The notes under the pieces: model-generated
Seen by the model: the letters and a program-made list of their open reading frames with translations, nothing else
What the model was told of the DNA's origin: nothing
The model's database searches: none
Part shown: positions 1-64,000 of the stretch, one piece after another
Numbering within the stretch: position 1 is the first letter of the stretch
How the letters are laid out: each line of letters opens with the position of its first letter
Assembly (NCBI RefSeq): GCF_003443615.1
Contig: NZ_CP031967.1
Location: 1,426,001-1,490,000, forward strand
From: Alteromonas sp. BL110
Lineage (GTDB): Bacteria; Pseudomonadota; Gammaproteobacteria; Enterobacterales; Alteromonadaceae
Length of the DNA stretch: 64,000 nucleotides
Direction of reading: 5' to 3'
Made by a program: the position numbers and the translations under genes

Positions 1-1419
1 ATTGTATTTGCTATTTCAGAAGTTGAAGAGTTGGTCAAAACTGGCGGACTTGCTGACGTTGGCAAAGCGCTCCCTCTCGCACTACATAGTTTGGGCGAAA
101 GCATCACGATAATAATGCCTTATTACCAAGTGTTGGCAGAGCAATTAAACCTGCCCACGGTAACCGAGCAACAAACACTGTTCACTGAAGGGCAAGTGTA
201 CCACTTCGATATTCGCTACATGCAATGGCACGACATTCCAATTTACTTTGTAGACGCGCCTGATTACTTTATGCGTGAGGGACTATACGCCAACGCCTTT
301 GAAGCTTACGAAGACAATGGTGAGCGCTTTAGTTTATTCAGCGGCGCTGTTCTACAGACGCTTAAAGCGATTGATAAAAAGTCGGATATTATTCACTGTC
401 ATGACTGGCACACGGCCATGCTTCCGTTTTTACTTACTCACGACAAATCTGGGTATTTCGATAACACCAAAACAGTATTCACTATTCATAATGCCGCTTT
501 CCAAGGCGTACATAAACTAGAAACCATCCCGTTTCTTCGGCATCACCCGAACATCTTGGCGCAGGTACATGGCGGATACATCAACATGTTGCAAAGCGGT
601 ATTGAGTTTGCCTCGAAAGTGACGACTGTAAGTCCTAACTATGCAAGGGAGTTGCTTACCGACTTAGGCAGTCATGGGCTTCACGAACGTCTTGTTAACC
701 GTCAAGCCGATTTAAGCGGCATTCTCAACGGATGTGATTATACGCAGTGGAATCCCGAAACAGATACATTTCTACCAGAGCACTACAGCGTAGAGAACCT
801 TCATCCAAAAACGGCCTGTAAGCGAGTATTGCAAGAAAAGTCAGCACTGCCTGAGAATAGCAACATCCCACTTATTGGAATGGTCTGCCGCCTTACAGAA
901 CAAAAAGGCTTCGGGTATATACTGCCCATTTTAGACGACCTTATTAAGCATAACATTCAAATGGTCATTGTAGGTACTGGCGACCCCAAAGTATGTATGG
1001 ACCTTGGTGAATTTGCTCAACAACATCCTGACAAATTTTCATTTATTAATGGGTTTAGTTCAGAGCATGCACACTTAGTAGAAGCTGGCGCAGACTTTTT
1101 CCTTATGCCTTCACAGTTTGAACCATGTGGATTAAATCAAATGTACAGCCTGGCTTACGGCACTATCCCTATTGTGCGCTCAGTAGGAGGGCTTAAAGAC
1201 ACAGTCATCGACTATAGCAACGATAGTGAAGGTACGGGATTTGTGTTTGATGAACCTACGCCCCGTGCTTTGTTAGCTTGTATTCGTCGGGCTCTACTGG
1301 CTTTCTATGAAGATGCGGCCCAGTTCAGAGCAATGCAACAACGAGGTATGCGAACCCGCTTTACGTGGGAAACGTCAGCTAAAAGTTATCAGCAGCTGTA
1401 TTTATCGGCGACTAACTAG
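1..1419 (+). CDS. glgA: Glycogen synthase (ADP-glucose type), 5'-truncated by window edge
   Basis: Transfers glucose from ADP-glucose to the non-reducing end of alpha-1,4-glucan in cytoplasmic glycogen synthesis (GT5 family). The open frame runs from base 1 with no stop, reading IVFAISEVEELVKTGGLADV, so only the first few codons are missing. The KTGGLADV motif near the N-terminus is the ADP-glucose/glucan-binding signature of bacterial GlgA. The C-terminal GT-B half shows GMVCRLTEQKG and the acceptor/nucleotide region PSQFEPCGLNQMYSLAYGTIP. The visible 472 residues plus a few missing ones match the usual length of about 477. A methionine-like TTG at 31 is inside the conserved motif and cannot be the true start. 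No clear terminator was seen in the 218 bases before the next gene. Confidence 0.95.
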   Translation: MVFAISEVEELVKTGGLADVGKALPLALHSLGESITIIMPYYQVLAEQLNLPTVTEQQTLFTEGQVYHFDIRYMQWHDIPIYFVDAPDYFMREGLYANAFEAYEDNGERFSLFSGAVLQTLKAIDKKSDIIHCHDWHTAMLPFLLTHDKSGYFDNTKTVFTIHNAAFQGVHKLETIPFLRHHPNILAQVHGGYINMLQSGIEFASKVTTVSPNYARELLTDLGSHGLHERLVNRQADLSGILNGCDYTQWNPETDTFLPEHYSVENLHPKTACKRVLQEKSALPENSNIPLIGMVCRLTEQKGFGYILPILDDLIKHNIQMVIVGTGDPKVCMDLGEFAQQHPDKFSFINGFSSEHAHLVEAGADFFLMPSQFEPCGLNQMYSLAYGTIPIVRSVGGLKDTVIDYSNDSEGTGFVFDEPTPRALLACIRRALLAFYEDAAQFRAMQQRGMRTRFTWETSAKSYQQLYLSATN

Positions 1420-1637
1420 ACGCTAATTTGTTGTTCTTTTATCGTTTTGTACCGTTTTTTAACTGTGTCTTTTATCATAGTTAGCAACGACAAAAGCGCA
1501 CAAAAACCGTAGATGAAGTAGGTTATAGCTTCATTACCTTCTACATTAATTATTGTTTATAAGCGCCTTTCTTTTTGCTTACTTTTGCGCCACTATTAAA
1601 AAACGGATGACGTAAATGGACAGTACACAAGGCAGGT

Positions 1638-3284
1638 ATGACGGATAAGGCAGTAAAGCTTTCTATAAAAAGCCTCTTTCTTTGGGTAGTGATGTCTATT
1701 ATTACCTTCTCAATTGCAGTGTTGTCAGGCCTTGCTGTTTATACGCAAATAAAAACCTATCGCCATGAGCTTGAATCTAACGCAATGATGCTGGCCAAGT
1801 TGGTGGCTAGAAGCTCATCGACCTACCTTTATGATGACACCCCTGAACGTATAGAAGTTGCGTTAAGTAATCTTACCGCTGCTGAGCATGTACTCAATGC
1901 TCACGTTTACAAAGCTCAAGACGGTGCATTGCAGCCAGAAATTTTTGCTTCGTACAATAAAGAGGGGCAGCTTTTATTAGGTGGCAAGGAAAACCAGTTA
2001 GCTCCCATGGTTATGAATCCAATACTGGCAGATAACGGGCACTACCTTGAACTGAGCGCCAAAGTGTTTGACCCGGAAACGAACATCCAGTTGGGTTGGG
2101 TATATTTAAGGGTCTCCTCGGAAAACTTTAATCAACTGGTTGGAAAGTCAATTTGGCTAAATTTAGCAGTCGCTTTAGTGCTGTTAGCCATAAGCTTTTA
2201 CTCTGCTATTAGAATGCAGCGCTTTGTAACCGGCCCAGTGGAAGGCATAGCTAACTTTTTACAGCGCACGTCTCGACAGCGTGACTATTCAGCCCGTGCT
2301 AATGGTTCAAGCATTAAAGAACTCGATATTTTAGCTGATGCGGTCAATGTAATGCTGCTTCGCATGCAAGAATACATGCAAAAACAGAGGCAGGCAGAGG
2401 AGCAACACAGAAAACTAAATGCCAGTCTTGAAGATATGGTCAGCCATCGAACGACAGCACTTAAAGACGCAAACCAAGAGCTTATACAAACGCTAGAAAA
2501 GCTGCATCAATTCCAGCGTCAAATCGTGCAGAACGAAAAAATGGCTTCTCTCGGTGACATGGTTGCCGGTGTCGCCCATGAAGTTAATACACCAATTGGC
2601 TTAGGCGTAACTGCATCAACCATGATGTTAGATAGGTTAGCTGTTATTCACAAGGACTTTGAAAATAAAACCCTGAAAGCCAGCGCAATGAAGCGCTTCT
2701 TGGAAGAAAGTAACGAAAACCTCAATATTATTTACCGTAATTTGAATAGAGCTGCCGAGCTTATTAGCAGTTTTAAGCAGGTTGCCGTAGATCAAACCTC
2801 AGAATCTAGTAGAAGTTTTTGCGTTGTGCAGCTAGTTAATGAGATACTGTTGTCATTGCAGCCTCGACTTAAAAAATTAAAACACAACATCAACGTAAAT
2901 TGCGACCCTACCCTTAGCGTTGAAACGAAGGCTGGCCCGATAAATCAAATTTTGATTAATTTAATCATGAATTCGGTAATTCATGGGTTTGAAACCATGG
3001 ATGAAGGCACCATTGATATTCGTGCCGAGTTGGTTAGCAGTGATAAGCTCAAGCTTGTTTATACCGATAACGGAAAAGGCATTTCCCCGGAAATCCGCAA
3101 GCGGATTTTCGACCCCTTTGTTACCACAAAGCGTGGTCAAGGCGGCTCCGGATTGGGAATGCACTTAGTGTACAACTTAGTGACGCAAGCCCTTAATGGT
3201 TCAATTTCGATTACCAGCGAGGAGGGCAACGGGGTAGAATTTGTCATTATCTTCCCTGTTGTTAATGCGAAAACATCAGAATAG
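1638..3284 (+). CDS. Membrane sensor histidine kinase, CHASE8-like sensor
   Basis: A two-component sensor kinase of 548 residues. Visible order: transmembrane helix about 13-33; periplasmic region about 34-170, whose start (ESNAMMLAKLVARSSSTYL..DDTPERIEVALSNL) resembles the CHASE8 sensor family; second helix about 172-192; HAMP about 193-250; coiled coil about 245-300; HisKA box GDMVAGVAHEVNTPIG with phospho-acceptor His314; HATPase domain with an N box (IMNSVIHGF), G1 (DNGKGIS) and G2 (GGSGLGMHLV). It lacks the receiver and HPt domains of an ArcB-type hybrid kinase. It sits 154 bases upstream of arcA on the same strand, which suggests but does not prove that ArcA is a partner. The true signal is unknown. 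Confidence 0.9.
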   Translation: MTDKAVKLSIKSLFLWVVMSIITFSIAVLSGLAVYTQIKTYRHELESNAMMLAKLVARSSSTYLYDDTPERIEVALSNLTAAEHVLNAHVYKAQDGALQPEIFASYNKEGQLLLGGKENQLAPMVMNPILADNGHYLELSAKVFDPETNIQLGWVYLRVSSENFNQLVGKSIWLNLAVALVLLAISFYSAIRMQRFVTGPVEGIANFLQRTSRQRDYSARANGSSIKELDILADAVNVMLLRMQEYMQKQRQAEEQHRKLNASLEDMVSHRTTALKDANQELIQTLEKLHQFQRQIVQNEKMASLGDMVAGVAHEVNTPIGLGVTASTMMLDRLAVIHKDFENKTLKASAMKRFLEESNENLNIIYRNLNRAAELISSFKQVAVDQTSESSRSFCVVQLVNEILLSLQPRLKKLKHNINVNCDPTLSVETKAGPINQILINLIMNSVIHGFETMDEGTIDIRAELVSSDKLKLVYTDNGKGISPEIRKRIFDPFVTTKRGQGGSGLGMHLVYNLVTQALNGSISITSEEGNGVEFVIIFPVVNAKTSE

Positions 3285-3358
3285 TTGTATAAAGTATGAA
3301 CTTTTCTTGATTTTTATTGGCTAACCCCAATACCTTAACAATAAGAATATTCACAAGT

Positions 3359-3374
3359 TACTTGCAATCAAGTA
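3359..3374. promoter_or_regulatory. Short palindrome in the arcA upstream region
   Basis: The arms TACTTG and CAAGTA flank CAAT, 65 bases before the arcA start codon. The right side contains ATCAA, which is one half of an FNR box, but the left half does not match TTGAT at the right spacing. Read it as an unassigned regulator site or chance palindrome. Confidence 0.25.
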
Positions 3375-3438
3375 CATGAATATTAAAATTTAACCAGTTA
3401 GTTGCTTAAATCGTATTTTAGAAAGAGTGTAAAACACC

Positions 3439-4146
3439 ATGCAGACGCCAAATGTGTTAATTGTTGAAGATGAGGTGGTAACCCGTACCACGCTTAAGAG
3501 TTTATTTGAAGCGGAAGGGTATAATGTATTTGAAGCCGAAAATGGTGATCAAATGCATGATTTCTTCGAGAATCACGCTATCAATTTGGTTATCATGGAT
3601 ATTAACCTTCCAGGTAAAAACGGCCTAATTCTAGCGCGTGAAGTACGCGATCGTAAGAACGTTGGTCTTATTTTCCTAACAGGCCGTGACAACGACGTTG
3701 ACCGCATTCTAGGTCTTGAAATTGGCGCAGACGACTATCTGACTAAGCCGTTCAATCCGCGTGAATTAACTATCCGCGCGCGCAACTTACTGTCTCGTAC
3801 AACAAACTCTTCAGAAGATGACGATTTGCCAAGCCGTGTGAGCTTTAATGGTTGGACCCTTGATGGTGATAGCCGTTCATTGATCTCTCCTAACGGTAAA
3901 GAATTCCGTCTACCTCGTAGTGAATTCCGTGCGCTTCACCTTTTCCTAAGTAACCCAGGTAAGATCCTTACCCGTGAACAGCTAATTATGGAAATGACTG
4001 GACGCGAGCTTCGTCCAAACGACCGTACGGTTGACGTAACTATTCGTCGTATTCGTAAGCACTTCGAGTCAGATCCAACAGATGAAGAATTGATTGTAAC
4101 TATCCACGGTGAAGGTTACCGCTTCTGCGGTCAGGTTGACGGCTAA
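3439..4146 (+). CDS. arcA: Aerobic respiration control response regulator ArcA
   Basis: OmpR-family DNA-binding response regulator that in enterics represses respiratory genes under low oxygen. It has 235 residues against 238 in E. coli and is recognisable along its whole length ([37 protein letters not shown]). The receiver domain occupies about 1-120 with acidic residues Glu10/Asp11, phospho-acceptor Asp54, Thr81 and Lys103. A winged-helix Trans_reg_C domain spans about 135-230 ([22 protein letters not shown]). In E. coli the partner kinase ArcB is encoded elsewhere; here a different type of histidine kinase lies directly upstream. The gene ends at a strong bidirectional terminator. Confidence 0.97.
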
Positions 4147-4176
4147 GTCGCTACTTGAATGGATATTAAGTTAATA

Positions 4177-4206
4177 CAAAAGCCGCTACCATGTAGCGGC
4201 TTTTTT
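4177..4206. terminator. Bidirectional terminator between arcA and lacZ
   Basis: A 9-bp perfect stem (AGCCGCTAC, 4181-4189, with GTAGCGGCT, 4193-4201) and a 3-base loop, with A residues on the left and six T residues on the right. It can end arcA on the plus strand and lacZ, whose stop is at 4225, on the minus strand. Confidence 0.9.
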
Positions 4207-4224
4207 GTACGTGATGGTATCAGA

Positions 4225-7448
<3,224 letters not shown>

Positions 7449-8303
7449 ATGCAACCTAGCTTCAGAGACATTGTAGATATTGGCCCCAACTGCTTCGAAC
7501 GCTTTATAGATAGTAGCAACGCGCCAGAAATCAGCAACCTAGGCATTGAACTGGCAGGATGCTCTAACTTATCAGGGAACTATACAGTGGGGCGTGTTTC
7601 TCCGCCTAACCATACCTTGTTCTACAGCATAAAAGGGCAAGGAAAGTTTCGCGTTCCATCAGGCGAACTACAGCTAAATGAAGGGCAGCTTATTATTTTA
7701 CCTGCTGGACAAAGCTTTGAAGTTTCCATTATCAGCGAGCAGTGGGACATAATTTGGGTAAATTTAGCTAATACCGAGCGCTGGAAGTCATTTAGAAAGA
7801 ACGATGCCTTAGTTGTAGATAACGCCATGCTAGAAGGACTCCATCACGCCATGGAACTTGTGTACTTGGAACGCGACCTTGATAGCCGTCGCGCTGCCAT
7901 GCAGTTTGTTTCTCGTTATCTGTACCGCATAGCTGATGCTCCATTAGGTAAAAAGCATGCCTGTGACGATAAGGAGCGGCGCCAAATAAGCCGGGTACAT
8001 GCGCTGTTTTCAGTGGTGGATAAACAACTTCAGTTTGACTGGGATATGAAAAGCTTAAGTGAAAAGGCGCATTACTCTGCTCCTCACCTTCATAGGTTGT
8101 GCTTACAAGTGTTTGGGCGAAGCCCAAAACAGCACGTTATTCATTTGCGGATGGCACGGGCCAAAAGCTTATTGTTAAGCACGCAGTGGCCCGTTTCCTA
8201 CATTGCAAGCTATGTGGGCTACACAAATGTATTTACTTTCTCAAAACGCTTTAAGAAATCGACAGGTCTTTCTCCTTCAGCGTTTCGAGAAACTGCGAGC
8301 TAA
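7449..8303 (+). CDS. AraC-family transcriptional regulator, probable lacZ regulator
   Basis: 284 residues. The N-terminal half is an AraC-type cupin sensor (about 20-125; HTLFYSIKGQGKFRVPSGELQLNEGQLIILPAG). The C-terminal AraC double helix-turn-helix spans about 180-280, ending in the family signature (PVSYIASYVGYTNVFTFSKRFKKSTGLSPSAFR). Divergent arrangement with lacZ across a 104-base gap makes it the obvious candidate for sugar-dependent control of lacZ, by inference. The stop codon overlaps the stop of the convergent pmbA gene by four bases. No good ribosome binding site is visible before the ATG, so the start is less certain. Confidence 0.88.
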   Translation: MQPSFRDIVDIGPNCFERFIDSSNAPEISNLGIELAGCSNLSGNYTVGRVSPPNHTLFYSIKGQGKFRVPSGELQLNEGQLIILPAGQSFEVSIISEQWDIIWVNLANTERWKSFRKNDALVVDNAMLEGLHHAMELVYLERDLDSRRAAMQFVSRYLYRIADAPLGKKHACDDKERRQISRVHALFSVVDKQLQFDWDMKSLSEKAHYSAPHLHRLCLQVFGRSPKQHVIHLRMARAKSLLLSTQWPVSYIASYVGYTNVFTFSKRFKKSTGLSPSAFRETAS

Positions 8304-9631
8304 CTGCCCGCTATCTTCATTTGGTCAATGAGTACAGAACCAGTCTGTACACTGCCGCGCACATCCTTTTCAGCACCGATTGCCACAATGCCTTTAAACA
8401 TATCTTTTAGATTACCAGCAATGGTTACTTCGTGGACTGGGTATTGAATGATGCCATTCTCAACCCAATAGCCCGCAGCGCCTCTTGAATAATCACCGGT
8501 TACACCATTAACGCCCTGCCCCATAAGCTCGGTCACAAATAGTCCTGTGCCCATTTCTTTTAGAAGCTCAGCGTCGCTATGCCCTGTATCGCCTACTAGC
8601 CAATTGTGAATACCACCAGCATGGCCGTTAGACCGAGTATTTAGCTTACGCGAAGAGTACGTAGTATAAAGGTATGTGGCTAATTTACCGCCATCTACAA
8701 TGGTCATATCTGAACAGGCTACACCTTCGTTGTCGAAGCTAGAGCTTGCTAAGCCGCCTTTAATAAACGGGCGCTCTTCAACATTAAGCCATTCTGGGAA
8801 AACTTGCTCGCCAAGGCTATCAAGTAAGAAACTAGAACGACGATAAAGGCTGCCACCGCTGATAGCACCAACATAATGACCGAACAAGCTAGATGCAATG
8901 TCGCGGTGTAAAAGTACAGGTACGTTCGCCGTATTAATCTTACGGGCGCCTAAGCGGTCTACAGTCGCTTTTGCAGCGTCAATGCCTACAGCACTTGCTG
9001 ATTGCAACAAATCGGCCTTACGGCTTACCGTGTAGGCATAATCACGCTGCATGTCGTCATCTTGTGCGCCAATCACCATACAGCTTAGTGAATAACGGCT
9101 GCTAGGATAACCAGCATTAATACCATGAGTATTACCATAAACACGCATTCCTAAGTTTGCGTTATACGACGCGCCATCGGAATTAGTAATGCGTGAGTCG
9201 TAATCCATTGCCGCTTTTTCAGCTTCAATAGTGGTTTTAATGGCCTTCTCAGTATCTAACTCTTCAGGGTGATACAGGTCTAAATCTGGGAATTCAGTAG
9301 CAATAAGGTCAGCGTCGGCCAAACCAGTACAAGGATCTTCACTGGTGTAACGTGCAATATCTACGGCTTTTTCTACCGCTAAAGTTAATGCTGCTTTGCT
9401 TAAATCAGCAGTAGAAGCACTACCTTTTCGCTTGCCTACGTATACGCTTATACCTAAGCCACCGTCGTTGGTAAATTCAACGTTTTCAACTTCTTGCATA
9501 CGTGAAGATACGGCAATGCCCTGCACTTTCGACATGCTGGCTTCGGCTTGCGTTGCGCCTTTTGAAACGGCTAATTTTAGTACATCATCTACGACATTTT
9601 GAATGTCGGCTAACTGCTGCTCAATTTGCAT
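8300..9631 (-). CDS. pmbA: PmbA/TldE metalloprotease subunit
   Basis: Partner of TldD in the TldD/TldE peptidase, which degrades unfolded peptides and matures modified peptides such as microcin B17. 443 residues against 450 in E. coli. Family features include the conserved N-terminal domain (NDGGLGISVYVGKRKGSASTADLS) and the C-terminal glycine-rich region (MGQGVNGVTGDYSRGAAGYWVENGII). Unlike TldD it lacks an HExxxH zinc site, as expected for the non-catalytic subunit. It is read divergently from darP, with 72 bases between the starts. The tldD gene lies about 0.7 kb away beyond darP, so both subunits are encoded close together but in separate transcripts. Confidence 0.95.
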   Translation of the reverse strand: MQIEQQLADIQNVVDDVLKLAVSKGATQAEASMSKVQGIAVSSRMQEVENVEFTNDGGLGISVYVGKRKGSASTADLSKAALTLAVEKAVDIARYTSEDPCTGLADADLIATEFPDLDLYHPEELDTEKAIKTTIEAEKAAMDYDSRITNSDGASYNANLGMRVYGNTHGINAGYPSSRYSLSCMVIGAQDDDMQRDYAYTVSRKADLLQSASAVGIDAAKATVDRLGARKINTANVPVLLHRDIASSLFGHYVGAISGGSLYRRSSFLLDSLGEQVFPEWLNVEERPFIKGGLASSSFDNEGVACSDMTIVDGGKLATYLYTTYSSRKLNTRSNGHAGGIHNWLVGDTGHSDAELLKEMGTGLFVTELMGQGVNGVTGDYSRGAAGYWVENGIIQYPVHEVTIAGNLKDMFKGIVAIGAEKDVRGSVQTGSVLIDQMKIAGS

Positions 9632-9703
9632 AGTAAGTTTCGCTGTCTTAATTCGACTGTGATAGTTACAATTTAGCTAAAGTGTAACACTAATGAGTTT
9701 GAA

Positions 9704-10261
9704 ATGAGTGATCAGAAATACAATTCTCCTGAAGATCCTTACTTCGAAGATGCGCAAGCAGATGAGTTCGAAGAGGAAGAGTTTGTCAGTAAAACTGAGC
9801 TAAAGCGTCAAGCAAAAGAGCTTCACAAGCTAGGCGAAACCTTGGTTAACTTAACCGATGCAAACATTGCCACTATTCCTATGGATGAAGAGCTGGCCGA
9901 TGCAGTTGCTATTGCCCGTAAAGTTAACAAGAAAAAAGATGGCTATCGACGCCAACTTCAGTTTATTGGTAAAGCACTGCGTAATCGCGATACTGCCGAC
10001 ATAGAAGAAGCTCTTGCGAAACTTACCCACCAGCACCAAGCTTCAAACGCGGCTTTTCATGCGCTAGAGAAGGCCAGAGAAGCGGTAATTGAAGAGGGCG
10101 ACCCAGCTATTCAGAAGTTGATTGAAGCGCACCCTGAGCTTGATCGCCAAAAGCTGCGTCAATTCCACCGCCAAATTAAAAAAGAGCGTGAAAAGAATGC
10201 GCCACCGAAAGCGTTCAGAGAGCTGTTTCAGTATTTGAAAGACGTTATTCACGAAGATTAA
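9704..10261 (+). CDS. darP: Ribosome-associated protein DarP (YjgA)
   Basis: Small basic/acidic helical protein that binds the late pre-50S subunit and helps its maturation in E. coli. 185 residues, with an acidic N-terminal tail (EDPYFEDAQADEFEEEEFVSKTELKRQAKELHKLGE) and a conserved helical core (GYRRQLQFIGKALRNRD; LDRQKLRQFHRQIKKEREKNAPPKAFRELFQYLK), both hallmarks of the DUF615/YjgA family. It sits next to pmbA as in many gammaproteobacteria and is followed by a strong terminator. ATG at 9704 gives the family-typical N-terminus. Confidence 0.95.
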   Translation: MSDQKYNSPEDPYFEDAQADEFEEEEFVSKTELKRQAKELHKLGETLVNLTDANIATIPMDEELADAVAIARKVNKKKDGYRRQLQFIGKALRNRDTADIEEALAKLTHQHQASNAAFHALEKAREAVIEEGDPAIQKLIEAHPELDRQKLRQFHRQIKKEREKNAPPKAFRELFQYLKDVIHED

Positions 10262-10297
10262 CTTATCGCCTTCTCGGCATTGAGTGATCTTCAGATA

Positions 10298-10331
10298 CAA
10301 AAAAGGTTGGTGCTTATGCCCAACCTTTTTT
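10298..10331. terminator. Bidirectional terminator between darP and tldD
   Basis: Stem GGTTGG (10305-10310) with CCAACC (10320-10325), extended by A/T runs on both sides. Located between two convergent genes, it can end darP on plus and the long tldD-containing transcript on minus. Confidence 0.88.
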
Positions 10332-10359
10332 AGTTCTATGAGTGGCTATGTGAGCTGAA

Positions 10360-11802
10360 CTAAGCCGTACCACCTACTGTTAGCTCGTCAATTTTAAGCG
10401 TAGGCTGGCCTACACCTACTGGTACGCTTTGACCGTCTTTACCGCACACACCCACGCCTTTATCTAGCGCAGTGTCGTTGCCGATCATTGATATTTTTTG
10501 CATAACCTCAGGGCCGTTGCCAATTAAGGTTGCCCCTTTAACTGGTGCAGTAATTTTACCGTTTTCGATAAGGTAAGCTTCAGCGCTAGAGAACACGAAT
10601 TTACCAGAGGTAATATCTACCTGACCGCCAGCGAAGTTAGGCGCGTAAATCCCTTTGTCGATAGAGGCGATAATTTCCTGCGGGTCGTGCTGACCTTCCA
10701 GCATGTAAGTATTGGTCATACGTGGCATAGGCAGGTGAGCGTAAGATTCACGACGGCCATTTCCGGTAGGCGCAACACCCATCAGCTTAGCGTTGTGTTT
10801 ATCCTGCATATAGCCTTTCAAAACACCGTCTTCAATTAACACGTTGTGCGCCGTTGGCGTGCCTTCGTCATCCACTGATAATGAACCGCGACGGTCGCTT
10901 AATGTACCGTCATCAACAACCGTTACACCTTTGGCGGCTACGCGCTCGCCAATGCGACCGCTGAAAGTTGATGCACCTTTACGGTTAAAATCACCTTCAA
11001 GACCATGCCCTACTGCTTCGTGAAGCAATACGCCAGGCCAACCGTTGCCTAATACCACAGGCATAGCACCTGCTGGTGAAGCCACTGCCTGCATATTAAC
11101 TCGCGCCATGTGTAGGGCATCATCGGCTAGTTGCTCATAATAGGGTTTGCCATCGTCATCTTGCTTAAAGAATGAGTAAGCATATCGACCACCAGCCCCC
11201 GCTGAACCGCGCTCGCGTCTATCACCTTGTTCTAGCAATACTGAGCAGTTTAAACGCACCAACGGACGAATGTCTGTGGCTAGCGTACCGTCACTACCAG
11301 CCACTAATATCTCTTCATACACGCCGCTTAGACTTACTACTACTTGGTTAGCCGAAGGTTCTTGCTTACGAATATAGGTATCTACAGCTTTAAGCAAAGC
11401 AATTTTTTCAGCGTCTTGCATCGCAAGAATGGGATTGTTTTCAGAGTAACGTGCTTCAACGCTCTTGTGACCCAAGCCAGCTACCTGTTGGGTTCCGCCG
11501 CTTGGCGCAATACCGCGAGCCGCTTTACATGCTTTAGTTAACGCTTCTTCGCTTATTTCATCAGAATAAGCAAAACCCGTTTTTTCACCGCTAATAGCAC
11601 GCACGCCTACTCCGCGCTCAATGTTATAGCTGCCTTCTTTGATAATACCGTCTTCTAATACCCAACTTTCATGTTGGCTCGACTGAAAATATAAATCGGC
11701 ATAGTCGGTGTCGTGGCGATGAATGGTCGCTAGCGCGCTTTCTAGCTTAGTAATATCTAGGCCTGAGTCAGATAATAAATGACGCTCAACAGATTTAGAC
11801 AA
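10360..11802 (-). CDS. tldD: Metalloprotease TldD
   Basis: Catalytic zinc subunit of the TldD/TldE protease. The zinc motif [11 protein letters not shown] (HExxxH type) is present, with the family block [26 protein letters not shown] near residue 60. I chose the TTG at 11802: it is preceded by AGGAG at good spacing and gives 480 residues, one less than E. coli TldD, starting [11 protein letters not shown] longer open frame to 11868 adds residues unlike the family. The chosen start overlaps the end of the nitrilase gene by eight bases, which suggests translational coupling at the end of the mre-yhdP operon. Confidence 0.94.
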
Positions 11803-12613
11803 AATGACTCCTGAATCGGTTATGTTCGACAACCGGCATATTCTGTTTAATGGTTTCTCTTGCTGCAATATCTACGTTTGCCGATACCAGCCCTGTTTCG
11901 GAAGCTCGCTCGGCAAGGGTTTCGCCCCAAGGCGATAGGATAATACTATGCCCATAAGTTTCGCGACCGTTAGCGTGCACACCACTTTGATTTGGCGCTA
12001 CCACATAGCACTGTTTTTCGATGGCTCTGGCTTGCAACAACGCATGCCAATGCGCCTCTCCAGTGCGCTGGGTAAAGGCCGCAGGCAACACCAAAATATC
12101 GATATCGCCCATTGCAGTAAATAACCCTGGAAAGCGTACATCATAGCACACCGCAAGCCCAATGTTGCCTATTGGTGTTTGAACAGTGACCACTTCGCTT
12201 CCTGCTTCGGTGGTAGCCGACTCTTTGTAGCTGCCCGTGTTGTCGTTTACCGATACATCGAACATATGAATTTTACGATAATCAGCTAGAAGCTCGCCGC
12301 TTGGGCCAAATAACATGCATGCCGCAGAAAACTTTTCAGGGTCTTCAGTTTTGACCGGAAATGTACCTGACACTATGTAGCATTGGTGTTGCTTAGCAAG
12401 TGACGATAAACGGCGCTGTATTGCACCATCACCTTTTACTTCAGCGACGTCAAGTTGACCTTTGTCTTTACCGCCAAAGCAAGCGAAGCACTCTGGCAAC
12501 ACGACCAAGCTGTCTTTTGCGATAGTGGCCGCCGCCATTTCACTTGCCACCGTATCGAGATTCTCTTCCACGTTTGGCGTAGAAGTCATTTGTAGTGCTA
12601 CTAAATTAACCAT
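11795..12613 (-). CDS. Carbon-nitrogen hydrolase, nitrilase superfamily (Nit/YbeM-like)
   Basis: 272 residues with the Glu-Lys-Cys triad of the nitrilase fold: Glu41 (VVLPECF), Lys114 (YRKIHMFD) and Cys156 ([12 protein letters not shown]). The family branch resembles Nit1/Nit2 omega-amidases, which repair deaminated glutathione or hydrolyse alpha-ketoglutaramate; the exact substrate cannot be read from sequence. A near-perfect ribosome binding site (GGAGGTGATCG) precedes the ATG, which lies inside the end of yhdP with an eight-base overlap. In many gammaproteobacteria a nitrilase follows yhdP and precedes tldD, as here. Confidence 0.9.
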
Positions 12614-15600
12614 CGATCACCTCCATTTTCAGCCTGCGTACGTCATCATCCGTTAATGGCCTGTCTTGGGGGTTCTCTGGAACAGGCACATTTTGGGCAG
12701 GTAAGCTAATGTCTTTACTGTTACGTTCAACTTCATCGAACTTAGGTTCTTTTATGGTACCCGTTACGCGATAGTTCACATTTGAAATGACTTTCGCAGA
12801 GGTCAACACTTGGTCAATGGCAAGGGCAGCTAATGCGGTAGGCGGCGTTGCTAAAAAATACACAAGAAACGGAAGGTTCCCGGTTACATTGGGCGCGAAC
12901 GACACGTTGTAATTTAACCCACCCGTATTTAAATCGGTGAAGCCGGTAATTTCTATTTCCCCAGCGCCGCCGTCAATTTCAGTATCGTCAGTATACGCTT
13001 TGCCGTTAACAATGCTTAAGGTGCCGCCCATGTCGTCGTAGAAAAAGCCTTTGGCAAAAACGTCTCGAAAATCAAGGCTCAGCTTTCTTACTAACGAGTT
13101 TAAGCTAAATAGAGTAAAAATACGCGAGCCCTTGTCACTTAACTCTGTAAGATAACCATCAGACAGCGACCACTCTACGTTACCGTTAAGCTGCTCAAAC
13201 CCAAAGTCCATTGGCGCATTGGGCCAGTTAATGTCGAACTGAACATTTGCACTAGAGTCTTTAATTCCCGATTCAACGCCGTACTCTTTCAGCATTTGCC
13301 CAACATCTGGAGACGTTAATGTCCCGTTTAACGCGCTTTTAACCTCGCCGCCAATGTGCTTCCAGTAACCCGTAGCGGTTAGGTTGCTTTCATCAGACTT
13401 CACTAAGAGCTGGCGTATGGCTAGACCACCATCTTCTTTCGCAACGTCTAACGTTACTTCACCTAAATCAATACCATGCACGCCACAAGACTGGCAGTAA
13501 AAATAAATGGGGGGCAGCGTGTTGGGGTCAATACTATAAGGTGACTCATCTTCCTCAATTGGAGCAACGCCAGTAGCGGCTAACGCGTTATTATTATCTG
13601 CTGTGGCAGATGCTTCAGGTTCAGCAGGTTTATCTAACGACAAGTAGTCGGCATTTACTTCAATGCCTTGCTCATCTAAATCACTGTTGATGCGAATAGT
13701 TGCTCTAGCCTGAGGTGAAGCGAGGTCTAAGATCCAATCCTTATTGCGCTCAGTTGCGTTCAATTCTGCCTTTTTAATGGTATGACCGGCAAGATTAAGC
13801 ATGTCGGCTTTAGCAAATATACGCGAGGGTGTTCCGAACAGGTTCGTGCGCTTACCTTCAGTAATTTTTGATTGGCTAGCTAACTGATCATTAGTTTTTG
13901 CAGAGGCATCGCCGGTGTCTTTCCCTTTGCCAGAAAGTAACATATCGATAGTGCTAAACCACTCTTGTACATCGGCTCGAGCCAAATTTGCACTGATACT
14001 AAAACCGGTTCCAATATTGGCAATATCGCTTTCACCCAGAGCCAAATGCGCCCGCGAGAACTTCATTTCTTTGTGAGGAAGCACGCCGTCAAAACGGATA
14101 TTGCTGCCAAGCGTAGCTTTAACGTTCGATGCTTTACCATCGCCAGTGCTTATTATTTGTAGAGGAAAGCTACTGCCAGCTGAAGTATCGAAGGGAGCAG
14201 GTAATATACTTTGTGTTGCCGTTAAATCTGCCGTGAGATTTGCGGAATATTCAAAGCCATCTTTAGAAAGGGTAAGTTCTACTTTGGTATTCCAATCACC
14301 TTCACCATCGATGTACTCAGTGAGGTCCGTGTTTACATAGTTAGCCAGCGGGTGGACATGCCAACGTCCATCTAGTTCTACGTTGAGATCGTACATGTCG
14401 CCCTGCCTGCCAGACAGCGACAAATTCACCGGCTGCTGAAGAAATTGGGCGGTAAGACCGCTTGCGTCTATATCTCCATTAGTAAACGACACATCACCCG
14501 ACGCTTTATCAAAAAGCATGTTAGTTTTTGTGATATAGACAGGGTTATTGGATAAATGCGCGATACCCGATGCCACCACATCTTTGCCTTTAAAAGGTAT
14601 ATCTAATTTAATATCAGCAGACAGGGGCCCGCTAATTTGCACATCATCGCTTAATACCTTACCCAGCGAATTTTTAAGGGATGAGTCCATCATTAGCACC
14701 GTAAGCGCCTCACCAGAACCTTTGCCGGTGGCATAGATTTCCAAGCGAGTACCAGGCTTAAAGCTTGGTATAGCAGCCGACATATTGCTTATTTTTACAT
14801 CGGCAAGGGTTGCACTTGGGCTTTCCATCACTAAGGCATTGTTCACAAAAAACAAAGACAAATCTAAGTTATTGAGCGCAGGCCAGTTAGGCGCAAAAAG
14901 AAAATCCCCTTGCTTAATATCGACATAAGCTTGGAAAATACCGGTATTGTCTTCAAAGGGGAAGTCACTTGTTCGGCCATGCCACAGCACACGCGCATTT
15001 GTAATTTCGCCATCGCCAGTAAAGGCTCGAGTAAGATATTTGTCGGTATTAGCACCCATTAGGGAAGTCGGAAACAGGCTACTCACTTCATTTAAAGCCA
15101 GCGGGCTTACATCGACATACAGCGACATAAACCCCGTTGCCGTATTCAGTTTAAACTGTGGATGCAAAGTAACAGCATCGCTATCTAGTAGCATGTCACT
15201 ACCTTTCACTATCCACTGTTTCTCTGTTTGGCCTGCTTGCTCTGGATAAATATAAAATCGAGATTCAAGCTGCTTTATATTGATGTCTTTTTTGATGACG
15301 CCATCAGCGCTTAACACGCTATCGTGACTTTCTAAGTAAACGGCACCATTATTTTTATACCAAAAGAGCTCGGCGTTGAGGGAAGAAAGCCCCGGTACCT
15401 TGTCCGTTTTATCCCACTGCAAATCGAGTACTTTAGCGGCCAAAGAAGGCTGGCCGTTATGCAGTTGAATTTGCAATGTAGCTAACTCACCTTTTGGATT
15501 TAGCCCGCGTATTTCTTCTTCACTGGTATCATCCATAAAAAGGGGTAATAGCAATAAAAAGGGGTTAATTTGCACGGGCTTCATGGTATTTATCAGCACG

Positions 15601-16601
15601 TCACCGTTTGCACTAATGCTACCAATAAGATCGGTGGTCAGTGATTCATTGCTGGAATTAAGCACGAGCTGATCGACTCTGACATTCCAACCGCCCTGAT
15701 GACTTTCAGGGTTTGGTAACGCCTGAAGACTGCCACCGCTGACGCCCGTTACCGTTTTCGCGCGGCCACTCCCCCATTCCAAAAGGCTTTCACTTAGCTC
15801 GGCTTGTATACTGGTAATTTCACTTTGAGAAAAGTGAGTCCATACCTCGAAGTTTGCACGACTTTGAGCTAACGGACGCTTCGTTTTAATCAGATCGCTT
15901 ACCCAAGGAGAAATATCAAGCTCTTCGGCTTTGGCGTAGAACACGCCTTCAAACTCTTCTCGCTTTCCCGTTATATCAATAATGAAAGAGGCTGAATTCG
16001 CGGCTAAATCTGCCACTTTCAGTTGCCCTAAACCTTGGTGCCTTTCTTCATCGTTGTTCCAGGATAAGCTCTCTATATCAAAGGAATTGGTTTCGCTGAA
16101 ATGGGTAACAGAAACCACACCATCCTCTAGCGAGAAGCTTTGAAGTTGCTCTAGAAAAAGCCTCTCAAGGGCCTTCACCACGGGAAAGTTATTTTTACCG
16201 TCACCAGAAAGGCGGTCAGCATCAATATCGAGTTCTAAGCCCCGAAGTTCAAAACGATTGGATGAAATGAGCTGATGGCGTAGCGATTCCCAAAAATCTA
16301 GCTCAACATAGATTTGTCTGATATCCAACGCCACGGGGGATGCATCATTTTTAGCCAGCGACACAGAATTGAGCACAATGCTGGGCCCACTGCGCTGCCA
16401 AACAGCATGCACACTTTTAATGGATAGATTTACGCCATACTGCTCATTTATATAATTTTCCAACAAGTGTTTGTTGTGCTCAATATGCGGCAGAGCATAG
16501 CGTGCAGCGCTTAAAACAAGCGCGAAAAGTACAAGCAATACGGCAAGTAGTAGCCAAAACTTCTTAAGTAGATAAGCGGCTACCGACGAAAAATTTGTCA
16601 C
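12606..16601 (-). CDS. yhdP: YhdP family AsmA-like phospholipid transport protein
   Basis: Large envelope protein of 1331 residues (E. coli 1266). One N-terminal membrane helix (about 13-35, KFWLLLAVLLVLFALVLSAARYAL) anchors a long periplasmic beta-rich part that ends with an AsmA-like C-terminal region (about 1150-1300). In E. coli YhdP, TamB and YdbH together carry phospholipid from inner to outer membrane. A CQSC motif near residue 1035 could be a periplasmic disulfide. Start codon is GTG at 16601 with AAGG upstream. It lies between rng and the nitrilase in the usual order. Confidence 0.92.
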   Translation of the reverse strand: MTNFSSVAAYLLKKFWLLLAVLLVLFALVLSAARYALPHIEHNKHLLENYINEQYGVNLSIKSVHAVWQRSGPSIVLNSVSLAKNDASPVALDIRQIYVELDFWESLRHQLISSNRFELRGLELDIDADRLSGDGKNNFPVVKALERLFLEQLQSFSLEDGVVSVTHFSETNSFDIESLSWNNDEERHQGLGQLKVADLAANSASFIIDITGKREEFEGVFYAKAEELDISPWVSDLIKTKRPLAQSRANFEVWTHFSQSEITSIQAELSESLLEWGSGRAKTVTGVSGGSLQALPNPESHQGGWNVRVDQLVLNSSNESLTTDLIGSISANGDVLINTMKPVQINPFLLLLPLFMDDTSEEEIRGLNPKGELATLQIQLHNGQPSLAAKVLDLQWDKTDKVPGLSSLNAELFWYKNNGAVYLESHDSVLSADGVIKKDINIKQLESRFYIYPEQAGQTEKQWIVKGSDMLLDSDAVTLHPQFKLNTATGFMSLYVDVSPLALNEVSSLFPTSLMGANTDKYLTRAFTGDGEITNARVLWHGRTSDFPFEDNTGIFQAYVDIKQGDFLFAPNWPALNNLDLSLFFVNNALVMESPSATLADVKISNMSAAIPSFKPGTRLEIYATGKGSGEALTVLMMDSSLKNSLGKVLSDDVQISGPLSADIKLDIPFKGKDVVASGIAHLSNNPVYITKTNMLFDKASGDVSFTNGDIDASGLTAQFLQQPVNLSLSGRQGDMYDLNVELDGRWHVHPLANYVNTDLTEYIDGEGDWNTKVELTLSKDGFEYSANLTADLTATQSILPAPFDTSAGSSFPLQIISTGDGKASNVKATLGSNIRFDGVLPHKEMKFSRAHLALGESDIANIGTGFSISANLARADVQEWFSTIDMLLSGKGKDTGDASAKTNDQLASQSKITEGKRTNLFGTPSRIFAKADMLNLAGHTIKKAELNATERNKDWILDLASPQARATIRINSDLDEQGIEVNADYLSLDKPAEPEASATADNNNALAATGVAPIEEDESPYSIDPNTLPPIYFYCQSCGVHGIDLGEVTLDVAKEDGGLAIRQLLVKSDESNLTATGYWKHIGGEVKSALNGTLTSPDVGQMLKEYGVESGIKDSSANVQFDINWPNAPMDFGFEQLNGNVEWSLSDGYLTELSDKGSRIFTLFSLNSLVRKLSLDFRDVFAKGFFYDDMGGTLSIVNGKAYTDDTEIDGGAGEIEITGFTDLNTGGLNYNVSFAPNVTGNLPFLVYFLATPPTALAALAIDQVLTSAKVISNVNYRVTGTIKEPKFDEVERNSKDISLPAQNVPVPENPQDRPLTDDDVRRLKMEVIDG

Positions 16602-16627
16602 ATTTTGCCTTCGTATACGTTAATGCA

Positions 16628-18094
16628 TTACATCATGACGACGTCGTACTTATCCTGATTGTACAGTGTTTCGGTTTGAACCTTGATCTGTTTAGACACA
16701 AATACTTCAAGTTCCGCCAGCATATGAGACTCTTCACCCATTAAGGCTTCTGCCACTTTTGGTGATGCATAAACCACAAACTTGTCTGCGTCGTAGGCGC
16801 GATTCACCCGTACAATTTCACGCATAATTTCAAAGCAAATGGTTTCAATTGTTTTTACTGTGCCACGGCCTTTGCACACCGGACATTCACCACACAGTAT
16901 ATGCTCAATGCTTTCACGGGTGCGCTTACGGGTCATTTCAATAAGCCCTAGCGCAGTGAAACCGTGAATATTTATTTTAGCTCTGTCCTTGTTCGTCGCC
17001 ACTTCTAATGAGTGTAAGACACGTCGTTTGTGGTCTGGTTCAATCATATCGATGAAGTCGATGAGGATCATACCGCCTAAATTACGCAATCTCAGTTGGC
17101 GAGCAATCGCCTGCGTCGCCTCAATATTAGTGTTAAAAATCGTTTCTTCTAAGTTTCGGTGGCCAACAAAAGCGCCCGTATTGATATCGATAGTGGTCAT
17201 GGCTTCGGTCTGGTCGATAATCAAATAGCCGCCTGATTTTAAGTCTACACGACGCTCTAGCGCTCGTTGCGCTTCGTTTTCCACATCATACAAATCAAAA
17301 ATGGGTCTATCACCCGGGTAGTACTCGAGTTTGCCGTTCATTTCAGGCACGTACTCCTTGGTGAACTGGTGTAGTTCGTTGAATGACAGTTTCGAGTCGA
17401 TACGAATTCTGTCTAACTCTGTACCTACAAAGTCTCGTAACACCCGTCGCGCAAGCGGTAAGTCTTCGTAAAGCACGTTCGACTTGCGCTTTTTCATTCG
17501 AGACTGAATTTTATCCCACAGTCTTCGCAAAAACGCGGCGTCTGACTGCAATTCATTTTTACCCACGCCTTCTGCAGCGGTACGAAGAATAAAGCCGCCG
17601 TTCTCATCACAAAACTCTTGTACAAGAGATTTTAAACGCTCTCTCTCTGACTCTTCTTCAATGCGTTGCGATACACCAACGTGGGTTACCGAAGGCATAA
17701 ATACAAGATAACGACTTGGGATAGTGATATCTGTGGTAAGGCGCGCTCCTTTGGTACCGATGGGATCTTTTACCACTTGAACCACGATATCTTGACCGTC
17801 ACGCACCAGCTCGCGTATGTCTTGCTTTTGAATATGACTGGCCGAGACTTCTTCAGCGATTTCATTATGGATAACGATATCAGAGGCATGTAAGAACGCC
17901 GCTTTTTCTAAGCCTATATCTACAAATGCCGCCTGCATGCCCGGCAATACACGACTTACTTTTCCACGATAAATATTGCCAACTAAACCCCGTTTAGTAT
18001 GACGCTCAACGTGAATTTCTTGCAGTATTCCGTTTTCAATAAGCGCCACCCGTGACTCTGACGGGGTAACGTTAATAAGCAGTTCAGCACTCAC
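16628..18094 (-). CDS. rng: Ribonuclease G
   Basis: Endoribonuclease of the RNase E/G family that trims the 5' end of 16S rRNA and helps mRNA decay. 488 residues, against 489 in E. coli. An N-terminal S1 domain is embedded at about 35-120 (VGNIYRGKVSRVLPGMQAAFVDIGLEKAAFLH). Catalytic magnesium aspartates are in TTIDINTGAFVG and LIDFIDMI, and the zinc-link cysteines in CGECPVCKGRG. It has none of the long C-terminal scaffold of RNase E. The GTG start overlaps the maf stop as GTGA and is preceded by GGAG. Confidence 0.96.
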   Translation of the reverse strand: MSAELLINVTPSESRVALIENGILQEIHVERHTKRGLVGNIYRGKVSRVLPGMQAAFVDIGLEKAAFLHASDIVIHNEIAEEVSASHIQKQDIRELVRDGQDIVVQVVKDPIGTKGARLTTDITIPSRYLVFMPSVTHVGVSQRIEEESERERLKSLVQEFCDENGGFILRTAAEGVGKNELQSDAAFLRRLWDKIQSRMKKRKSNVLYEDLPLARRVLRDFVGTELDRIRIDSKLSFNELHQFTKEYVPEMNGKLEYYPGDRPIFDLYDVENEAQRALERRVDLKSGGYLIIDQTEAMTTIDINTGAFVGHRNLEETIFNTNIEATQAIARQLRLRNLGGMILIDFIDMIEPDHKRRVLHSLEVATNKDRAKINIHGFTALGLIEMTRKRTRESIEHILCGECPVCKGRGTVKTIETICFEIMREIVRVNRAYDADKFVVYASPKVAEALMGEESHMLAELEVFVSKQIKVQTETLYNQDKYDVVMM

Positions 18095-18696
18095 GATACT
18101 ACTCCAAATTCATTCAGTCCAAATGCATTAAGTAATTGGCGGGTTTCGTATAGCGGTAGGCCTATTACGGCACTTGCACTACCGTTGATAGAGACCACAA
18201 ATTCACCACCAATACCCTGAATAGCGTAACTCCCTGCTTTATCAGCAGGTTCTCCTGTTTCCCAGTATGCGTCAATTTGCGCATCCGTCAATGCTGCAAA
18301 AGTTACAGACGTAGTAATGACTTGAGTCTGTTGCTGAGCGTTATCGAGTACACAGATAGCAGTAAGTACGTCATGAGTTTTACCAGAAAGCATGGTAAGG
18401 ATGCGTTTTGAGTCGGCTTTATCTTCGGGCTTACCCACACTTTGCCCGTTGAAAGATATCAGGGTGTCGCTAGCTAAAATGAGTTTGTCCTTCGTCATTG
18501 CTTGCTGAGACACTAACTGCGCCTTTACTGCTAGGGCTTTTTCAGTAGCAAGCCTTGCTACAAGCTCCAGCGGTGGTTCATTGTCACGGGGCGACTCATC
18601 AATATCGGCAGCTTGTATTGTATGGGCTATGTTCATTTGCTTGAGCAAAGCAGTGCGTCGTGGTGAGGCTGACGCTAACACTACCGATTTTGTCAT
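18091..18696 (-). CDS. maf: Maf-family nucleoside triphosphate pyrophosphatase (YhdE type)
   Basis: House-cleaning pyrophosphatase that hydrolyses dTTP/UTP or modified nucleotides. 201 residues with the Maf signature VVLASASPRRTALLKQM at the N-terminus, the phosphate-binding lysines (VARLATEKAL), ILASDTLISFNG and the motif KPEDKADSKRILTMLSGKTHDVLTA. Placement between mreD and rng identifies it as the YhdE rather than the YceF branch. Four-base overlap with rng. Confidence 0.93.
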   Translation of the reverse strand: MTKSVVLASASPRRTALLKQMNIAHTIQAADIDESPRDNEPPLELVARLATEKALAVKAQLVSQQAMTKDKLILASDTLISFNGQSVGKPEDKADSKRILTMLSGKTHDVLTAICVLDNAQQQTQVITTSVTFAALTDAQIDAYWETGEPADKAGSYAIQGIGGEFVVSINGSASAVIGLPLYETRQLLNAFGLNEFGVVS

Positions 18697-18732
18697 TGGC
18701 TTACCTTTGGTTTAATCGTGAAGGTGTTTACA

Positions 18733-19209
18733 TTAAGAAATTGATAGTTGTCTACGCGTGCGCCTAAGGAGCCAAAACACCCACGGCCAAAGCACCATAG
18801 ACGTTAAAACTGGCCACAGGTAATCGACTTGGAAATAGATATCCGTTAAGAGGTGCTGAACCCAAAACGTCAATAAATGGTAAAGCGAAGCAAGTAGACC
18901 AATGATAATTGCCTGCTGCCACACGGAGTAATTTCTGAGCCTCTGGTAATTGGCAGCCAGCACATAAACACAAATACTCAAACCAAAGCTGTGAATGCCC
19001 AATGTTGTGCCGACGAGCACATCCATTGCAACGCCAGTTAGGAATGCTACCCCAACGTTCACTCTGTGGGGTAATGCCATACTCCAGTATGCCAGCACAA
19101 CGAGCACCCAGTCGGGGCGGTACACATCGACTTGAGTGGGCAAAGGAACAATTTGCAGTACCAGCGCCACTAGCAGGCTTAACCAAATAACGAGGTTACG
19201 TTTACGCAT
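18733..19209 (-). CDS. mreD: Rod shape-determining membrane protein MreD
   Basis: 158-residue, very hydrophobic inner-membrane protein of the elongasome, with about five predicted helices (RNLVIWLSLLVALVLQIVPL at the N-terminus; WVLVVLAYWSMALPHRVNVG with the conserved PHRVN). Works with MreC to link the MreB filament to peptidoglycan synthesis. Its ATG overlaps the end of mreC by eight bases. Confidence 0.94.
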   Translation of the reverse strand: MRKRNLVIWLSLLVALVLQIVPLPTQVDVYRPDWVLVVLAYWSMALPHRVNVGVAFLTGVAMDVLVGTTLGIHSFGLSICVYVLAANYQRLRNYSVWQQAIIIGLLASLYHLLTFWVQHLLTDIYFQVDYLWPVLTSMVLWPWVFWLLRRTRRQLSIS

Positions 19210-20104
19210 CTGAAGACTCTTCCTCGTTGGTAGCAGGTTTATTTACCTTTTCATCCTTATCTGGCTCAGACTTTTGAGATGGGCCATCTTCATGCCATAA
19301 AAGCAAAAGATGGCGAAGTCTGTCTAAATTCGCCATCGGTGTAACAATAACCCGAGCAAAAGGGCGACTTTCATCTCTCACTACCTGTTTGACCGTTGCT
19401 ACCGGGTAACCTTCTGGAAATACTTTACCCAAACCCGATGAAATAAGCGTATCCCCTTCTTGAATATCGACGCTGTGCGGTACATGCTCAAGATACAGCT
19501 CGTTCAAAGCCCCGCTGCCGGTGGCAATAAAGCGGATATCATTTCGAAGAGAGCGCACGGGAATGGCATGCGTCACATCAGCAATCAGCAATACGCGACT
19601 GTTGGTTGACCCCACTTCCATGACTTGGCCCACAATGCCTTTTTCATCTAGGACCGGTTGCGATGGATATACCCCATCTATTGCCCCTTTATTAATGACA
19701 ACCTGCTGACTATAGGGATTTTTATCTACCGCCATCAGTTCGGCAACCATCTTTTTTGAAGATAGACGCACAGGTGCTTGCAGCAATTCTCGAAGCTGTG
19801 CGTTTTCTTTTTCGATAACCTCGAACTGCTGAAGTTTTTCACTCATCAACAGCAGTTGATTGTTAAGCGTTTGGTTTTCTGCAAGTAACTGTTCTTTAGA
19901 GGTAAGGCGTTGTGCGCTTTCGCTAAGCATCAATCCGGGAAGATTAGCAATGTATTGAAGTGGGCTCATTAAGGAATTGAGGTACACCCGCGTAGACTTG
20001 AAGCCATCCATTTTATGATCAACAAATATCAGTGTTACTGACAGCACAAGCGCCAGCGTAAGCCTGATATTTAGAGAAGGGCCGCGAGTAAAAATAGTAT
20101 CCAT
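19202..20104 (-). CDS. mreC: Rod shape-determining protein MreC
   Basis: Periplasmic scaffold of the elongasome. 300 residues: short cytoplasmic start, one membrane helix about 10-27, coiled coil about 60-108, then the double beta-barrel domain (VDKNPYSQQVVINKGAIDGVYPSQPV; GDTLISSGLGKVFPEGYPVATV). A polar Lys/Glu-rich tail follows. It lies 37 bases after mreB and overlaps mreD. Confidence 0.95.
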   Translation of the reverse strand: MDTIFTRGPSLNIRLTLALVLSVTLIFVDHKMDGFKSTRVYLNSLMSPLQYIANLPGLMLSESAQRLTSKEQLLAENQTLNNQLLLMSEKLQQFEVIEKENAQLRELLQAPVRLSSKKMVAELMAVDKNPYSQQVVINKGAIDGVYPSQPVLDEKGIVGQVMEVGSTNSRVLLIADVTHAIPVRSLRNDIRFIATGSGALNELYLEHVPHSVDIQEGDTLISSGLGKVFPEGYPVATVKQVVRDESRPFARVIVTPMANLDRLRHLLLLWHEDGPSQKSEPDKDEKVNKPATNEEESSDA

Positions 20105-20141
20105 GATACAAATAAGGCAACCTTACGGTTGCCTTTCCTGT

Positions 20142-21541
<1,400 letters not shown>

Positions 21542-24500
21542 TTAATTGTTAATTTGCTCACGCTTGTAAATGATATTGTCGTTCCCTCTATAAACACCGT
21601 AGGTTAGCGTGGCGCTAGGCGGATTATCAGCTTCGCCATCCCCATCCCAATCCCACAGTAACCAAGCGTCAGGGGTATAAGTCACAGAATAATTACCCGC
21701 CCCATTTGGCGATGATAAACGCATGCCTTCACCGGTGGTATACGCCCCTTCATTAAGGGTTCCGTCTTCAGAGGAAACTAGCTCACCGGAAGCGTCATTG
21801 ATATTTGCGTGGGCAAAATCTGTGCAGCTATCATACGTATTTATGCGCCACGTTTGACCATCCCAGTATTGGGTGCGAAGGGGAAGCAACAAGGCTTCAT
21901 CAGCTCCGCCGTAATTGTTTATTAGCGTGGCTCGGCCATAGGCGAACATTAAATCGTTATCAATAATGGCAACACAATCGCTATCACAAGAAATGTTATT
22001 TACCGTGGCACCATCAATAAGTGACGACGCAAACGTTAGCACTAGCGACGTATCCTCAAAAGGTCCGTCTGTATCTGTTGCAGAACTCCCCAAACGCGTA
22101 AATATCACGTCGTTATCGATAACACTCAATACACCTGTAGCCCCGCTTTGCGGCCACATGCCGGTATCGTCATTAATAAGCCTGTCTAGCCTTGTTAGCG
22201 GCGTGTCGTAGGCAATCTCTAGCCCCATAGCGTTTAACTTATCAAAACCTGCAAAGTAGTTCTGAGTAACCGAGCCCAAATGATTTGTTGCAGCAAGGGT
22301 ATAGGTAACGCTCTGAAGCGGTTGGTCAAAGTAAGTAAAGTTTCCATTTGCACTACAAGCTGGGGTCACTTCGCCAGACAAAGTAAAGTTTGAGGGCGCA
22401 AAACGACCTACGTTCGATGCTAAGCCTGTTACTGTAGTACTAGCGAGGTAGTTACTTGTGGCGGCAATACTTATTATCCCGACTTCACTGTAATTTAACG
22501 CTATATTTAATTCACTTTCATCATCAAAGAGTACACCGCTTTCAGCTCCAGCTAGCGTACCTGTGGCTCCACCTGCTGGTAGTGAAGTGGTAGGCGAAAG
22601 CGAAACGCTTCCAGAGAAATGCTCTGCCGTGCGGTTGTTTTGCAGTTGCCCATAATTATCGGGAATACCATCATCATTGGCGTCTTCACCATCAACCCAC
22701 TGCACACTTTTTATCCCTAGAATAAAATCTTCACCCGTTAATTTAAGTAGTGAATCGTTGGCGTTGTTCGCATAGCCATTTGGGTTTGTCGCACTACCTG
22801 AATCGTCTAATATATCAAGAGCAAAACCAAACGGCCTAACTATGAAAGTATTGGATGATCCAGAAATAGGACTACGATCAGCAATTTCAGCACTTAGGGA
22901 TAGTTCGCCAGCATCAGGATACTGAATAGAAAAAATAGCCTGCGAATTATCGTCAAACTGTAGCGAGAATGTCTCTGAACTCGTTCCTAGTTCATATTCA
23001 TTGCCATTATTTTCAAATACCAGTTTATTTGAACAGGTAGACGCGCTTCCACAGTTGTAATTCAATTCAACATCTACAAGCTTGTTTCTAAGTAAGTCTG
23101 TATCTCCACAAGCCTCAATAGCATATTGCTTCTCGTTGAAGCCCACATCCGAAGGCTTACCTGACAATTGAGTGAGCAAGGTATCATTATTGTCTGTAAG
23201 GTTTTTAAAGGTAAGGCCATCAGCTTCAAAATTTACCTTGCAGCTATTGAGGTTTACCTCTGCGCCACCGATAAAGCATCGAAGCTGTGACGAAGGCGAT
23301 TCGCCTGAAGTAGCGAGCGTGGGGTCATTTCCGTTTAGGCTATCTATGGTAAGTGATGTTTGCCCAATGAAGGTAACACTGTCGCTTGGCGCCCATGTAT
23401 AATTGTTGGAGCTTGGTAATAGGCCTACTGTTGCGCTTTGAGAATACAACAAGTCACAATTAACGTCCGCACACGCTTTTAATGTCACTTCTTTCGCGGC
23501 ACAACTACTGCCCCTATTGTCGGCTAATTCAAATCGATAGTGATTCAATACCTCGATAACTTCTCGCCCGCAAATGCCCGGTATATTGCTTGGAACGGCC
23601 GTTTCTTGAACACTTAACGCTGCTTGCGAGTCTATACCACCACCTGCGGTAAAAGAGCCCACAATGGTTTCGCCTGATACATTTACAAACGTTATACTTC
23701 CTGTTGCAAGCACTACAGCCTGTGGATTTGAACCATCAATCACTACATCGCCGTTGACATAGATAGCAAGGTAAGCGCCGTCAGCGACATTTATGCTTGC
23801 ATCTACCATCGAGAAAATCGTTGAAACCCCTAAAGGGTTATCCCCCGGATCATTGATATAAATTCGCGTTGGTGCAATAACATTATAAATGCCCAACCCC
23901 ATGTTAACGGTAGTTCGACTGAAGTAATAATCCCCGGCTAAATCCCCCGGCGTAATTCCTGGGCCACTGTCATCAATAGTAATGGAAGGTATAGCACGCG
24001 CTTGAGATTCACTTAGCGCATCCGTATTTGAAGGAAAGCATGCAACGGCATTTTCACCACACTTAGGAAAAGTCTCGGCAGTATCTGAATCACTAGTAAT
24101 ACCTAGGGTAGTTAAAACCCCACCGTTATCATCAAAGACTCGGCTATCAGCGCCTAGATAAATTTCAGAGCCTCCGAAGGTAGCCAAAGCGCCGGGGAAA
24201 GCAACCTCACAGCTAGGGAATTCGCCACTAAAAACAAACTCCGAAGTCATCGCAATGATACTGGCATCTTCTGGGTCGTGATTTCGTTCACTATCAAGAC
24301 TTCTGTCCTCGTCAACGCGAAGACCTAAACGGTTACTATTTACACCACAGCTTCTCAACCATCCCCCATCGCCACCGTTGCGACTAATTTTACTGGCAGC
24401 AACAAGAGGCGTTTGGGCATAATTATTTCTATAAAAATTGTACGTACACCTGTCACTCCACCCCACTATTTGGTCATCGGCAAAGAATGCTTCCCAATCA

Positions 24501-25291
24501 ACTTGCACCCCGTTGTCGTCAAAGAAAGCGCGGCCATCGCCTTCTGTAGTTGCCATATATGCCAGTGTCTCTGTGCGTGTAACGGGTTCATAGAGCGTTT
24601 CTGATGCCTCCAGTGCAACAAAATAAGCTTGGCTGAGCTGAGGAGTAGGCGGTTGGGCATTGCTGCCAATAGCGTCGTACTTCGCAGCCACCGTCAAATA
24701 AGGAAGAAGATAAGTGTCAGGGGGGGCCTCCCCTCGTACATCAACTTGGTTATTGACAGTTTGAAGCGAATGGAAAAATACCGGCTTTTCGCCAAAATCT
24801 GTTTGCAGTGGCACTTGTGCGTATCGCGCGTCTTCTTCGCCAACCTTCAATGGCCCATTGGGCTCGTACCAAGGAGAATTTACCGATGCCTGTATAGTAT
24901 CAGCACCCACCTCCATTTTGCCCACTTCAACGATATCGCCGTCAGGAAATTCATGAACGCCGTAGGCAATAGCTAAGTAATGACCTCCCATAGTGATATG
25001 AGGGCCATCTTCACCAGAGGGCTCAAGCGGCAGTGCTTCAAAACCAGTTCTGGTAACGTTGCGGATTTTAACAATAGCAGGGTTCCCCCCCTGATTGGTC
25101 GATAGCATAAATACCGCTGGCGGCTCGTCGTACACCTGCGAAAAGCTTATGGTTGTCCACTCAGCTTTATTGTAGGTATTTTGGAGTTCGATGAACCTGC
25201 CTTCGATTTGAGGGACGGCTAGCACGGGCAAAGCTAATACAGATAGCATCCCAATAAATAGGGCTCGAAAAAGAGATATACGGTGTGTCAT
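21542..25291 (-). CDS. mshQ: MSHA biogenesis protein MshQ, large exported protein
   Basis: 1249 residues, last gene of the MSHA operon. A signal peptide is visible (about 1-26, FRALFIGMLSVLALPVLAV). Residues about 27-115 (VPQIEGRFIELQNTYN..TISFSQVYDEPPAVFML) resemble an H-type-lectin-like repeat with the PPAVF motif; a related stretch may occur at 120-230. The middle has beta-rich, cysteine-containing segments, and the C-terminal third matches the domain shared by MshQ proteins (DUF6701), ending WLLWDWDGDGEADNPPSATLTYGVYRGND. Its role is thought to be at the pilus surface or tip, by analogy with large minor components of type IV pili. The ATG overlaps the mshP stop by one base (TAATG). Confidence 0.9.
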   Translation of the reverse strand: MTHRISLFRALFIGMLSVLALPVLAVPQIEGRFIELQNTYNKAEWTTISFSQVYDEPPAVFMLSTNQGGNPAIVKIRNVTRTGFEALPLEPSGEDGPHITMGGHYLAIAYGVHEFPDGDIVEVGKMEVGADTIQASVNSPWYEPNGPLKVGEEDARYAQVPLQTDFGEKPVFFHSLQTVNNQVDVRGEAPPDTYLLPYLTVAAKYDAIGSNAQPPTPQLSQAYFVALEASETLYEPVTRTETLAYMATTEGDGRAFFDDNGVQVDWEAFFADDQIVGWSDRCTYNFYRNNYAQTPLVAASKISRNGGDGGWLRSCGVNSNRLGLRVDEDRSLDSERNHDPEDASIIAMTSEFVFSGEFPSCEVAFPGALATFGGSEIYLGADSRVFDDNGGVLTTLGITSDSDTAETFPKCGENAVACFPSNTDALSESQARAIPSITIDDSGPGITPGDLAGDYYFSRTTVNMGLGIYNVIAPTRIYINDPGDNPLGVSTIFSMVDASINVADGAYLAIYVNGDVVIDGSNPQAVVLATGSITFVNVSGETIVGSFTAGGGIDSQAALSVQETAVPSNIPGICGREVIEVLNHYRFELADNRGSSCAAKEVTLKACADVNCDLLYSQSATVGLLPSSNNYTWAPSDSVTFIGQTSLTIDSLNGNDPTLATSGESPSSQLRCFIGGAEVNLNSCKVNFEADGLTFKNLTDNNDTLLTQLSGKPSDVGFNEKQYAIEACGDTDLLRNKLVDVELNYNCGSASTCSNKLVFENNGNEYELGTSSETFSLQFDDNSQAIFSIQYPDAGELSLSAEIADRSPISGSSNTFIVRPFGFALDILDDSGSATNPNGYANNANDSLLKLTGEDFILGIKSVQWVDGEDANDDGIPDNYGQLQNNRTAEHFSGSVSLSPTTSLPAGGATGTLAGAESGVLFDDESELNIALNYSEVGIISIAATSNYLASTTVTGLASNVGRFAPSNFTLSGEVTPACSANGNFTYFDQPLQSVTYTLAATNHLGSVTQNYFAGFDKLNAMGLEIAYDTPLTRLDRLINDDTGMWPQSGATGVLSVIDNDVIFTRLGSSATDTDGPFEDTSLVLTFASSLIDGATVNNISCDSDCVAIIDNDLMFAYGRATLINNYGGADEALLLPLRTQYWDGQTWRINTYDSCTDFAHANINDASGELVSSEDGTLNEGAYTTGEGMRLSSPNGAGNYSVTYTPDAWLLWDWDGDGEADNPPSATLTYGVYRGNDNIIYKREQINN

Positions 25292-25779
25292 TATTCTTCC
25301 TGCCTTACTTCAACAAGAACGCGTTTTGAGGTTTCAAGTTGCCCTGCGCTGCACTGCGCTTCTGCCCCTAATGCATATACTCTAATTTCACCAGCGGCTA
25401 CCTCTGGCTCTTCAACCTCGGGCTCCAGCTCACAAGATAGTGTAATTGTACAATTTTGCACGTTAGCTGCGCTGATAGTTACTGGCTGAGTAATAGCACT
25501 ACACCCGGGGTTATTTCCGTTAATCAGTCTCGATATCGCAACTTCCATTCCGCTCTGCGCGGCTAAATAAGCGCGAGCGCCATAATATTCAATAGATTGC
25601 TGACGGATGTTTGATGAAATTTGATTAGACAATGCAATACCAAGCCCTAAAAGAACAATGCTTATAATAATAGCCACGATAGTCGTAGAACCTTTTTGCC
25701 GGACTGGCGAATGACATAGACCGACAGGCCGTCGGTGTTTGCTATGGTAAAAGTTTGGTCGCGTATTTTTATGGCACAT
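25291..25779 (-). CDS. mshP: MSHA biogenesis protein MshP
   Basis: Minor pilin-like protein, PilX-type. A hydrophobic helix (KGSTTIVAIIISIVLLGLGIALSNQI) is followed by EYYGARAYLAAQSGMEVAISRL, typical of MshP/PilX N-terminal regions. The usual G|FTLIE cleavage motif is replaced by GSTTI. I place the start at ATG 25779, which overlaps the end of mshO by eleven bases; a longer form from 25803 is possible and neither has a strong ribosome binding site. Confidence 0.85.
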   Translation of the reverse strand: MCHKNTRPNFYHSKHRRPVGLCHSPVRQKGSTTIVAIIISIVLLGLGIALSNQISSNIRQQSIEYYGARAYLAAQSGMEVAISRLINGNNPGCSAITQPVTISAANVQNCTITLSCELEPEVEEPEVAAGEIRVYALGAEAQCSAGQLETSKRVLVEVRQEE

Positions 25780-26512
25780 TTGGGAAGTGAACCTCGTGTA
25801 CAACCGATATCAGCTCATCATCACTGCTTTCTAAGGTCATTTGCAGCTCTATAAGACCATTTTGTCGTAGCCCCGCGGTTACTACGTTCGCGCTCCACGA
25901 AGCCACATTAGTACCTATAACGCCGGAGTGAGCACCTTGGTTTCTTATTAAACGCTCTCCTTGCGCGGTAGATGTTCTGCATATTGTCACTTGTTCTTCA
26001 GGAACGAAGAAGCGTTTGCCTGGAGAGGATTGTGTGTTCGCGGCGCTAAGCGTAAGATCATATTGATTATCGCTAGTCGGCTCAGAAGCCGCATCCGCAA
26101 TAGCATCTATGGTTCGCCCGTTATCATTCACGCTCTGCGGGTTTGTGGGGTAAATGACGAGGGTGTCACCCTCACTCAACTGACTATTGAAGACAACCAC
26201 GTGCATGGGGTTGTTAAACGCATCACCTACGTAGGTGCCACTTTCTTTAATCGGGTAATAAGACAGACACCCTAAACTCGCATCAAACGACACTGAATTT
26301 GGCACCACATTGCGTAGCTCCTTTTCCAGTCGCAAGATAATAAAGCGCGCGTCTGAAACAAGACGAGTACGCTCTGCACCGGTTATATAGATTTGTGCAC
26401 TTAAAGAAATGACCTGCGCCACAGATACACTAATTACGCCTAAAATGGTGATAACTAAAATAAGCTCTATAAGCGTAAAACCTCGCTGGCGCTGTGCTTT
26501 TCGTGGAGTCAC
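25769..26512 (-). CDS. mshO: MSHA minor pilin MshO
   Basis: 247-residue type IV prepilin with a class III leader (RQRG|FTLIELILVITILGVISVSVAQ), cut by the prepilin peptidase between Gly and Phe, with Glu5 of the mature form present. The rest is a globular minor-pilin domain with a Cys pair. GTG start overlaps the mshD stop as TAGTG, with GGGAG upstream. Confidence 0.9.
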   Translation of the reverse strand: MTPRKAQRQRGFTLIELILVITILGVISVSVAQVISLSAQIYITGAERTRLVSDARFIILRLEKELRNVVPNSVSFDASLGCLSYYPIKESGTYVGDAFNNPMHVVVFNSQLSEGDTLVIYPTNPQSVNDNGRTIDAIADAASEPTSDNQYDLTLSAANTQSSPGKRFFVPEEQVTICRTSTAQGERLIRNQGAHSGVIGTNVASWSANVVTAGLRQNGLIELQMTLESSDDELISVVHEVHFPNVP

Positions 26513-27033
26513 TAATAGCTCCCTCGATAAGCGCTGAAGTTGTAGACTTGGCCGTCTGGTGCGGTAACAGCTATATCAATACGCTTGTACGTTTGACCGT
26601 CTGTTGGCGTACTGTCATCTAAGTCACTGTCGTAATCTACCGTTACTGCAAAACTAAAATTGTTATAGTTTCCTCCCACATTACTAACCACATAGCCGTT
26701 GTAATCATCAACATCGTCATAGTCGTCTTCACTCGCTTCATCAGGTCCGAGTGTTGTTGAGCAATTTCCTTTGGCATTACAGGTTTCGAAAGGCGGGCTT
26801 CTGTCGCTGTTTTCATCATAGGAGCGGCTTAGAATGTCGTTCATTAACGACTGACCTAACTTCGCAGCTTTTACTTGACGAAATGGCTCAGCCGTTTGTT
26901 CAGCCTGGGGCACAATAAGCGACAGCACTATTGTTAGACTGATAGTAAATACAACAATACCAATTACTAGCTCTAATAAAGTAAAGCCTTCACTGCGTTT
27001 TCTAGGCGTAGGAAACATTCCGCTAGCACGCAT
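26512..27033 (-). CDS. mshD: MSHA minor pilin MshD
   Basis: Minor prepilin; leader ends KRSEG|FTLLELVIGIVVFTIS. An acidic stretch EASEDDYDDVDDYNGY and two cysteines (ETCNAKGNCS) mark the globular part. I chose ATG at 27033 because AAGGAG sits six bases upstream; an upstream GTG at 27048 would destroy that site. 173 residues; overlaps the end of mshC by eleven bases. Confidence 0.9.
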   Translation of the reverse strand: MRASGMFPTPRKRSEGFTLLELVIGIVVFTISLTIVLSLIVPQAEQTAEPFRQVKAAKLGQSLMNDILSRSYDENSDRSPPFETCNAKGNCSTTLGPDEASEDDYDDVDDYNGYVVSNVGGNYNNFSFAVTVDYDSDLDDSTPTDGQTYKRIDIAVTAPDGQVYNFSAYRGSY

Positions 27034-27508
27034 AAATAGCTCCTTCACTTTGCAAGCACAGGGTAAAGGTACTTATCTGAATTTTGCAGTTAGTTGAGCA
27101 GGCAATATTGCTTGGTCGGCCGAATCCGTCAAACTGAATTTGAGAAAAGCTATCGCCGTTTTCATCTGCAGTTTGAAAAGTGAAATCAGTATTAGAAGCA
27201 TTGATAACTTGGTCGTCATCAAAAGCAGTGGAAAGAGCATTTGCGCAATCGTGTCCTGCAGGGGGAGCAATAACTGTACTCGTTATTTTCACGCAGCTGC
27301 TGTCTTGTACGTTTTGCATAGCGCGAAGCTGCATATTGCGCACTAGCTGAAGGGTTCTGTCACGAAGCGCGATGGCTTCTTCGGTGTCGCTACCAAGAAA
27401 GCGGGGTGCGGCGGTTACCGCCAGCACCCCAATAACCAATATGGTTATAATAAGTTCTACTAGTGTAAAACCGTTTTTCTTCACATTACTGGACGCAAGA
27501 AACAACAT
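27023..27508 (-). CDS. mshC: MSHA minor pilin MshC
   Basis: Minor prepilin with NVKKNG|FTLVELIITILVIGVLAVTAAPRF, then a small globular domain with several cysteines, including the C-terminal pair and IYAC end. The start is uncertain: ATG at 27508 gives a 13-residue leader but overlaps mshA by 23 bases; GTG at 27484, immediately after the mshA stop, would give the short leader MKKNG. Neither has a clear ribosome binding site, so translation is probably coupled to mshA. Confidence 0.88.
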   Translation of the reverse strand: MLFLASSNVKKNGFTLVELIITILVIGVLAVTAAPRFLGSDTEEAIALRDRTLQLVRNMQLRAMQNVQDSSCVKITSTVIAPPAGHDCANALSTAFDDDQVINASNTDFTFQTADENGDSFSQIQFDGFGRPSNIACSTNCKIQISTFTLCLQSEGAIYAC

Positions 27509-28001
27509 TGATGGTTGGACGAACACCTTCACCAGATGAATTCGTGTAAGTAATCGTACATGGTGCGTTAGCTGCAGTAGGAGCAGTCGTGCTGTAACCT
27601 GTGTAACCTTTGTAATAAATTAGTAATTCAGCAGGGTCAGAACCAGCGACAGTAGTAGTCAAATAGTCACCAGCGTTATCAATATCTGCATCTAAAAGGT
27701 TGGTCAAGTTGGTTGCCGTTCCACCATCTGGGTAACCATAAACCGTATTAATAGTCGTGCCGTTCCCTACATTAACCGAACCTGTTGCTGCACTCGCCTC
27801 GCCATTAATTAAGGCCTTACCGTAAACAACAGATGCTGCTGACTCTATTGATCCAGCAATACCTTGCAATACAGAATCACGCGCATCGTCTTGAAGGTTC
27901 AAAAACTTAGGTGCTGCGGTTACCGCTAGAATACCCAGCAATACAATAACAATGATTAACTCGATTAGGGTGAAACCCTGTTGTGTTGATACTTTTTGCA
28001 T
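27486..28001 (-). CDS. mshA: Major MSHA pilin MshA
   Basis: The structural subunit of the pilus. Prepilin leader MQKVSTQQG, then FTLIELIIVIVLLGILAVTAAPKFLNLQDDAR, the signature of MshA. Mature Glu5 is present. The C-terminal region has a Cys pair (APCTI .. VVSCVQ) that would form the D-region disulfide. ATG at 28001 is preceded by AGGAAG; a TTG two codons upstream is not used. 171 residues. It follows mshB by 22 bases, and no separate terminator or strong promoter is visible in that short gap. Confidence 0.93.
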   Translation of the reverse strand: MQKVSTQQGFTLIELIIVIVLLGILAVTAAPKFLNLQDDARDSVLQGIAGSIESAASVVYGKALINGEASAATGSVNVGNGTTINTVYGYPDGGTATNLTNLLDADIDNAGDYLTTTVAGSDPAELLIYYKGYTGYSTTAPTAANAPCTITYTNSSGEGVRPTINVVSCVQ

Positions 28002-28023
28002 AATCAAACTTCCTGAGTATTAA

Positions 28024-28611
28024 TTAAAAAACAGTAACCTGGCCAGTGGCTGGGTTGTAAGTGAAACCGTCAAACGAGGTACCGTCAGGCGTGCCGTCTG
28101 CTGGTGCTGAATTATTAGGTAAGCCCATAGACTCGACTAAGTAGTAAACACAAAGCGTATTTGCGCCAGAGTCATCTGAACGTACCGCGTATCTGAAGTC
28201 AGCAACAACCGTATCGTTCGTTGATGTCGTGTTGGTAGGCGCCGACTGTAAGATTAGGTCAAATGTGTTTTTGCATTCGGTGTTGTTAACCGTAGAAATA
28301 AGCGTATTACCAGTAGAGCTGCCGGTAGGGTAGCCAATGGTGCCGTCAACGCCCACAGGCGTTTGGTCATAAGTGACTACTGTGCCATTGCCGTTTCCAT
28401 TGTTGCCACTGGGGCGACCTTCCACTTCCCACTGTGCGCGCACAAGACCAACAGCGGCGGCGAAGCCACCTGCTACACCTTCTACACTGGCTTCTCGTGC
28501 TTCATCAGTAACGTCGATAAAACGCGGTAGCGCCGTAGCCGCAAGCAAGCCCAAAATAATTACAACAATGATGAGCTCTATTAGCGTAAAGCCTTGTTGT
28601 CTCGTGTTCAT
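28024..28611 (-). CDS. mshB: MSHA pilin-like protein MshB
   Basis: 195-residue prepilin with short leader MNTRQQG|FTLIELIIVVIILGLLAATALPRFIDVTDEARE, very close in its helix to MshA, then a globular domain with two cysteines and a Ser/Thr/Asn/Gly-rich linker. GGAGATGCT precedes the ATG. Directly upstream of mshA in the usual order. Confidence 0.92.
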   Translation of the reverse strand: MNTRQQGFTLIELIIVVIILGLLAATALPRFIDVTDEAREASVEGVAGGFAAAVGLVRAQWEVEGRPSGNNGNGNGTVVTYDQTPVGVDGTIGYPTGSSTGNTLISTVNNTECKNTFDLILQSAPTNTTSTNDTVVADFRYAVRSDDSGANTLCVYYLVESMGLPNNSAPADGTPDGTSFDGFTYNPATGQVTVF

Positions 28612-28655
28612 AGCATCTCCTAGATTACAAATAAGCGCATAACTCCGACGCCTAG

Positions 28656-29150
28656 TTAACTTTTTCTTTCTCTTACTACGCCGCTACCGGCGTTGTATTC
28701 AAACCAAACTTTGTCTTGGATAAAGAATGCGCATTGCAAATATCCGTTTACGTATTTATCGCTTACCGATATTTTAGACGACACATCAAACTCTCTTAAT
28801 GTGGCCAATGTGAACATGTATTCACACGCATTTCCTCGATTCGGTTCCAGCCCCTCAGGCCAACCCTTTGTATTTACAAATAACTCTGCAGCCACTTCTT
28901 TTTGATGCTTTATGCCGCCACTGGCATCAAAATCAGTTTCGTAAATCAAAACCGTGGATTGCTTCGTCTTTATCCATTGGGCCCTGGCTAACATAACAAC
29001 CCGCTGAAACTGAGCCACTGCATTTTCTTTGTTTACTTGTTCAGCTTCTTCTATCACTGGTGCTGCGTGATACACGTACGATGTAGCCAAAACAGCGAGC
29101 ACCAACCCGATCACGATAAAGTTAAATAACCCTGCTCTAGTGCTAGCCAC
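28656..29150 (-). CDS. mshF: MSHA biogenesis protein MshF
   Basis: 164-residue membrane-anchored protein. An N-terminal helix (about 8-28, LFNFIVIGLVLAVLATSYVYH) is followed by QFQRVVMLARAQW, then a periplasmic domain with NTKGWPEG, two cysteines and the C-terminal block WFEYNAGSGVV. It lacks the FTLIE prepilin motif. Start is GTG at 29150 with GGGG upstream. Position between mshG and mshB matches MshF. A protein of the same plan occurs at 38732-39235. Confidence 0.85.
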   Translation of the reverse strand: MASTRAGLFNFIVIGLVLAVLATSYVYHAAPVIEEAEQVNKENAVAQFQRVVMLARAQWIKTKQSTVLIYETDFDASGGIKHQKEVAAELFVNTKGWPEGLEPNRGNACEYMFTLATLREFDVSSKISVSDKYVNGYLQCAFFIQDKVWFEYNAGSGVVRERKS

Positions 29151-29175
29151 GTTTTACCCCATTGAAGTAAACCTA

Positions 29176-30405
29176 TTACCCGCCTTTCACCGCCGACATC
29201 ATGTTCCACATTGGTGTAAAGATGCCAAGCGCCAGTATCAACACCATGACCGCCACAAAACCGATCAAAATAGGTTCTATCTTGGCGGTTAAGCTCTTAA
29301 GGTCGAAATCGACTTCACGTTCGTAATAGTCTGCACTTTCTTCTAAAAGCGGCTCTAATCGACCCGTTTCCTCACCCACAGCTATCATCTGTAGTACAAG
29401 TGTAGAAAACAGTTCGCTATTTTTCGAAACTCTCAGCAAACTTTCGCCTTTTTCTATGCCTTGGCGCATCTCTTTAATGCGCATTTGCATATGAGCGTTA
29501 TCTACAGCATCCGCTGTTAGTGACAGGCCCGCCGTCAACGGCACACCTGCACGTAAAATCATAGAAAAGCTACGGCTATATCTTGATAATAATGATCGCT
29601 CAATAATGCTGCCTACGACAGGCAACTTTAGTTTAAATTTGTCCCATTTAAGTCGTCCATTAGTCGAATTAACGTATTGTTTAGCAGAGAAAATTATTCC
29701 AACTAATACGATTAAAATTAACCACCAGTAGTTTACAAAGAAGTTTGAAGTTCCTATTAAAACGCGAGTCATTATGGGTAGCTCGGTGTCGAACCGCTCG
29801 AACATTTGTGTGAAAACGGGCACAACGAAAAGATTTAATATAAACATGGCAATAGCGAGTGCTATCAAAACAAAAGTGGGGTATCGCAACGCCGATTTGA
29901 TGCGCTTTCGCGTTTCCTGTTCCCGTTCAAAATAAAGCGCTAATTGCAGGAAAACATCGTCCAGCTTACCGGTATTTTCACCTACTACGACAACAGAAAT
30001 GGTTAACCGCGTGAAGACTTTTTCATACTTCGACATAGCCGAAGATAAGCTTCTGCCTTGCTCAAGCTGATCGGCAATGTCCTTTAAAATCTCTTGGAAA
30101 CGCTTATGCGAGGCGTTTTCACTTAACCCTTTAATTGCCCGAATAATTGGAATACCCGCTTTTAAAAGCGAGTACATTTGTCGAGAAAAGATGATCATCT
30201 CATCCAATCCCACTTTAGGTTCGAATAGATGACCTATGTCTAAACCACTGCTCGCTTTCGCTGCCTTTTTAGTTTCTTCTATTGAAATAGGAACAATGTT
30301 TTTAGACAACAAGGCTTGCGCCGCTGCTTGGGCAGACGCAGCCTCAATAATGCCTTTTTGAGGGCCACCTTGAGCCGTTTTACCCGCATAACTAAACTGA
30401 GGCAT
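29176..30405 (-). CDS. mshG: MSHA platform protein MshG (PilC/GspF family)
   Basis: Inner-membrane platform protein that connects the assembly ATPase to pilin insertion. 409 residues with two repeated T2SSF domains (about 70-195 and 275-395), each followed by membrane helices (ALRYPTFVLIALAIAMFILNLFV; LLIVLVGIIF region; ILIGFVAVMVLILALGIFTPMWNM). N-terminal FSYAGKTAQGGPQKGIIEA is the PilC/GspF start. ATG overlaps the mshE stop by one base (TAATG). Confidence 0.95.
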   Translation of the reverse strand: MPQFSYAGKTAQGGPQKGIIEAASAQAAAQALLSKNIVPISIEETKKAAKASSGLDIGHLFEPKVGLDEMIIFSRQMYSLLKAGIPIIRAIKGLSENASHKRFQEILKDIADQLEQGRSLSSAMSKYEKVFTRLTISVVVVGENTGKLDDVFLQLALYFEREQETRKRIKSALRYPTFVLIALAIAMFILNLFVVPVFTQMFERFDTELPIMTRVLIGTSNFFVNYWWLILIVLVGIIFSAKQYVNSTNGRLKWDKFKLKLPVVGSIIERSLLSRYSRSFSMILRAGVPLTAGLSLTADAVDNAHMQMRIKEMRQGIEKGESLLRVSKNSELFSTLVLQMIAVGEETGRLEPLLEESADYYEREVDFDLKSLTAKIEPILIGFVAVMVLILALGIFTPMWNMMSAVKGG

Positions 30406-32117
30406 TAGTGGTTCACTACCTCAGGCACAAATTCGGCCACCTTAAAAACTTCATCTAACGAGGTTTTACCTTCTGCGGCATAATCAAGTGCCATATGTGA
30501 AAGGGGCACAAAGTCTTTATTAGTCTTTGTGGCATCAACAAAACCTTGAGTATTATCATCTCGCAGGGCCTCCATCATGTTTTCGTTCATTTCTAAAAAT
30601 TCGAAAACACCAATACGACCCTTGTAGCCTGTATGGTTACAGCTATTGCAGCCTCTACCTTTGTGGAAGGTCGCATTTGCTAATTCTGGTTTTAAGAAGC
30701 CAACCCAAGCTTGCTCTTGCGCACTGGGCGCCCGCTCCTCTTTACAGTTTTCACATAAACGGCGTACCAGACGCTGCGCCAATACCCCGCGTAGTGAAGT
30801 AGCTACTAGATAGGGCGCTGCCCCCATATCGATAAGACGTATAGCGCTAGTTACAGAGTCATTGGTGTGAAGCGTGCTCAATACCAAGTGGCCAGTTAAC
30901 GCGCCTCTAAGCCCTATTTCTACGGTTTCTTGGTCGCGCATCTCCCCCACCATGATAATGTCAGGATCTTGTCGAAGGGTGGTACGCAAAATAGACGCAA
31001 AGTCGAGGCCAATTTTTGAGTTAACTTGTACTTGGTTTATACGAGGCAAGCGATATTCAATGGGGTCTTCGGCGGTAATAATTTTTAAATCGGGCTTATT
31101 GAGCTCGCTTAGTGCGCCATACAAGGTGGTGGTTTTACCCGAACCCGTTGGTCCAGTAACCAAGATCATGCCATGAGGTCGGTTTATGGCAGCGCGAAAC
31201 TTTTCGGCCATTGCATCAGGCATACCCGTCTGATTTAACGTCAGAAGACCTGCGGATTGATCTAGCAATCGCATAACCACCGCTTCGCCATTGGCTACAG
31301 GCATGGTGGAAACACGTACATCAAGGGTGTGGCCTTTCACCTTTATATTAAAACGTCCATCTTGAGGAATACGCTTTTCTGATATGTCGAGACCAGACAT
31401 TAGCTTTAACCTAAGCACCAATGCCGAGGCAATTTTTACCTGGTTTAGCGTATTTTCTTGCAATACACCGTCTACACGCTGTCTGATTCGCAGGATATTT
31501 TCATCCGGCTCGATATGAATATCAGAGGCGCGCACCTGAACCGCATCTTCAAAAATAGAGTGTAGTAGCTTTACTACTGTGGCATCGGAAGTGGTATCGT
31601 CTAAGGCAGAGAGTTCAAAGTCGGCTTCATCGGCGTACTCTTCACCTAACTTTTCAGCGAATGACGCAATATCCTGAGTACGACGATAAACCGAGTCAAA
31701 CGCTTCCAGCATCTGATTCTCTTGTACTATTGCTAGTTCAATATTACGGGGCGCAATAAGCGGTCCTAACTGGTCGAGGCCCCCTAAGTCAGTGGGATCG
31801 CTCATACCTAGCAGCACTTCATCGTCGTCAGCTTCTAGTACTAGCGCGCGATAACGTCTTGCATAAGTTTCAGGGATAAGTTGTGCTTGTTCTGGATCGA
31901 TTCGACGCTGGGTAATATCTAAAAAAGGAATATTGAGCTGCTGAGCGAGAAAGCGAAGAAGTTGAGGCTCGCTGATAAACCCTAGGTCAATAAGCGTATC
32001 CCCAAGTTTGCGCCCAGATGAACGCTGCGCCGATAGCGCATCATCAAGCTGTTCGCTGGTGATAATATTTTCGTGAACTAATAAATCGCCGAGGCGCATC
32101 TTTAATCGAGGACGCAT
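30405..32117 (-). CDS. mshE: MSHA assembly ATPase MshE with c-di-GMP-binding N-domain
   Basis: Secretion-superfamily ATPase that drives pilus extension. 570 residues. The N-terminal MshEN domain has two tandem RLGxxL-type motifs (R8-L9-G10-D-L-L and R36-K-L-G-D-T-L), the c-di-GMP ligand described for V. cholerae MshE. The C-terminal ATPase shows Walker A GPTGSGKTTT, Asp box, Walker B IIMVGEMRDQET and the His box LSTLHTND, plus a tetracysteine zinc motif (CENC .. CNSC). AGGAG lies upstream of the ATG, which overlaps mshN (TAATG). Pilus extension is therefore likely tuned by c-di-GMP, by homology. Confidence 0.96.
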   Translation of the reverse strand: MRPRLKMRLGDLLVHENIITSEQLDDALSAQRSSGRKLGDTLIDLGFISEPQLLRFLAQQLNIPFLDITQRRIDPEQAQLIPETYARRYRALVLEADDDEVLLGMSDPTDLGGLDQLGPLIAPRNIELAIVQENQMLEAFDSVYRRTQDIASFAEKLGEEYADEADFELSALDDTTSDATVVKLLHSIFEDAVQVRASDIHIEPDENILRIRQRVDGVLQENTLNQVKIASALVLRLKLMSGLDISEKRIPQDGRFNIKVKGHTLDVRVSTMPVANGEAVVMRLLDQSAGLLTLNQTGMPDAMAEKFRAAINRPHGMILVTGPTGSGKTTTLYGALSELNKPDLKIITAEDPIEYRLPRINQVQVNSKIGLDFASILRTTLRQDPDIIMVGEMRDQETVEIGLRGALTGHLVLSTLHTNDSVTSAIRLIDMGAAPYLVATSLRGVLAQRLVRRLCENCKEERAPSAQEQAWVGFLKPELANATFHKGRGCNSCNHTGYKGRIGVFEFLEMNENMMEALRDDNTQGFVDATKTNKDFVPLSHMALDYAAEGKTSLDEVFKVAEFVPEVVNH

Positions 32118-33451
32118 TAAGGCTGCTCCTGTAAATCAGTTAGGCGGGCACTAGCATATTGCGATGATGTAGAAGAGAGGTCACCAATCGCAAGGGCTTT
32201 GGAATATGAAGATATGGCTAAACGCTTGTCAGACAGTGCATCGTAATTAACGCCCAGTGCCAGCCACCATTTTGCATTATTCGGTTGTAGCGAGGTCATG
32301 GCGCTAAACGCCGAGATAGCTTGTTCTGGTTTATTAACTGTTTGAGCAGACGTCCCTTTTAATATCAGGTAATCGATACGTTTTTCAGCCAGTGCTTTAG
32401 CATCTAAGCTGTCTGGCATAAGGTTCAGTACTTCTTCAAAACGGCTTTCTTGAACCAAAATTTTGGCCATGAGTTCGCGCCACACTAACGACTCTGGCGA
32501 CATCACAACGCCTTCTGAAAGTACCTGTAACGCCTGTAGGTTGTTGTTTTGACCAAAATAAAGCGCGGCCAATTGTTTGCGGGCCTCGATGTTTTGCGGG
32601 TAAGTAGACAGTGCAAGGGTAAAGCTTTTTTGCGCTTCGTCGAAAATACCAAAGTTGTAAGCTTTGAGCCCTGCCTCTAAATGAATAGCGCTTTGCTGCG
32701 CTGGTGATTTCGGCGTAACGTCGATTGTGGGCTGACGTGAAATAATGCTTTCTGGTCTGGACGTGCTTAATTCACCGATTGTTTTAACGTTTGTCTTGTT
32801 GGCCGTTTGTATATTGGCGTTTTCTTGGGTTAAGCCTGAGGCTTTCACTACTGCCGAGCCCGTTTCTTCTGTCTCTACTGATATGTTTGCGGCAGATATG
32901 GTTTCGTCTTCAACTTCGGTTGCCTTTTTATCTGACTTTTTATTTGACTGGGTATTCGAGTTTAGGCTTGAAGAACTAGCAACTTGCGTACGCTGCCTAT
33001 ATTCTGCCTCGTCGTCGGCTACCGTCTCATCAATACTATTAAATACAATCTCGGCCACATCTGACGGCGTATTTTGATTTGCTAAATCTTGCTCGGATAA
33101 CGGCGTAGACTTCATGCCTTCTAACCGATGTTCGGCACTATCGACATCTTGCTTGGAAGTACTTTCACTGTCCGTTTCAATGCGCTCATTTTGAATTGGG
33201 CTTGCTGCTGTATCCGGTATATCGACTTTTGCAACAGTATCAGTGCTACCTGTATTACTAGCACTATTACTATCCACAGGCCCAGTCATAATGCTCAACA
33301 CTAACCATATAACTAGACCTAGTACAATGAGCAAAATAAGCGCTTTTGGCCAAATCGAGCGATTTGCGACGTGAACCGTAGGTGGCAAACCAAAATCTTC
33401 ACTCTGGTTTCGCTCATCTAGCGATTTTAAAGTGTCATTTAAAATGCTCAT
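32117..33451 (-). CDS. mshN: MSHA biogenesis protein MshN, TPR protein
   Basis: 444 residues: short cytoplasmic start (MSILNDTLKSLDERN), membrane helix about 33-54, a long Ser/Thr/Glu-rich low-complexity periplasmic linker (about 60-245), and tetratricopeptide repeats from about 255 to the end (AGLKAYNFGIFDEAQKSFTLAL; WWLALGVNYDALSDKRLAISSYSKAL). Probably a scaffold for the secretin or pilus machine. Start overlaps mshM as ATGA. Confidence 0.88.
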   Translation of the reverse strand: MSILNDTLKSLDERNQSEDFGLPPTVHVANRSIWPKALILLIVLGLVIWLVLSIMTGPVDSNSASNTGSTDTVAKVDIPDTAASPIQNERIETDSESTSKQDVDSAEHRLEGMKSTPLSEQDLANQNTPSDVAEIVFNSIDETVADDEAEYRQRTQVASSSSLNSNTQSNKKSDKKATEVEDETISAANISVETEETGSAVVKASGLTQENANIQTANKTNVKTIGELSTSRPESIISRQPTIDVTPKSPAQQSAIHLEAGLKAYNFGIFDEAQKSFTLALSTYPQNIEARKQLAALYFGQNNNLQALQVLSEGVVMSPESLVWRELMAKILVQESRFEEVLNLMPDSLDAKALAEKRIDYLILKGTSAQTVNKPEQAISAFSAMTSLQPNNAKWWLALGVNYDALSDKRLAISSYSKALAIGDLSSTSSQYASARLTDLQEQP

Positions 33452-34350
33452 AAGCCCGGTGCCCCGTAAAGGTGAAGCGCACTAGCTACAGCAACGGCAG
33501 CAATCGATAAAATAACAATGCTTTGTCTAGGAACAAGCCTTCGCTTACAGTCATCAGTATCAAACACAGCATTTATCGTATGTTGCCAATTCGCAGCGCT
33601 TTTACCCTGCCCGTAAGCACGAAGAAGAATTTTGTGGCAAACAATATTGACCAACCGTGGTGTTCCACGGGTGACTAACGCAATAAAAGCGCGTAAACCT
33701 TTAGTAATTAATTGTTCGCTGCCTCCGGCCGTTGTTAGCCTGTGCCCTATGTAATAGTCCACTTCTGCCGACGTCATTGTACGCAGCGTGTACGAAAAGC
33801 TTATGCGCTGACGGATTTGTCTAACCTTGGGGTTTGACAGGTTAGCGTCAAGCTCTGGCTGACCAAATAAAACGATTTGAAGCAGCTTACTTTTCTCAGT
33901 TTCTAAGTTGCTAAATAAGCGCAGCATCTCAAGTGCATCCCAGCTTAACGATTGCGCTTCATCAATAATCAGTACCGCTTGCCGCCCCTCTTGCTTAAGT
34001 GCTAAAAGCCTTGACTCTATGGCACTGTGTAACCCCTGAGAAGCTTCGTTTTTACCTGTATCAATACCTAACTCATTGGCGAAAGCTATACGCAACTCAT
34101 CAGGACTTAGGTATGGATTCGGCAAGTAGCAGGCTACGAATTTGTCCGACAGGTGGTTTATCAGTTTGCGGCACAACAGGGTTTTACCTGTACCTACTTC
34201 ACCAGTCACTTTGATAAAACCTTCAGACATACTTAACGCAGACAAAATGACTTTTAACGCTTCATTGTGCGGCGCCAGCGCACAAAAGAAATCTGTATTC
34301 GGCGTAAGCGAAAACGGCATTTCTGTGAAGTGATAAAAGCCTTGGTACAT
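33448..34350 (-). CDS. mshM: MSHA biogenesis AAA ATPase MshM (ExeA-like)
   Basis: 300-residue AAA ATPase of the ExeA/GspA family. Walker A VTGEVGTGKTLLCRK near residue 50, Walker B AVLIIDEAQSLSW near 125, and a C-terminal membrane helix (VILSIAAVAVASALHLYGA). In related systems these ATPases remodel peptidoglycan or help insert the secretin. N-terminus MYQGFYHFTEMPFSLTPNTDFF is typical of the family. Starts two bases after mshL ends. Confidence 0.92.
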   Translation of the reverse strand: MYQGFYHFTEMPFSLTPNTDFFCALAPHNEALKVILSALSMSEGFIKVTGEVGTGKTLLCRKLINHLSDKFVACYLPNPYLSPDELRIAFANELGIDTGKNEASQGLHSAIESRLLALKQEGRQAVLIIDEAQSLSWDALEMLRLFSNLETEKSKLLQIVLFGQPELDANLSNPKVRQIRQRISFSYTLRTMTSAEVDYYIGHRLTTAGGSEQLITKGLRAFIALVTRGTPRLVNIVCHKILLRAYGQGKSAANWQHTINAVFDTDDCKRRLVPRQSIVILSIAAVAVASALHLYGAPGL

Positions 34351-34352
34351 AA

Positions 34353-36092
34353 TTAGTTTCTATACCATTGATCAAGCAGTGACTGGGTACGAAGGCGCTG
34401 TTTTTCCCACGTATCCGGCTGCACCACAGAAGGGCGAATAAGAATGACCAGTTCGCGCTTGCTCTGAGTTTTTGCTATGTTTTTAAAGGCGTTACCGATA
34501 ATAGGTATATCCCCTAACAGCGGCGTCTTAGATTCCTGCTCGCTGGTAACGGTTTCCATCAAACCGCCGATCACTACAATTTCGCCGTCACGGGCGCGGA
34601 TCACAGTATCTGATTCACGAATGTTACTTTGTGCAAGCGGTAACAAGATTTGTTGGTCGCCAACTTGGATAACCTTTGTCTGTTCCGCCGTTTCTGTTAC
34701 CGAAGGGTGAACATGCAGTATCACAGAACCACTTCTGTCTATTTGTGGTGTTACATCTAGCGCAATACCAGAAAAGAAGGGGGTAAGTTCGATATCGTTT
34801 TCGCTTTCAGTACTGGTTGTGCTCTCATCTTCACTTGTAGACACATCAGTAACAAAGTACTCATCTTGCCCTACTTTAATAACGGCTTTCTGGTTGTTAG
34901 TTACCGTTACTCGAGGGTTACTTAGCATTTGCACATCGCCCTGGGTTTGAAGCATATTGATAACGCCATCAAAGTCACCGCGGGAAATACGTAACGTCGA
35001 TACCCCACCGATATCGGTAGAGATAGTATTGCCGATAGCATTAACTGCGTTGATAGCTGGGTCAATTCCCGCAGCAGTGTTTGCCGCAAAATTAGAAGCA
35101 AGTGCCCCACCACTAAACCCAAAATTGAGGCTGCCAGTTAAACCGCTGGCAATCCGATCCCATCGAACGCCCTGTTGATAGCCATCATCAAGAGTTACCT
35201 CGATAATGCGAGCTTCTAATACCACCTGACGCTGCAGGCTTTCTTGGCTTTGTTTTAAGAAATCCTTGATCACGGCAATCTCACTAGGAAGCGCACGAAC
35301 AGTGACTAAACCAGCTTGCGGTGAAACCACAACTTGGCGACCTTCTGTGGGCGAGACCAGCACTTTTAATGCCTCTTTCAAGTCGCTCCAAAAATCGTTT
35401 TCGCTGGTGGTTTGAATATTTGAACCATTGAGTTGCTGTATATTGTTGTTACCTCCTACTCCACTCTGACCGCCCAGAGCGTTACCGCTGATATTGTTGT
35501 TTCCGTTAATACCGCCGTTGTTTCCACCGTTATTCTGATCCTGCTCGCTGACGCCTCCGGCAATCACGCTCACGTTCGAAACACCAAAGCGCTTGATCAT
35601 TAGGAAGTTAACCGGGATAGATTCTGTCTTTAGTTGCGACGGCATCACCTGAATGACCTTACCTTCTAAAAATACATCCAGCGGATACATTCTTGAAATA
35701 ATAGTAAGTACATCATCAAGGGCCACGTCTTTAAGCGTTAAACTGATTTGACCAGACACTGCTGGATGCACAGCCACGCTATATGGCGTATCTTCCACCA
35801 GCGCATCGAAGAACGGGCGAACATCCACATTATTGGCGGACACTGCAAACATCTTCTGAGTGGTAGGAGCGGGTAGCGACTGATAGCGAGCCACTTCTGA
35901 CAGCAATTCTTGGTTTAACTGCGGTGGAGGCGCTGGTTTGGTAACAGGTGCATTTTGGGAGCGGTTGAGTTCATCGCGAATATGCGGTTTCACTTCCTCG
36001 CCAACACCATAGGTTTGACAACCCGCTATAACAAACGCCGCAGCTAGGACCAGTGCGTTAGAAATAAGGCTATTTTTTAATTTCATATGCAT
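34353..36092 (-). CDS. mshL: MSHA outer-membrane secretin MshL
   Basis: Forms the outer-membrane ring through which the pilus exits. 579 residues, lipoprotein signal peptide with lipobox VIAGCQ (Cys25). The N-terminal region carries an STN-like domain (about 60-145), then a Gly/Asn-rich linker (NNGGNNGGINGNNNISG), then the secretin core with the family signature (VIRARDGEIVVIGGLMETVTSEQESKTPLLGDIPIIGNAFKN). The first ATG overlaps mshK by 23 bases; ATG two codons later is also possible. Confidence 0.95.
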   Translation of the reverse strand: MHMKLKNSLISNALVLAAAFVIAGCQTYGVGEEVKPHIRDELNRSQNAPVTKPAPPPQLNQELLSEVARYQSLPAPTTQKMFAVSANNVDVRPFFDALVEDTPYSVAVHPAVSGQISLTLKDVALDDVLTIISRMYPLDVFLEGKVIQVMPSQLKTESIPVNFLMIKRFGVSNVSVIAGGVSEQDQNNGGNNGGINGNNNISGNALGGQSGVGGNNNIQQLNGSNIQTTSENDFWSDLKEALKVLVSPTEGRQVVVSPQAGLVTVRALPSEIAVIKDFLKQSQESLQRQVVLEARIIEVTLDDGYQQGVRWDRIASGLTGSLNFGFSGGALASNFAANTAAGIDPAINAVNAIGNTISTDIGGVSTLRISRGDFDGVINMLQTQGDVQMLSNPRVTVTNNQKAVIKVGQDEYFVTDVSTSEDESTTSTESENDIELTPFFSGIALDVTPQIDRSGSVILHVHPSVTETAEQTKVIQVGDQQILLPLAQSNIRESDTVIRARDGEIVVIGGLMETVTSEQESKTPLLGDIPIIGNAFKNIAKTQSKRELVILIRPSVVQPDTWEKQRLRTQSLLDQWYRN

Positions 36093-36396
36093 ACATTCTT
36101 AGTATTTTCTGCTGACGACCGTCAGTTATAATCACGTGTTTACGGTTTATTTTGGACACCGTGAACTCATTGAGCGTGTCACCCTCTCGATAAGATTTCC
36201 CTGAGATAATCGCGCTGTAACCGGAACTGCGTTTAAAAATTGACTGCAGTGCCAGCTCGCCATCTAAAAGGTTGCTTTCGCTTGCACTCGCCCCCTTGAA
36301 CTGGGCAGGTTTGGTTGGGTCTACGGAAGCTATTGCAGGCTTGAGAACACTGCCTACCACTAACAAACTAAATATGAAGCATTTCATTGTCTTCAC
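36070..36396 (-). CDS. mshK: MSHA biogenesis protein MshK
   Basis: 108-residue exported protein with signal peptide (MKCFIFSLLVVGSVLKPAIA) followed by DPTKPAQF and a small beta domain (LQSIFKRSSGYSAIISGKSYREGDTL .. VSKINRKHVIITDG), the PilP/GspC-like fold typical of MshK. It likely bridges the inner-membrane MshJ part to the secretin. GTG at 36396 and ATG at 36387 are both served by purine-rich sequence upstream; I give the longer form. Confidence 0.9.
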   Translation of the reverse strand: MKTMKCFIFSLLVVGSVLKPAIASVDPTKPAQFKGASASESNLLDGELALQSIFKRSSGYSAIISGKSYREGDTLNEFTVSKINRKHVIITDGRQQKILRMYAYEIKK

Positions 36397-36405
36397 CTAG
36401 ACTCC

Positions 36406-37053
36406 CTAAAGCGAAATGAAGGTAGCGTTATTGCTTACTGTCGCTAACCCCAACGTCAGTGATGCGTTGGGATATTCGACGACGTTATAAGCGAAGTCAG
36501 TCACAATGACTTTTTCAGGTGCCGATTGAAGACGCGCGAGGTAACTACGCAAGTCGAAGTAACTTCCCTCAATAACTAAACGCATATTGTGACGATAGAA
36601 TGATGTGCTTTGCGTTTCACCTTCGCCAAAACGAATGGCTTGAGTGGCTTCCACGTTAAAATTAACCAAGCTCACGTTGTTTTCTTCATTTAACAGCGTC
36701 ATTAGCAACTCAGGCATTCTGTCGGCAGCCACGAAGCCTTCGTTCAACGAAAGCAGTGCTTCGTCGACGTTAAGCAATTCTTTTCTCGCGTTATCAAGTT
36801 CCTGTTGCATACGTTGCGTGTAATCGACTGTCAGTGCTTGCACAATGGCATCTCGCTGAATGACTAGCGCCTTGTACTCACTTTCTTTTCGAGTAGCGGT
36901 TTTGTCAGCAGCAGACATATCATCAAGTGCTGGTGATACGCCGAACCAAAAAAACAGATAAATAATAAGACCTAAGCTCACCCACAAAATAAGCTGCTTT
37001 TCTCTGTTCTCAAGCGCAGAAAACTTATCAGAGAGCTGTTGGTACTGGCTCAT
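36406..37053 (-). CDS. mshJ: MSHA biogenesis protein MshJ (PilO-like)
   Basis: 215 residues, inner-membrane alignment protein. One helix (about 26-43, LILWVSLGLIIYLFFWFGV), coiled coil about 50-110, then a ferredoxin-like periplasmic domain. ATG at 37053 chosen because AAGGAG lies six bases upstream. Its start lies inside the end of the PilN-like gene, as in pilMNOP-type operons. Confidence 0.9.
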   Translation of the reverse strand: MSQYQQLSDKFSALENREKQLILWVSLGLIIYLFFWFGVSPALDDMSAADKTATRKESEYKALVIQRDAIVQALTVDYTQRMQQELDNARKELLNVDEALLSLNEGFVAADRMPELLMTLLNEENNVSLVNFNVEATQAIRFGEGETQSTSFYRHNMRLVIEGSYFDLRSYLARLQSAPEKVIVTDFAYNVVEYPNASLTLGLATVSNNATFISL

Positions 37054-37654
37054 CAGCATCTCCTTCAAAGTCAGTTGATATCAAAAATTGCTTCACGTTT
37101 TCATCACCGTCTACTTCGTCAAACTTCACTGATGAAAATGACTTACCTTGAAAGAAAGGTGACTGCTGTAACTTCTTTAACCAAAGAGGGATAGACGACG
37201 GAGCCACCGTCTGCCCTAACAAACGAATTTTCTGAGTATCTATGTTTATGCTGGTAAGCCAAAGGTTTTGGTTGTGATAGTCGGCTAAATCATCCATTAC
37301 TTCGCCATACTTGGTGGCGTCAAAAGACAGCTCTCCACTTTCTAGATAGGCAAGCAACTGCTTTCTGTTTTCAATCTTGGCATTTATTTGCTCAAGCTGC
37401 TGTTGAAGCGCTTTGGTATCGCGCTTTTTCTCTAGCGCGTCATTCAGCGTTTTAATTTCGTTATTGATTTGGCGGGTTGAAGCAGATTGCTGTTCTATTT
37501 TTTCTTGTTTAGCGTTTAGCATCACATTTAAAGCCACAACGGCAATGAGCATTACTCCAAACGCTAGGCCATTAACCCAAAGCACCTTTGATAAGGGTAA
37601 GCGCTCTTTTTTAGGCTTAAGCGAGGGGTGATAAAGGTTAATCGTACGTTTCAC
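37028..37654 (-). CDS. mshI2: PilN-like MSHA biogenesis protein (MshI2)
   Basis: 208 residues starting MKRTINLYHPSLKPKK, the conserved cytoplasmic INLYxPSL tail of PilN-like proteins that docks to the PilM-like partner. One helix (about 27-50), then a coiled coil and a periplasmic alpha/beta domain. I chose GTG at 37654: it overlaps the mshI stop as GTGA and has AGGGAAG upstream; a longer open frame extends back into mshI but adds an unrelated Cys-rich start. Confidence 0.88.
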   Translation of the reverse strand: MKRTINLYHPSLKPKKERLPLSKVLWVNGLAFGVMLIAVVALNVMLNAKQEKIEQQSASTRQINNEIKTLNDALEKKRDTKALQQQLEQINAKIENRKQLLAYLESGELSFDATKYGEVMDDLADYHNQNLWLTSINIDTQKIRLLGQTVAPSSIPLWLKKLQQSPFFQGKSFSSVKFDEVDGDENVKQFLISTDFEGDADEPVPTAL

Positions 37655-38565
37655 TGTGCTTCCCTCGCTGCAACAAGTGCACTGGCCAAGGCAAAGTGGC
37701 AAGCGGGCTCAACAACATCAGCTAATTCGAGATGCGGAACGAACTTTTTCATAGCCGCAGGCTGAAATGGCTTTAAGCGTTCGATAACAGGCTCACAATC
37801 AAATTGAGTTCTGAATAAGATTTCTTTTAGCGGAGGCTGTTTCAATTGCGACTCGTAAAAATCCATTGAACGCTGGATTTCTAACCCAAGCATATCGCTT
37901 AACTGGGCCAGATCTTCTTGCGCGGCGGATTTTTTAACAAAGCCCCTTAACCGTCTCGATAGCCAAATAGCACGAGAACGTACGATCATCAAAAATGGTT
38001 CGCTATTGGGCTCTTGAATGATGAGTAATCGCGCGTAATCATCATCAGGCACCATTTCTGTAGCCAATGCTTCTTTGGCATGGATATGGGTGAGCTTAAC
38101 CTCTTTCTTTTTCGATAGACTTTGAACCAGTGAAGAAAGCGAAGACTTATCGGCAACAAACACATCTATTTTCTTACCGCCGGTTCGTGTTTGAACTGGA
38201 TAATCGATATAGTCCAAAACCATATTGCTAGAATCAAAAGGAACCAGCTCGCCAAGAGTCCAAGGTAGTGCTGTCGTGATGTCCTCTTCCGGTACATCAG
38301 GCTTTTCCACTTGAACCATGTGATACATCTCTTGAGAAAGCACGACGGAGACTCGACACGCCTCTTTTTCAAAATCACGCGCCACGTTACTTAATTGCTG
38401 TTCAAGAGGTTGCCGATTATCAAAGGGAACAGACGCAACAGAACTGAGTACATAACCACTATCCCCAAAGTTGACAGCGACAATATGTAACTCAGCAGCA
38501 CTCACAGACACACCTACAGTGAGCGTTGTATTGTTCTTTTGCGAAGAGAATAAGCTAGCAAGCAT
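37651..38565 (-). CDS. mshI: MSHA biogenesis protein MshI (PilM-like)
   Basis: 304-residue cytoplasmic protein with a divergent actin-like/PilM fold (LTVGVSVSAAELHIVAVNF; VSVVLSQEMYHMVQVEKPDVPEEDITTALPWTLGELVPF). First gene of the MSHA operon as read here; the 166-base gap upstream should hold the operon promoter. In Vibrio the regulatory gene mshH precedes mshI, but here the upstream neighbour is a small MshF-like gene instead. Confidence 0.9.
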   Translation of the reverse strand: MLASLFSSQKNNTTLTVGVSVSAAELHIVAVNFGDSGYVLSSVASVPFDNRQPLEQQLSNVARDFEKEACRVSVVLSQEMYHMVQVEKPDVPEEDITTALPWTLGELVPFDSSNMVLDYIDYPVQTRTGGKKIDVFVADKSSLSSLVQSLSKKKEVKLTHIHAKEALATEMVPDDDYARLLIIQEPNSEPFLMIVRSRAIWLSRRLRGFVKKSAAQEDLAQLSDMLGLEIQRSMDFYESQLKQPPLKEILFRTQFDCEPVIERLKPFQPAAMKKFVPHLELADVVEPACHFALASALVAAREAQ

Positions 38566-38731
38566 ATGTCTACTTAATTCGTTAGTGTCGAGTATTATCT
38601 TATTATCAACAATACCTTAAGGTGCCAGTTTGTGACATGGCGCTAACTCAAAAGTAGACTAATTACCTAAATAAACCAAATACCTACATAGGGGATTATT
38701 TATATTAATATGGATGTATATGAATACCTGA

Positions 38732-39235
38732 CTAGTCTTCTAGGGCAGTTACCGAACCGCTTGCTGGATAATAGTCGAAGTAGGTTCCTTTACTTAAACT
38801 GAAGCGACACCAGTAGTTATCCTCATTCATTTCAAGCTCGGCGTAGTATCTTGCATGCACTTTGAACCCGTCGACTCGTAATGGAGATGCCACTAATGAT
38901 GACCAGATTTTTTCACATCCCTTATCTGACATTTCTGCCGTGGGCCACCCATTATGGTTCATACGAACTGGCGATCGGTTCATTTCGCTGCCTGAGTCAT
39001 CATAGTGAATAAGCATTATCATAGTGGTAGGTTGGCGTACTCGCCATTGCCAATGTGAAGAAACCACATGCCGCTTGAACGTATCTAAACGCTCAGCAAA
39101 GGCCTTTGTAGTCGTATCTTCTTCGCCAATGTGAAAATAGTTAATCGCTATGCCTAACAAGAGCGCGAAAGCAACGGCAATAGAAGCTTTAATAACGTTT
39201 TTAATGGTGTCGGTATCTTTATTATTTTTATTCAT
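38732..39235 (-). CDS. MshF-like membrane-anchored protein
   Basis: 167 residues with no firm family name. An N-terminal helix (about 14-33, VIKASIAVAFALLLGIAINYF) precedes a periplasmic domain. Its plan matches MshF at 28656-29150: TFKRHVVSSHWQW against QFQRVVMLARAQW, NHNGWPTA against NTKGWPEG, one Cys after that block, a second Cys before the end (WCRFSLSKGTYFDYYPASGSV against QCAFFIQDKVWFEYNAGSGVV). It is therefore probably an MshF paralogue at the other end of the operon. GAGGAG upstream supports the ATG. It is read in the same direction as mshI, 166 bases ahead of it. Confidence 0.7.
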   Translation of the reverse strand: MNKNNKDTDTIKNVIKASIAVAFALLLGIAINYFHIGEEDTTTKAFAERLDTFKRHVVSSHWQWRVRQPTTMIMLIHYDDSGSEMNRSPVRMNHNGWPTAEMSDKGCEKIWSSLVASPLRVDGFKVHARYYAELEMNEDNYWCRFSLSKGTYFDYYPASGSVTALED

Positions 39236-39466
39236 CTGTGGCTCCTCAGCTTATAACTGAAGTATTAAACCCTGTTTAGCGTGGGGTTTGTCGCTATTTG
39301 CGCAATATGAAATTGCTATAGCTGTGAAAACCACATCGCTATGTTGTTAGTTTATCGGCATTTTGAAGGAAATATGAAGTTATACCATTAGTCCGCATAG
39401 ATAATTAAACGAAACCTTAGGTCTAACTTATTTACAAGTATCGATAATTCGCAGGAAGACGCTTGG

Positions 39467-40048
39467 TTAAACGTTTTTTTGTAGAATAGTGATTCCCCAG
39501 AAATCACCGTCTTTTTGCTTTAGCTGCCACCCGCTTTTCATTAGCGCTTTTCGCGTATAGTAGTTCGTCATCCCATGCCCAAAAAGAACCACTCTAGGGT
39601 GTTTTTCGCTAAGTTTATTAATATGCAGGGAAAGTTTTTCAACCCGTTTTTTAGCAAATTTGAAACTTTCAAAGCGGCCTTTAGTTCCCATAAACCAAAG
39701 AGCACGGCTTAGCACAACCCAGTGCCAACTGCGCAAAGTGAAAGGTAGCTTGTAATAAGGTATATCCATTTCTCTTAATTCCGGTAGCTCTTCATCAATT
39801 GAAGTGGCCCCATATTGAGCTGCTGTTAACCTTGCTCTTAAAAGCGGGCTGACGGCGATGTAGCTACCGGTTATATCTATTTTTTGTTTTGGTTGGCTGG
39901 CTGGGTCTAGAGGAGATTTATTATAGTTACGAACCCAGCTTGCATATTCCGCAGCATTCACTTTCTCATTGTGGGCTGAAAGTGGCTTTCCGTGGCGAAT
40001 GAAAATCACTTCTTTCACTGCGCTTTCTTTCATGACATCCGTGTTCAT
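39467..40048 (-). CDS. Histidine phosphatase superfamily protein
   Basis: 193 residues with the histidine-phosphatase (phosphoglycerate-mutase-like) motifs: IFIRHGKP (catalytic His/Arg of RHG) near residue 18, SPLLRARLTA, the acid Glu in PELREMDIPY, and the second His in VVLFGHGMTN. The substrate cannot be inferred. It follows glpD by 150 bases on the same strand but a link to glycerol metabolism is not evident. A start six codons in is also possible. Confidence 0.82.
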   Translation of the reverse strand: MNTDVMKESAVKEVIFIRHGKPLSAHNEKVNAAEYASWVRNYNKSPLDPASQPKQKIDITGSYIAVSPLLRARLTAAQYGATSIDEELPELREMDIPYYKLPFTLRSWHWVVLSRALWFMGTKGRFESFKFAKKRVEKLSLHINKLSEKHPRVVLFGHGMTNYYTRKALMKSGWQLKQKDGDFWGITILQKNV

Positions 40049-40198
40049 TTTCGATCCGGTGAATTCGAGATTGTGTTCTAACTAGCGTAAAAGATTCTAC
40101 AAAACGGCACTAGATTAATAAGACCTAGAGTATACGGAAATACAGGGCGTCATTTTAAATGCAACGCCCTTTCAATTTGTCGTAACCACTTAATAAAG

Positions 40199-41746
40199 TT
40201 ACGCACTCGCTAATACTGGGTCAATAGCGGGTTGCTCGCTATCAAGGGAGTGCGCTTTTTGTTCAATGTATTGGGATAGCGCGTCTTGTTGCGCTTTGCT
40301 TAAACGCAAACCATGCTTAGTTCTGCGCCAAATAACATCTTCCAAGGTATATGCCCATTCACACTCAATTAAATAGTCTACTTCTGCGCGATACATTCCT
40401 GCGCCAAAGTCTTCTCCCATCTCAGCAATTGACGATTTTCCTTTTAAAAATTTGTAGCTTAAAAGGCCATACTGACGCGCATAACGTTGGGCAATATCTT
40501 TGTTCAACCACGGAAACTCACCCGTTAACTTATCAACAAGCTCGTCTTGGCTTTCGAAGGCCCCCCCTGGTAAAGGCACATCTTTCGTCCATGCTTTCTT
40601 GGCCTTAGGGAAACATGTAGTCAGTTTGTCTACCGCATGCTCAGCTAATTTTCTGTAGGTCGTTATTTTCCCGCCAAAAATATTAAGCAGCACTGGCTTA
40701 CCTGTCTCGCCTTTAAGCTCAACTTTGTAGTCTCGGGTTAACTCTTGAGCAGAAGCATTCTTTTCTTCCAGTAGAGGTCTTACGCCACTGTAAGAGTGAA
40801 CAATATCGCTTAAAGTGATTTTTGACTTGAAGTAGGTGTTTACTACATCTATCAGGTATTCGGTTTCTTCGTCCGAGATAGCAGCATCTGATGGGTTGCC
40901 CTTGAAGTCTTCATCAGTAGTGCCTACCAGAGAAAAATCCCCTTCGTACGGAATAACAAAAACAATACGCCCGTCTTTGTTTTGCAGTATGTATGCTTCA
41001 TCAGTATCGTAAAGTTTAGGCACAATGAAGTGGCTTCCTTTCACCATACGCATAGCATTTGGGTTGTTAACATTTACTAAACGATCTAAGAAGGATACCG
41101 CCCAAGGGCCTGCAGCATTGACAATAGACTTCGCTTTTACTGTAAACGTTTTCCCTTTTGCTGTTCTAAGCTCAACACTCCACAGGTTGTCTTGCTTTTC
41201 AGCTTTAACACATTCAGTGCGGGTGTAAATTTGTGCGCCTTGATCTTGTGCGGCTAGTGCGTTCAATACCACTAAGCGTGCATCATCTACCCATCCGTCA
41301 GAATATTCAAAACAGGTGGTAATATCGCTAACTAACGGGCTTTCACTTGTTGTCGACAGCTTACGTGAGCGAGGCAGCATGTTGCGTTTCGCCAGCGAAT
41401 CGTAAAGGAACAAACCAATTCGAATCATCCACGCTGGGCGTAAATGCTTTTGATGCGGTAAGCGAAAGCGCAAGGGCCACATGATATGAGGGGCTTTTTG
41501 AAGCAATACTTCCCGTTCGGCTAACGCTTCTTTTACTAAACGGAACTCGTAATGTTCTAGATATCTAAGGCCGCCGTGAATGAGCTTGCTACTTGATGAA
41601 GATGTAGCGCCAGCAAGGTCACCTTTCTCACATAATGCTACTGAAAGCCCGCGTCCTGCAGCGTCAAGCGCTACGCCGACACCGTTAACGCCGCCGCCTA
41701 CGACCAAAACGTCGACTGTTTTTTCAGATTCATTGCTGTGACTCAT
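40199..41746 (-). CDS. glpD: Aerobic glycerol-3-phosphate dehydrogenase GlpD
   Basis: FAD enzyme that oxidises sn-glycerol-3-phosphate to dihydroxyacetone phosphate and passes electrons to quinone at the inner face of the membrane. 515 residues (E. coli 501). The FAD Rossmann motif VLVVGGGVNGVGVALDAAGRG is near residue 13, followed by SSSSSKLIHGGLRYLEHYEFRLVKEAL, and a C-terminal DAO_C domain (about 390-500). Ribosome binding GGGGC lies before the ATG. Likely repressed by GlpR: tandem half-sites lie 80-100 bases upstream. Confidence 0.97.
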   Translation of the reverse strand: MSHSNESEKTVDVLVVGGGVNGVGVALDAAGRGLSVALCEKGDLAGATSSSSSKLIHGGLRYLEHYEFRLVKEALAEREVLLQKAPHIMWPLRFRLPHQKHLRPAWMIRIGLFLYDSLAKRNMLPRSRKLSTTSESPLVSDITTCFEYSDGWVDDARLVVLNALAAQDQGAQIYTRTECVKAEKQDNLWSVELRTAKGKTFTVKAKSIVNAAGPWAVSFLDRLVNVNNPNAMRMVKGSHFIVPKLYDTDEAYILQNKDGRIVFVIPYEGDFSLVGTTDEDFKGNPSDAAISDEETEYLIDVVNTYFKSKITLSDIVHSYSGVRPLLEEKNASAQELTRDYKVELKGETGKPVLLNIFGGKITTYRKLAEHAVDKLTTCFPKAKKAWTKDVPLPGGAFESQDELVDKLTGEFPWLNKDIAQRYARQYGLLSYKFLKGKSSIAEMGEDFGAGMYRAEVDYLIECEWAYTLEDVIWRRTKHGLRLSKAQQDALSQYIEQKAHSLDSEQPAIDPVLASA

Positions 41747-42100
41747 AGTTTGCCCCTGCTCGTATTCACATTTGCCTTATCTAATTATTGGCTATTTGAC
41801 AATCAAAAAGAAAACATGTCAACACAAAACGAACATAATCGAACATTAAAGAAAGTTAAATGAACCCAATTATGTGTTAGTTTGCTGATATATAAAGCAA
41901 AGAAAGAACAAAAGGTTTAGCTAATATATAGGCACTGAGTCGCATGCTTGAAAATACAACTAGCCGAGTGAATCAACACAAAACCATGTGCAAGGAGTAA
42001 TTAGCATTGCAGTAACGCGCAACGTTATCGAGTGTTAAAGCTAGTCCAGATTTATGACAGATCTGTGATTATGATGATAAATGAGTAAGACGACTTATAG
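41747..42100. other. Intergenic region glpR-glpD, 354 bases
   Basis: AT-rich. Contains the glpD promoter and the tandem GlpR half-sites at 41829-41847, and a 10-base palindrome ACAGATCTGT at 42057-42066 close to the end of glpR. No gene or clear terminator was seen. Confidence 0.6.
41829..41847 (-). promoter_or_regulatory. Tandem GlpR half-sites before glpD
   Basis: On the minus strand ATGTTCG occurs twice as direct repeats 10 bases apart, within a stretch matching the left half of the E. coli GlpR consensus (WATGTTCGWTAWCGAACATW). The right half is not inverted but directly repeated. It lies about 85 bases upstream of the glpD start. Confidence 0.6.
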
Positions 42101-42859
42101 TTATGCTTTTACAAAAGTAATGTTATTTTCTTTTATAATTTTACCTATACTTGGCGGTGGTGTTTTCTCGCAAACTAAACAGTCGACTTGGGATATATGG
42201 CCCTGTTCAACCATGGCGCGGCGTTCAAATTTACTGTAGTCGGCCGCAAGGATGACGTGTTGGGTATGTTCTAGAATAGCTTGTGAGACTTTCACTTCCC
42301 TGAAGTCAAAGTCTAATAACGCGCCGTCTGAGCTTATTCCACTAATACCGATAATGCCGTAGTCCATGCGAAACTGACTGATAAAATCACAGGTCGCTTC
42401 GCCAATAATACCACCGTCGCGGTAGCGTACTTCACCTGCGGCGATAATCACCGAGAAGTCTTCTTTGGCAGATAAGATAGTTGCCACATGGATGTTGTTT
42501 GTTACTACATGTAGATTTTTATGATTTAGCAGCTTAGTAGCGATAAGCTCAGTCGTAGTACCAATATTTATAAACAAAGACGCACCATCGGGGATCATGG
42601 CTGCAACCGCTTCAGCAATCTTTTCTTTTACTTCACTGTTCTGCGTTTTCCGTTCTTGATAGGGCGTATTCTCCCAGCTTCTGTTTAATCCAGCGCCACC
42701 GTGATAGCGACTAACTACACCGTTTTCAGCCAACTGATTTAAATCTCTTCGAATGGTCTGTGGCGTCACTTCACAAGCACTAACCAAATCATCAATAGAC
42801 ATAAAACCATGTTGCTTTATTAGCCCAACAATTTTTTCGTGTCTTTGCGTTTGGTTCAT
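42101..42859 (-). CDS. glpR: DeoR-family repressor GlpR
   Basis: 252 residues. N-terminal DeoR helix-turn-helix (about 5-60; HGFMSIDDLVSACEVTPQTIRRDLNQLAENGVVSRYHGGA), C-terminal sugar-phosphate-sensing domain (about 75-235; ASLFINIGTTTELIATKLL .. DGGIIGEATCDFI), which in E. coli binds glycerol-3-phosphate to release the operator. ATG at 42859 is preceded by GAGG. Divergent from glpK; a strong GlpR-type operator lies between them, so autoregulation and control of glpK are expected. Confidence 0.93.
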   Translation of the reverse strand: MNQTQRHEKIVGLIKQHGFMSIDDLVSACEVTPQTIRRDLNQLAENGVVSRYHGGAGLNRSWENTPYQERKTQNSEVKEKIAEAVAAMIPDGASLFINIGTTTELIATKLLNHKNLHVVTNNIHVATILSAKEDFSVIIAAGEVRYRDGGIIGEATCDFISQFRMDYGIIGISGISSDGALLDFDFREVKVSQAILEHTQHVILAADYSKFERRAMVEQGHISQVDCLVCEKTPPPSIGKIIKENNITFVKA

Positions 42860-42935
42860 CACACATCCTCAAAAGTAAAATCGACAATAATTATACGTGC
42901 TTAACAACAAAGTTCACGCGATAAAACGAAAACCA

Positions 42936-42955
42936 AATGTTCGTTTTCGAAAATA
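42936..42955. promoter_or_regulatory. GlpR operator between glpR and glpK
   Basis: AATGTTCGTTTTCGAAAATA matches 18 of 20 positions of the E. coli GlpR consensus WATGTTCGWTAWCGAACATW. Located about 64 bases before the glpK start and 77 before the glpR start. Confidence 0.78.
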
Positions 42956-43018
42956 TGGCATTGTTAAACACCTGTAAATGATGCAAACTCTATGAAAATT
43001 ATCTTCAGGAGTGACCTT

Positions 43019-44503
43019 ATGGGACAACATATTCTTGCCATTGATCAAGGCACAACAAGCTCTCGCAGCATTATTTTCTCTGCAAAAGGCAGTATAGAGG
43101 CCATCGCTCAACAGGAGTTTTCTCAAAAGTACCCTAAAGATGGCTGGGTTGAACACGACCCGGAAGAAATTTGGGAAAGCGTTGTCGCAACCCTGAAGGA
43201 AGTTTTTGACAAATGTAATATAACCCCTTCTGACATCGCCGCTATTGGTATCACAAATCAGCGCGAAACCACGCTAGTTTGGGATAAACAATCAGGAAAG
43301 CCTGTCTACCCTGCTATTGTTTGGCAAGACAGACGCACAGCACAATATTGCCGAGATTTTAGCGAAGACGAAGACTTCGTTTCGTATATTACAGAGTCGA
43401 CAGGGCTTTTACTTGACCCTTATTTCTCAGCAACAAAAGTCGCATGGATACTGGATAATGTTGAAGGCGCCCGAGGGAAGGCGGAAAATGGCGAGCTTCT
43501 GTTTGGTACCGTGGATACGTATTTGATTTGGCGCTTAACGGGCGGTGAATCACACAAAACTGACGCCACAAATGCGTCTCGAACCATGCTGTTTGACATT
43601 AATAATCAGTGTTGGGATGAAAAACTACTCAATAAATTTAATATCCCTGCTTCAATGCTACCGGAAGTTATGGACTGTGCCGCGGATTTTGGGGTAATTA
43701 AAGAAGATATCATCGGCAAAGCTATCCCTATTCAGGGTGTTGCAGGCGATCAGCAAGCAGCACTGGTGGGTCAAGCGTGTTTTGAAAAAGGCATGGCAAA
43801 AAGCACGTACGGAACGGGGTGCTTTATGATCCTTAATACCGGCGACGCCCCTCTTCAATCTAAGAACCGCTTACTTACAACAGTGGGCTATCGGCTTAAT
43901 GGTAAAACGACTTACGCCCTAGAAGGCAGTATTTTTATGGCTGGCGCTACCGTACAGTGGCTTCGCGATGGCTTAAAGCTTATTGATGATGCGGCAGAAT
44001 CTGAAGCGTTAGCACAACGCGCTAGAGAAGATAACGGTGTGTTTCTAGTTCCCGCATTTACCGGCTTAGGCGCGCCTTATTGGGACCCCGATGCTCGAGG
44101 CGCTATTTTAGGACTTACTCGTGATACAGGAATAAGCGAAATCGTTGCGGCAGGCCTGCAATCGGTTTGCTACCAAACCAAAGACCTTCAAAAGGCGATG
44201 GAAAGCGACGGAGCTCGCCCTACAAATATACGTGTAGACGGCGGAATGTCGCGTAATGACTGGGTCATGGGCTTTTTGTCGGATATTTTAGGTGCTGAAG
44301 TAGAGCGACCTGAAATCACCGAAACAACCGCGTTAGGCGCTGCCTTCCTTGCTGGATTACAAGCAGGTGTGTTTAGTAGTATTGATGATCTAACCCAATG
44401 CTGGAAAAGTGATAGCGTTTTCACCCCCAGACTATCGAAGCAGGAACGTGATCAAGCCTATGACGGTTGGAAGGCCGCTGTAGACCGTATCCGTTGTAGC
44501 TAA
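43019..44503 (+). CDS. glpK: Glycerol kinase GlpK
   Basis: Phosphorylates glycerol with ATP to sn-glycerol-3-phosphate, the substrate of GlpD. 494 residues (E. coli 502), FGGY family. Motifs: [14 protein letters not shown] at the N-terminus, [19 protein letters not shown], the catalytic base Asp in [24 protein letters not shown] and the FGGY signature [21 protein letters not shown] at 43019 follows AGGAGTGACCTT; an in-frame ATG at 42992 lies upstream of this site and is not used. No glpF facilitator gene is present in the window. Confidence 0.97.
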
Positions 44504-44530
44504 TTTCTCCTTATTTTTCCTATTGTTAAT

Positions 44531-44559
44531 AAAGTGCGGTTATATACCGCACTTTTTTT
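44531..44559 (+). terminator. glpK terminator
   Basis: Nine-base perfect stem AAGTGCGGT (44532-44540) with ACCGCACTT (44546-44554), five-base loop TATAT, followed by a run of T residues. Confidence 0.92.
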
Positions 44560-44582
44560 ATACAAAAAAATTTTTATAACAT

Positions 44583-44636
44583 TGTAATTACATTGTCATT
44601 TTGTGCTAGTATTGGATCTAAGGTAAACGTTTCACC
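44583..44636 (+). promoter_or_regulatory. Candidate promoter and GalR-like operator for the TonB receptor operon
   Basis: A possible sigma-70 promoter has TTGTAA (44583-44588) and TAGTAT (44607-44612) 18 bases apart. The operator-like AGGTAAACGTTTCACC spans 44621-44636, just downstream, where a repressor would block early transcription. The site resembles the E. coli GalR consensus and three other sites in this window. The rest of the 304-base gap up to 44807 is AT-rich and otherwise empty. Confidence 0.6.
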
Positions 44637-44807
44637 TTTTACCTTGAAATAGAAACGTTATATATTTCATAAAGTTACAAATAATAATCGAGAAAATATA
44701 ACGTTAAATGTGTAAAAGTAATGTTAATAAGCTTGATCCGCACATACTAAAAACGTAATTTAAGTGCAAAGTACGTTAAAACGTAGCCTACTCACGGAGA
44801 AAACACA

Positions 44808-47630
44808 GTGACACATAAAATTAACACATCACAGTTAGGCCCAATTGCGAAACGCTCACTTTTAGGTGTTGCTATCGCCTCTGCCCTACACGCACCGGTA
44901 GCATTTTCTCAAGATGCTGACACTCAAAGTGTAAACGATGCACCTGTTGAAGTTATTGAAGTTCGCGGCATTGTAAGCAGCTTGAAAAGAGCAATGTCTG
45001 ATAAGAAAGAAAACCTCGCTGTTTCAGACGGTATCGCAGCGGAAGATTTAGGTAAATTCCCAGATCTAAACGTTGCTGAATCACTTCAGCGTATTACTGG
45101 TGTTTCTATTGACCGTAACGGTGGTGAAGGCCAAAAAGTTACGGTACGTGGTTTCGGCCCACAGTTTAACACTGTACTTGTAAACGGTCGCCAACTAGCT
45201 ACCGACGATGCTGGCCGTGCGTTTAACTTCGACGTACTCGCTGCCGACCAAATTACTGGCGCTAGTATTTACAAAAGTGGCGTTGCCAACCTTCAATCCG
45301 GTGGCATCGGCTCAACCATCAATGTATCTACTGCTCGCCCATTTGACTATGACGGTTTCCAAGCGGTAGGTAGCGTGAAGGGTGTTTATGAAACCCTTTC
45401 TGAAGAAACGTCTCCACAAGCCTCTTTCTTGGTAAGTAATACATTTGCCGACGATAAGTTTGGTTTACTTCTAGCGGTATCGCATCAAGAGCGTCAAGTT
45501 CAAATTAACCGTATTCAAACGGCAGGCTGGCGTCCAGGTCTAACACTTTCTAACCGTGGCGATGGCGAAACGGCTGAGATTATTGCTACTGACGTTTATT
45601 TGCCACGTAACTGGGACCAAGTTGTTGATCAACAAGACAGAACTCGTACTAACGCATCACTTGTTGCACAGTTCGCGCCATCTGATGATGTAACCATCAC
45701 GTTAGACGGTTTTATTTCAAAGTTTGAGGTTGATTCTCAAGTTACTGACCTTGCATCATGGTTTGAACCAGATCGTGTTGGTTCTGCAACTATTTCTGAG
45801 TTTGGTACGGCTTTACAATTTACACAAGAAATTGACTTACACCAAGGTAGCGGTAACCCTGCATCTGACTTCGTATCATCAACTCGTGGTGTACGTGATG
45901 TAACTAACAAAGGCTTTGGTTTAAATGTTGATTGGCAAGTGACTGACGCGTTATCTGCAACGTTTGATGTTTCAACTTCTGAAGCTGAAAATGATGTAGC
46001 TGGCGAAGGTCGCTTTAATGTTGTTGGTATCATCAACAACTACGAGTTCGATAGCACAGGCGGCACACCTACTGTAATTCACGATGGTTTCGCCGATGGG
46101 CAATTGCCTGATATCTCACTAAACCGCCTTCACTATAACGACTTAGGTAACGTTGTTGCCTCAGAAGATGAAGTAACAGAATACAAAGCTGACTTCACTT
46201 ATTTAGCCGATTCTGACGTTTTTCGTAAGGTAGATTTCGGTATCTTACGTTCAGAGCGTGAAAAATTTGTTTACCAAGAGTTTGCGTCACAATGTGCATT
46301 CTGTGGTTATGGCACAGAGGCTCCAATCGATGAACTGAACATTCGTCCGTTTACTGCAAACAACTTCTTCAGCGGTCTGATTGACACTTGGTATACTTAC
46401 GATGGCGATGCATACCTAGACTACCTTGCATCACAAGGTGCGCCAGTAGTACCTACGCTTCAGCCGAACTATTACAACATTGAAGAAGACGTAACGGCGC
46501 TTTACGCTAACTTCGAATTTGGTTATGACATTGGTGACATGCCGTTAACCATGAACTTCGGTGCCCGTTACGAAGAAACCAGTGTTTCAGTTTCTGCAGT
46601 ACAAGCGCTTATCGCCGACGTTGTTCCTACTACTGACTTAACCTTGTTCTCAAATGTCTTCGCTCCATCAGAAAACATTACAGGTTCATCTTCATATGCC
46701 AACCTTCTACCTAGCCTGAACGTTAAGTTAGAAGTACAAGAAGATATGATTGTGCGTTTCTCTCGCTACGACTCTTTGACACGCCCTACTATGTCTCAGA
46801 TGTCTCCAGCGACCACTTTCAACGAGCCTCGTCGTCAAAACCTACAGGCAAGCGGCGGTAACCCAGATCTTAAGCCATTTAGCGCTGAAAACTGGGATTT
46901 ATCATTTGAGTGGTATTACAGCGATGATTCTGTGTTCTCGTTTGCAGTATTTAGCAAAGAAGTAGAAGACTTCATTGTCACGCTTTCTGGCGATGAAACT
47001 TATACCATGACGAACCGTCTTCCAAATGACTATCGCTGTGCGGCGGAAGATTGTGCGGTGGGCGTATCGCTTGACCCACAAGACCCTGATCGCGACGTAG
47101 TGGCTGACACAGAAGAGCTTAATGGCGCAAGCGAAGTTTATACTGTTACACGGCCTCAAAACGGCGAAACGGCAACGGTTAATGGTTACGAAGTAGCGAT
47201 TACCCACGTTTGGGATAACGGCTTTGGTGTAACCGCTAACGCTACTGTAGTTAACAGTGATGCGGAAGTATCTGGCGATACAACACAGACGTTTGCGCTA
47301 GCAGGTCTTGGTGATTCACAAAACCTTATCGTGTTCTACGAGCGCGATGCGTTCCAGGCTCGTGTAGCGTTTAATAACCGAGAGTCGTTCCTATTTGCAC
47401 TAGATAATACTGAAGTTGGCGGCGCGACAGGCGAGCCAATTACGACTGAAACCTACGGTCAGTGGGATGTAAGTGCAAGTTACGACATCAACGAACATCT
47501 TACGGTATTTGTTGAAGGTATTAACGTAACGGAAGAAGAGCTTTCGCAGATAGGCCGCTTCCCAGACCAAATATACTCAATTGAAGACAATGGTGCTCGC
47601 TACTCTGTAGGTATCCGAGGCTCATTCTAA
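44808..47630 (+). CDS. TonB-dependent outer-membrane receptor, probable galactoside importer
   Basis: 940 residues. Signal peptide about 1-34 (LLGVAIASALHAPVAFSQ), a TonB-box-like VEVIEVRG near 49, plug domain about 60-175 (LGKFPDLNVAESLQRITGVSIDRNGGEGQKVTVRGFGPQFNTVLVNGR), then a 22-strand-type barrel ending in a C-terminal aromatic (YSVGIRGSF). It belongs to the TonB-receptor branch common in Alteromonadales, Caulobacter and Xanthomonas carbohydrate loci. The substrate is inferred from the neighbours (alpha-galactosidase, symporter, GalR-like site) as an alpha- or beta-galactoside, not from the sequence itself. GTG start with GGAG upstream. Confidence 0.9.
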   Translation: MTHKINTSQLGPIAKRSLLGVAIASALHAPVAFSQDADTQSVNDAPVEVIEVRGIVSSLKRAMSDKKENLAVSDGIAAEDLGKFPDLNVAESLQRITGVSIDRNGGEGQKVTVRGFGPQFNTVLVNGRQLATDDAGRAFNFDVLAADQITGASIYKSGVANLQSGGIGSTINVSTARPFDYDGFQAVGSVKGVYETLSEETSPQASFLVSNTFADDKFGLLLAVSHQERQVQINRIQTAGWRPGLTLSNRGDGETAEIIATDVYLPRNWDQVVDQQDRTRTNASLVAQFAPSDDVTITLDGFISKFEVDSQVTDLASWFEPDRVGSATISEFGTALQFTQEIDLHQGSGNPASDFVSSTRGVRDVTNKGFGLNVDWQVTDALSATFDVSTSEAENDVAGEGRFNVVGIINNYEFDSTGGTPTVIHDGFADGQLPDISLNRLHYNDLGNVVASEDEVTEYKADFTYLADSDVFRKVDFGILRSEREKFVYQEFASQCAFCGYGTEAPIDELNIRPFTANNFFSGLIDTWYTYDGDAYLDYLASQGAPVVPTLQPNYYNIEEDVTALYANFEFGYDIGDMPLTMNFGARYEETSVSVSAVQALIADVVPTTDLTLFSNVFAPSENITGSSSYANLLPSLNVKLEVQEDMIVRFSRYDSLTRPTMSQMSPATTFNEPRRQNLQASGGNPDLKPFSAENWDLSFEWYYSDDSVFSFAVFSKEVEDFIVTLSGDETYTMTNRLPNDYRCAAEDCAVGVSLDPQDPDRDVVADTEELNGASEVYTVTRPQNGETATVNGYEVAITHVWDNGFGVTANATVVNSDAEVSGDTTQTFALAGLGDSQNLIVFYERDAFQARVAFNNRESFLFALDNTEVGGATGEPITTETYGQWDVSASYDINEHLTVFVEGINVTEEELSQIGRFPDQIYSIEDNGARYSVGIRGSF

Positions 47631-47647
47631 GATTTGTGTGTGTGTTT

Positions 47648-47714
47648 TGGCAGGGGTAAAACCCTGCCATTTATCCATAAGCCTATTGGCAAAACGAGTA
47701 CGTTTATGGATAAA
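47648..47714 (+). other. Nested inverted repeats between receptor and halogenase-like gene
   Basis: First a hairpin TGGCAGGG (47648-47655) with CCCTGCCA (47662-47669), then an 11-base perfect inverted repeat TTTATCCATAA (47670-47680) with TTATGGATAAA (47704-47714). The first is only weakly terminator-like because no long T run follows. It may stop or stabilise the receptor mRNA so that downstream genes are made at a lower level. Confidence 0.55.
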
Positions 47715-47755
47715 TGTAGAAAACAGTCATAATTCCATTTAAGCAGTGTTGTTTC

Positions 47756-49288
47756 ATGAACCATTCATCTTATAGATCTCAAAAACAGCGTCTTGTCATC
47801 GTAGGTGGCGGCACCGCTGGCTGGCTTACTGCCGCCATAGTCGCAGCTAAACACAAGGTAGCAATGGGTGAATGTGGCTTAGACATTACTCTGGTCGAAT
47901 CTAGTGACATTCCTACTGTAGGCGTAGGTGAAGGTACGTGGCCAACGATGCGTAACACGCTTAAAGATATTGGCCTATCTGAAAAAGAAGTATTTAGACG
48001 CTGTAGCGCTGCTTTTAAGCAGGGCGGTAAGTTTGTTAACTGGGTAAATGGCGATGGCGATTTTTACTATCACCCGTTTACCGTACCGCTAGGTTATGGC
48101 CGCGTTGAGATGGCTCCCTACGTAGGCGACATTGCAAATTTTGCCAATGCCACTAACTTTCAGCAGCACGTGTGTGAACGCAATATGGCGCCTCGTACGC
48201 TAAGCGAACAAGAATACAGCAGCGCACAGTCGAACTATGCGTATCATTTAGATGCTGGTGCATTTGCTGACATGTTGCGAGACTTCAGCAAAACGGAGCT
48301 AGGCGTAAAACACATTGTCGCCACTGTAGAAAGCGTAGCCGCAACCTCAAACGAACATATCGAAAGCGTTACGCTTAACAACGGCATGGTTTTACATGCC
48401 GATTTATTTGTCGACTGTTCTGGTTTTCGCTCACTATTACTTGGCGAAACCCTCGGTGAAAGCGTTGTTTCTACAGACGATGTGTTATTTAATAACTCTG
48501 CCCTTGCCCTTCATGTACCCCACGAAGAAGACTTTGAAATTAAGCCCTATACCCAAGCAACAGCTCAAGAAGCAGGCTGGATTTGGGATATTGGTTTGTC
48601 TTCTCGAAGAGGTGTAGGCCATGTTTACTCGACCGATTTTACTACCGACGAACGGGCGGAAGAAGTATTGCGTCAATACGTAGGTGACGAGCAGGGTGAC
48701 TTGAAAGCGCGCACAATTCGCTTTAACTCTGGTTACAAGAAGCGTATTTGGAAAGGCAACTGCATTGGCGTGGGCCTTTCCGCAGGGTTTGTAGAGCCAT
48801 TAGAAGCAACCGCCCTTATGCTTATTGAGATTTCAGCACGTTATATTGCAGAGCAAATGCCGTTGCCCGCCACAGCTATGCCTATAGTCAGCCAGCGCTT
48901 TAACAAGCAAATGAACTATCGTTGGCAACGCATTATCGACTTCTTGAAACTTCATTATATTTTTAATCAACGCAGTGAACCTTACTGGGTTGCCAATCGC
49001 GATGCGTCTTCTATCCCCGACTCTTTAAAAGAAGATTTGGAAATTTGGAAGTATCGCGGACCACAAATTGCTGATTTTTCAGCGGCAATAGAGCTATTCC
49101 CTGCCGCCAGCTATCAGTATGTGTTATACGGAATGGGATTTTCTCCAGACTTTTCTTTGCAATCTCATTTCTACAACGAACGTGACCTAGCAGATAAAGT
49201 AATTCAACAAAATCAGCTAATCACGCAGCAAAAACTAAGCAGCTTACCTAATCACCGCGACTACATTGAGCAGTGGTTGGCAAGCTAA
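47756..49288 (+). CDS. Flavin-dependent tryptophan-halogenase family protein in a sugar operon
   Basis: 510 residues of the PF04820-type flavoprotein family. FAD motif VIVGGGTAGW (Gly17, Gly19, Gly22), GVGEGTWPTM, and AFKQGGKFVNW with Lys88 at the place I align to the catalytic lysine of PrnA/RebH. The WxWxIP signature is changed to W275-I-W277-D-I279-G, and the EPLES block reads EPLEAT (347-352). Members of this family often accompany TonB receptors and SapC in carbohydrate loci, where no halogenation has been shown to my knowledge. It precedes sapC by 13 bases. No clear ribosome binding site is seen before the ATG. I would not name a substrate. Confidence 0.85.
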   Translation: MNHSSYRSQKQRLVIVGGGTAGWLTAAIVAAKHKVAMGECGLDITLVESSDIPTVGVGEGTWPTMRNTLKDIGLSEKEVFRRCSAAFKQGGKFVNWVNGDGDFYYHPFTVPLGYGRVEMAPYVGDIANFANATNFQQHVCERNMAPRTLSEQEYSSAQSNYAYHLDAGAFADMLRDFSKTELGVKHIVATVESVAATSNEHIESVTLNNGMVLHADLFVDCSGFRSLLLGETLGESVVSTDDVLFNNSALALHVPHEEDFEIKPYTQATAQEAGWIWDIGLSSRRGVGHVYSTDFTTDERAEEVLRQYVGDEQGDLKARTIRFNSGYKKRIWKGNCIGVGLSAGFVEPLEATALMLIEISARYIAEQMPLPATAMPIVSQRFNKQMNYRWQRIIDFLKLHYIFNQRSEPYWVANRDASSIPDSLKEDLEIWKYRGPQIADFSAAIELFPAASYQYVLYGMGFSPDFSLQSHFYNERDLADKVIQQNQLITQQKLSSLPNHRDYIEQWLAS

Positions 49289-49301
49289 CGAGAATTATAA
49301 T

Positions 49302-50051
49302 ATGCCAACATTTGAAACCTTATCGGCTGATACCCACAGTGCTCTTACTATTGACGAGAGCAAGCTTGCTAGTACTTATTCGAAATTTCATCTTCTCAAC
49401 ATTGAGATAAAGGAAGCCGTTCAAGCATCTAGCGACTTCCCTTTGTTTTTCAGTAAACCTACTGAAGCGCAGTATTGGACAATTTCGGCCCTGTGCGGCC
49501 TAGCTCCCCAAGAAAACGTGTTTGAAACGCAAGGTACATGGCTTGGTCACTATGCACCGCTTAGTCTTCGCACCTTACCTTTTATCGTGCGATTGGGAAA
49601 TGATGCTGAGCAGCAAGAAGTTTTAGTTGATGTCGACTCGCCAGCCGTTTCTTCTCAAAACGGTGAAGCGCTCTTTTTGCCTTCAAAGCGCCCTACTGCG
49701 TACTTAGATAACAAAAAGAAATTGCTAGATGAGCGCGTTACCGCCATGCAGCAAACCGCTGTAATGATGAATCAAATTAGCGAGATGGGGCTCATTCATA
49801 CTGTTGACTTGATCATAGAGTACAAGGACAACACCAATCAACGCGTGGGCGGATTAGCTACGGTGAATGAACAGCGCTTGCAAAGCCTTACAGGTGAAGA
49901 ACTAGCTAATTTGAATCAAAAGGGCCTGCTAAACGTGCTTTTTAATATTCTTGGCTCTATTTTGCAGGTGAACCGCGTTATCCGTCTTCATAACACTAAA
50001 TTCCCTGATCGCGCTGTTAACAACATTAAGTTCGAAACCAGCAAGTCATAA
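49302..50051 (+). CDS. SapC family protein
   Basis: 249 residues resembling the SapC family (PF07277), first named from a Campylobacter S-layer locus but of unknown biochemical role here. Visible blocks: FPLFFSKPTEAQYWTISALCGLAPQENVF, GHYAPLSLRTLPFIVRLG, and a C-terminal helical segment GEELANLNQKGLLNVLFNILGSILQVNRVIRLHN. No signal peptide. ATG at 49302 chosen because a weak GAGAA site precedes it and the longer frame would start inside the halogenase gene. It lies between the halogenase-like gene and the symporter in one transcription unit. Confidence 0.82.
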   Translation: MPTFETLSADTHSALTIDESKLASTYSKFHLLNIEIKEAVQASSDFPLFFSKPTEAQYWTISALCGLAPQENVFETQGTWLGHYAPLSLRTLPFIVRLGNDAEQQEVLVDVDSPAVSSQNGEALFLPSKRPTAYLDNKKKLLDERVTAMQQTAVMMNQISEMGLIHTVDLIIEYKDNTNQRVGGLATVNEQRLQSLTGEELANLNQKGLLNVLFNILGSILQVNRVIRLHNTKFPDRAVNNIKFETSKS

Positions 50052-50071
50052 CTGCCCTCTAGGAGTAAAAC

Positions 50072-51529
50072 ATGTTTTCCAGCACTATTCAGGTGTCTGT
50101 TTTTGTCTTTGTGACTGCTTTAATTGGTTTTCTAACCTATTTAAGTTGCCGCGGACAAAATAGAAATGCCCAAAACCAAAACCGCGAATACTTTCTTGCA
50201 GGCGGAGGTCTAGCTTGGTATTTCGTTGCAGGTAGTATCACGCTCACCAACCTAAGTACCGACCAGCTAGTAGGTATGAACGGTAACCAAATGGCCTTGT
50301 TAGCCCTATGGGAACTAGCAGCCGTTGTAGGCCTTTTCGTACTGGCAAAAGTATTTCTGCCTGTGTATTACAAATTCAAGTGTACAACCACAACAGAACT
50401 TCTAGAGCAGCGCTATCACGACAAGCATATACGCGCAGTTATTAGTGCGCTCTTCTTCGCAGGCAGTGCTTTAATATTTTGCCCGGCTGTAATCTATTCT
50501 GGCTCTTTGTTCATGCAGTCTATGTTTAACGTTGAACTGCCGCTTATGTACATTGCAGTTATATTCGTTATCGTTGGTGCCCTATATGCTATCTTCGGCG
50601 GTCTTCGTGCGGTAGCCGTGTCTGATACCTACTCAGGCGTGCTTCTATTAACCATGGCCGTATTGGTGGTTATTTTAGCGCTTCAAGCCATCGACTATAA
50701 CTTTGATGGAATTCCGCAAGAGCGACTTACGCTAATTGGCGATGATGAGTCTCCGATCCCTTGGCACACTCTACTTACCGGTATGATCTTTATCCAAATG
50801 TTTTATTGGGGTACTAACCAAGTAATTACTCAGCGCGCAATGGCAGCACCCTCTTTGAAAGAAGCGCAAAAAGGCGTATTCGCTGCGGCCGGCATTCGCT
50901 TGCTGATTGTACCTGCCATTATTGTTATTCCAGGTATCGTTTCATACAAACTATTTGGTGATATTGGTGATAGTGCTTACGGAAAAATTGTTGCAACGGT
51001 ATTGCCTGATTGGCTTTCTGGCGTATTCGCAGCGGCCATGGCAGCTGCGGTGTTAACCACGTTTAACAGTAACCTGAACTCTGCTACTGCACTTTACGTT
51101 TGCGACATTCACGAAAGCTATATCAACAAAACACCTAACGTACCTAAGCTAAGCGGCTACGTTACGGTTTTATTGTGCCTAGTATCGCTTGCGCTAATCC
51201 CAGTATACCAACAAGCTGATAGTATTATTAACTTGGTTCAAAAGCTTTATGGCCTATTAAGTATGCCTATTCTTTCGGTATTCATTGTTGGCTTACTGTT
51301 TAGAAATGTGCATGCATTCGCAGCCATTGGGGCAGTGTTGTTCGGTGTTTCAATTTACGCGTTAATGAGCTTTGAAGCTTCACCTCTGTATGCACCGTTT
51401 GGACTTCATTACATACACCTAATGTTCGCAACCCTCATTGGCTGTGTCGCCTTTGCTCTTATTGTGAACCGTGTGGTGTTTAACCAGAAGGCAGAGTTTT
51501 CGTTAGAGCTTTATAAAAAAGAAGCCTAA
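50072..51529 (+). CDS. Sodium/sugar symporter, SSS family
   Basis: 485-residue inner-membrane transporter of the sodium:solute symporter family with about 13-14 helices. SSS motifs: EYFLAGGGLAWYFVAGSITLTNLSTDQLVGM, GGLRAVAVSDTYSGVLLL, and FYWGTNQVITQRAMAAPSLKEAQKGVFAAAGIRLLIVPAIIVIPGI. The glutamine in STDQLVGM corresponds to the sugar-contacting Gln of vSGLT. It differs clearly from the second symporter at 57858-59420 and probably takes a different sugar, perhaps the intact galactoside. AGGAG precedes the ATG, and a terminator follows. Confidence 0.9.
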   Translation: MFSSTIQVSVFVFVTALIGFLTYLSCRGQNRNAQNQNREYFLAGGGLAWYFVAGSITLTNLSTDQLVGMNGNQMALLALWELAAVVGLFVLAKVFLPVYYKFKCTTTTELLEQRYHDKHIRAVISALFFAGSALIFCPAVIYSGSLFMQSMFNVELPLMYIAVIFVIVGALYAIFGGLRAVAVSDTYSGVLLLTMAVLVVILALQAIDYNFDGIPQERLTLIGDDESPIPWHTLLTGMIFIQMFYWGTNQVITQRAMAAPSLKEAQKGVFAAAGIRLLIVPAIIVIPGIVSYKLFGDIGDSAYGKIVATVLPDWLSGVFAAAMAAAVLTTFNSNLNSATALYVCDIHESYINKTPNVPKLSGYVTVLLCLVSLALIPVYQQADSIINLVQKLYGLLSMPILSVFIVGLLFRNVHAFAAIGAVLFGVSIYALMSFEASPLYAPFGLHYIHLMFATLIGCVAFALIVNRVVFNQKAEFSLELYKKEA

Positions 51530-51547
51530 CAAATTAGCAACATCTAG

Positions 51548-51576
51548 AAAAAGGATGTCTTTTGGCATCCTTTTTT
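51548..51576 (+). terminator. Terminator of the receptor-symporter operon
   Basis: Stem AAGGATG (51551-51557) with CATCCTT (51566-51572), A residues before, T run after. It separates the symporter gene from the alpha-galactosidase gene, which then needs its own promoter. Confidence 0.88.
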
Positions 51577-51656
51577 GTTTTTAACAATTAATATCGTCTA
51601 TATTTTACACTTATTGGTCAGACTTCATTTCCTTCGAAATGCAGACTACCATTGAA

Positions 51657-51672
51657 AGTAAAACGTTTACCC
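51657..51672 (+). promoter_or_regulatory. GalR-like operator before alpha-galactosidase
   Basis: AGTAAAACGTTTACCC, identical at 14 of 16 positions to the site before galT. A possible promoter uses TTTACC inside the site as -35 and TATAGT 18 bases later as -10, so a repressor here would overlap RNA polymerase. Confidence 0.65.
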
Positions 51673-51799
51673 TAAAATTGTAGAATAGGTATAGTGAACG
51701 TGATTTAATATGCGAAATTATGGCGTAAGAAGACACTACTTACGTTGTAAAAAAGTTGTATCACCACCTAATTTACGTTTTATTAACGCTGAGGTTTTT

Positions 51800-53929
51800 A
51801 TGTCGTCACTTTCTCAATTCGTACGCCTGTCGAACGAAAAAGTCACCTTAATATTCGACTGTCAGGGTCGTATGCCAAAAGTCATTTACTATGGTGCGCC
51901 ATTAAGTGACAGCACAACGCCTGAAATGCTTAGCGTTTTAAACACACGCCAAGAAGCTAAGTGTGCGCCAGTAATAGAGCCACCCATTACTTTAGTGCCA
52001 ACCCATGGTGAAGGTTGGACAGGACAGCCAGGCCTTGAAGTTTCCGGTGATGCGGACCAGTGGTCAGCAGGCTTTAATTTAGTAGAAATAGATCAAGACG
52101 CTCAATCGGTTGCCTTCATTGCTGAAGATGCACATCGCGGTATGCGCCTTATCACAAGTGTAGAGCTTGATACTGCGACCAGCGTTGTAAAATATGTTTC
52201 TCGTGTAGAAAACACCGGCAGCAGTGCGCTGAACCTCAATTACCTAAATGCTGCTAGCCTTCCACTTCCTACAACGGTTAGTAAAATCAAAACATTCGAA
52301 GGTCGTTGGTCTGCTGAATTCCAAACCAAAGATCACGACCTATTCTTTGGCAGCTATGTACGTGAAAACCGCCGTGGCAAAACCTCTCACGACACCTTCC
52401 CTGGCCTTATTGCATTCCCTCAAGGTACGGGTGAACTTAACGGTGAGTGCTATGGTTATCACCTGGGCGCTTCTGCAAATCACAAGCTTCGCGCCGAGCT
52501 AATGGCTGATGGTAGAAGCTACGTACAGTTTGGTGAGTTATTATTTCCAGGTGAAGTAGTACTTAACGCTGGGGACAGCTATACATCACCAGTTCTTTAC
52601 ACAGGCTATGGCTGTGAAGGTTTTTCATCCCTGTCGCAACAGTTCCACAATTTTATACGTAGCAATGTGCTAAACCATAGCGCTGAGTCTAAGCCTCGCC
52701 CAGTTCACTACAACACCTGGGAAGGGATTTATTTCGATCATAACGAAGACGAACTTAAAGCCTTGGCTGACAAGGTAGCGCCGCTAGGTATTGAACGCTT
52801 CGTTTTAGACGATGGATGGTTCAAAGGCCGCAGAAACGACAAAGCTGGGCTTGGTGACTGGTTTGTAGATGAAGCCATCTACCCTGAAGGACTAGACGGG
52901 TTAATTGACCATGTTACTGGTCTTGGCATGGAATTCGGCATTTGGTTTGAGCCAGAAATGGTTAACCCAGATAGCGACTTATATCGCGCGCATCCTGAAT
53001 GGGCACTTCAAACTGAAAACAACCCTCATGTGCCATTTAGAAACCAATACGTTCTAGATTTAACCAATCCAGAAGTGGTTGAGTACCTTTATAAAGTTAT
53101 TACTGATGTACTTAAAGCCTATCCCAAAATAAGCTACATCAAATGGGACATGAACCGCGACGTAAACCATCCGGGCAACCTGCAAGGCAAACCGGCAATG
53201 CACGGCCAAATGGCAGCGCTTTACGGCTTGATTGACCGCGTAAAAGCAGCTAAGCCAGGCATTGAAATAGAAAGCTGCTGTTCAGGTGGCGGACGAGTAG
53301 ATTTAGGCATATTGCCACACACGGATCGCTTCTGGACGTCAGACTCTAACGATGCACTAGACCGTTTATATATTCAGCGCGGCTGCTCTTACTTCTTCCC
53401 ATCTGAAGTAATGGGCGCGCACGTAGGTCCGCGTGACTGCCATATTACAGGTCGTAACCTACCTATTGAGATTCGTTCAGCAGTAGCCTTGTTTGGTCAT
53501 ATGGGCATAGAAATGGACCCACGTGAACTGACAGACCACGAGCAAAGCGTGCTAACAGACGCTATTTCGCTTTATAAGAAATATCGCCATATTACCCACG
53601 GCGGCGATTTATTCCGCATGGATGATGACAGCATGAATGTGAAATTTGGTTATGTGTCGAAAGACAAGCAGGAGGGTATTTTTGCATATAACAGTGTTAC
53701 AGAAACCGTACGTACTACGCCTAACCGTTTCTACTTCGCAGGGCTTGACGCTAACAAGCAATACACCATTGAGCGTGTGTGGCCTGAAAAGCTGAAAGAA
53801 TACACTCCTTCAATTTTACAGCAAACTGAAGGACAAGTGTTCTCTGGCGAAGTCTTGATGAAATACGGTATGCAACTGCCGGTACTCTTCCCACAAACAG
53901 CGCTGATTTATACTGTTAAAGCCCTGTAG
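51800..53929 (+). CDS. Alpha-galactosidase, GH36 family
   Basis: 709 residues; cleaves terminal alpha-1,6-galactose from melibiose, raffinose-family sugars or galactomannan fragments. N-terminal beta-supersandwich (about 1-320), then the TIM barrel with YNTWEGIYFDHNE and FVLDDGWFKGRRND. The nucleophile is Asp450 in IKWDMNRD and the acid/base is Asp515 in FWTSDSNDALDR, with the conserved CCSGGGRVD between them. No signal peptide, so it acts in the cytoplasm on imported sugar. ATG at 51800 is preceded by GAGG; a longer frame begins upstream of that site. It has its own GalR-like operator and supplies galactose to the Leloir genes further on. Confidence 0.95.
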   Translation: MSSLSQFVRLSNEKVTLIFDCQGRMPKVIYYGAPLSDSTTPEMLSVLNTRQEAKCAPVIEPPITLVPTHGEGWTGQPGLEVSGDADQWSAGFNLVEIDQDAQSVAFIAEDAHRGMRLITSVELDTATSVVKYVSRVENTGSSALNLNYLNAASLPLPTTVSKIKTFEGRWSAEFQTKDHDLFFGSYVRENRRGKTSHDTFPGLIAFPQGTGELNGECYGYHLGASANHKLRAELMADGRSYVQFGELLFPGEVVLNAGDSYTSPVLYTGYGCEGFSSLSQQFHNFIRSNVLNHSAESKPRPVHYNTWEGIYFDHNEDELKALADKVAPLGIERFVLDDGWFKGRRNDKAGLGDWFVDEAIYPEGLDGLIDHVTGLGMEFGIWFEPEMVNPDSDLYRAHPEWALQTENNPHVPFRNQYVLDLTNPEVVEYLYKVITDVLKAYPKISYIKWDMNRDVNHPGNLQGKPAMHGQMAALYGLIDRVKAAKPGIEIESCCSGGGRVDLGILPHTDRFWTSDSNDALDRLYIQRGCSYFFPSEVMGAHVGPRDCHITGRNLPIEIRSAVALFGHMGIEMDPRELTDHEQSVLTDAISLYKKYRHITHGGDLFRMDDDSMNVKFGYVSKDKQEGIFAYNSVTETVRTTPNRFYFAGLDANKQYTIERVWPEKLKEYTPSILQQTEGQVFSGEVLMKYGMQLPVLFPQTALIYTVKAL

Positions 53930-53978
53930 CTTTTTAAGCGCTTTAGCTTTCTAAGCGCTGCCTAAGGAAAATACAATT

Positions 53979-54017
53979 AAGCGAGCTATGCGGTATTACA
54001 CCGCCGCTCGCTTTTTT
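53979..54017 (+). terminator. Alpha-galactosidase terminator overlapping the convergent TPR gene
   Basis: Stem AAGCGAGC (53979-53986) with GCTCGCTT (54006-54013), an inner GCGG/CCGC helix, then a T run. The right arm is also the coding sequence for the last residues of the TPR gene on the other strand. Confidence 0.8.
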
Positions 54018-55087
54018 AGTGCCTTTTTGATTTTTTTGAGTGTCTTAGCAAAACGTTCATTTTTCTCTTCTTTTATCGCTTCAACAACGTTTTGCGCTTC
54101 AATAACTTTATCTGCATTAAGAAGAAGTTCAGCTAAGCGTAGCTGAGCCCAATTAGCTGTTGGTAGACCTTCAGTATCAATGGTCGCAATCTGGTAGTCC
54201 TCCAAATAGCTTTTTAGCGCGTTAATACCTGAAGTTGTGTACTCGCCACTTTCAACAGCAACTTGCCCTAAGCGATACTTTCCATACATAAGACTGGCTT
54301 TACGCTTTTGATAAGTATCCCAAGCCTCAGTATCTGCTTTGGAAACCGCAGCCACATCTGTATCTGATAACGGCAACAAAGTATCGTAAGATGCCGCGTA
54401 CTGCTCACTACCTAAATAGAAACTACCTAGCTCAACCCTAGCGCGAATTTGGGTGCTGTCACCTTCAATTAAAGAGGCAAAGATCACCTCTGCTTCTTCC
54501 TGTTTATCTTTTTCCAAATAAACCTTAGCTAAGGCAAACTGGCCTTCGGTAGCATCTAGTTTTGAAATTGTTTGCGCAAGTGTCATGGCTTCATCCATGT
54601 CCCCTCCAGCAATAGAAGGAGCCATTAAGTGAAACTGCATTAAGGCTTGGTAAACAGCAACCTCTTCTGGGGCGATTTCCACTGCTTTTTCTAAACTCTC
54701 TTTTGCTTTTTTCGCATAGCCTAGAGCTGAAAATATACTACTTGAGGCTTGGGCTCCCATCACGCTGGCGTGTGTATGGTAAGCCTTATAGTTATCACTG
54801 TAATCCTGAATAAACTGCTCTGCTGCCTCTTCTGCCTCATCTAAATCTATGTTCATCAGGGCAGAAATAAGCATGTTGTGCTGTTCTGGCGACTTGCCTT
54901 TAACGGCTTCGAGGGATTCTACAACGTATTTAAAGTCACCTTGTTTGAAGTAGGCCTTTAGCCTTGCTACCTCATCGGCGCTTGCTGCAGCAACGTCTTG
55001 TGCTGCTGCATAGCTTTCGGTAATAGCCATGGGCGGCATTAACAAAATAGAGCAGGCACATAGTGCTGACACAGTATATTTACGCAT
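53996..55087 (-). CDS. Exported TPR-repeat protein
   Basis: 363 residues. Signal peptide about 1-28 (MRKYTVSALCACSILLMPPMAITESYA), then helical repeats of the tetratricopeptide type (ARLKAYFKQGDFKYVVESLEAV; AKKAKESLEKAVEIAPEEVAVYQALMQFHLMAP; FALAKVYLEKDKQEEAEVIFASLI; ARVELGSFYLGSEQYAASYDTLLPL) and a basic end (KKIKKALKKRAAV). No function can be assigned. ATG at 55087 is chosen because AAGGAAG lies seven bases upstream and it begins the signal peptide. It interrupts the galactose genes on the opposite strand and has no GalR-like site. Confidence 0.8.
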   Translation of the reverse strand: MRKYTVSALCACSILLMPPMAITESYAAAQDVAAASADEVARLKAYFKQGDFKYVVESLEAVKGKSPEQHNMLISALMNIDLDEAEEAAEQFIQDYSDNYKAYHTHASVMGAQASSSIFSALGYAKKAKESLEKAVEIAPEEVAVYQALMQFHLMAPSIAGGDMDEAMTLAQTISKLDATEGQFALAKVYLEKDKQEEAEVIFASLIEGDSTQIRARVELGSFYLGSEQYAASYDTLLPLSDTDVAAVSKADTEAWDTYQKRKASLMYGKYRLGQVAVESGEYTTSGINALKSYLEDYQIATIDTEGLPTANWAQLRLAELLLNADKVIEAQNVVEAIKEEKNERFAKTLKKIKKALKKRAAV

Positions 55088-55240
55088 TTTCACTTCCTTA
55101 TGGTTTAGTTTATGCTTTGTTCGATAAGGTATTCTGAGATGCCGCTTTAGAGCGCTTTTTATTATCAATGATTGGTAGAAGCAGTCTTATATTACGCCAC
55201 TATGCGTTACGATAGAAAAATAAATATGTAACAAAATTAA

Positions 55241-55264
55241 AAAAGGATGCCGAAGCATCCTTTT
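55241..55264 (-). terminator. Terminator after the alpha/beta hydrolase gene
   Basis: Perfect ten-base stem AAAAGGATGC with GCATCCTTTT around four bases; read on the minus strand the loop is TTCG closed by C and G, a very stable cUUCGg tetraloop, followed by T residues. Confidence 0.88.
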
Positions 55265-55271
55265 CAAACTG

Positions 55272-56558
55272 TTATTTACTGTCCATTTCTAGCCCCAATG
55301 CCCATCGGTCGTCGAAGCCCTTCCAAGGCTCTGGCTTCTTACCGTCTACGGGTACTTGGGCACTACTGCCACTCACGTTCAGGTATTCACAATCATCTTT
55401 TAAGCCTTTCACATGGCAGTTCATAAGCGCCAAAGCGAAGTGCTCGTTGATAGCGTTCAACTTTTGCACTTCCCATGCAGGTTCAATGTAGCTGCCCAAA
55501 TCAAACTCGCTGCCATAGGCTTCTTTAGGTGCTGGGTGTGGCGCTACGTTATGACGCGCATTTTTAACGGTAAGTAGCTTAGAGCCTTTACTGCCGGTAT
55601 TTTCGAATAACCATTTGATACCATCGTAACCAGAAATATCGTCGTTATCACCCGCCACATAAAGAACCGGCACCTTGATATTGTTAAGTGATTCAACATC
55701 AAATAGCTGATGTTGCCCGCCCCATGGAGCAAGCGCTAGCGCTGCTTTCCAAGCTGGCAGCACATCTTTGCTACTTTCTTCGCCACCTGCGCACGTATTT
55801 AGCGCATCTTTGATAAGGGCGGCCACTTTAGGGTCTTGCGTACCGGTAAAGGTTGCTGCTGTTTGATCGTTAAATGCATAACAACCACCTACTGTACTTA
55901 CCGCACCATAGCCTCCCATGGAGTAACCAATTACCCCTGCTTTACTTGCGTCAACACTCTCTTTGAAAAATTCGTTTTCGCTGATGCTGTTTAAAGTAAG
56001 TACTTGGTCTCGTGAGCGGTTTAGTAATGTGCTTGGAAAACCTGAATACGGGTTTTCTGCAAAATTAACATCTTTATTCGTAGAATCTGTGTGGTCGATT
56101 GCTGCTACTACATAGCCGTGAGACGCAAGGTGTTCACCTAAATAATACATAAGCGTGCGATAACCAGTATACCCGTGAGATATAACCACCACCGGGTAAT
56201 CAGATTCTGCTGCGGCAATAGGCGCATCGCGGCTGGCATCACCCTCAATTTCAAATACTTGACCACTTCGTGTTTCATTAACATACGTCGCCGTCTCAGC
56301 AGCACTTGAAGCTGGATACCAGACCTCTAGCGTCAATTTGCGCTTGATATCATTTCCGGCGATATCTTTTACTTTTTCAGGATACGTGGCTTCAATAGTT
56401 TTTACGCCAACTGTATGTGTACCTTTCTCACTGAGCGACGGCATCACGTCGGCAGGAAAAGGCTTATACAGCTTTTGAGCAGCTGATACTGTGGGTGAAA
56501 CGATGGTGGTTGCTGAAACCAAAGCGAACGTACTAGCAAGTAGGGATAACGTTTTCAT
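55272..56558 (-). CDS. Exported alpha/beta hydrolase, PAF-acetylhydrolase/dienelactone-hydrolase-like
   Basis: 428 residues with a signal peptide (MKTLSLLASTFALVSATTIVSPTVSA) and an alpha/beta-hydrolase fold. YPVVVISHGYTGYRTLMYYLGEHLASHGYVVAAIDHTDS forms the oxyanion and core strands, GYSMGGYG is the nucleophile elbow with the Ser, LYVAGDNDDISGY gives an acid candidate and NARHNVAPHPAP a His candidate. Family position near PF03403 suggests an esterase or phospholipase A2-like enzyme; substrate unknown. ATG at 56558 starts the signal peptide, ATG at 56570 is an alternative, and neither has a good ribosome site. Confidence 0.82.
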   Translation of the reverse strand: MKTLSLLASTFALVSATTIVSPTVSAAQKLYKPFPADVMPSLSEKGTHTVGVKTIEATYPEKVKDIAGNDIKRKLTLEVWYPASSAAETATYVNETRSGQVFEIEGDASRDAPIAAAESDYPVVVISHGYTGYRTLMYYLGEHLASHGYVVAAIDHTDSTNKDVNFAENPYSGFPSTLLNRSRDQVLTLNSISENEFFKESVDASKAGVIGYSMGGYGAVSTVGGCYAFNDQTAATFTGTQDPKVAALIKDALNTCAGGEESSKDVLPAWKAALALAPWGGQHQLFDVESLNNIKVPVLYVAGDNDDISGYDGIKWLFENTGSKGSKLLTVKNARHNVAPHPAPKEAYGSEFDLGSYIEPAWEVQKLNAINEHFALALMNCHVKGLKDDCEYLNVSGSSAQVPVDGKKPEPWKGFDDRWALGLEMDSK

Positions 56559-56570
56559 GATGATAGGCAT

Positions 56571-57003
56571 TTTTTTAATAAGTTAATAAAATAATAATAC
56601 CTTTTAACGAGTGAGGAGCAAGATATGCGTTATTTATAATGGTAATTAGAAACAATAAGAAGTAATGATTAAAAAGGTGAAACGTATTACTCCTTTCAAT
56701 TCATGACGCTTCCTAGAAGGGTCACTTATTAATCTAAGAATTTCAGTTCTCTTTATAGCCCTTAAATTAAAATACGGCTTTCTAAAACAAGGCTAGTACT
56801 GCCTTTACTGCATTCAATTAGCTTGCTAACAGGAAACACAGGTCTTAGGAAAGTAACTTCCAAAAGCCGTAACCACGTGCCTTATGTACAGTACAACAAA
56901 CACAGAGCGAGAATAAAAAACCCAGCTTTTACACTGGGTTTAGTCAAATCTTTTAATATAAAGTGATTTATATTTACACTTTTACAGTTTCGATTTTGGT
57001 TCC
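56571..57003. other. Intergenic region hydrolase-ssb, 433 bases
   Basis: Holds the promoter of the hydrolase gene and, near its right end, the ssb terminator. The remainder is AT-rich with no gene-like reading frame. A weak GalR-like match (11 of 16) at 56676-56691 is probably chance. Confidence 0.6.
56914..56942 (-). terminator. ssb terminator
   Basis: Stem AACCCAG (56919-56925) with CTGGGTT (56934-56940); on the minus strand it is followed by six T residues. Confidence 0.88.
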
Positions 57004-57588
57004 CTAGAACGGAATATCGTCGTCGAAATCAAAGTCTGGCTCGGCCATTGGGGGGGTCTTAGGCTGACCTTGGTTACCACCTTGAGGCGCTTGATTGTAG
57101 CCGCCACCTTGGTTTTGATTGTAACCCCCTTGTTGACCACCGCCTTGCTGTTGCGCTTGGTTATAGCCGCCCTGCGCTGGTGCTTGGTTGTAACCACCCT
57201 GGTTGTTTTGAGGACGCTGATAACCACCGTTACCGCCACCGCCTTCACCGCCGCGACCGCCAAGCATTTGCATTTGGTCTACGATAATTTCGGTAGTGTA
57301 TTTGTCCTGACCTTGCTGATCTTGCCACTTGCGCGTTTGCAATTTACCTTCAACGTAAATCTGCGAGCCCTTTTTCAGGTACTCTCCGGCAATTTCTGCT
57401 AAGCGACGGTACATTGTAAGGCGGTGCCACTCAGTGCGCTCTTGAACCTGACCCTGTTGGTCTTTCCAGCTTTCGCTAGTTGCTAGGCTTAAGTTCGCAA
57501 CGGCGTTTCCGTTAGGCATGTATCTAACTTCAGGATCATTGCCAAGGTTTCCAACAAGAATAACCTTATTAACGCCTTTCGTTGCCAT
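57004..57588 (-). CDS. ssb: Single-stranded DNA-binding protein
   Basis: Coats single-stranded DNA in replication and repair. 194 residues: OB fold about 1-112 ([69 protein letters not shown]), a long Gly/Gln/Asn linker with repeated GGYNQ units (about 115-180), and the conserved acidic tip DDDIPF that recruits partner proteins. AGGAG before ATG. It is a housekeeping gene lying between sugar genes. No clear LexA box (CTGT-N8-ACAG) was seen upstream. Confidence 0.97.
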
Positions 57589-57857
57589 TGATGTCTCCTG
57601 TAACGTTTTTAGTGGCTTGCTGTATAACTCTTCATTAAGTAAGACATCAGCAAGCGCGAAAGTTCATCGAATATTAGCCGGTTAGTATATCGTATTTTAT
57701 GTGGAAAATTTGAAATTTTTCGCCTCACGTTTACTTCACTAACTGCAACACATTCTAGAACTTAACAAAATTTATTGTCAGCGTCTTCTGAACTTTCGCG
57801 TTGTTTTGAGCAAAGCTTAGTTAGGGCGTTACGATTAAAAACGCCCTCTTATACTTG

Positions 57858-59420
57858 CTACCACCATGTAATATAAAACGCTGCGGTCAAAATCACTACG
57901 GCGATTGACGCTACGTTAAACCAACTTGTGGTTTTGAACTGCACTTCATTCAGGTCAACCGCGTTTTCACTAATGCCTTTCTTCTCTAGCAGAGAAACAA
58001 CCACAGCTAAAGCAACACAAAGCAGGAATACGAGCCCAACACGGTCGATAAACGGCAGTTCAGGCCAGAACTGTCTAAACACAATGCTTAATAAAAATGA
58101 ACCTAAGGCGGCTAATAGGCCACCGTTTGCTGTGGTTTTCTTCCAGAACATACCCAAAACGAACAGCGCGCAGATACCTGGTGTAAAGAAACCGGTAAAC
58201 TCTTGAATGTATTGGAATGCTTGATCGAAATTGCCTAAAAGTGGTTTAGCCACAACCATTGCTATGATAAGCGCTATCAAGCTTACGATCCGCCCTACTT
58301 TTACGTAATGTTGCTGCGACTCATTCGGGCGCTTATCTTTATAAAGATCCATAGTAAAGATAGTTGAAACACTGTTTGTCATTGAGGCTAGTGATGAGAC
58401 AATCGCCGCCACAAGCGCGGCGAAGATAATACCTTTAAGGCCTACAGGCATTAGCGTCATCAAGCTTGGATAAGCTTGGTCAGGCTTAGCTAGGTCAGGC
58501 ACAATGAGTACCGCAGCTATGCCAGGCAACACCACTATTAACGGCATAAGTAACTTAAGGAATGCCGCAAACGCGATACCTTTTTGGGCTTCTTGCACAC
58601 TTTTTGCCGCCAACGTACGCTGAATAATGTACTGGTTAAAGCCCCAGTACGACAGGTTCATTATCCACATACCGCCGACCAGTACAGAAATGCCCGGTAA
58701 GTCCATATAGTGCGGGTTGTCTTTTGACAAAATCATGTCGAATTTTTCAGGTAGTTTATTGGTTAAATCGACAAAACCCTGAATAACACCGTTTCCATCA
58801 CTGATTAGGTTTAATGCGGTATACGATAGAAATAACCCGCCAATAACTAACAGCACCACTTGAATAATGTCGGTTAACGCTACCGCCTTCAGGCCGCCGT
58901 AAAGTGAGTAGGCTAGCGAGAAAAGACCTAAAAACATCATACCGTAAACCATATCTACACCGGAAATAGTGTTAATAGCCAGAGCACCCAACCACAACAC
59001 AGCAGTAAGGTTTACGAATACATAAACGCCTAACCAGAATATTGCCATTACTTTGCGCACGCGATGATCATACCGCTGCTCTAAGAATTGAGGCATGGTG
59101 TATATTTTGTGTTTTAAAAAGATAGGTAAAAAGAATTTGCCGACAATGAGCAATGTTATGGCGGCCATCCATTCATAAGACGCTATAGCAAGACCTAATT
59201 GATAGCCTGAGCCAGACATACCAATAATTTGTTCGGCGGAAATATTGGCGGCAATTAACGATGCGCCAATTGCCCACCATGGCAAGCTTGAGCCTGCTAA
59301 AAAATAATCATTTGTGTCTTTTTGATGCCCCTGCTTCTCGCGTGAGACCCACCAGGCAATTGTGACTAGCGCGACGACGTATATCACGAATAATGTGATA
59401 TCTATTGATGCTAATTTCAT
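57858..59420 (-). CDS. sglT: Sodium/galactose symporter, vSGLT-like
   Basis: 520-residue inner-membrane symporter that closely follows the Vibrio parahaemolyticus vSGLT sequence (DYFLAGSSLPWWAIGASLIAANISAEQIIGMSGSGY; SYEWMAAITLLIVGKFFLPIFL; SYWGFNQYIIQRTLAAKSVQEAQKGI). With a constant offset of five residues, the vSGLT galactose contacts Gln69 and Glu88 correspond to Gln64 and Glu83 here, and Asn260 to the Asn of GFNQY. It probably imports galactose with sodium for galK. ATG at 59420 is used rather than the upstream TTG. It is followed by a weak hairpin only. Confidence 0.93.
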   Translation of the reverse strand: MKLASIDITLFVIYVVALVTIAWWVSREKQGHQKDTNDYFLAGSSLPWWAIGASLIAANISAEQIIGMSGSGYQLGLAIASYEWMAAITLLIVGKFFLPIFLKHKIYTMPQFLEQRYDHRVRKVMAIFWLGVYVFVNLTAVLWLGALAINTISGVDMVYGMMFLGLFSLAYSLYGGLKAVALTDIIQVVLLVIGGLFLSYTALNLISDGNGVIQGFVDLTNKLPEKFDMILSKDNPHYMDLPGISVLVGGMWIMNLSYWGFNQYIIQRTLAAKSVQEAQKGIAFAAFLKLLMPLIVVLPGIAAVLIVPDLAKPDQAYPSLMTLMPVGLKGIIFAALVAAIVSSLASMTNSVSTIFTMDLYKDKRPNESQQHYVKVGRIVSLIALIIAMVVAKPLLGNFDQAFQYIQEFTGFFTPGICALFVLGMFWKKTTANGGLLAALGSFLLSIVFRQFWPELPFIDRVGLVFLLCVALAVVVSLLEKKGISENAVDLNEVQFKTTSWFNVASIAVVILTAAFYITWW

Positions 59421-59432
59421 AATTTTTCCCAA

Positions 59433-59780
59433 AGTTTTTATTTTGGGTGCGGCGATTAATATGCAGGGTACACAGGTGAAAAATTGTTTTTATTATTTTA
59501 TTGGTTTTTGCCACACCAGTGTCGCGTATGAAAACGCGTTTCGCATTTTACGATAAAGCATCCATTGGTCAGAAAACCACCGACACATGCACCGTGTTAT
59601 TGCGGATAGTATTAGTAACACACTTTGTTGCTTTTTTTTAACAAGAAATGTGTACTTCTGTTAAAAAAAAAGCCGCTACCTATGGAAGCGGCTTAAGGGA
59701 CACAAACAATTCTAGCGAATAGGATTGTTTAGAAAAGGGAACGTTCTGTACCTAAAATCTTTGTTCCTGCTGATGAATCT
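59433..59780. other. Intergenic region symporter-galK, 348 bases
   Basis: Contains the symporter promoter region with a perfect AAACGCGTTT palindrome at 59532-59541 (about 110 bases before the symporter start), and the galK terminator at 59662-59694. The palindrome resembles the GalR-like core AAACGTTT with CG inserted; I do not count it as a sure operator. Confidence 0.5.
59662..59694 (-). terminator. galTK terminator
   Basis: Stem AGCCGCT (59671-59677) with AGCGGCT (59687-59693); on the minus strand it is followed by nine T residues, an unusually long run. Confidence 0.9.
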
Positions 59781-60920
59781 TTAGGCAAATGCGCCTTGTG
59801 TTGCAGTGCACACGTAGATGTCTGCATGGTAGCCAGTTTCGTCAAAGTATTTGTCTGCGACTACTTGCTTCACAGCATCGACTTTGTCTGTAGGGACAAG
59901 CGCTACAACGCAGCCGCCAAAACCTCCGCCCGTCATGCGGACACCTCCAGATTTACCAAGTACTTCACCAATAATCTCAACCAAGTAATCAATTGGGCGT
60001 ACGGTAATTTCGAAATCGTCACGCATAGAAACGTGAGACTGCGCCATAGCGTCACTTACCGTTTCAATATCACCAGACTTTAACGCCTGACTTGCTGCTA
60101 ACGTACGCGCGTTTTCAGTAATGATATGCTTCGCACGGCGATAAACCACCTCAGGCATGTGTGCTTTGGCTTCTTCTAGCATCTCCATGGTTGCTTCGCG
60201 CAACGATGAAACTCCCAGTAGCGATGCACCTTGCTCGCACTGCTGGCGACGCAAATTATACTCGCTGTCTACCAAACCACGTTTTACATTCGAGTTAATG
60301 ATTACGATTTGATGCGAATCTGGCAGCGGTGAATGCTCGATGGCTAATGACTGGCAATCAAGCAGCATTGCCATACCTTCGTTGCCCATGGCAGAAATTA
60401 ACTGATCCATGATTCCGCACGAACAGCCTACGAAAGTGTTTTCTGCTTTTTGACCTAATAGCGCGGCTTGTACACCGTCGAGTGGTAGCTCGTAAAGCGC
60501 GCTAAGCGCTTTTAAAATAGCCACTTCAAAAGACGCTGAAGAGCTTAGACCGGCGCCTTGTGGCACGTTACCTGTAACCAACAAGTTTGCCCCGCCAAAA
60601 TCTGGCAAAGCCTCTTTTAGTACTTTCACTACGCCGCGAACATAGTTTGCCCAACCCTGTTCCTCGTCGTAGTTAATGTCTGATAAGGAGAACTGATTCT
60701 GCTGATTTTCGTAGTCCATAGCAGTAACTAGAATCTCATTATCGTCGCGCTTAGTTGCCGCAACCCAAGTACCAAAGTTGATAGCAGCCGGAAAGACGAA
60801 CCCTTCGTTATAATCGGTGTGCTCACCTATGATGTTCACGCGACCAGGGGCGTGTGCGATTAGCGTTGGCTCGTTGCCGTAATGCGCTTCAAATGTAGAA
60901 GAAAGTACTTGGTTATCCAT
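59781..60920 (-). CDS. galK: Galactokinase
   Basis: Phosphorylates galactose to galactose-1-phosphate. 379 residues (E. coli 382), GHMP kinase family. Galactokinase signature [19 protein letters not shown] near residue 28, GHMP ATP motif [18 protein letters not shown] near 115, catalytic Asp in CGIMDQLIS, and the C-terminal motif [18 protein letters not shown] at 60920 overlaps the galT stop by eight bases; a longer form from 60932 is less like the family. Confidence 0.96.
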
Positions 60921-61968
60921 TAGTATTCTCACGTTGCTTGTAGTGCACCGTAGGCAGTGCTTTTAATCTGTCTGCCGCCTGTTCAGGGGTCAAATCTCGT
61001 TGTGCTTCGGCCATCATTTCGTATCCAACCATAAACTTGCGAACACTTGCTGAGCGCAATAGCGGCGGGAAGAAATGAGCATGGAGCGTCCACTCAGGGT
61101 GGTCTTCATTATCAAATGGCGCACTATGCCAACCCATTGAATATGGGAAAGACGTTTCAAATAAATTGTCGTATTTCGCCGTTATTTCACCAATAATTTT
61201 GGCAAGTGAAAACGATTGCGAGTCAGATAGCTTATGCAAAGATTGAACATCAAAACGGGGCAGTAATAGCGTTTCAAATGGCCATGCAGCCCAATATGGA
61301 ACCACAACCACCCAATCATCGTTTTGGCATACTACGCGCTCTTGCTTAATAACTTCTTGCTCAGCGTAGTCCAACAACATAGGGGCGTTGTTTTCACCAA
61401 AGTACTGTTTCAGCTGTACTAGTTTTTTTGCTGGATCTGTAGGGATGTGCTGCTGCGCCCATACCTGACCATGCGGGTGAGGGTTTGAACACCCCATCAT
61501 TGAGCCTTTGTTTTCAAAAACCTGTACCCAACGATAGCTTTCACCTAGTTCAGCGGTTTGTTCTTTCCACGTATTAACTACATCTACTCGTTCTTCGTCA
61601 GTAAGCTCTGGAAGTGTTTTGCTGTGATCAGGTGAAAAGCATATAACGCGACTACAGCCTTGCTCTGTTTCAAATTGGAACAGGCCTTTTTTCTCGCTGG
61701 CCTGCTCAGTGTCTTGCTTCAGCGCAGCAAAATCGTTTTGAAAAACGAACGTTCCTTTATAATCCGGGTTTACCTCACCATTCACCCGAGTGTTAGTTGG
61801 GCAAAGGTAACAGGTAGGGTCGTAAGACGGCTTTTGTTCGTTATTCGGCTCTTCAGAAGCACCCTGCCAAGGACGCTTAGCACGATGTGGCGATACTAGC
61901 ACCCACTCGCCCAACAATGGGTTATAACGGCGATGCGGATCATTGGTTGGGTCGAAAGGGGTTCCCAT
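60913..61968 (-). CDS. galT: Galactose-1-phosphate uridylyltransferase
   Basis: Exchanges UDP-glucose and galactose-1-phosphate in the Leloir pathway. 351 residues (E. coli 348). The nucleophile is His166 in NPHPHGQVW, the same number as in E. coli; zinc ligands CYLC near residue 55 and His164 are present. N-terminal [24 protein letters not shown] is diagnostic. ATG at 61968 follows GAGAG. galT and galK form one operon under a GalR-like operator; galE, the third Leloir gene, is not in this window. Confidence 0.97.
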
Positions 61969-62042
61969 AATCACTCTCTCTGAATAGACTGGTTAAGCTC
62001 TAGCATAGCGCTTTCACATAACGCTTTTGCATAACACTTAGG

Positions 62043-62092
62043 GGTTAAACGTTTACCCTAGCAATAATATAGCAAGCTATGCTGTTTATCAA
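62043..62092 (-). promoter_or_regulatory. galTK promoter with GalR-like operator at the start site
   Basis: On the minus strand TTGATA (62092-62087) and TATTAT (62069-62064) are 17 bases apart, a good sigma-70 match. The operator GGTTAAACGTTTACCC spans 62043-62058, directly over the expected transcription start near 62057. TAAACGTTTA at its centre is a perfect palindrome. Confidence 0.72.
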
Positions 62093-62101
62093 TTAACTAA
62101 C

Positions 62102-62143
62102 AAAGAAAATTAATTGTTAAATCAATAACAATTAATTTTCTTT
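62102..62143. repeat. Perfect 18-bp inverted repeat between galM and galT
   Basis: AAAGAAAATTAATTGTTA (62102-62119) pairs with TAACAATTAATTTTCTTT (62126-62143) around six bases AATCAA. It is almost all A/T. It lies 16 bases after the galM stop on the minus strand and just upstream of the galT promoter, so it may act as galM's terminator or mRNA 3' stabiliser, or insulate the galT promoter. Confidence 0.85.
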
Positions 62144-62159
62144 TAATACTTCCGTGAGT

Positions 62160-63182
62160 TTACTCGGCGCTAAACTTATATCGAATCGTTTCTTCGTAAG
62201 TTTCACTCGGCTTTACGAAGCAATTCGGAAACGACGGTTTATTAGGTGCGTCGGGAAAATGCTGGGGTTCTAAACACAGGGCGCCAAGTTGCTCATCTTC
62301 TCGCAGGCTCCCCGTATAAAACTGAAGCCCGGGAAGGCTAGTGTATAATTCCATCGTAACGCCAGTATCGGGCGCTTTAACTGTAGCTTGTGGGATACTC
62401 GAAGAAGCTGCTTGAAGCACATAGTTGTGGTCGTAGCCACCTACTCGGTCAAACAGCGGATGTGAATTGTCTTGTTCAGCCCTTTCCTTGATTGCACTAA
62501 ATGAAGTGAAATCAAAGGGTGAATCAGCGACTTCAACTAAATCCCCTGTTGGTAATAACGTGCTATCAGCGTCTGTCACCTTTTTCGCCTCGATATGTAG
62601 CAGCGTATTACCCACTTTGTCATCATTGCTTAGCGTAAAATAGGCGTGCTGTGTGAAACTAAGTGGTGTTTCTTGATCTGTCGTTGCTTTGATTACAAGC
62701 GTTAACTCATTTTCCTGATTAAGTGTATAGCAAGCCTCGACATTAACATTTCCTGGAAAACCACCCTCGCCGTCTGGACTAGATAAGGTAAATGTTACAC
62801 TGGCACTCTCGGGAGATTCTTGGGTACTAGCTTGCCACAACTTTTTGTGAAAGCCGACATAGCCCCCATGAAGGTTATGTTCTCCGCCGTTTTTATCTAA
62901 CGTGTACTGCTGGCCGTTTAAGGTAAATGTGCCATTCCCTATTCTATTAGCGTAGCGCCCTACAATTGCACCGCGATAGCTAGGGTCATCGATATAGCCC
63001 TGCAACGTATCAAAGGTTTGAACGCAGCTAATCAATTCGCCCTTCGCATTGGGAAAATAGAGTTCCTTGATAATACCGCCATAGTTGAGCAAGGTGACTG
63101 ACATGCCGTTATCATTACTTAAAGTAAAAGCATTAACAGCTTTGCCGCTTACTTCACCAAATGTAGATACGTTTATTTTCAT
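62160..63182 (-). CDS. galM: Aldose 1-epimerase (galactose mutarotase)
   Basis: Interconverts beta- and alpha-galactose so that GalK gets its alpha-form. 340 residues, GalM family with NRIGNGTFTLNGQQYTLDKNGGEHNLHGG, catalytic His in SFTQHAYFTL and the catalytic Glu in LCLEPQHFPDAPN. No signal peptide. It lies upstream of galTK on the same strand but is separated from it by the AT-rich inverted repeat and the galT promoter, so it has its own transcript. Divergent from galR. Confidence 0.94.
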   Translation of the reverse strand: MKINVSTFGEVSGKAVNAFTLSNDNGMSVTLLNYGGIIKELYFPNAKGELISCVQTFDTLQGYIDDPSYRGAIVGRYANRIGNGTFTLNGQQYTLDKNGGEHNLHGGYVGFHKKLWQASTQESPESASVTFTLSSPDGEGGFPGNVNVEACYTLNQENELTLVIKATTDQETPLSFTQHAYFTLSNDDKVGNTLLHIEAKKVTDADSTLLPTGDLVEVADSPFDFTSFSAIKERAEQDNSHPLFDRVGGYDHNYVLQAASSSIPQATVKAPDTGVTMELYTSLPGLQFYTGSLREDEQLGALCLEPQHFPDAPNKPSFPNCFVKPSETYEETIRYKFSAE

Positions 63183-63492
63183 AACAATTATTTTACCTTA
63201 TCGGGAGCTCGTTTAATTAAGCTCGGGCAATTTATCGTGCTCGCCTGCAAAGTTTTAGAATCGGTAGAGCGTTTAGAAATGCTAAAAGGTTATACGTTTT
63301 CCATCTTTTTTGACAGGGGTTTGGTGAAGAACTGCGTATGGTAAAACCACTTGATAGTTTTATCTATTGCTTGAGATGTGCCGCCATAGCACAGAAAGTG
63401 AGAATTTTACCTTTTTATGTAAATATAATGTACGCTATGCCAATCAGACCCCAAGGTCTTCAATGCATTAAAAAAACAAAGTTAAAGAGAAA
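63183..63492. promoter_or_regulatory. Divergent galM / galR promoter region
   Basis: A 310-base gap between divergent genes. It holds the GalR-like site GGTTATACGTTTTCCA at 63288-63303, identical at 13 of 16 positions to the galT operator, about 105 bases before galM and 190 before galR. It could serve galM, galR autoregulation, or both. No other gene is seen. Confidence 0.6.
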
Positions 63493-64000
63493 ATGGCAAC
63501 AATAAAAGATATAGCCCAAGCCGCTGGCGTTTCGTTAGCCACAGTATCCAGGGTTATCAATAACGGCCCAAAAGTAGGCAACGATACTCGACAACGCGTT
63601 AAAAAAATCATGGAAGAAATGGGCTACCGTCCCAACGCAAATGCGCGGGCTCTTGTAACTAAACGCAGTGCCTCATTGGGTGTGGTTATTGCTGAACTCC
63701 ACGATCCATTTTTCGCAATGTTAGCCCATGGCGTTGAATCCATAACACGCAAAAATAACGTTCAAATACTGTTAAGTGCTGGGTCAATTGAAAAAGAAAC
63801 AGAGCTGCGGGCTATTGAAACTCTGCTAGAACACCGCGTTGAAGCCATGGTAGTGCACAGCAAAGCCCTTGATGATAAGACGTTGATTGGCTTTGCTAGT
63901 CAAGTACCAGGCTTTGTTCTAATTAACCGATACATCCCAGAAATAGCGAACCGCTGTGTATGGCTTGATAACGTGACCGGTGGTCGGCTAATGGCAGAAT
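63493..64000 (+). CDS. galR: LacI-family repressor, GalR-like, 3'-truncated by window edge
   Basis: The visible 169 codons begin MATIKDIAQAAGVSLATVSRVINNGPKVG, a LacI-type helix-turn-helix and hinge (YRPNANARALVTKRS), followed by the start of the periplasmic-binding-like sensor (SLGVVIAELHDPFFAMLAHGVE; AMVVHSKALDDKTLIGFASQVPGFVLINRYIPEIANRCVWLDN). The match to E. coli GalR/GalS is continuous, including NANARAL and VLINR. Together with galM, galTK and the shared operators it is the likely galactose-responsive repressor of the whole region. The reading frame is open to base 64000. Confidence 0.9.
   Translation, partial: MATIKDIAQAAGVSLATVSRVINNGPKVGNDTRQRVKKIMEEMGYRPNANARALVTKRSASLGVVIAELHDPFFAMLAHGVESITRKNNVQILLSAGSIEKETELRAIETLLEHRVEAMVVHSKALDDKTLIGFASQVPGFVLINRYIPEIANRCVWLDNVTGGRLMAE

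Follow-up and report, generated by a model that had tools for sequence, protein, structure and literature searches.

The window analyzed here is a stretch of 64,000 nucleotides from the marine bacterium Alteromonas sp. BL110, and the genes discussed belong to its uptake of galactose-type sugars. At positions 44808-51529 of its + strand, it contains the genes for a TonB-dependent receptor, a PF04820 flavoprotein, a SapC protein and a sodium/solute symporter, preceded by a GalR-type operator. The features that are relevant to the discussion below are as follows.

44622-44636, no strand assigned: GalR-type operator GGTAAACGTTTCACC, ahead of the receptor gene, an exact match to GGTAAACGTTTMACC
44808-47630, + strand: TonB-dependent receptor of the TIGR01782 subfamily, 940 aa (615 bits against a curated cut-off of 310)
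47649-47715 (ends approximate), + strand: a pair of neighboring stem-loops within the receptor-flavoprotein intergenic gap, from the fold of 47640-47760
47756-49288, + strand: PF04820 halogenase-like flavoprotein of the HALB clade (WxWDIG / EPLEA), 510 aa (411 bits against 21)
49302-50051, + strand: SapC (PF07277), 249 aa when counted from the probable start (165 bits against a gathering cut-off of 28.9)
50072-51529, + strand: sodium/solute symporter (SSS; PF00474, 131 bits)
51657-51672, no strand assigned: another GalR-type operator, ahead of the GH36 gene (two mismatches on the - strand, three on the + strand)
51710-53929, + strand: GH36 alpha-galactosidase (PF02065, 412 bits)
59781-60932, - strand: galactokinase gene galK (PF10509, PF00288, PF08544)
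62043-62058, no strand assigned: GalR-type operator of the gal genes, an exact match to GGTAAACGTTTMACC
63493-63999, + strand: 5' part of a GalR/GalS-like LacI-family regulator that runs off the window (best NCBIfam matches GalS and GalR)

The four-gene unit behind a GalR-like site had been recognized in a sequence-only reading of this DNA, and all of its members were found where that reading had placed them, with profile matches exceeding the cut-offs. Two features were absent from that description: the GH36 gene, which has its own operator, and the structured nature of the 125 nt separating the receptor gene from that of the flavoprotein, a gap whose fold (47640-47760) has an energy of -38.9 kcal/mol and a z-score of -4.80, with none of 200 shuffles being equally stable. 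When up to three mismatches were allowed and palindromic sites were counted on both strands, the pattern GGTAAACGTTTMACC gave 13 matches in the window against 3.6 expected, a number that none of 100 shuffles reached. The operator GGTAAACGTTTCACC is present exactly in L091 and with one change in L093. The gene of the GalR/GalS-like regulator adjoins galM, galT and galK; its GalS/GalR matches span residues 1-166 and score under the cut-off because the reading frame is cut by the window edge. As for SapC, translation likely starts at ATG 49302 (MPTFETLS), where the close relatives in the alignment also begin, and the upstream TTG at 49266 was rejected for this reason.

The flavoprotein has the PF04820 match and the GxGxxG motif (GGGTAGW) of flavin-dependent tryptophan halogenases, followed by AFK with K88, W275-I-W277-D-I-G280 and E347-P-L-E350-A351-T352, all as read previously. 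The catalytic lysine and glutamate, K88 and E350, are present in all 103 rows of an alignment of 102 HALB sequences. The WxWxIP motif is not: the window protein reads WIWDIG, and the last position in the 103 rows is G (92), A (9), D (1) or S (1), and never P. Nor does HALB conform to the Fx.Px.Sx.G motif of these halogenases, as quoted in PMC7336383; the serine is replaced by alanine in 102 of the 103 rows, and position 353 is A in 91, S in 7 and G in 5. The glycine and alanine changes pointed out in the sequence-only reading are not an odd degeneracy: because Lys88 and the catalytic Glu are invariant and the proline of WxWxIP is never present among the 102 sequences, these departures are a fixed signature of the clade and not signs of decay. 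Its sister clade, HALA, has retained both WxWxIP and EPLEST.

The nearest solved chains to the window flavoprotein are the 'tryptophan halogenases' 2pyx (445 bits), from a Shewanella, and 9ltb (444 bits), which read WxWDIG and WxWDIA in the alignments; a search for a function of either found none. In PMC7336383, 2pyx is called unnamed and unpublished. The group-C halogenases BrvH (6frl) and Xcc1333/4156/4345 share PF04820, the FAD fold and the catalytic Lys and Glu with the window protein. These enzymes halogenate indoles in vitro, bromide being the halide in most cases; for BrvH, in vitro bromination of free indole is described, its natural substrate is given as unknown, and a second halogenase gene adjoins its gene. 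BrvH retains WxWxIP, in contrast to the WxWDIG and EPLEA of the window protein, and therefore resembles HALA. Together with the retained Lys and Glu of HALB, the indole activity of BrvH and the Xcc enzymes speaks for a flavoprotein whose halogenation or hydroxylation is directed at a small molecule, be it indole, tryptophan or some aromatic compound imported with the sugar, with SapC unrelated to the chemistry. We nevertheless regard this explanation as unlikely, since HALB lacks both the WxWxIP proline and the EPLES serine, since HALB directly adjoins SapC in 33 of 59 SapC loci of the order, and since it gives no reason for the constant receptor.

Across genomes, the recurrent gene order is receptor-HALB-SapC-(Cupin_8-HALA-DUF6445), and it lies beside genes for chemically different glycans, namely alpha-galactosides, beta-glucan, chitin, agar and xylan. 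The make-up of the cassette is fuller elsewhere than had been described, as it also includes Cupin_8, DUF6445 and one more flavoprotein of the halogenase-like kind; Cupin_8 and DUF6445 are absent from the genome carrying the window. DUF6445 is predicted by fold class to be a 2OG-Fe(II) oxygenase: its model (pLDDT 94.1) has eight PDB matches at E <= 0.001, which are 2OG-Fe(II) oxygenases, and the residues of its HxD...H plus Arg arrangement (H132, D134, H224 and R242) are invariant in 44 sequences. The diversity of the glycans also bears on the suggestion that the flavoprotein oxidizes a sugar. On the one hand, the cassette does sit in sugar loci with hydrolases and transporters, which might fit the oxidation of the oligosaccharide that is taken up, or of one of its groups. 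On the other hand, the same clades accompany the genes for all five glycan types, and the PF04820 enzymes known to us all act on aromatic rings, which renders a sugar substrate highly improbable.

The association of receptor, flavoprotein and SapC genes itself is solid. In the window genome, each of the five PF04820 genes belongs to a gene run that starts with a TonB receptor, and across 118 genomes of the order TIGR01782, full-length PF04820 and SapC co-occur, an association inflated by shared ancestry. Among the best PF04820 loci of 30 genomes (one per genome), chosen independently of SapC, 15 follow a TonB receptor gene at a distance of at most 1.5 kb, nine more lie in a SapC/Cupin_8 module, and five are without a receptor. 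Mere co-regulation of genes and receptors that are useful under the same conditions, without direct partnership, could draw on the confounding of genome-level co-occurrence by ancestry and on the fact that the locus can be on a plasmid. We consider it very unlikely, because the HALB-SapC order is kept in both gamma- and alphaproteobacteria while the sugar genes differ.

Because many bacteria have the pair next to an outer-membrane receptor for sugars, these observations suggest that it prepares or chemically modifies the receptor, not the sugar; the receptor, whose gene comes first in the unit, would be the client to which the cassette points. Our preferred explanation, which we hold tentatively and as somewhat short of probable, is that SapC and the flavoprotein act together in maturing the receptor. 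Both are probably cytoplasmic, as no signal peptide was recognized by eye. SapC, as a partner of exported beta-rich proteins, would bind the nascent receptor chain before export; a general reductase would supply the flavoprotein with reduced FAD; and the flavoprotein would oxidize or halogenate a residue of the barrel part that is exposed and probably aromatic. At other loci, Cupin_8, the halogenase with canonical WxWxIP and the DUF6445 oxygenase may add further steps. Such a mechanism would be analogous to the action of QhpG and LodB on Trp residues of co-encoded proteins. QhpG, which resembles FAD-dependent halogenases, dihydroxylates a peptidyl Trp, and LodB, encoded in the operon of its client LodA, participates in the modification of a LodA Trp. 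QhpG and LodB/GoxB differ from the proposed pair in that their clients are quinoproteins, SapC is not mentioned in the texts consulted on them, and the window protein is far under the NCBIfam cut-offs: it scores 32 against 240 bits on the QhpG profile NF049967, and no match to the maturase profiles NF038171 and NF038174 (LodB/GoxB) was listed for it. The similarity of one HALA protein to QhpG, LodB and GoxB is likewise weak, reaching 24 and 22 bits on the latter two profiles against a cut-off of 400.

The evidence for receptor maturation comprises the constant receptor against varying sugar genes, the invariant K88 and E350, the receptor link found independently of SapC, the QhpG/LodB precedent with its weak QhpG similarity, and two properties of SapC described below, its distance correlations and its proximity to giant genes. 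Against it stand the receptor-free PF04820 loci, the activity of BrvH on free indole, the SapC loci lacking any cassette gene (19 of the 59), correlations that are not unique to SapC, and the receptors themselves. The receptor-linked device proposed earlier gained support from gene order and co-occurrence. A search for a receptor residue tracking the cassette failed: no alignment column separated cassette-linked receptors from the others, and W314 was rejected as a candidate, being Phe in three cassette-linked receptors. Many receptors of the TIGR01782 subfamily have no cassette, as confirmed by forty stretches retrieved for having such a receptor remote from PF04820 and SapC genes; the enzymes might act on these in trans. 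Partial distance correlations over 35 operons, which include shared ancestry, were 0.43 for SapC-receptor, 0.47 for SapC-HALB and -0.38 for receptor-HALB; SapC is not unique in this respect, because the values for HALA-receptor (0.46) and Cupin_8-HALB (0.43), equally affected by ancestry, are about as high.

If receptor maturation is correct, enzymatic oxidation or halogenation would join the known modifications of outer-membrane proteins, and caution would be needed in reading such halogenase genes as natural-product enzymes. The literature drawn on here comprises PMC5945002, PMC8269204, PMC7336383, PMC7876137, PMC4699246 and PMC6864650. Among the literature matches listed, with most subscription journals outside the search, no paper joined halogenase, SapC and TonB receptor; PMC11337851 contains both 'tryptophan halogenase' and 'TonB-dependent receptor'.

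SapC is named after Campylobacter S-layer loci; we know of no function for it, nor of one described for the S-layer SapC. Its model is confident (pLDDT 92.6) and has no significant match in the PDB. To the proposed survey question of whether SapC occurs with TonB receptors only, the answer was negative: unexpectedly, halogenase-free SapC genes are often near giant exported proteins, a gene of at least 10 kb lying within three genes in 8 of the 22 plasmid contexts viewed, against none among 127 genes of three control stretches. SapC could accordingly be a chaperone or export factor of the receptor, and the flavoprotein could act separately, sensing redox state or oxygen or serving as a scaffold, with no fixed product. 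This division of roles seems decidedly unlikely to us, given the invariant catalytic Lys and Glu of HALB and the presence of two more oxygenase-type proteins, Cupin_8 and DUF6445, among the linked genes. A doubtful, though possible, extension of receptor maturation is a bacterial system of general scope for the tailoring of exported proteins. In it, SapC would be the adaptor that takes beta-rich surface proteins as clients; where the client is a sugar receptor, SapC would cooperate with flavin- and 2OG-dependent enzymes, and these would hydroxylate or halogenate residues of the receptor ahead of its export. Such a system would give the group-C halogenases their native substrate and SapC its first function. 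On a Campylobacter plasmid, a SapC-like frame, which differs from the window locus in having neither flavoprotein nor receptor, lies just upstream of a type I secretion permease.

The association of the TonB receptor, the PF04820 flavoprotein and SapC is real, ordered and wide. In the window, which covers 1426001-1490000 of a single-contig genome of 4.46 Mb, these genes belong to a galactoside unit (galK was identified from Pfam and the regulator from NCBIfam, galT and galM by eye):

44622-44636: GalR-type operator that opens the unit
After the operator, in this order: TIGR01782 TonB receptor, PF04820 flavoprotein, SapC (PF07277), SSS symporter
After the symporter: GH36 alpha-galactosidase, under a separate operator site of its own
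8 to 12 kb downstream of the unit: galK, galT, galM and a GalR/GalS-like regulator

The window flavoprotein and one from Alteromonas sp. ALT199 share 97% identity, and the order TonB receptor-halogenase-SapC-SLC5-alpha-galactosidase is found on a Pseudoalteromonas plasmid. Because it is plasmid-borne there, the unit may move between species. The plasmid has a size of 74 kb and carries the same galactoside unit at NZ_CP011038.1:29117-39800 (L286).

SapC gave 60 matches in 30 of the 118 genomes of the order Enterobacterales, and neighbours were counted for 59 of the 60, leaving out an incomplete match at the end of a contig. Within three genes of SapC, a TonB receptor is present in 37 loci, a member of the window flavoprotein's clade (HALB, with WxWDIG and EPLEA) in 36, and any PF04820 gene in 38; 19 of the 59 are without receptor, PF04820 and Cupin_8. 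HALB directly adjoins SapC in 33 of 59. Species genomes were also scanned with a SapC alignment built from full cassettes; the best 80 of 200 loci contain 71 SapC genes according to our own gene caller, accompanied by a receptor (66), HALB (59), its sister clade HALA, which keeps WxWxIP and EPLEST (68), Cupin_8 (69) and DUF6445 (48), a set biased by its query to full cassettes. The usual order is receptor-HALB-SapC-Cupin_8-HALA-DUF6445, the families that close it being identified with Pfam on one representative each. The predicted structure of DUF6445 (pLDDT 94.1) matches 2OG-Fe(II) oxygenases, with OGFOD1 as best match (E 8.8e-5, TM 0.46). DUF6445, found in 9 of the 118 genomes, is absent from the BL110 genome, which has no match to Cupin_8 either; therefore, the window holds a reduced cassette. 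Loci L052, L071 and L089 carry a pair of SapC genes set around a single HALB gene or two of them, and in L052 and L071 these paired copies are not each other's closest relatives.

Based on our own gene starts, the median gap is 201 nt between receptor and HALB (81 cases), 53 nt between HALB and SapC (85) and 10 nt between SapC and Cupin_8 (82), the receptor gene being spaced apart from the enzyme genes. The receptor-flavoprotein gap of the window has a fold z of -4.80. Among 78 non-redundant gaps downstream of receptor genes (40 shuffles each; the window gap represented by its near-copy L091), z is below -2 in 64 and below -3 in 44; the survey covers gaps in this position only, and gene ends often bear stem-loops. 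A structured gap would suit the production of much receptor and little enzyme.

The receptor link also appeared when the best PF04820 locus of each of 30 genomes was chosen independently of SapC. In 15 of the 30, a TonB receptor gene of the same orientation lies no more than 1.5 kb upstream, and the SapC/Cupin_8 module houses nine more; of the remaining six, one (L095) has a TIGR01782 receptor just past the fetched stretch, and five have no receptor in the stretch. In the BL110 genome, every one of the five PF04820 genes belongs to a run headed by a receptor; the receptor of one run (L010) falls short of the TIGR01782 cut-off. Counted per genome, full-length PF04820 coincides with TIGR01782 over cut-off in 28, the receptor only in 3, PF04820 only in 2 and neither in 85, a co-occurrence inflated by shared ancestry. 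Genomes G086 and G051, without TIGR01782 over cut-off, carry PF04820 without a receptor within 1.5 kb (L117 and L120). Genes of this kind also form an adjacent pair in each of the two genomes.

The window flavoprotein is a member of a distinct and conserved clade, as judged from alignments and a quick tree. Firstly, K88 and E350 are invariant across 103 HALB rows (from 102 sequences, that of the window appearing twice and near-copies kept; 2 of 104 labelled genes left out as short), the last position of WxWxI(P) is G in 92, A in 9, D in 1, S in 1 and P in none, and the residue after EPLE is A in 102. Secondly, K88 and E346-S347-T348 are present in all 93 HALA rows (from 92 sequences, of which one appears twice; 6 of 98 left out as short), with every WxWxIP letter above the 93% listing threshold. 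Thirdly, one branch with support 100 splits the two clades in a tree of 64 HALB and 40 HALA representatives, drawn without outside halogenases. Of the solved chains, 2pyx and 9ltb are closest to the window protein; printed alignments show WxWDIG in the former and WxWDIA in the latter. According to the introduction of PMC5945002, it has been suggested that WxWxIP prevents monooxygenase activity; HALB lacks its P and therefore may be an oxygenase, or else a halogenase with another site.

The sequence-only reading proposed to survey whether SapC occurs only with TonB receptors; it does not, and is present near giant exported proteins too. In 22 contexts viewed from 40 SapC plasmid records, nine have a TonB receptor together with a PF04820 or cupin-like gene (the receptor on the opposite strand in three), and in eight SapC lies no more than three genes away from one that measures 10 kb or longer. 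These giants are LEPR-XLL, haemagglutinin-like, autotransporter-like and adhesin-like, plus one unnamed 21-kb gene; none of 127 annotated genes in three 50-kb control stretches from three of the same plasmids, with incomplete gene tables, is that long. One further SapC comes after a 3-kb DUF4214 gene, a SapC frame in Campylobacter adjoins a type I secretion permease, another context offers only a weak link (a nearby ABC transporter and M10-type peptidase), and two have no receptor, giant or secretion neighbour. In the gammaproteobacterium G075, which has no TIGR01782 over cut-off, an orphan SapC (L042) and a long open frame that carries LEPRILL close to its start are divergently oriented; most other orphans of the order that we examined have no obvious exported giant alongside. 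Because of the giants and receptors among its neighbours, our interpretation is that SapC works for exported proteins generally.

The second SapC of the BL110 genome is 25% identical to that of the window and has no cassette gene nearby. It lies (L011:7146-7904, + strand) between a divergent M19 dipeptidase and a 274-aa possible outer-membrane barrel, whose beta-barrel similarity is below threshold only, and upstream of an mraZ-like gene and then cell-wall genes (names by eye except M19). The dipeptidase-SapC-mraZ arrangement is found again in related genomes. At L041:6607-7878 (+ strand), another orphan lies opposite two frames resembling ExbD and TonB by eye.

The AlphaFold2 model of SapC is confident (pLDDT 92.6, pTM 0.87, 71 sequences); Foldseek found no PDB match at E <= 0.001, and a second structure aligner gave one weak local match. 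H12, E38, N72 and W80 hardly vary, each being kept in at least 90% of 70 sequences, orphans included. In 35 operons (60 complete ones less 25 near-copies), the distances of all five cassette proteins are correlated (0.55 to 0.84). Partial correlations are 0.43 for SapC-receptor (bootstrap 0.29 to 0.54), 0.47 for SapC-HALB (0.27 to 0.58) and -0.38 for receptor-HALB (-0.51 to -0.15); HALA-receptor (0.46) and Cupin_8-HALB (0.43) are as high as those of SapC. SapC tracks the receptor's barrel (0.82) more than its plug (0.46), and HALA does likewise (0.84 and 0.49). These distances are consistent with SapC as an adaptor, which is a hint only because ancestry was not removed.

The best reading, unproved, is the receptor-linked device that the sequence-only reading proposed. 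What is new is that HALB has a fixed signature, that the cassette includes DUF6445 as a 2OG-type partner, and that SapC has a second habitat near giant exported proteins. The GalR sites and regulator gene observed would place the unit under galactose control. SapC, judging by its gene neighbours, would hold the receptor chain in the cytoplasm. HALB might then oxidise or halogenate a residue, given its conserved Lys and Glu and the precedent of QhpG and LodB; an effect on binding, folding or stability may follow. As background to this precedent, the genes qhpG and qhpC are encoded together. QhpG and LodB are described in PMC7876137 and PMC4699246 as acting on Trp residues of the proteins that they are encoded beside. 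Against this mechanism, no receptor column tracks cassette presence, and many receptors of the TIGR01782 subfamily occur without the cassette. Bolder still, SapC could be a client adaptor in a general tailoring of exported proteins, working with flavin- and 2OG-enzymes at sugar receptors; this we consider unlikely, slightly more so than our already doubtful initial estimate, because SapC is not alone in showing such distance correlations.

Beside the receptor-HALA pair of L010 in the BL110 genome, a GH32 gene (L010:9153-10575, - strand) is split into N- and C-terminal parts in two overlapping frames, by a frameshift, as a pseudogene or through sequencing error. A TIGR01782 receptor of the same genome (G000:C1:2662804-2665609, - strand) also spans two frames.
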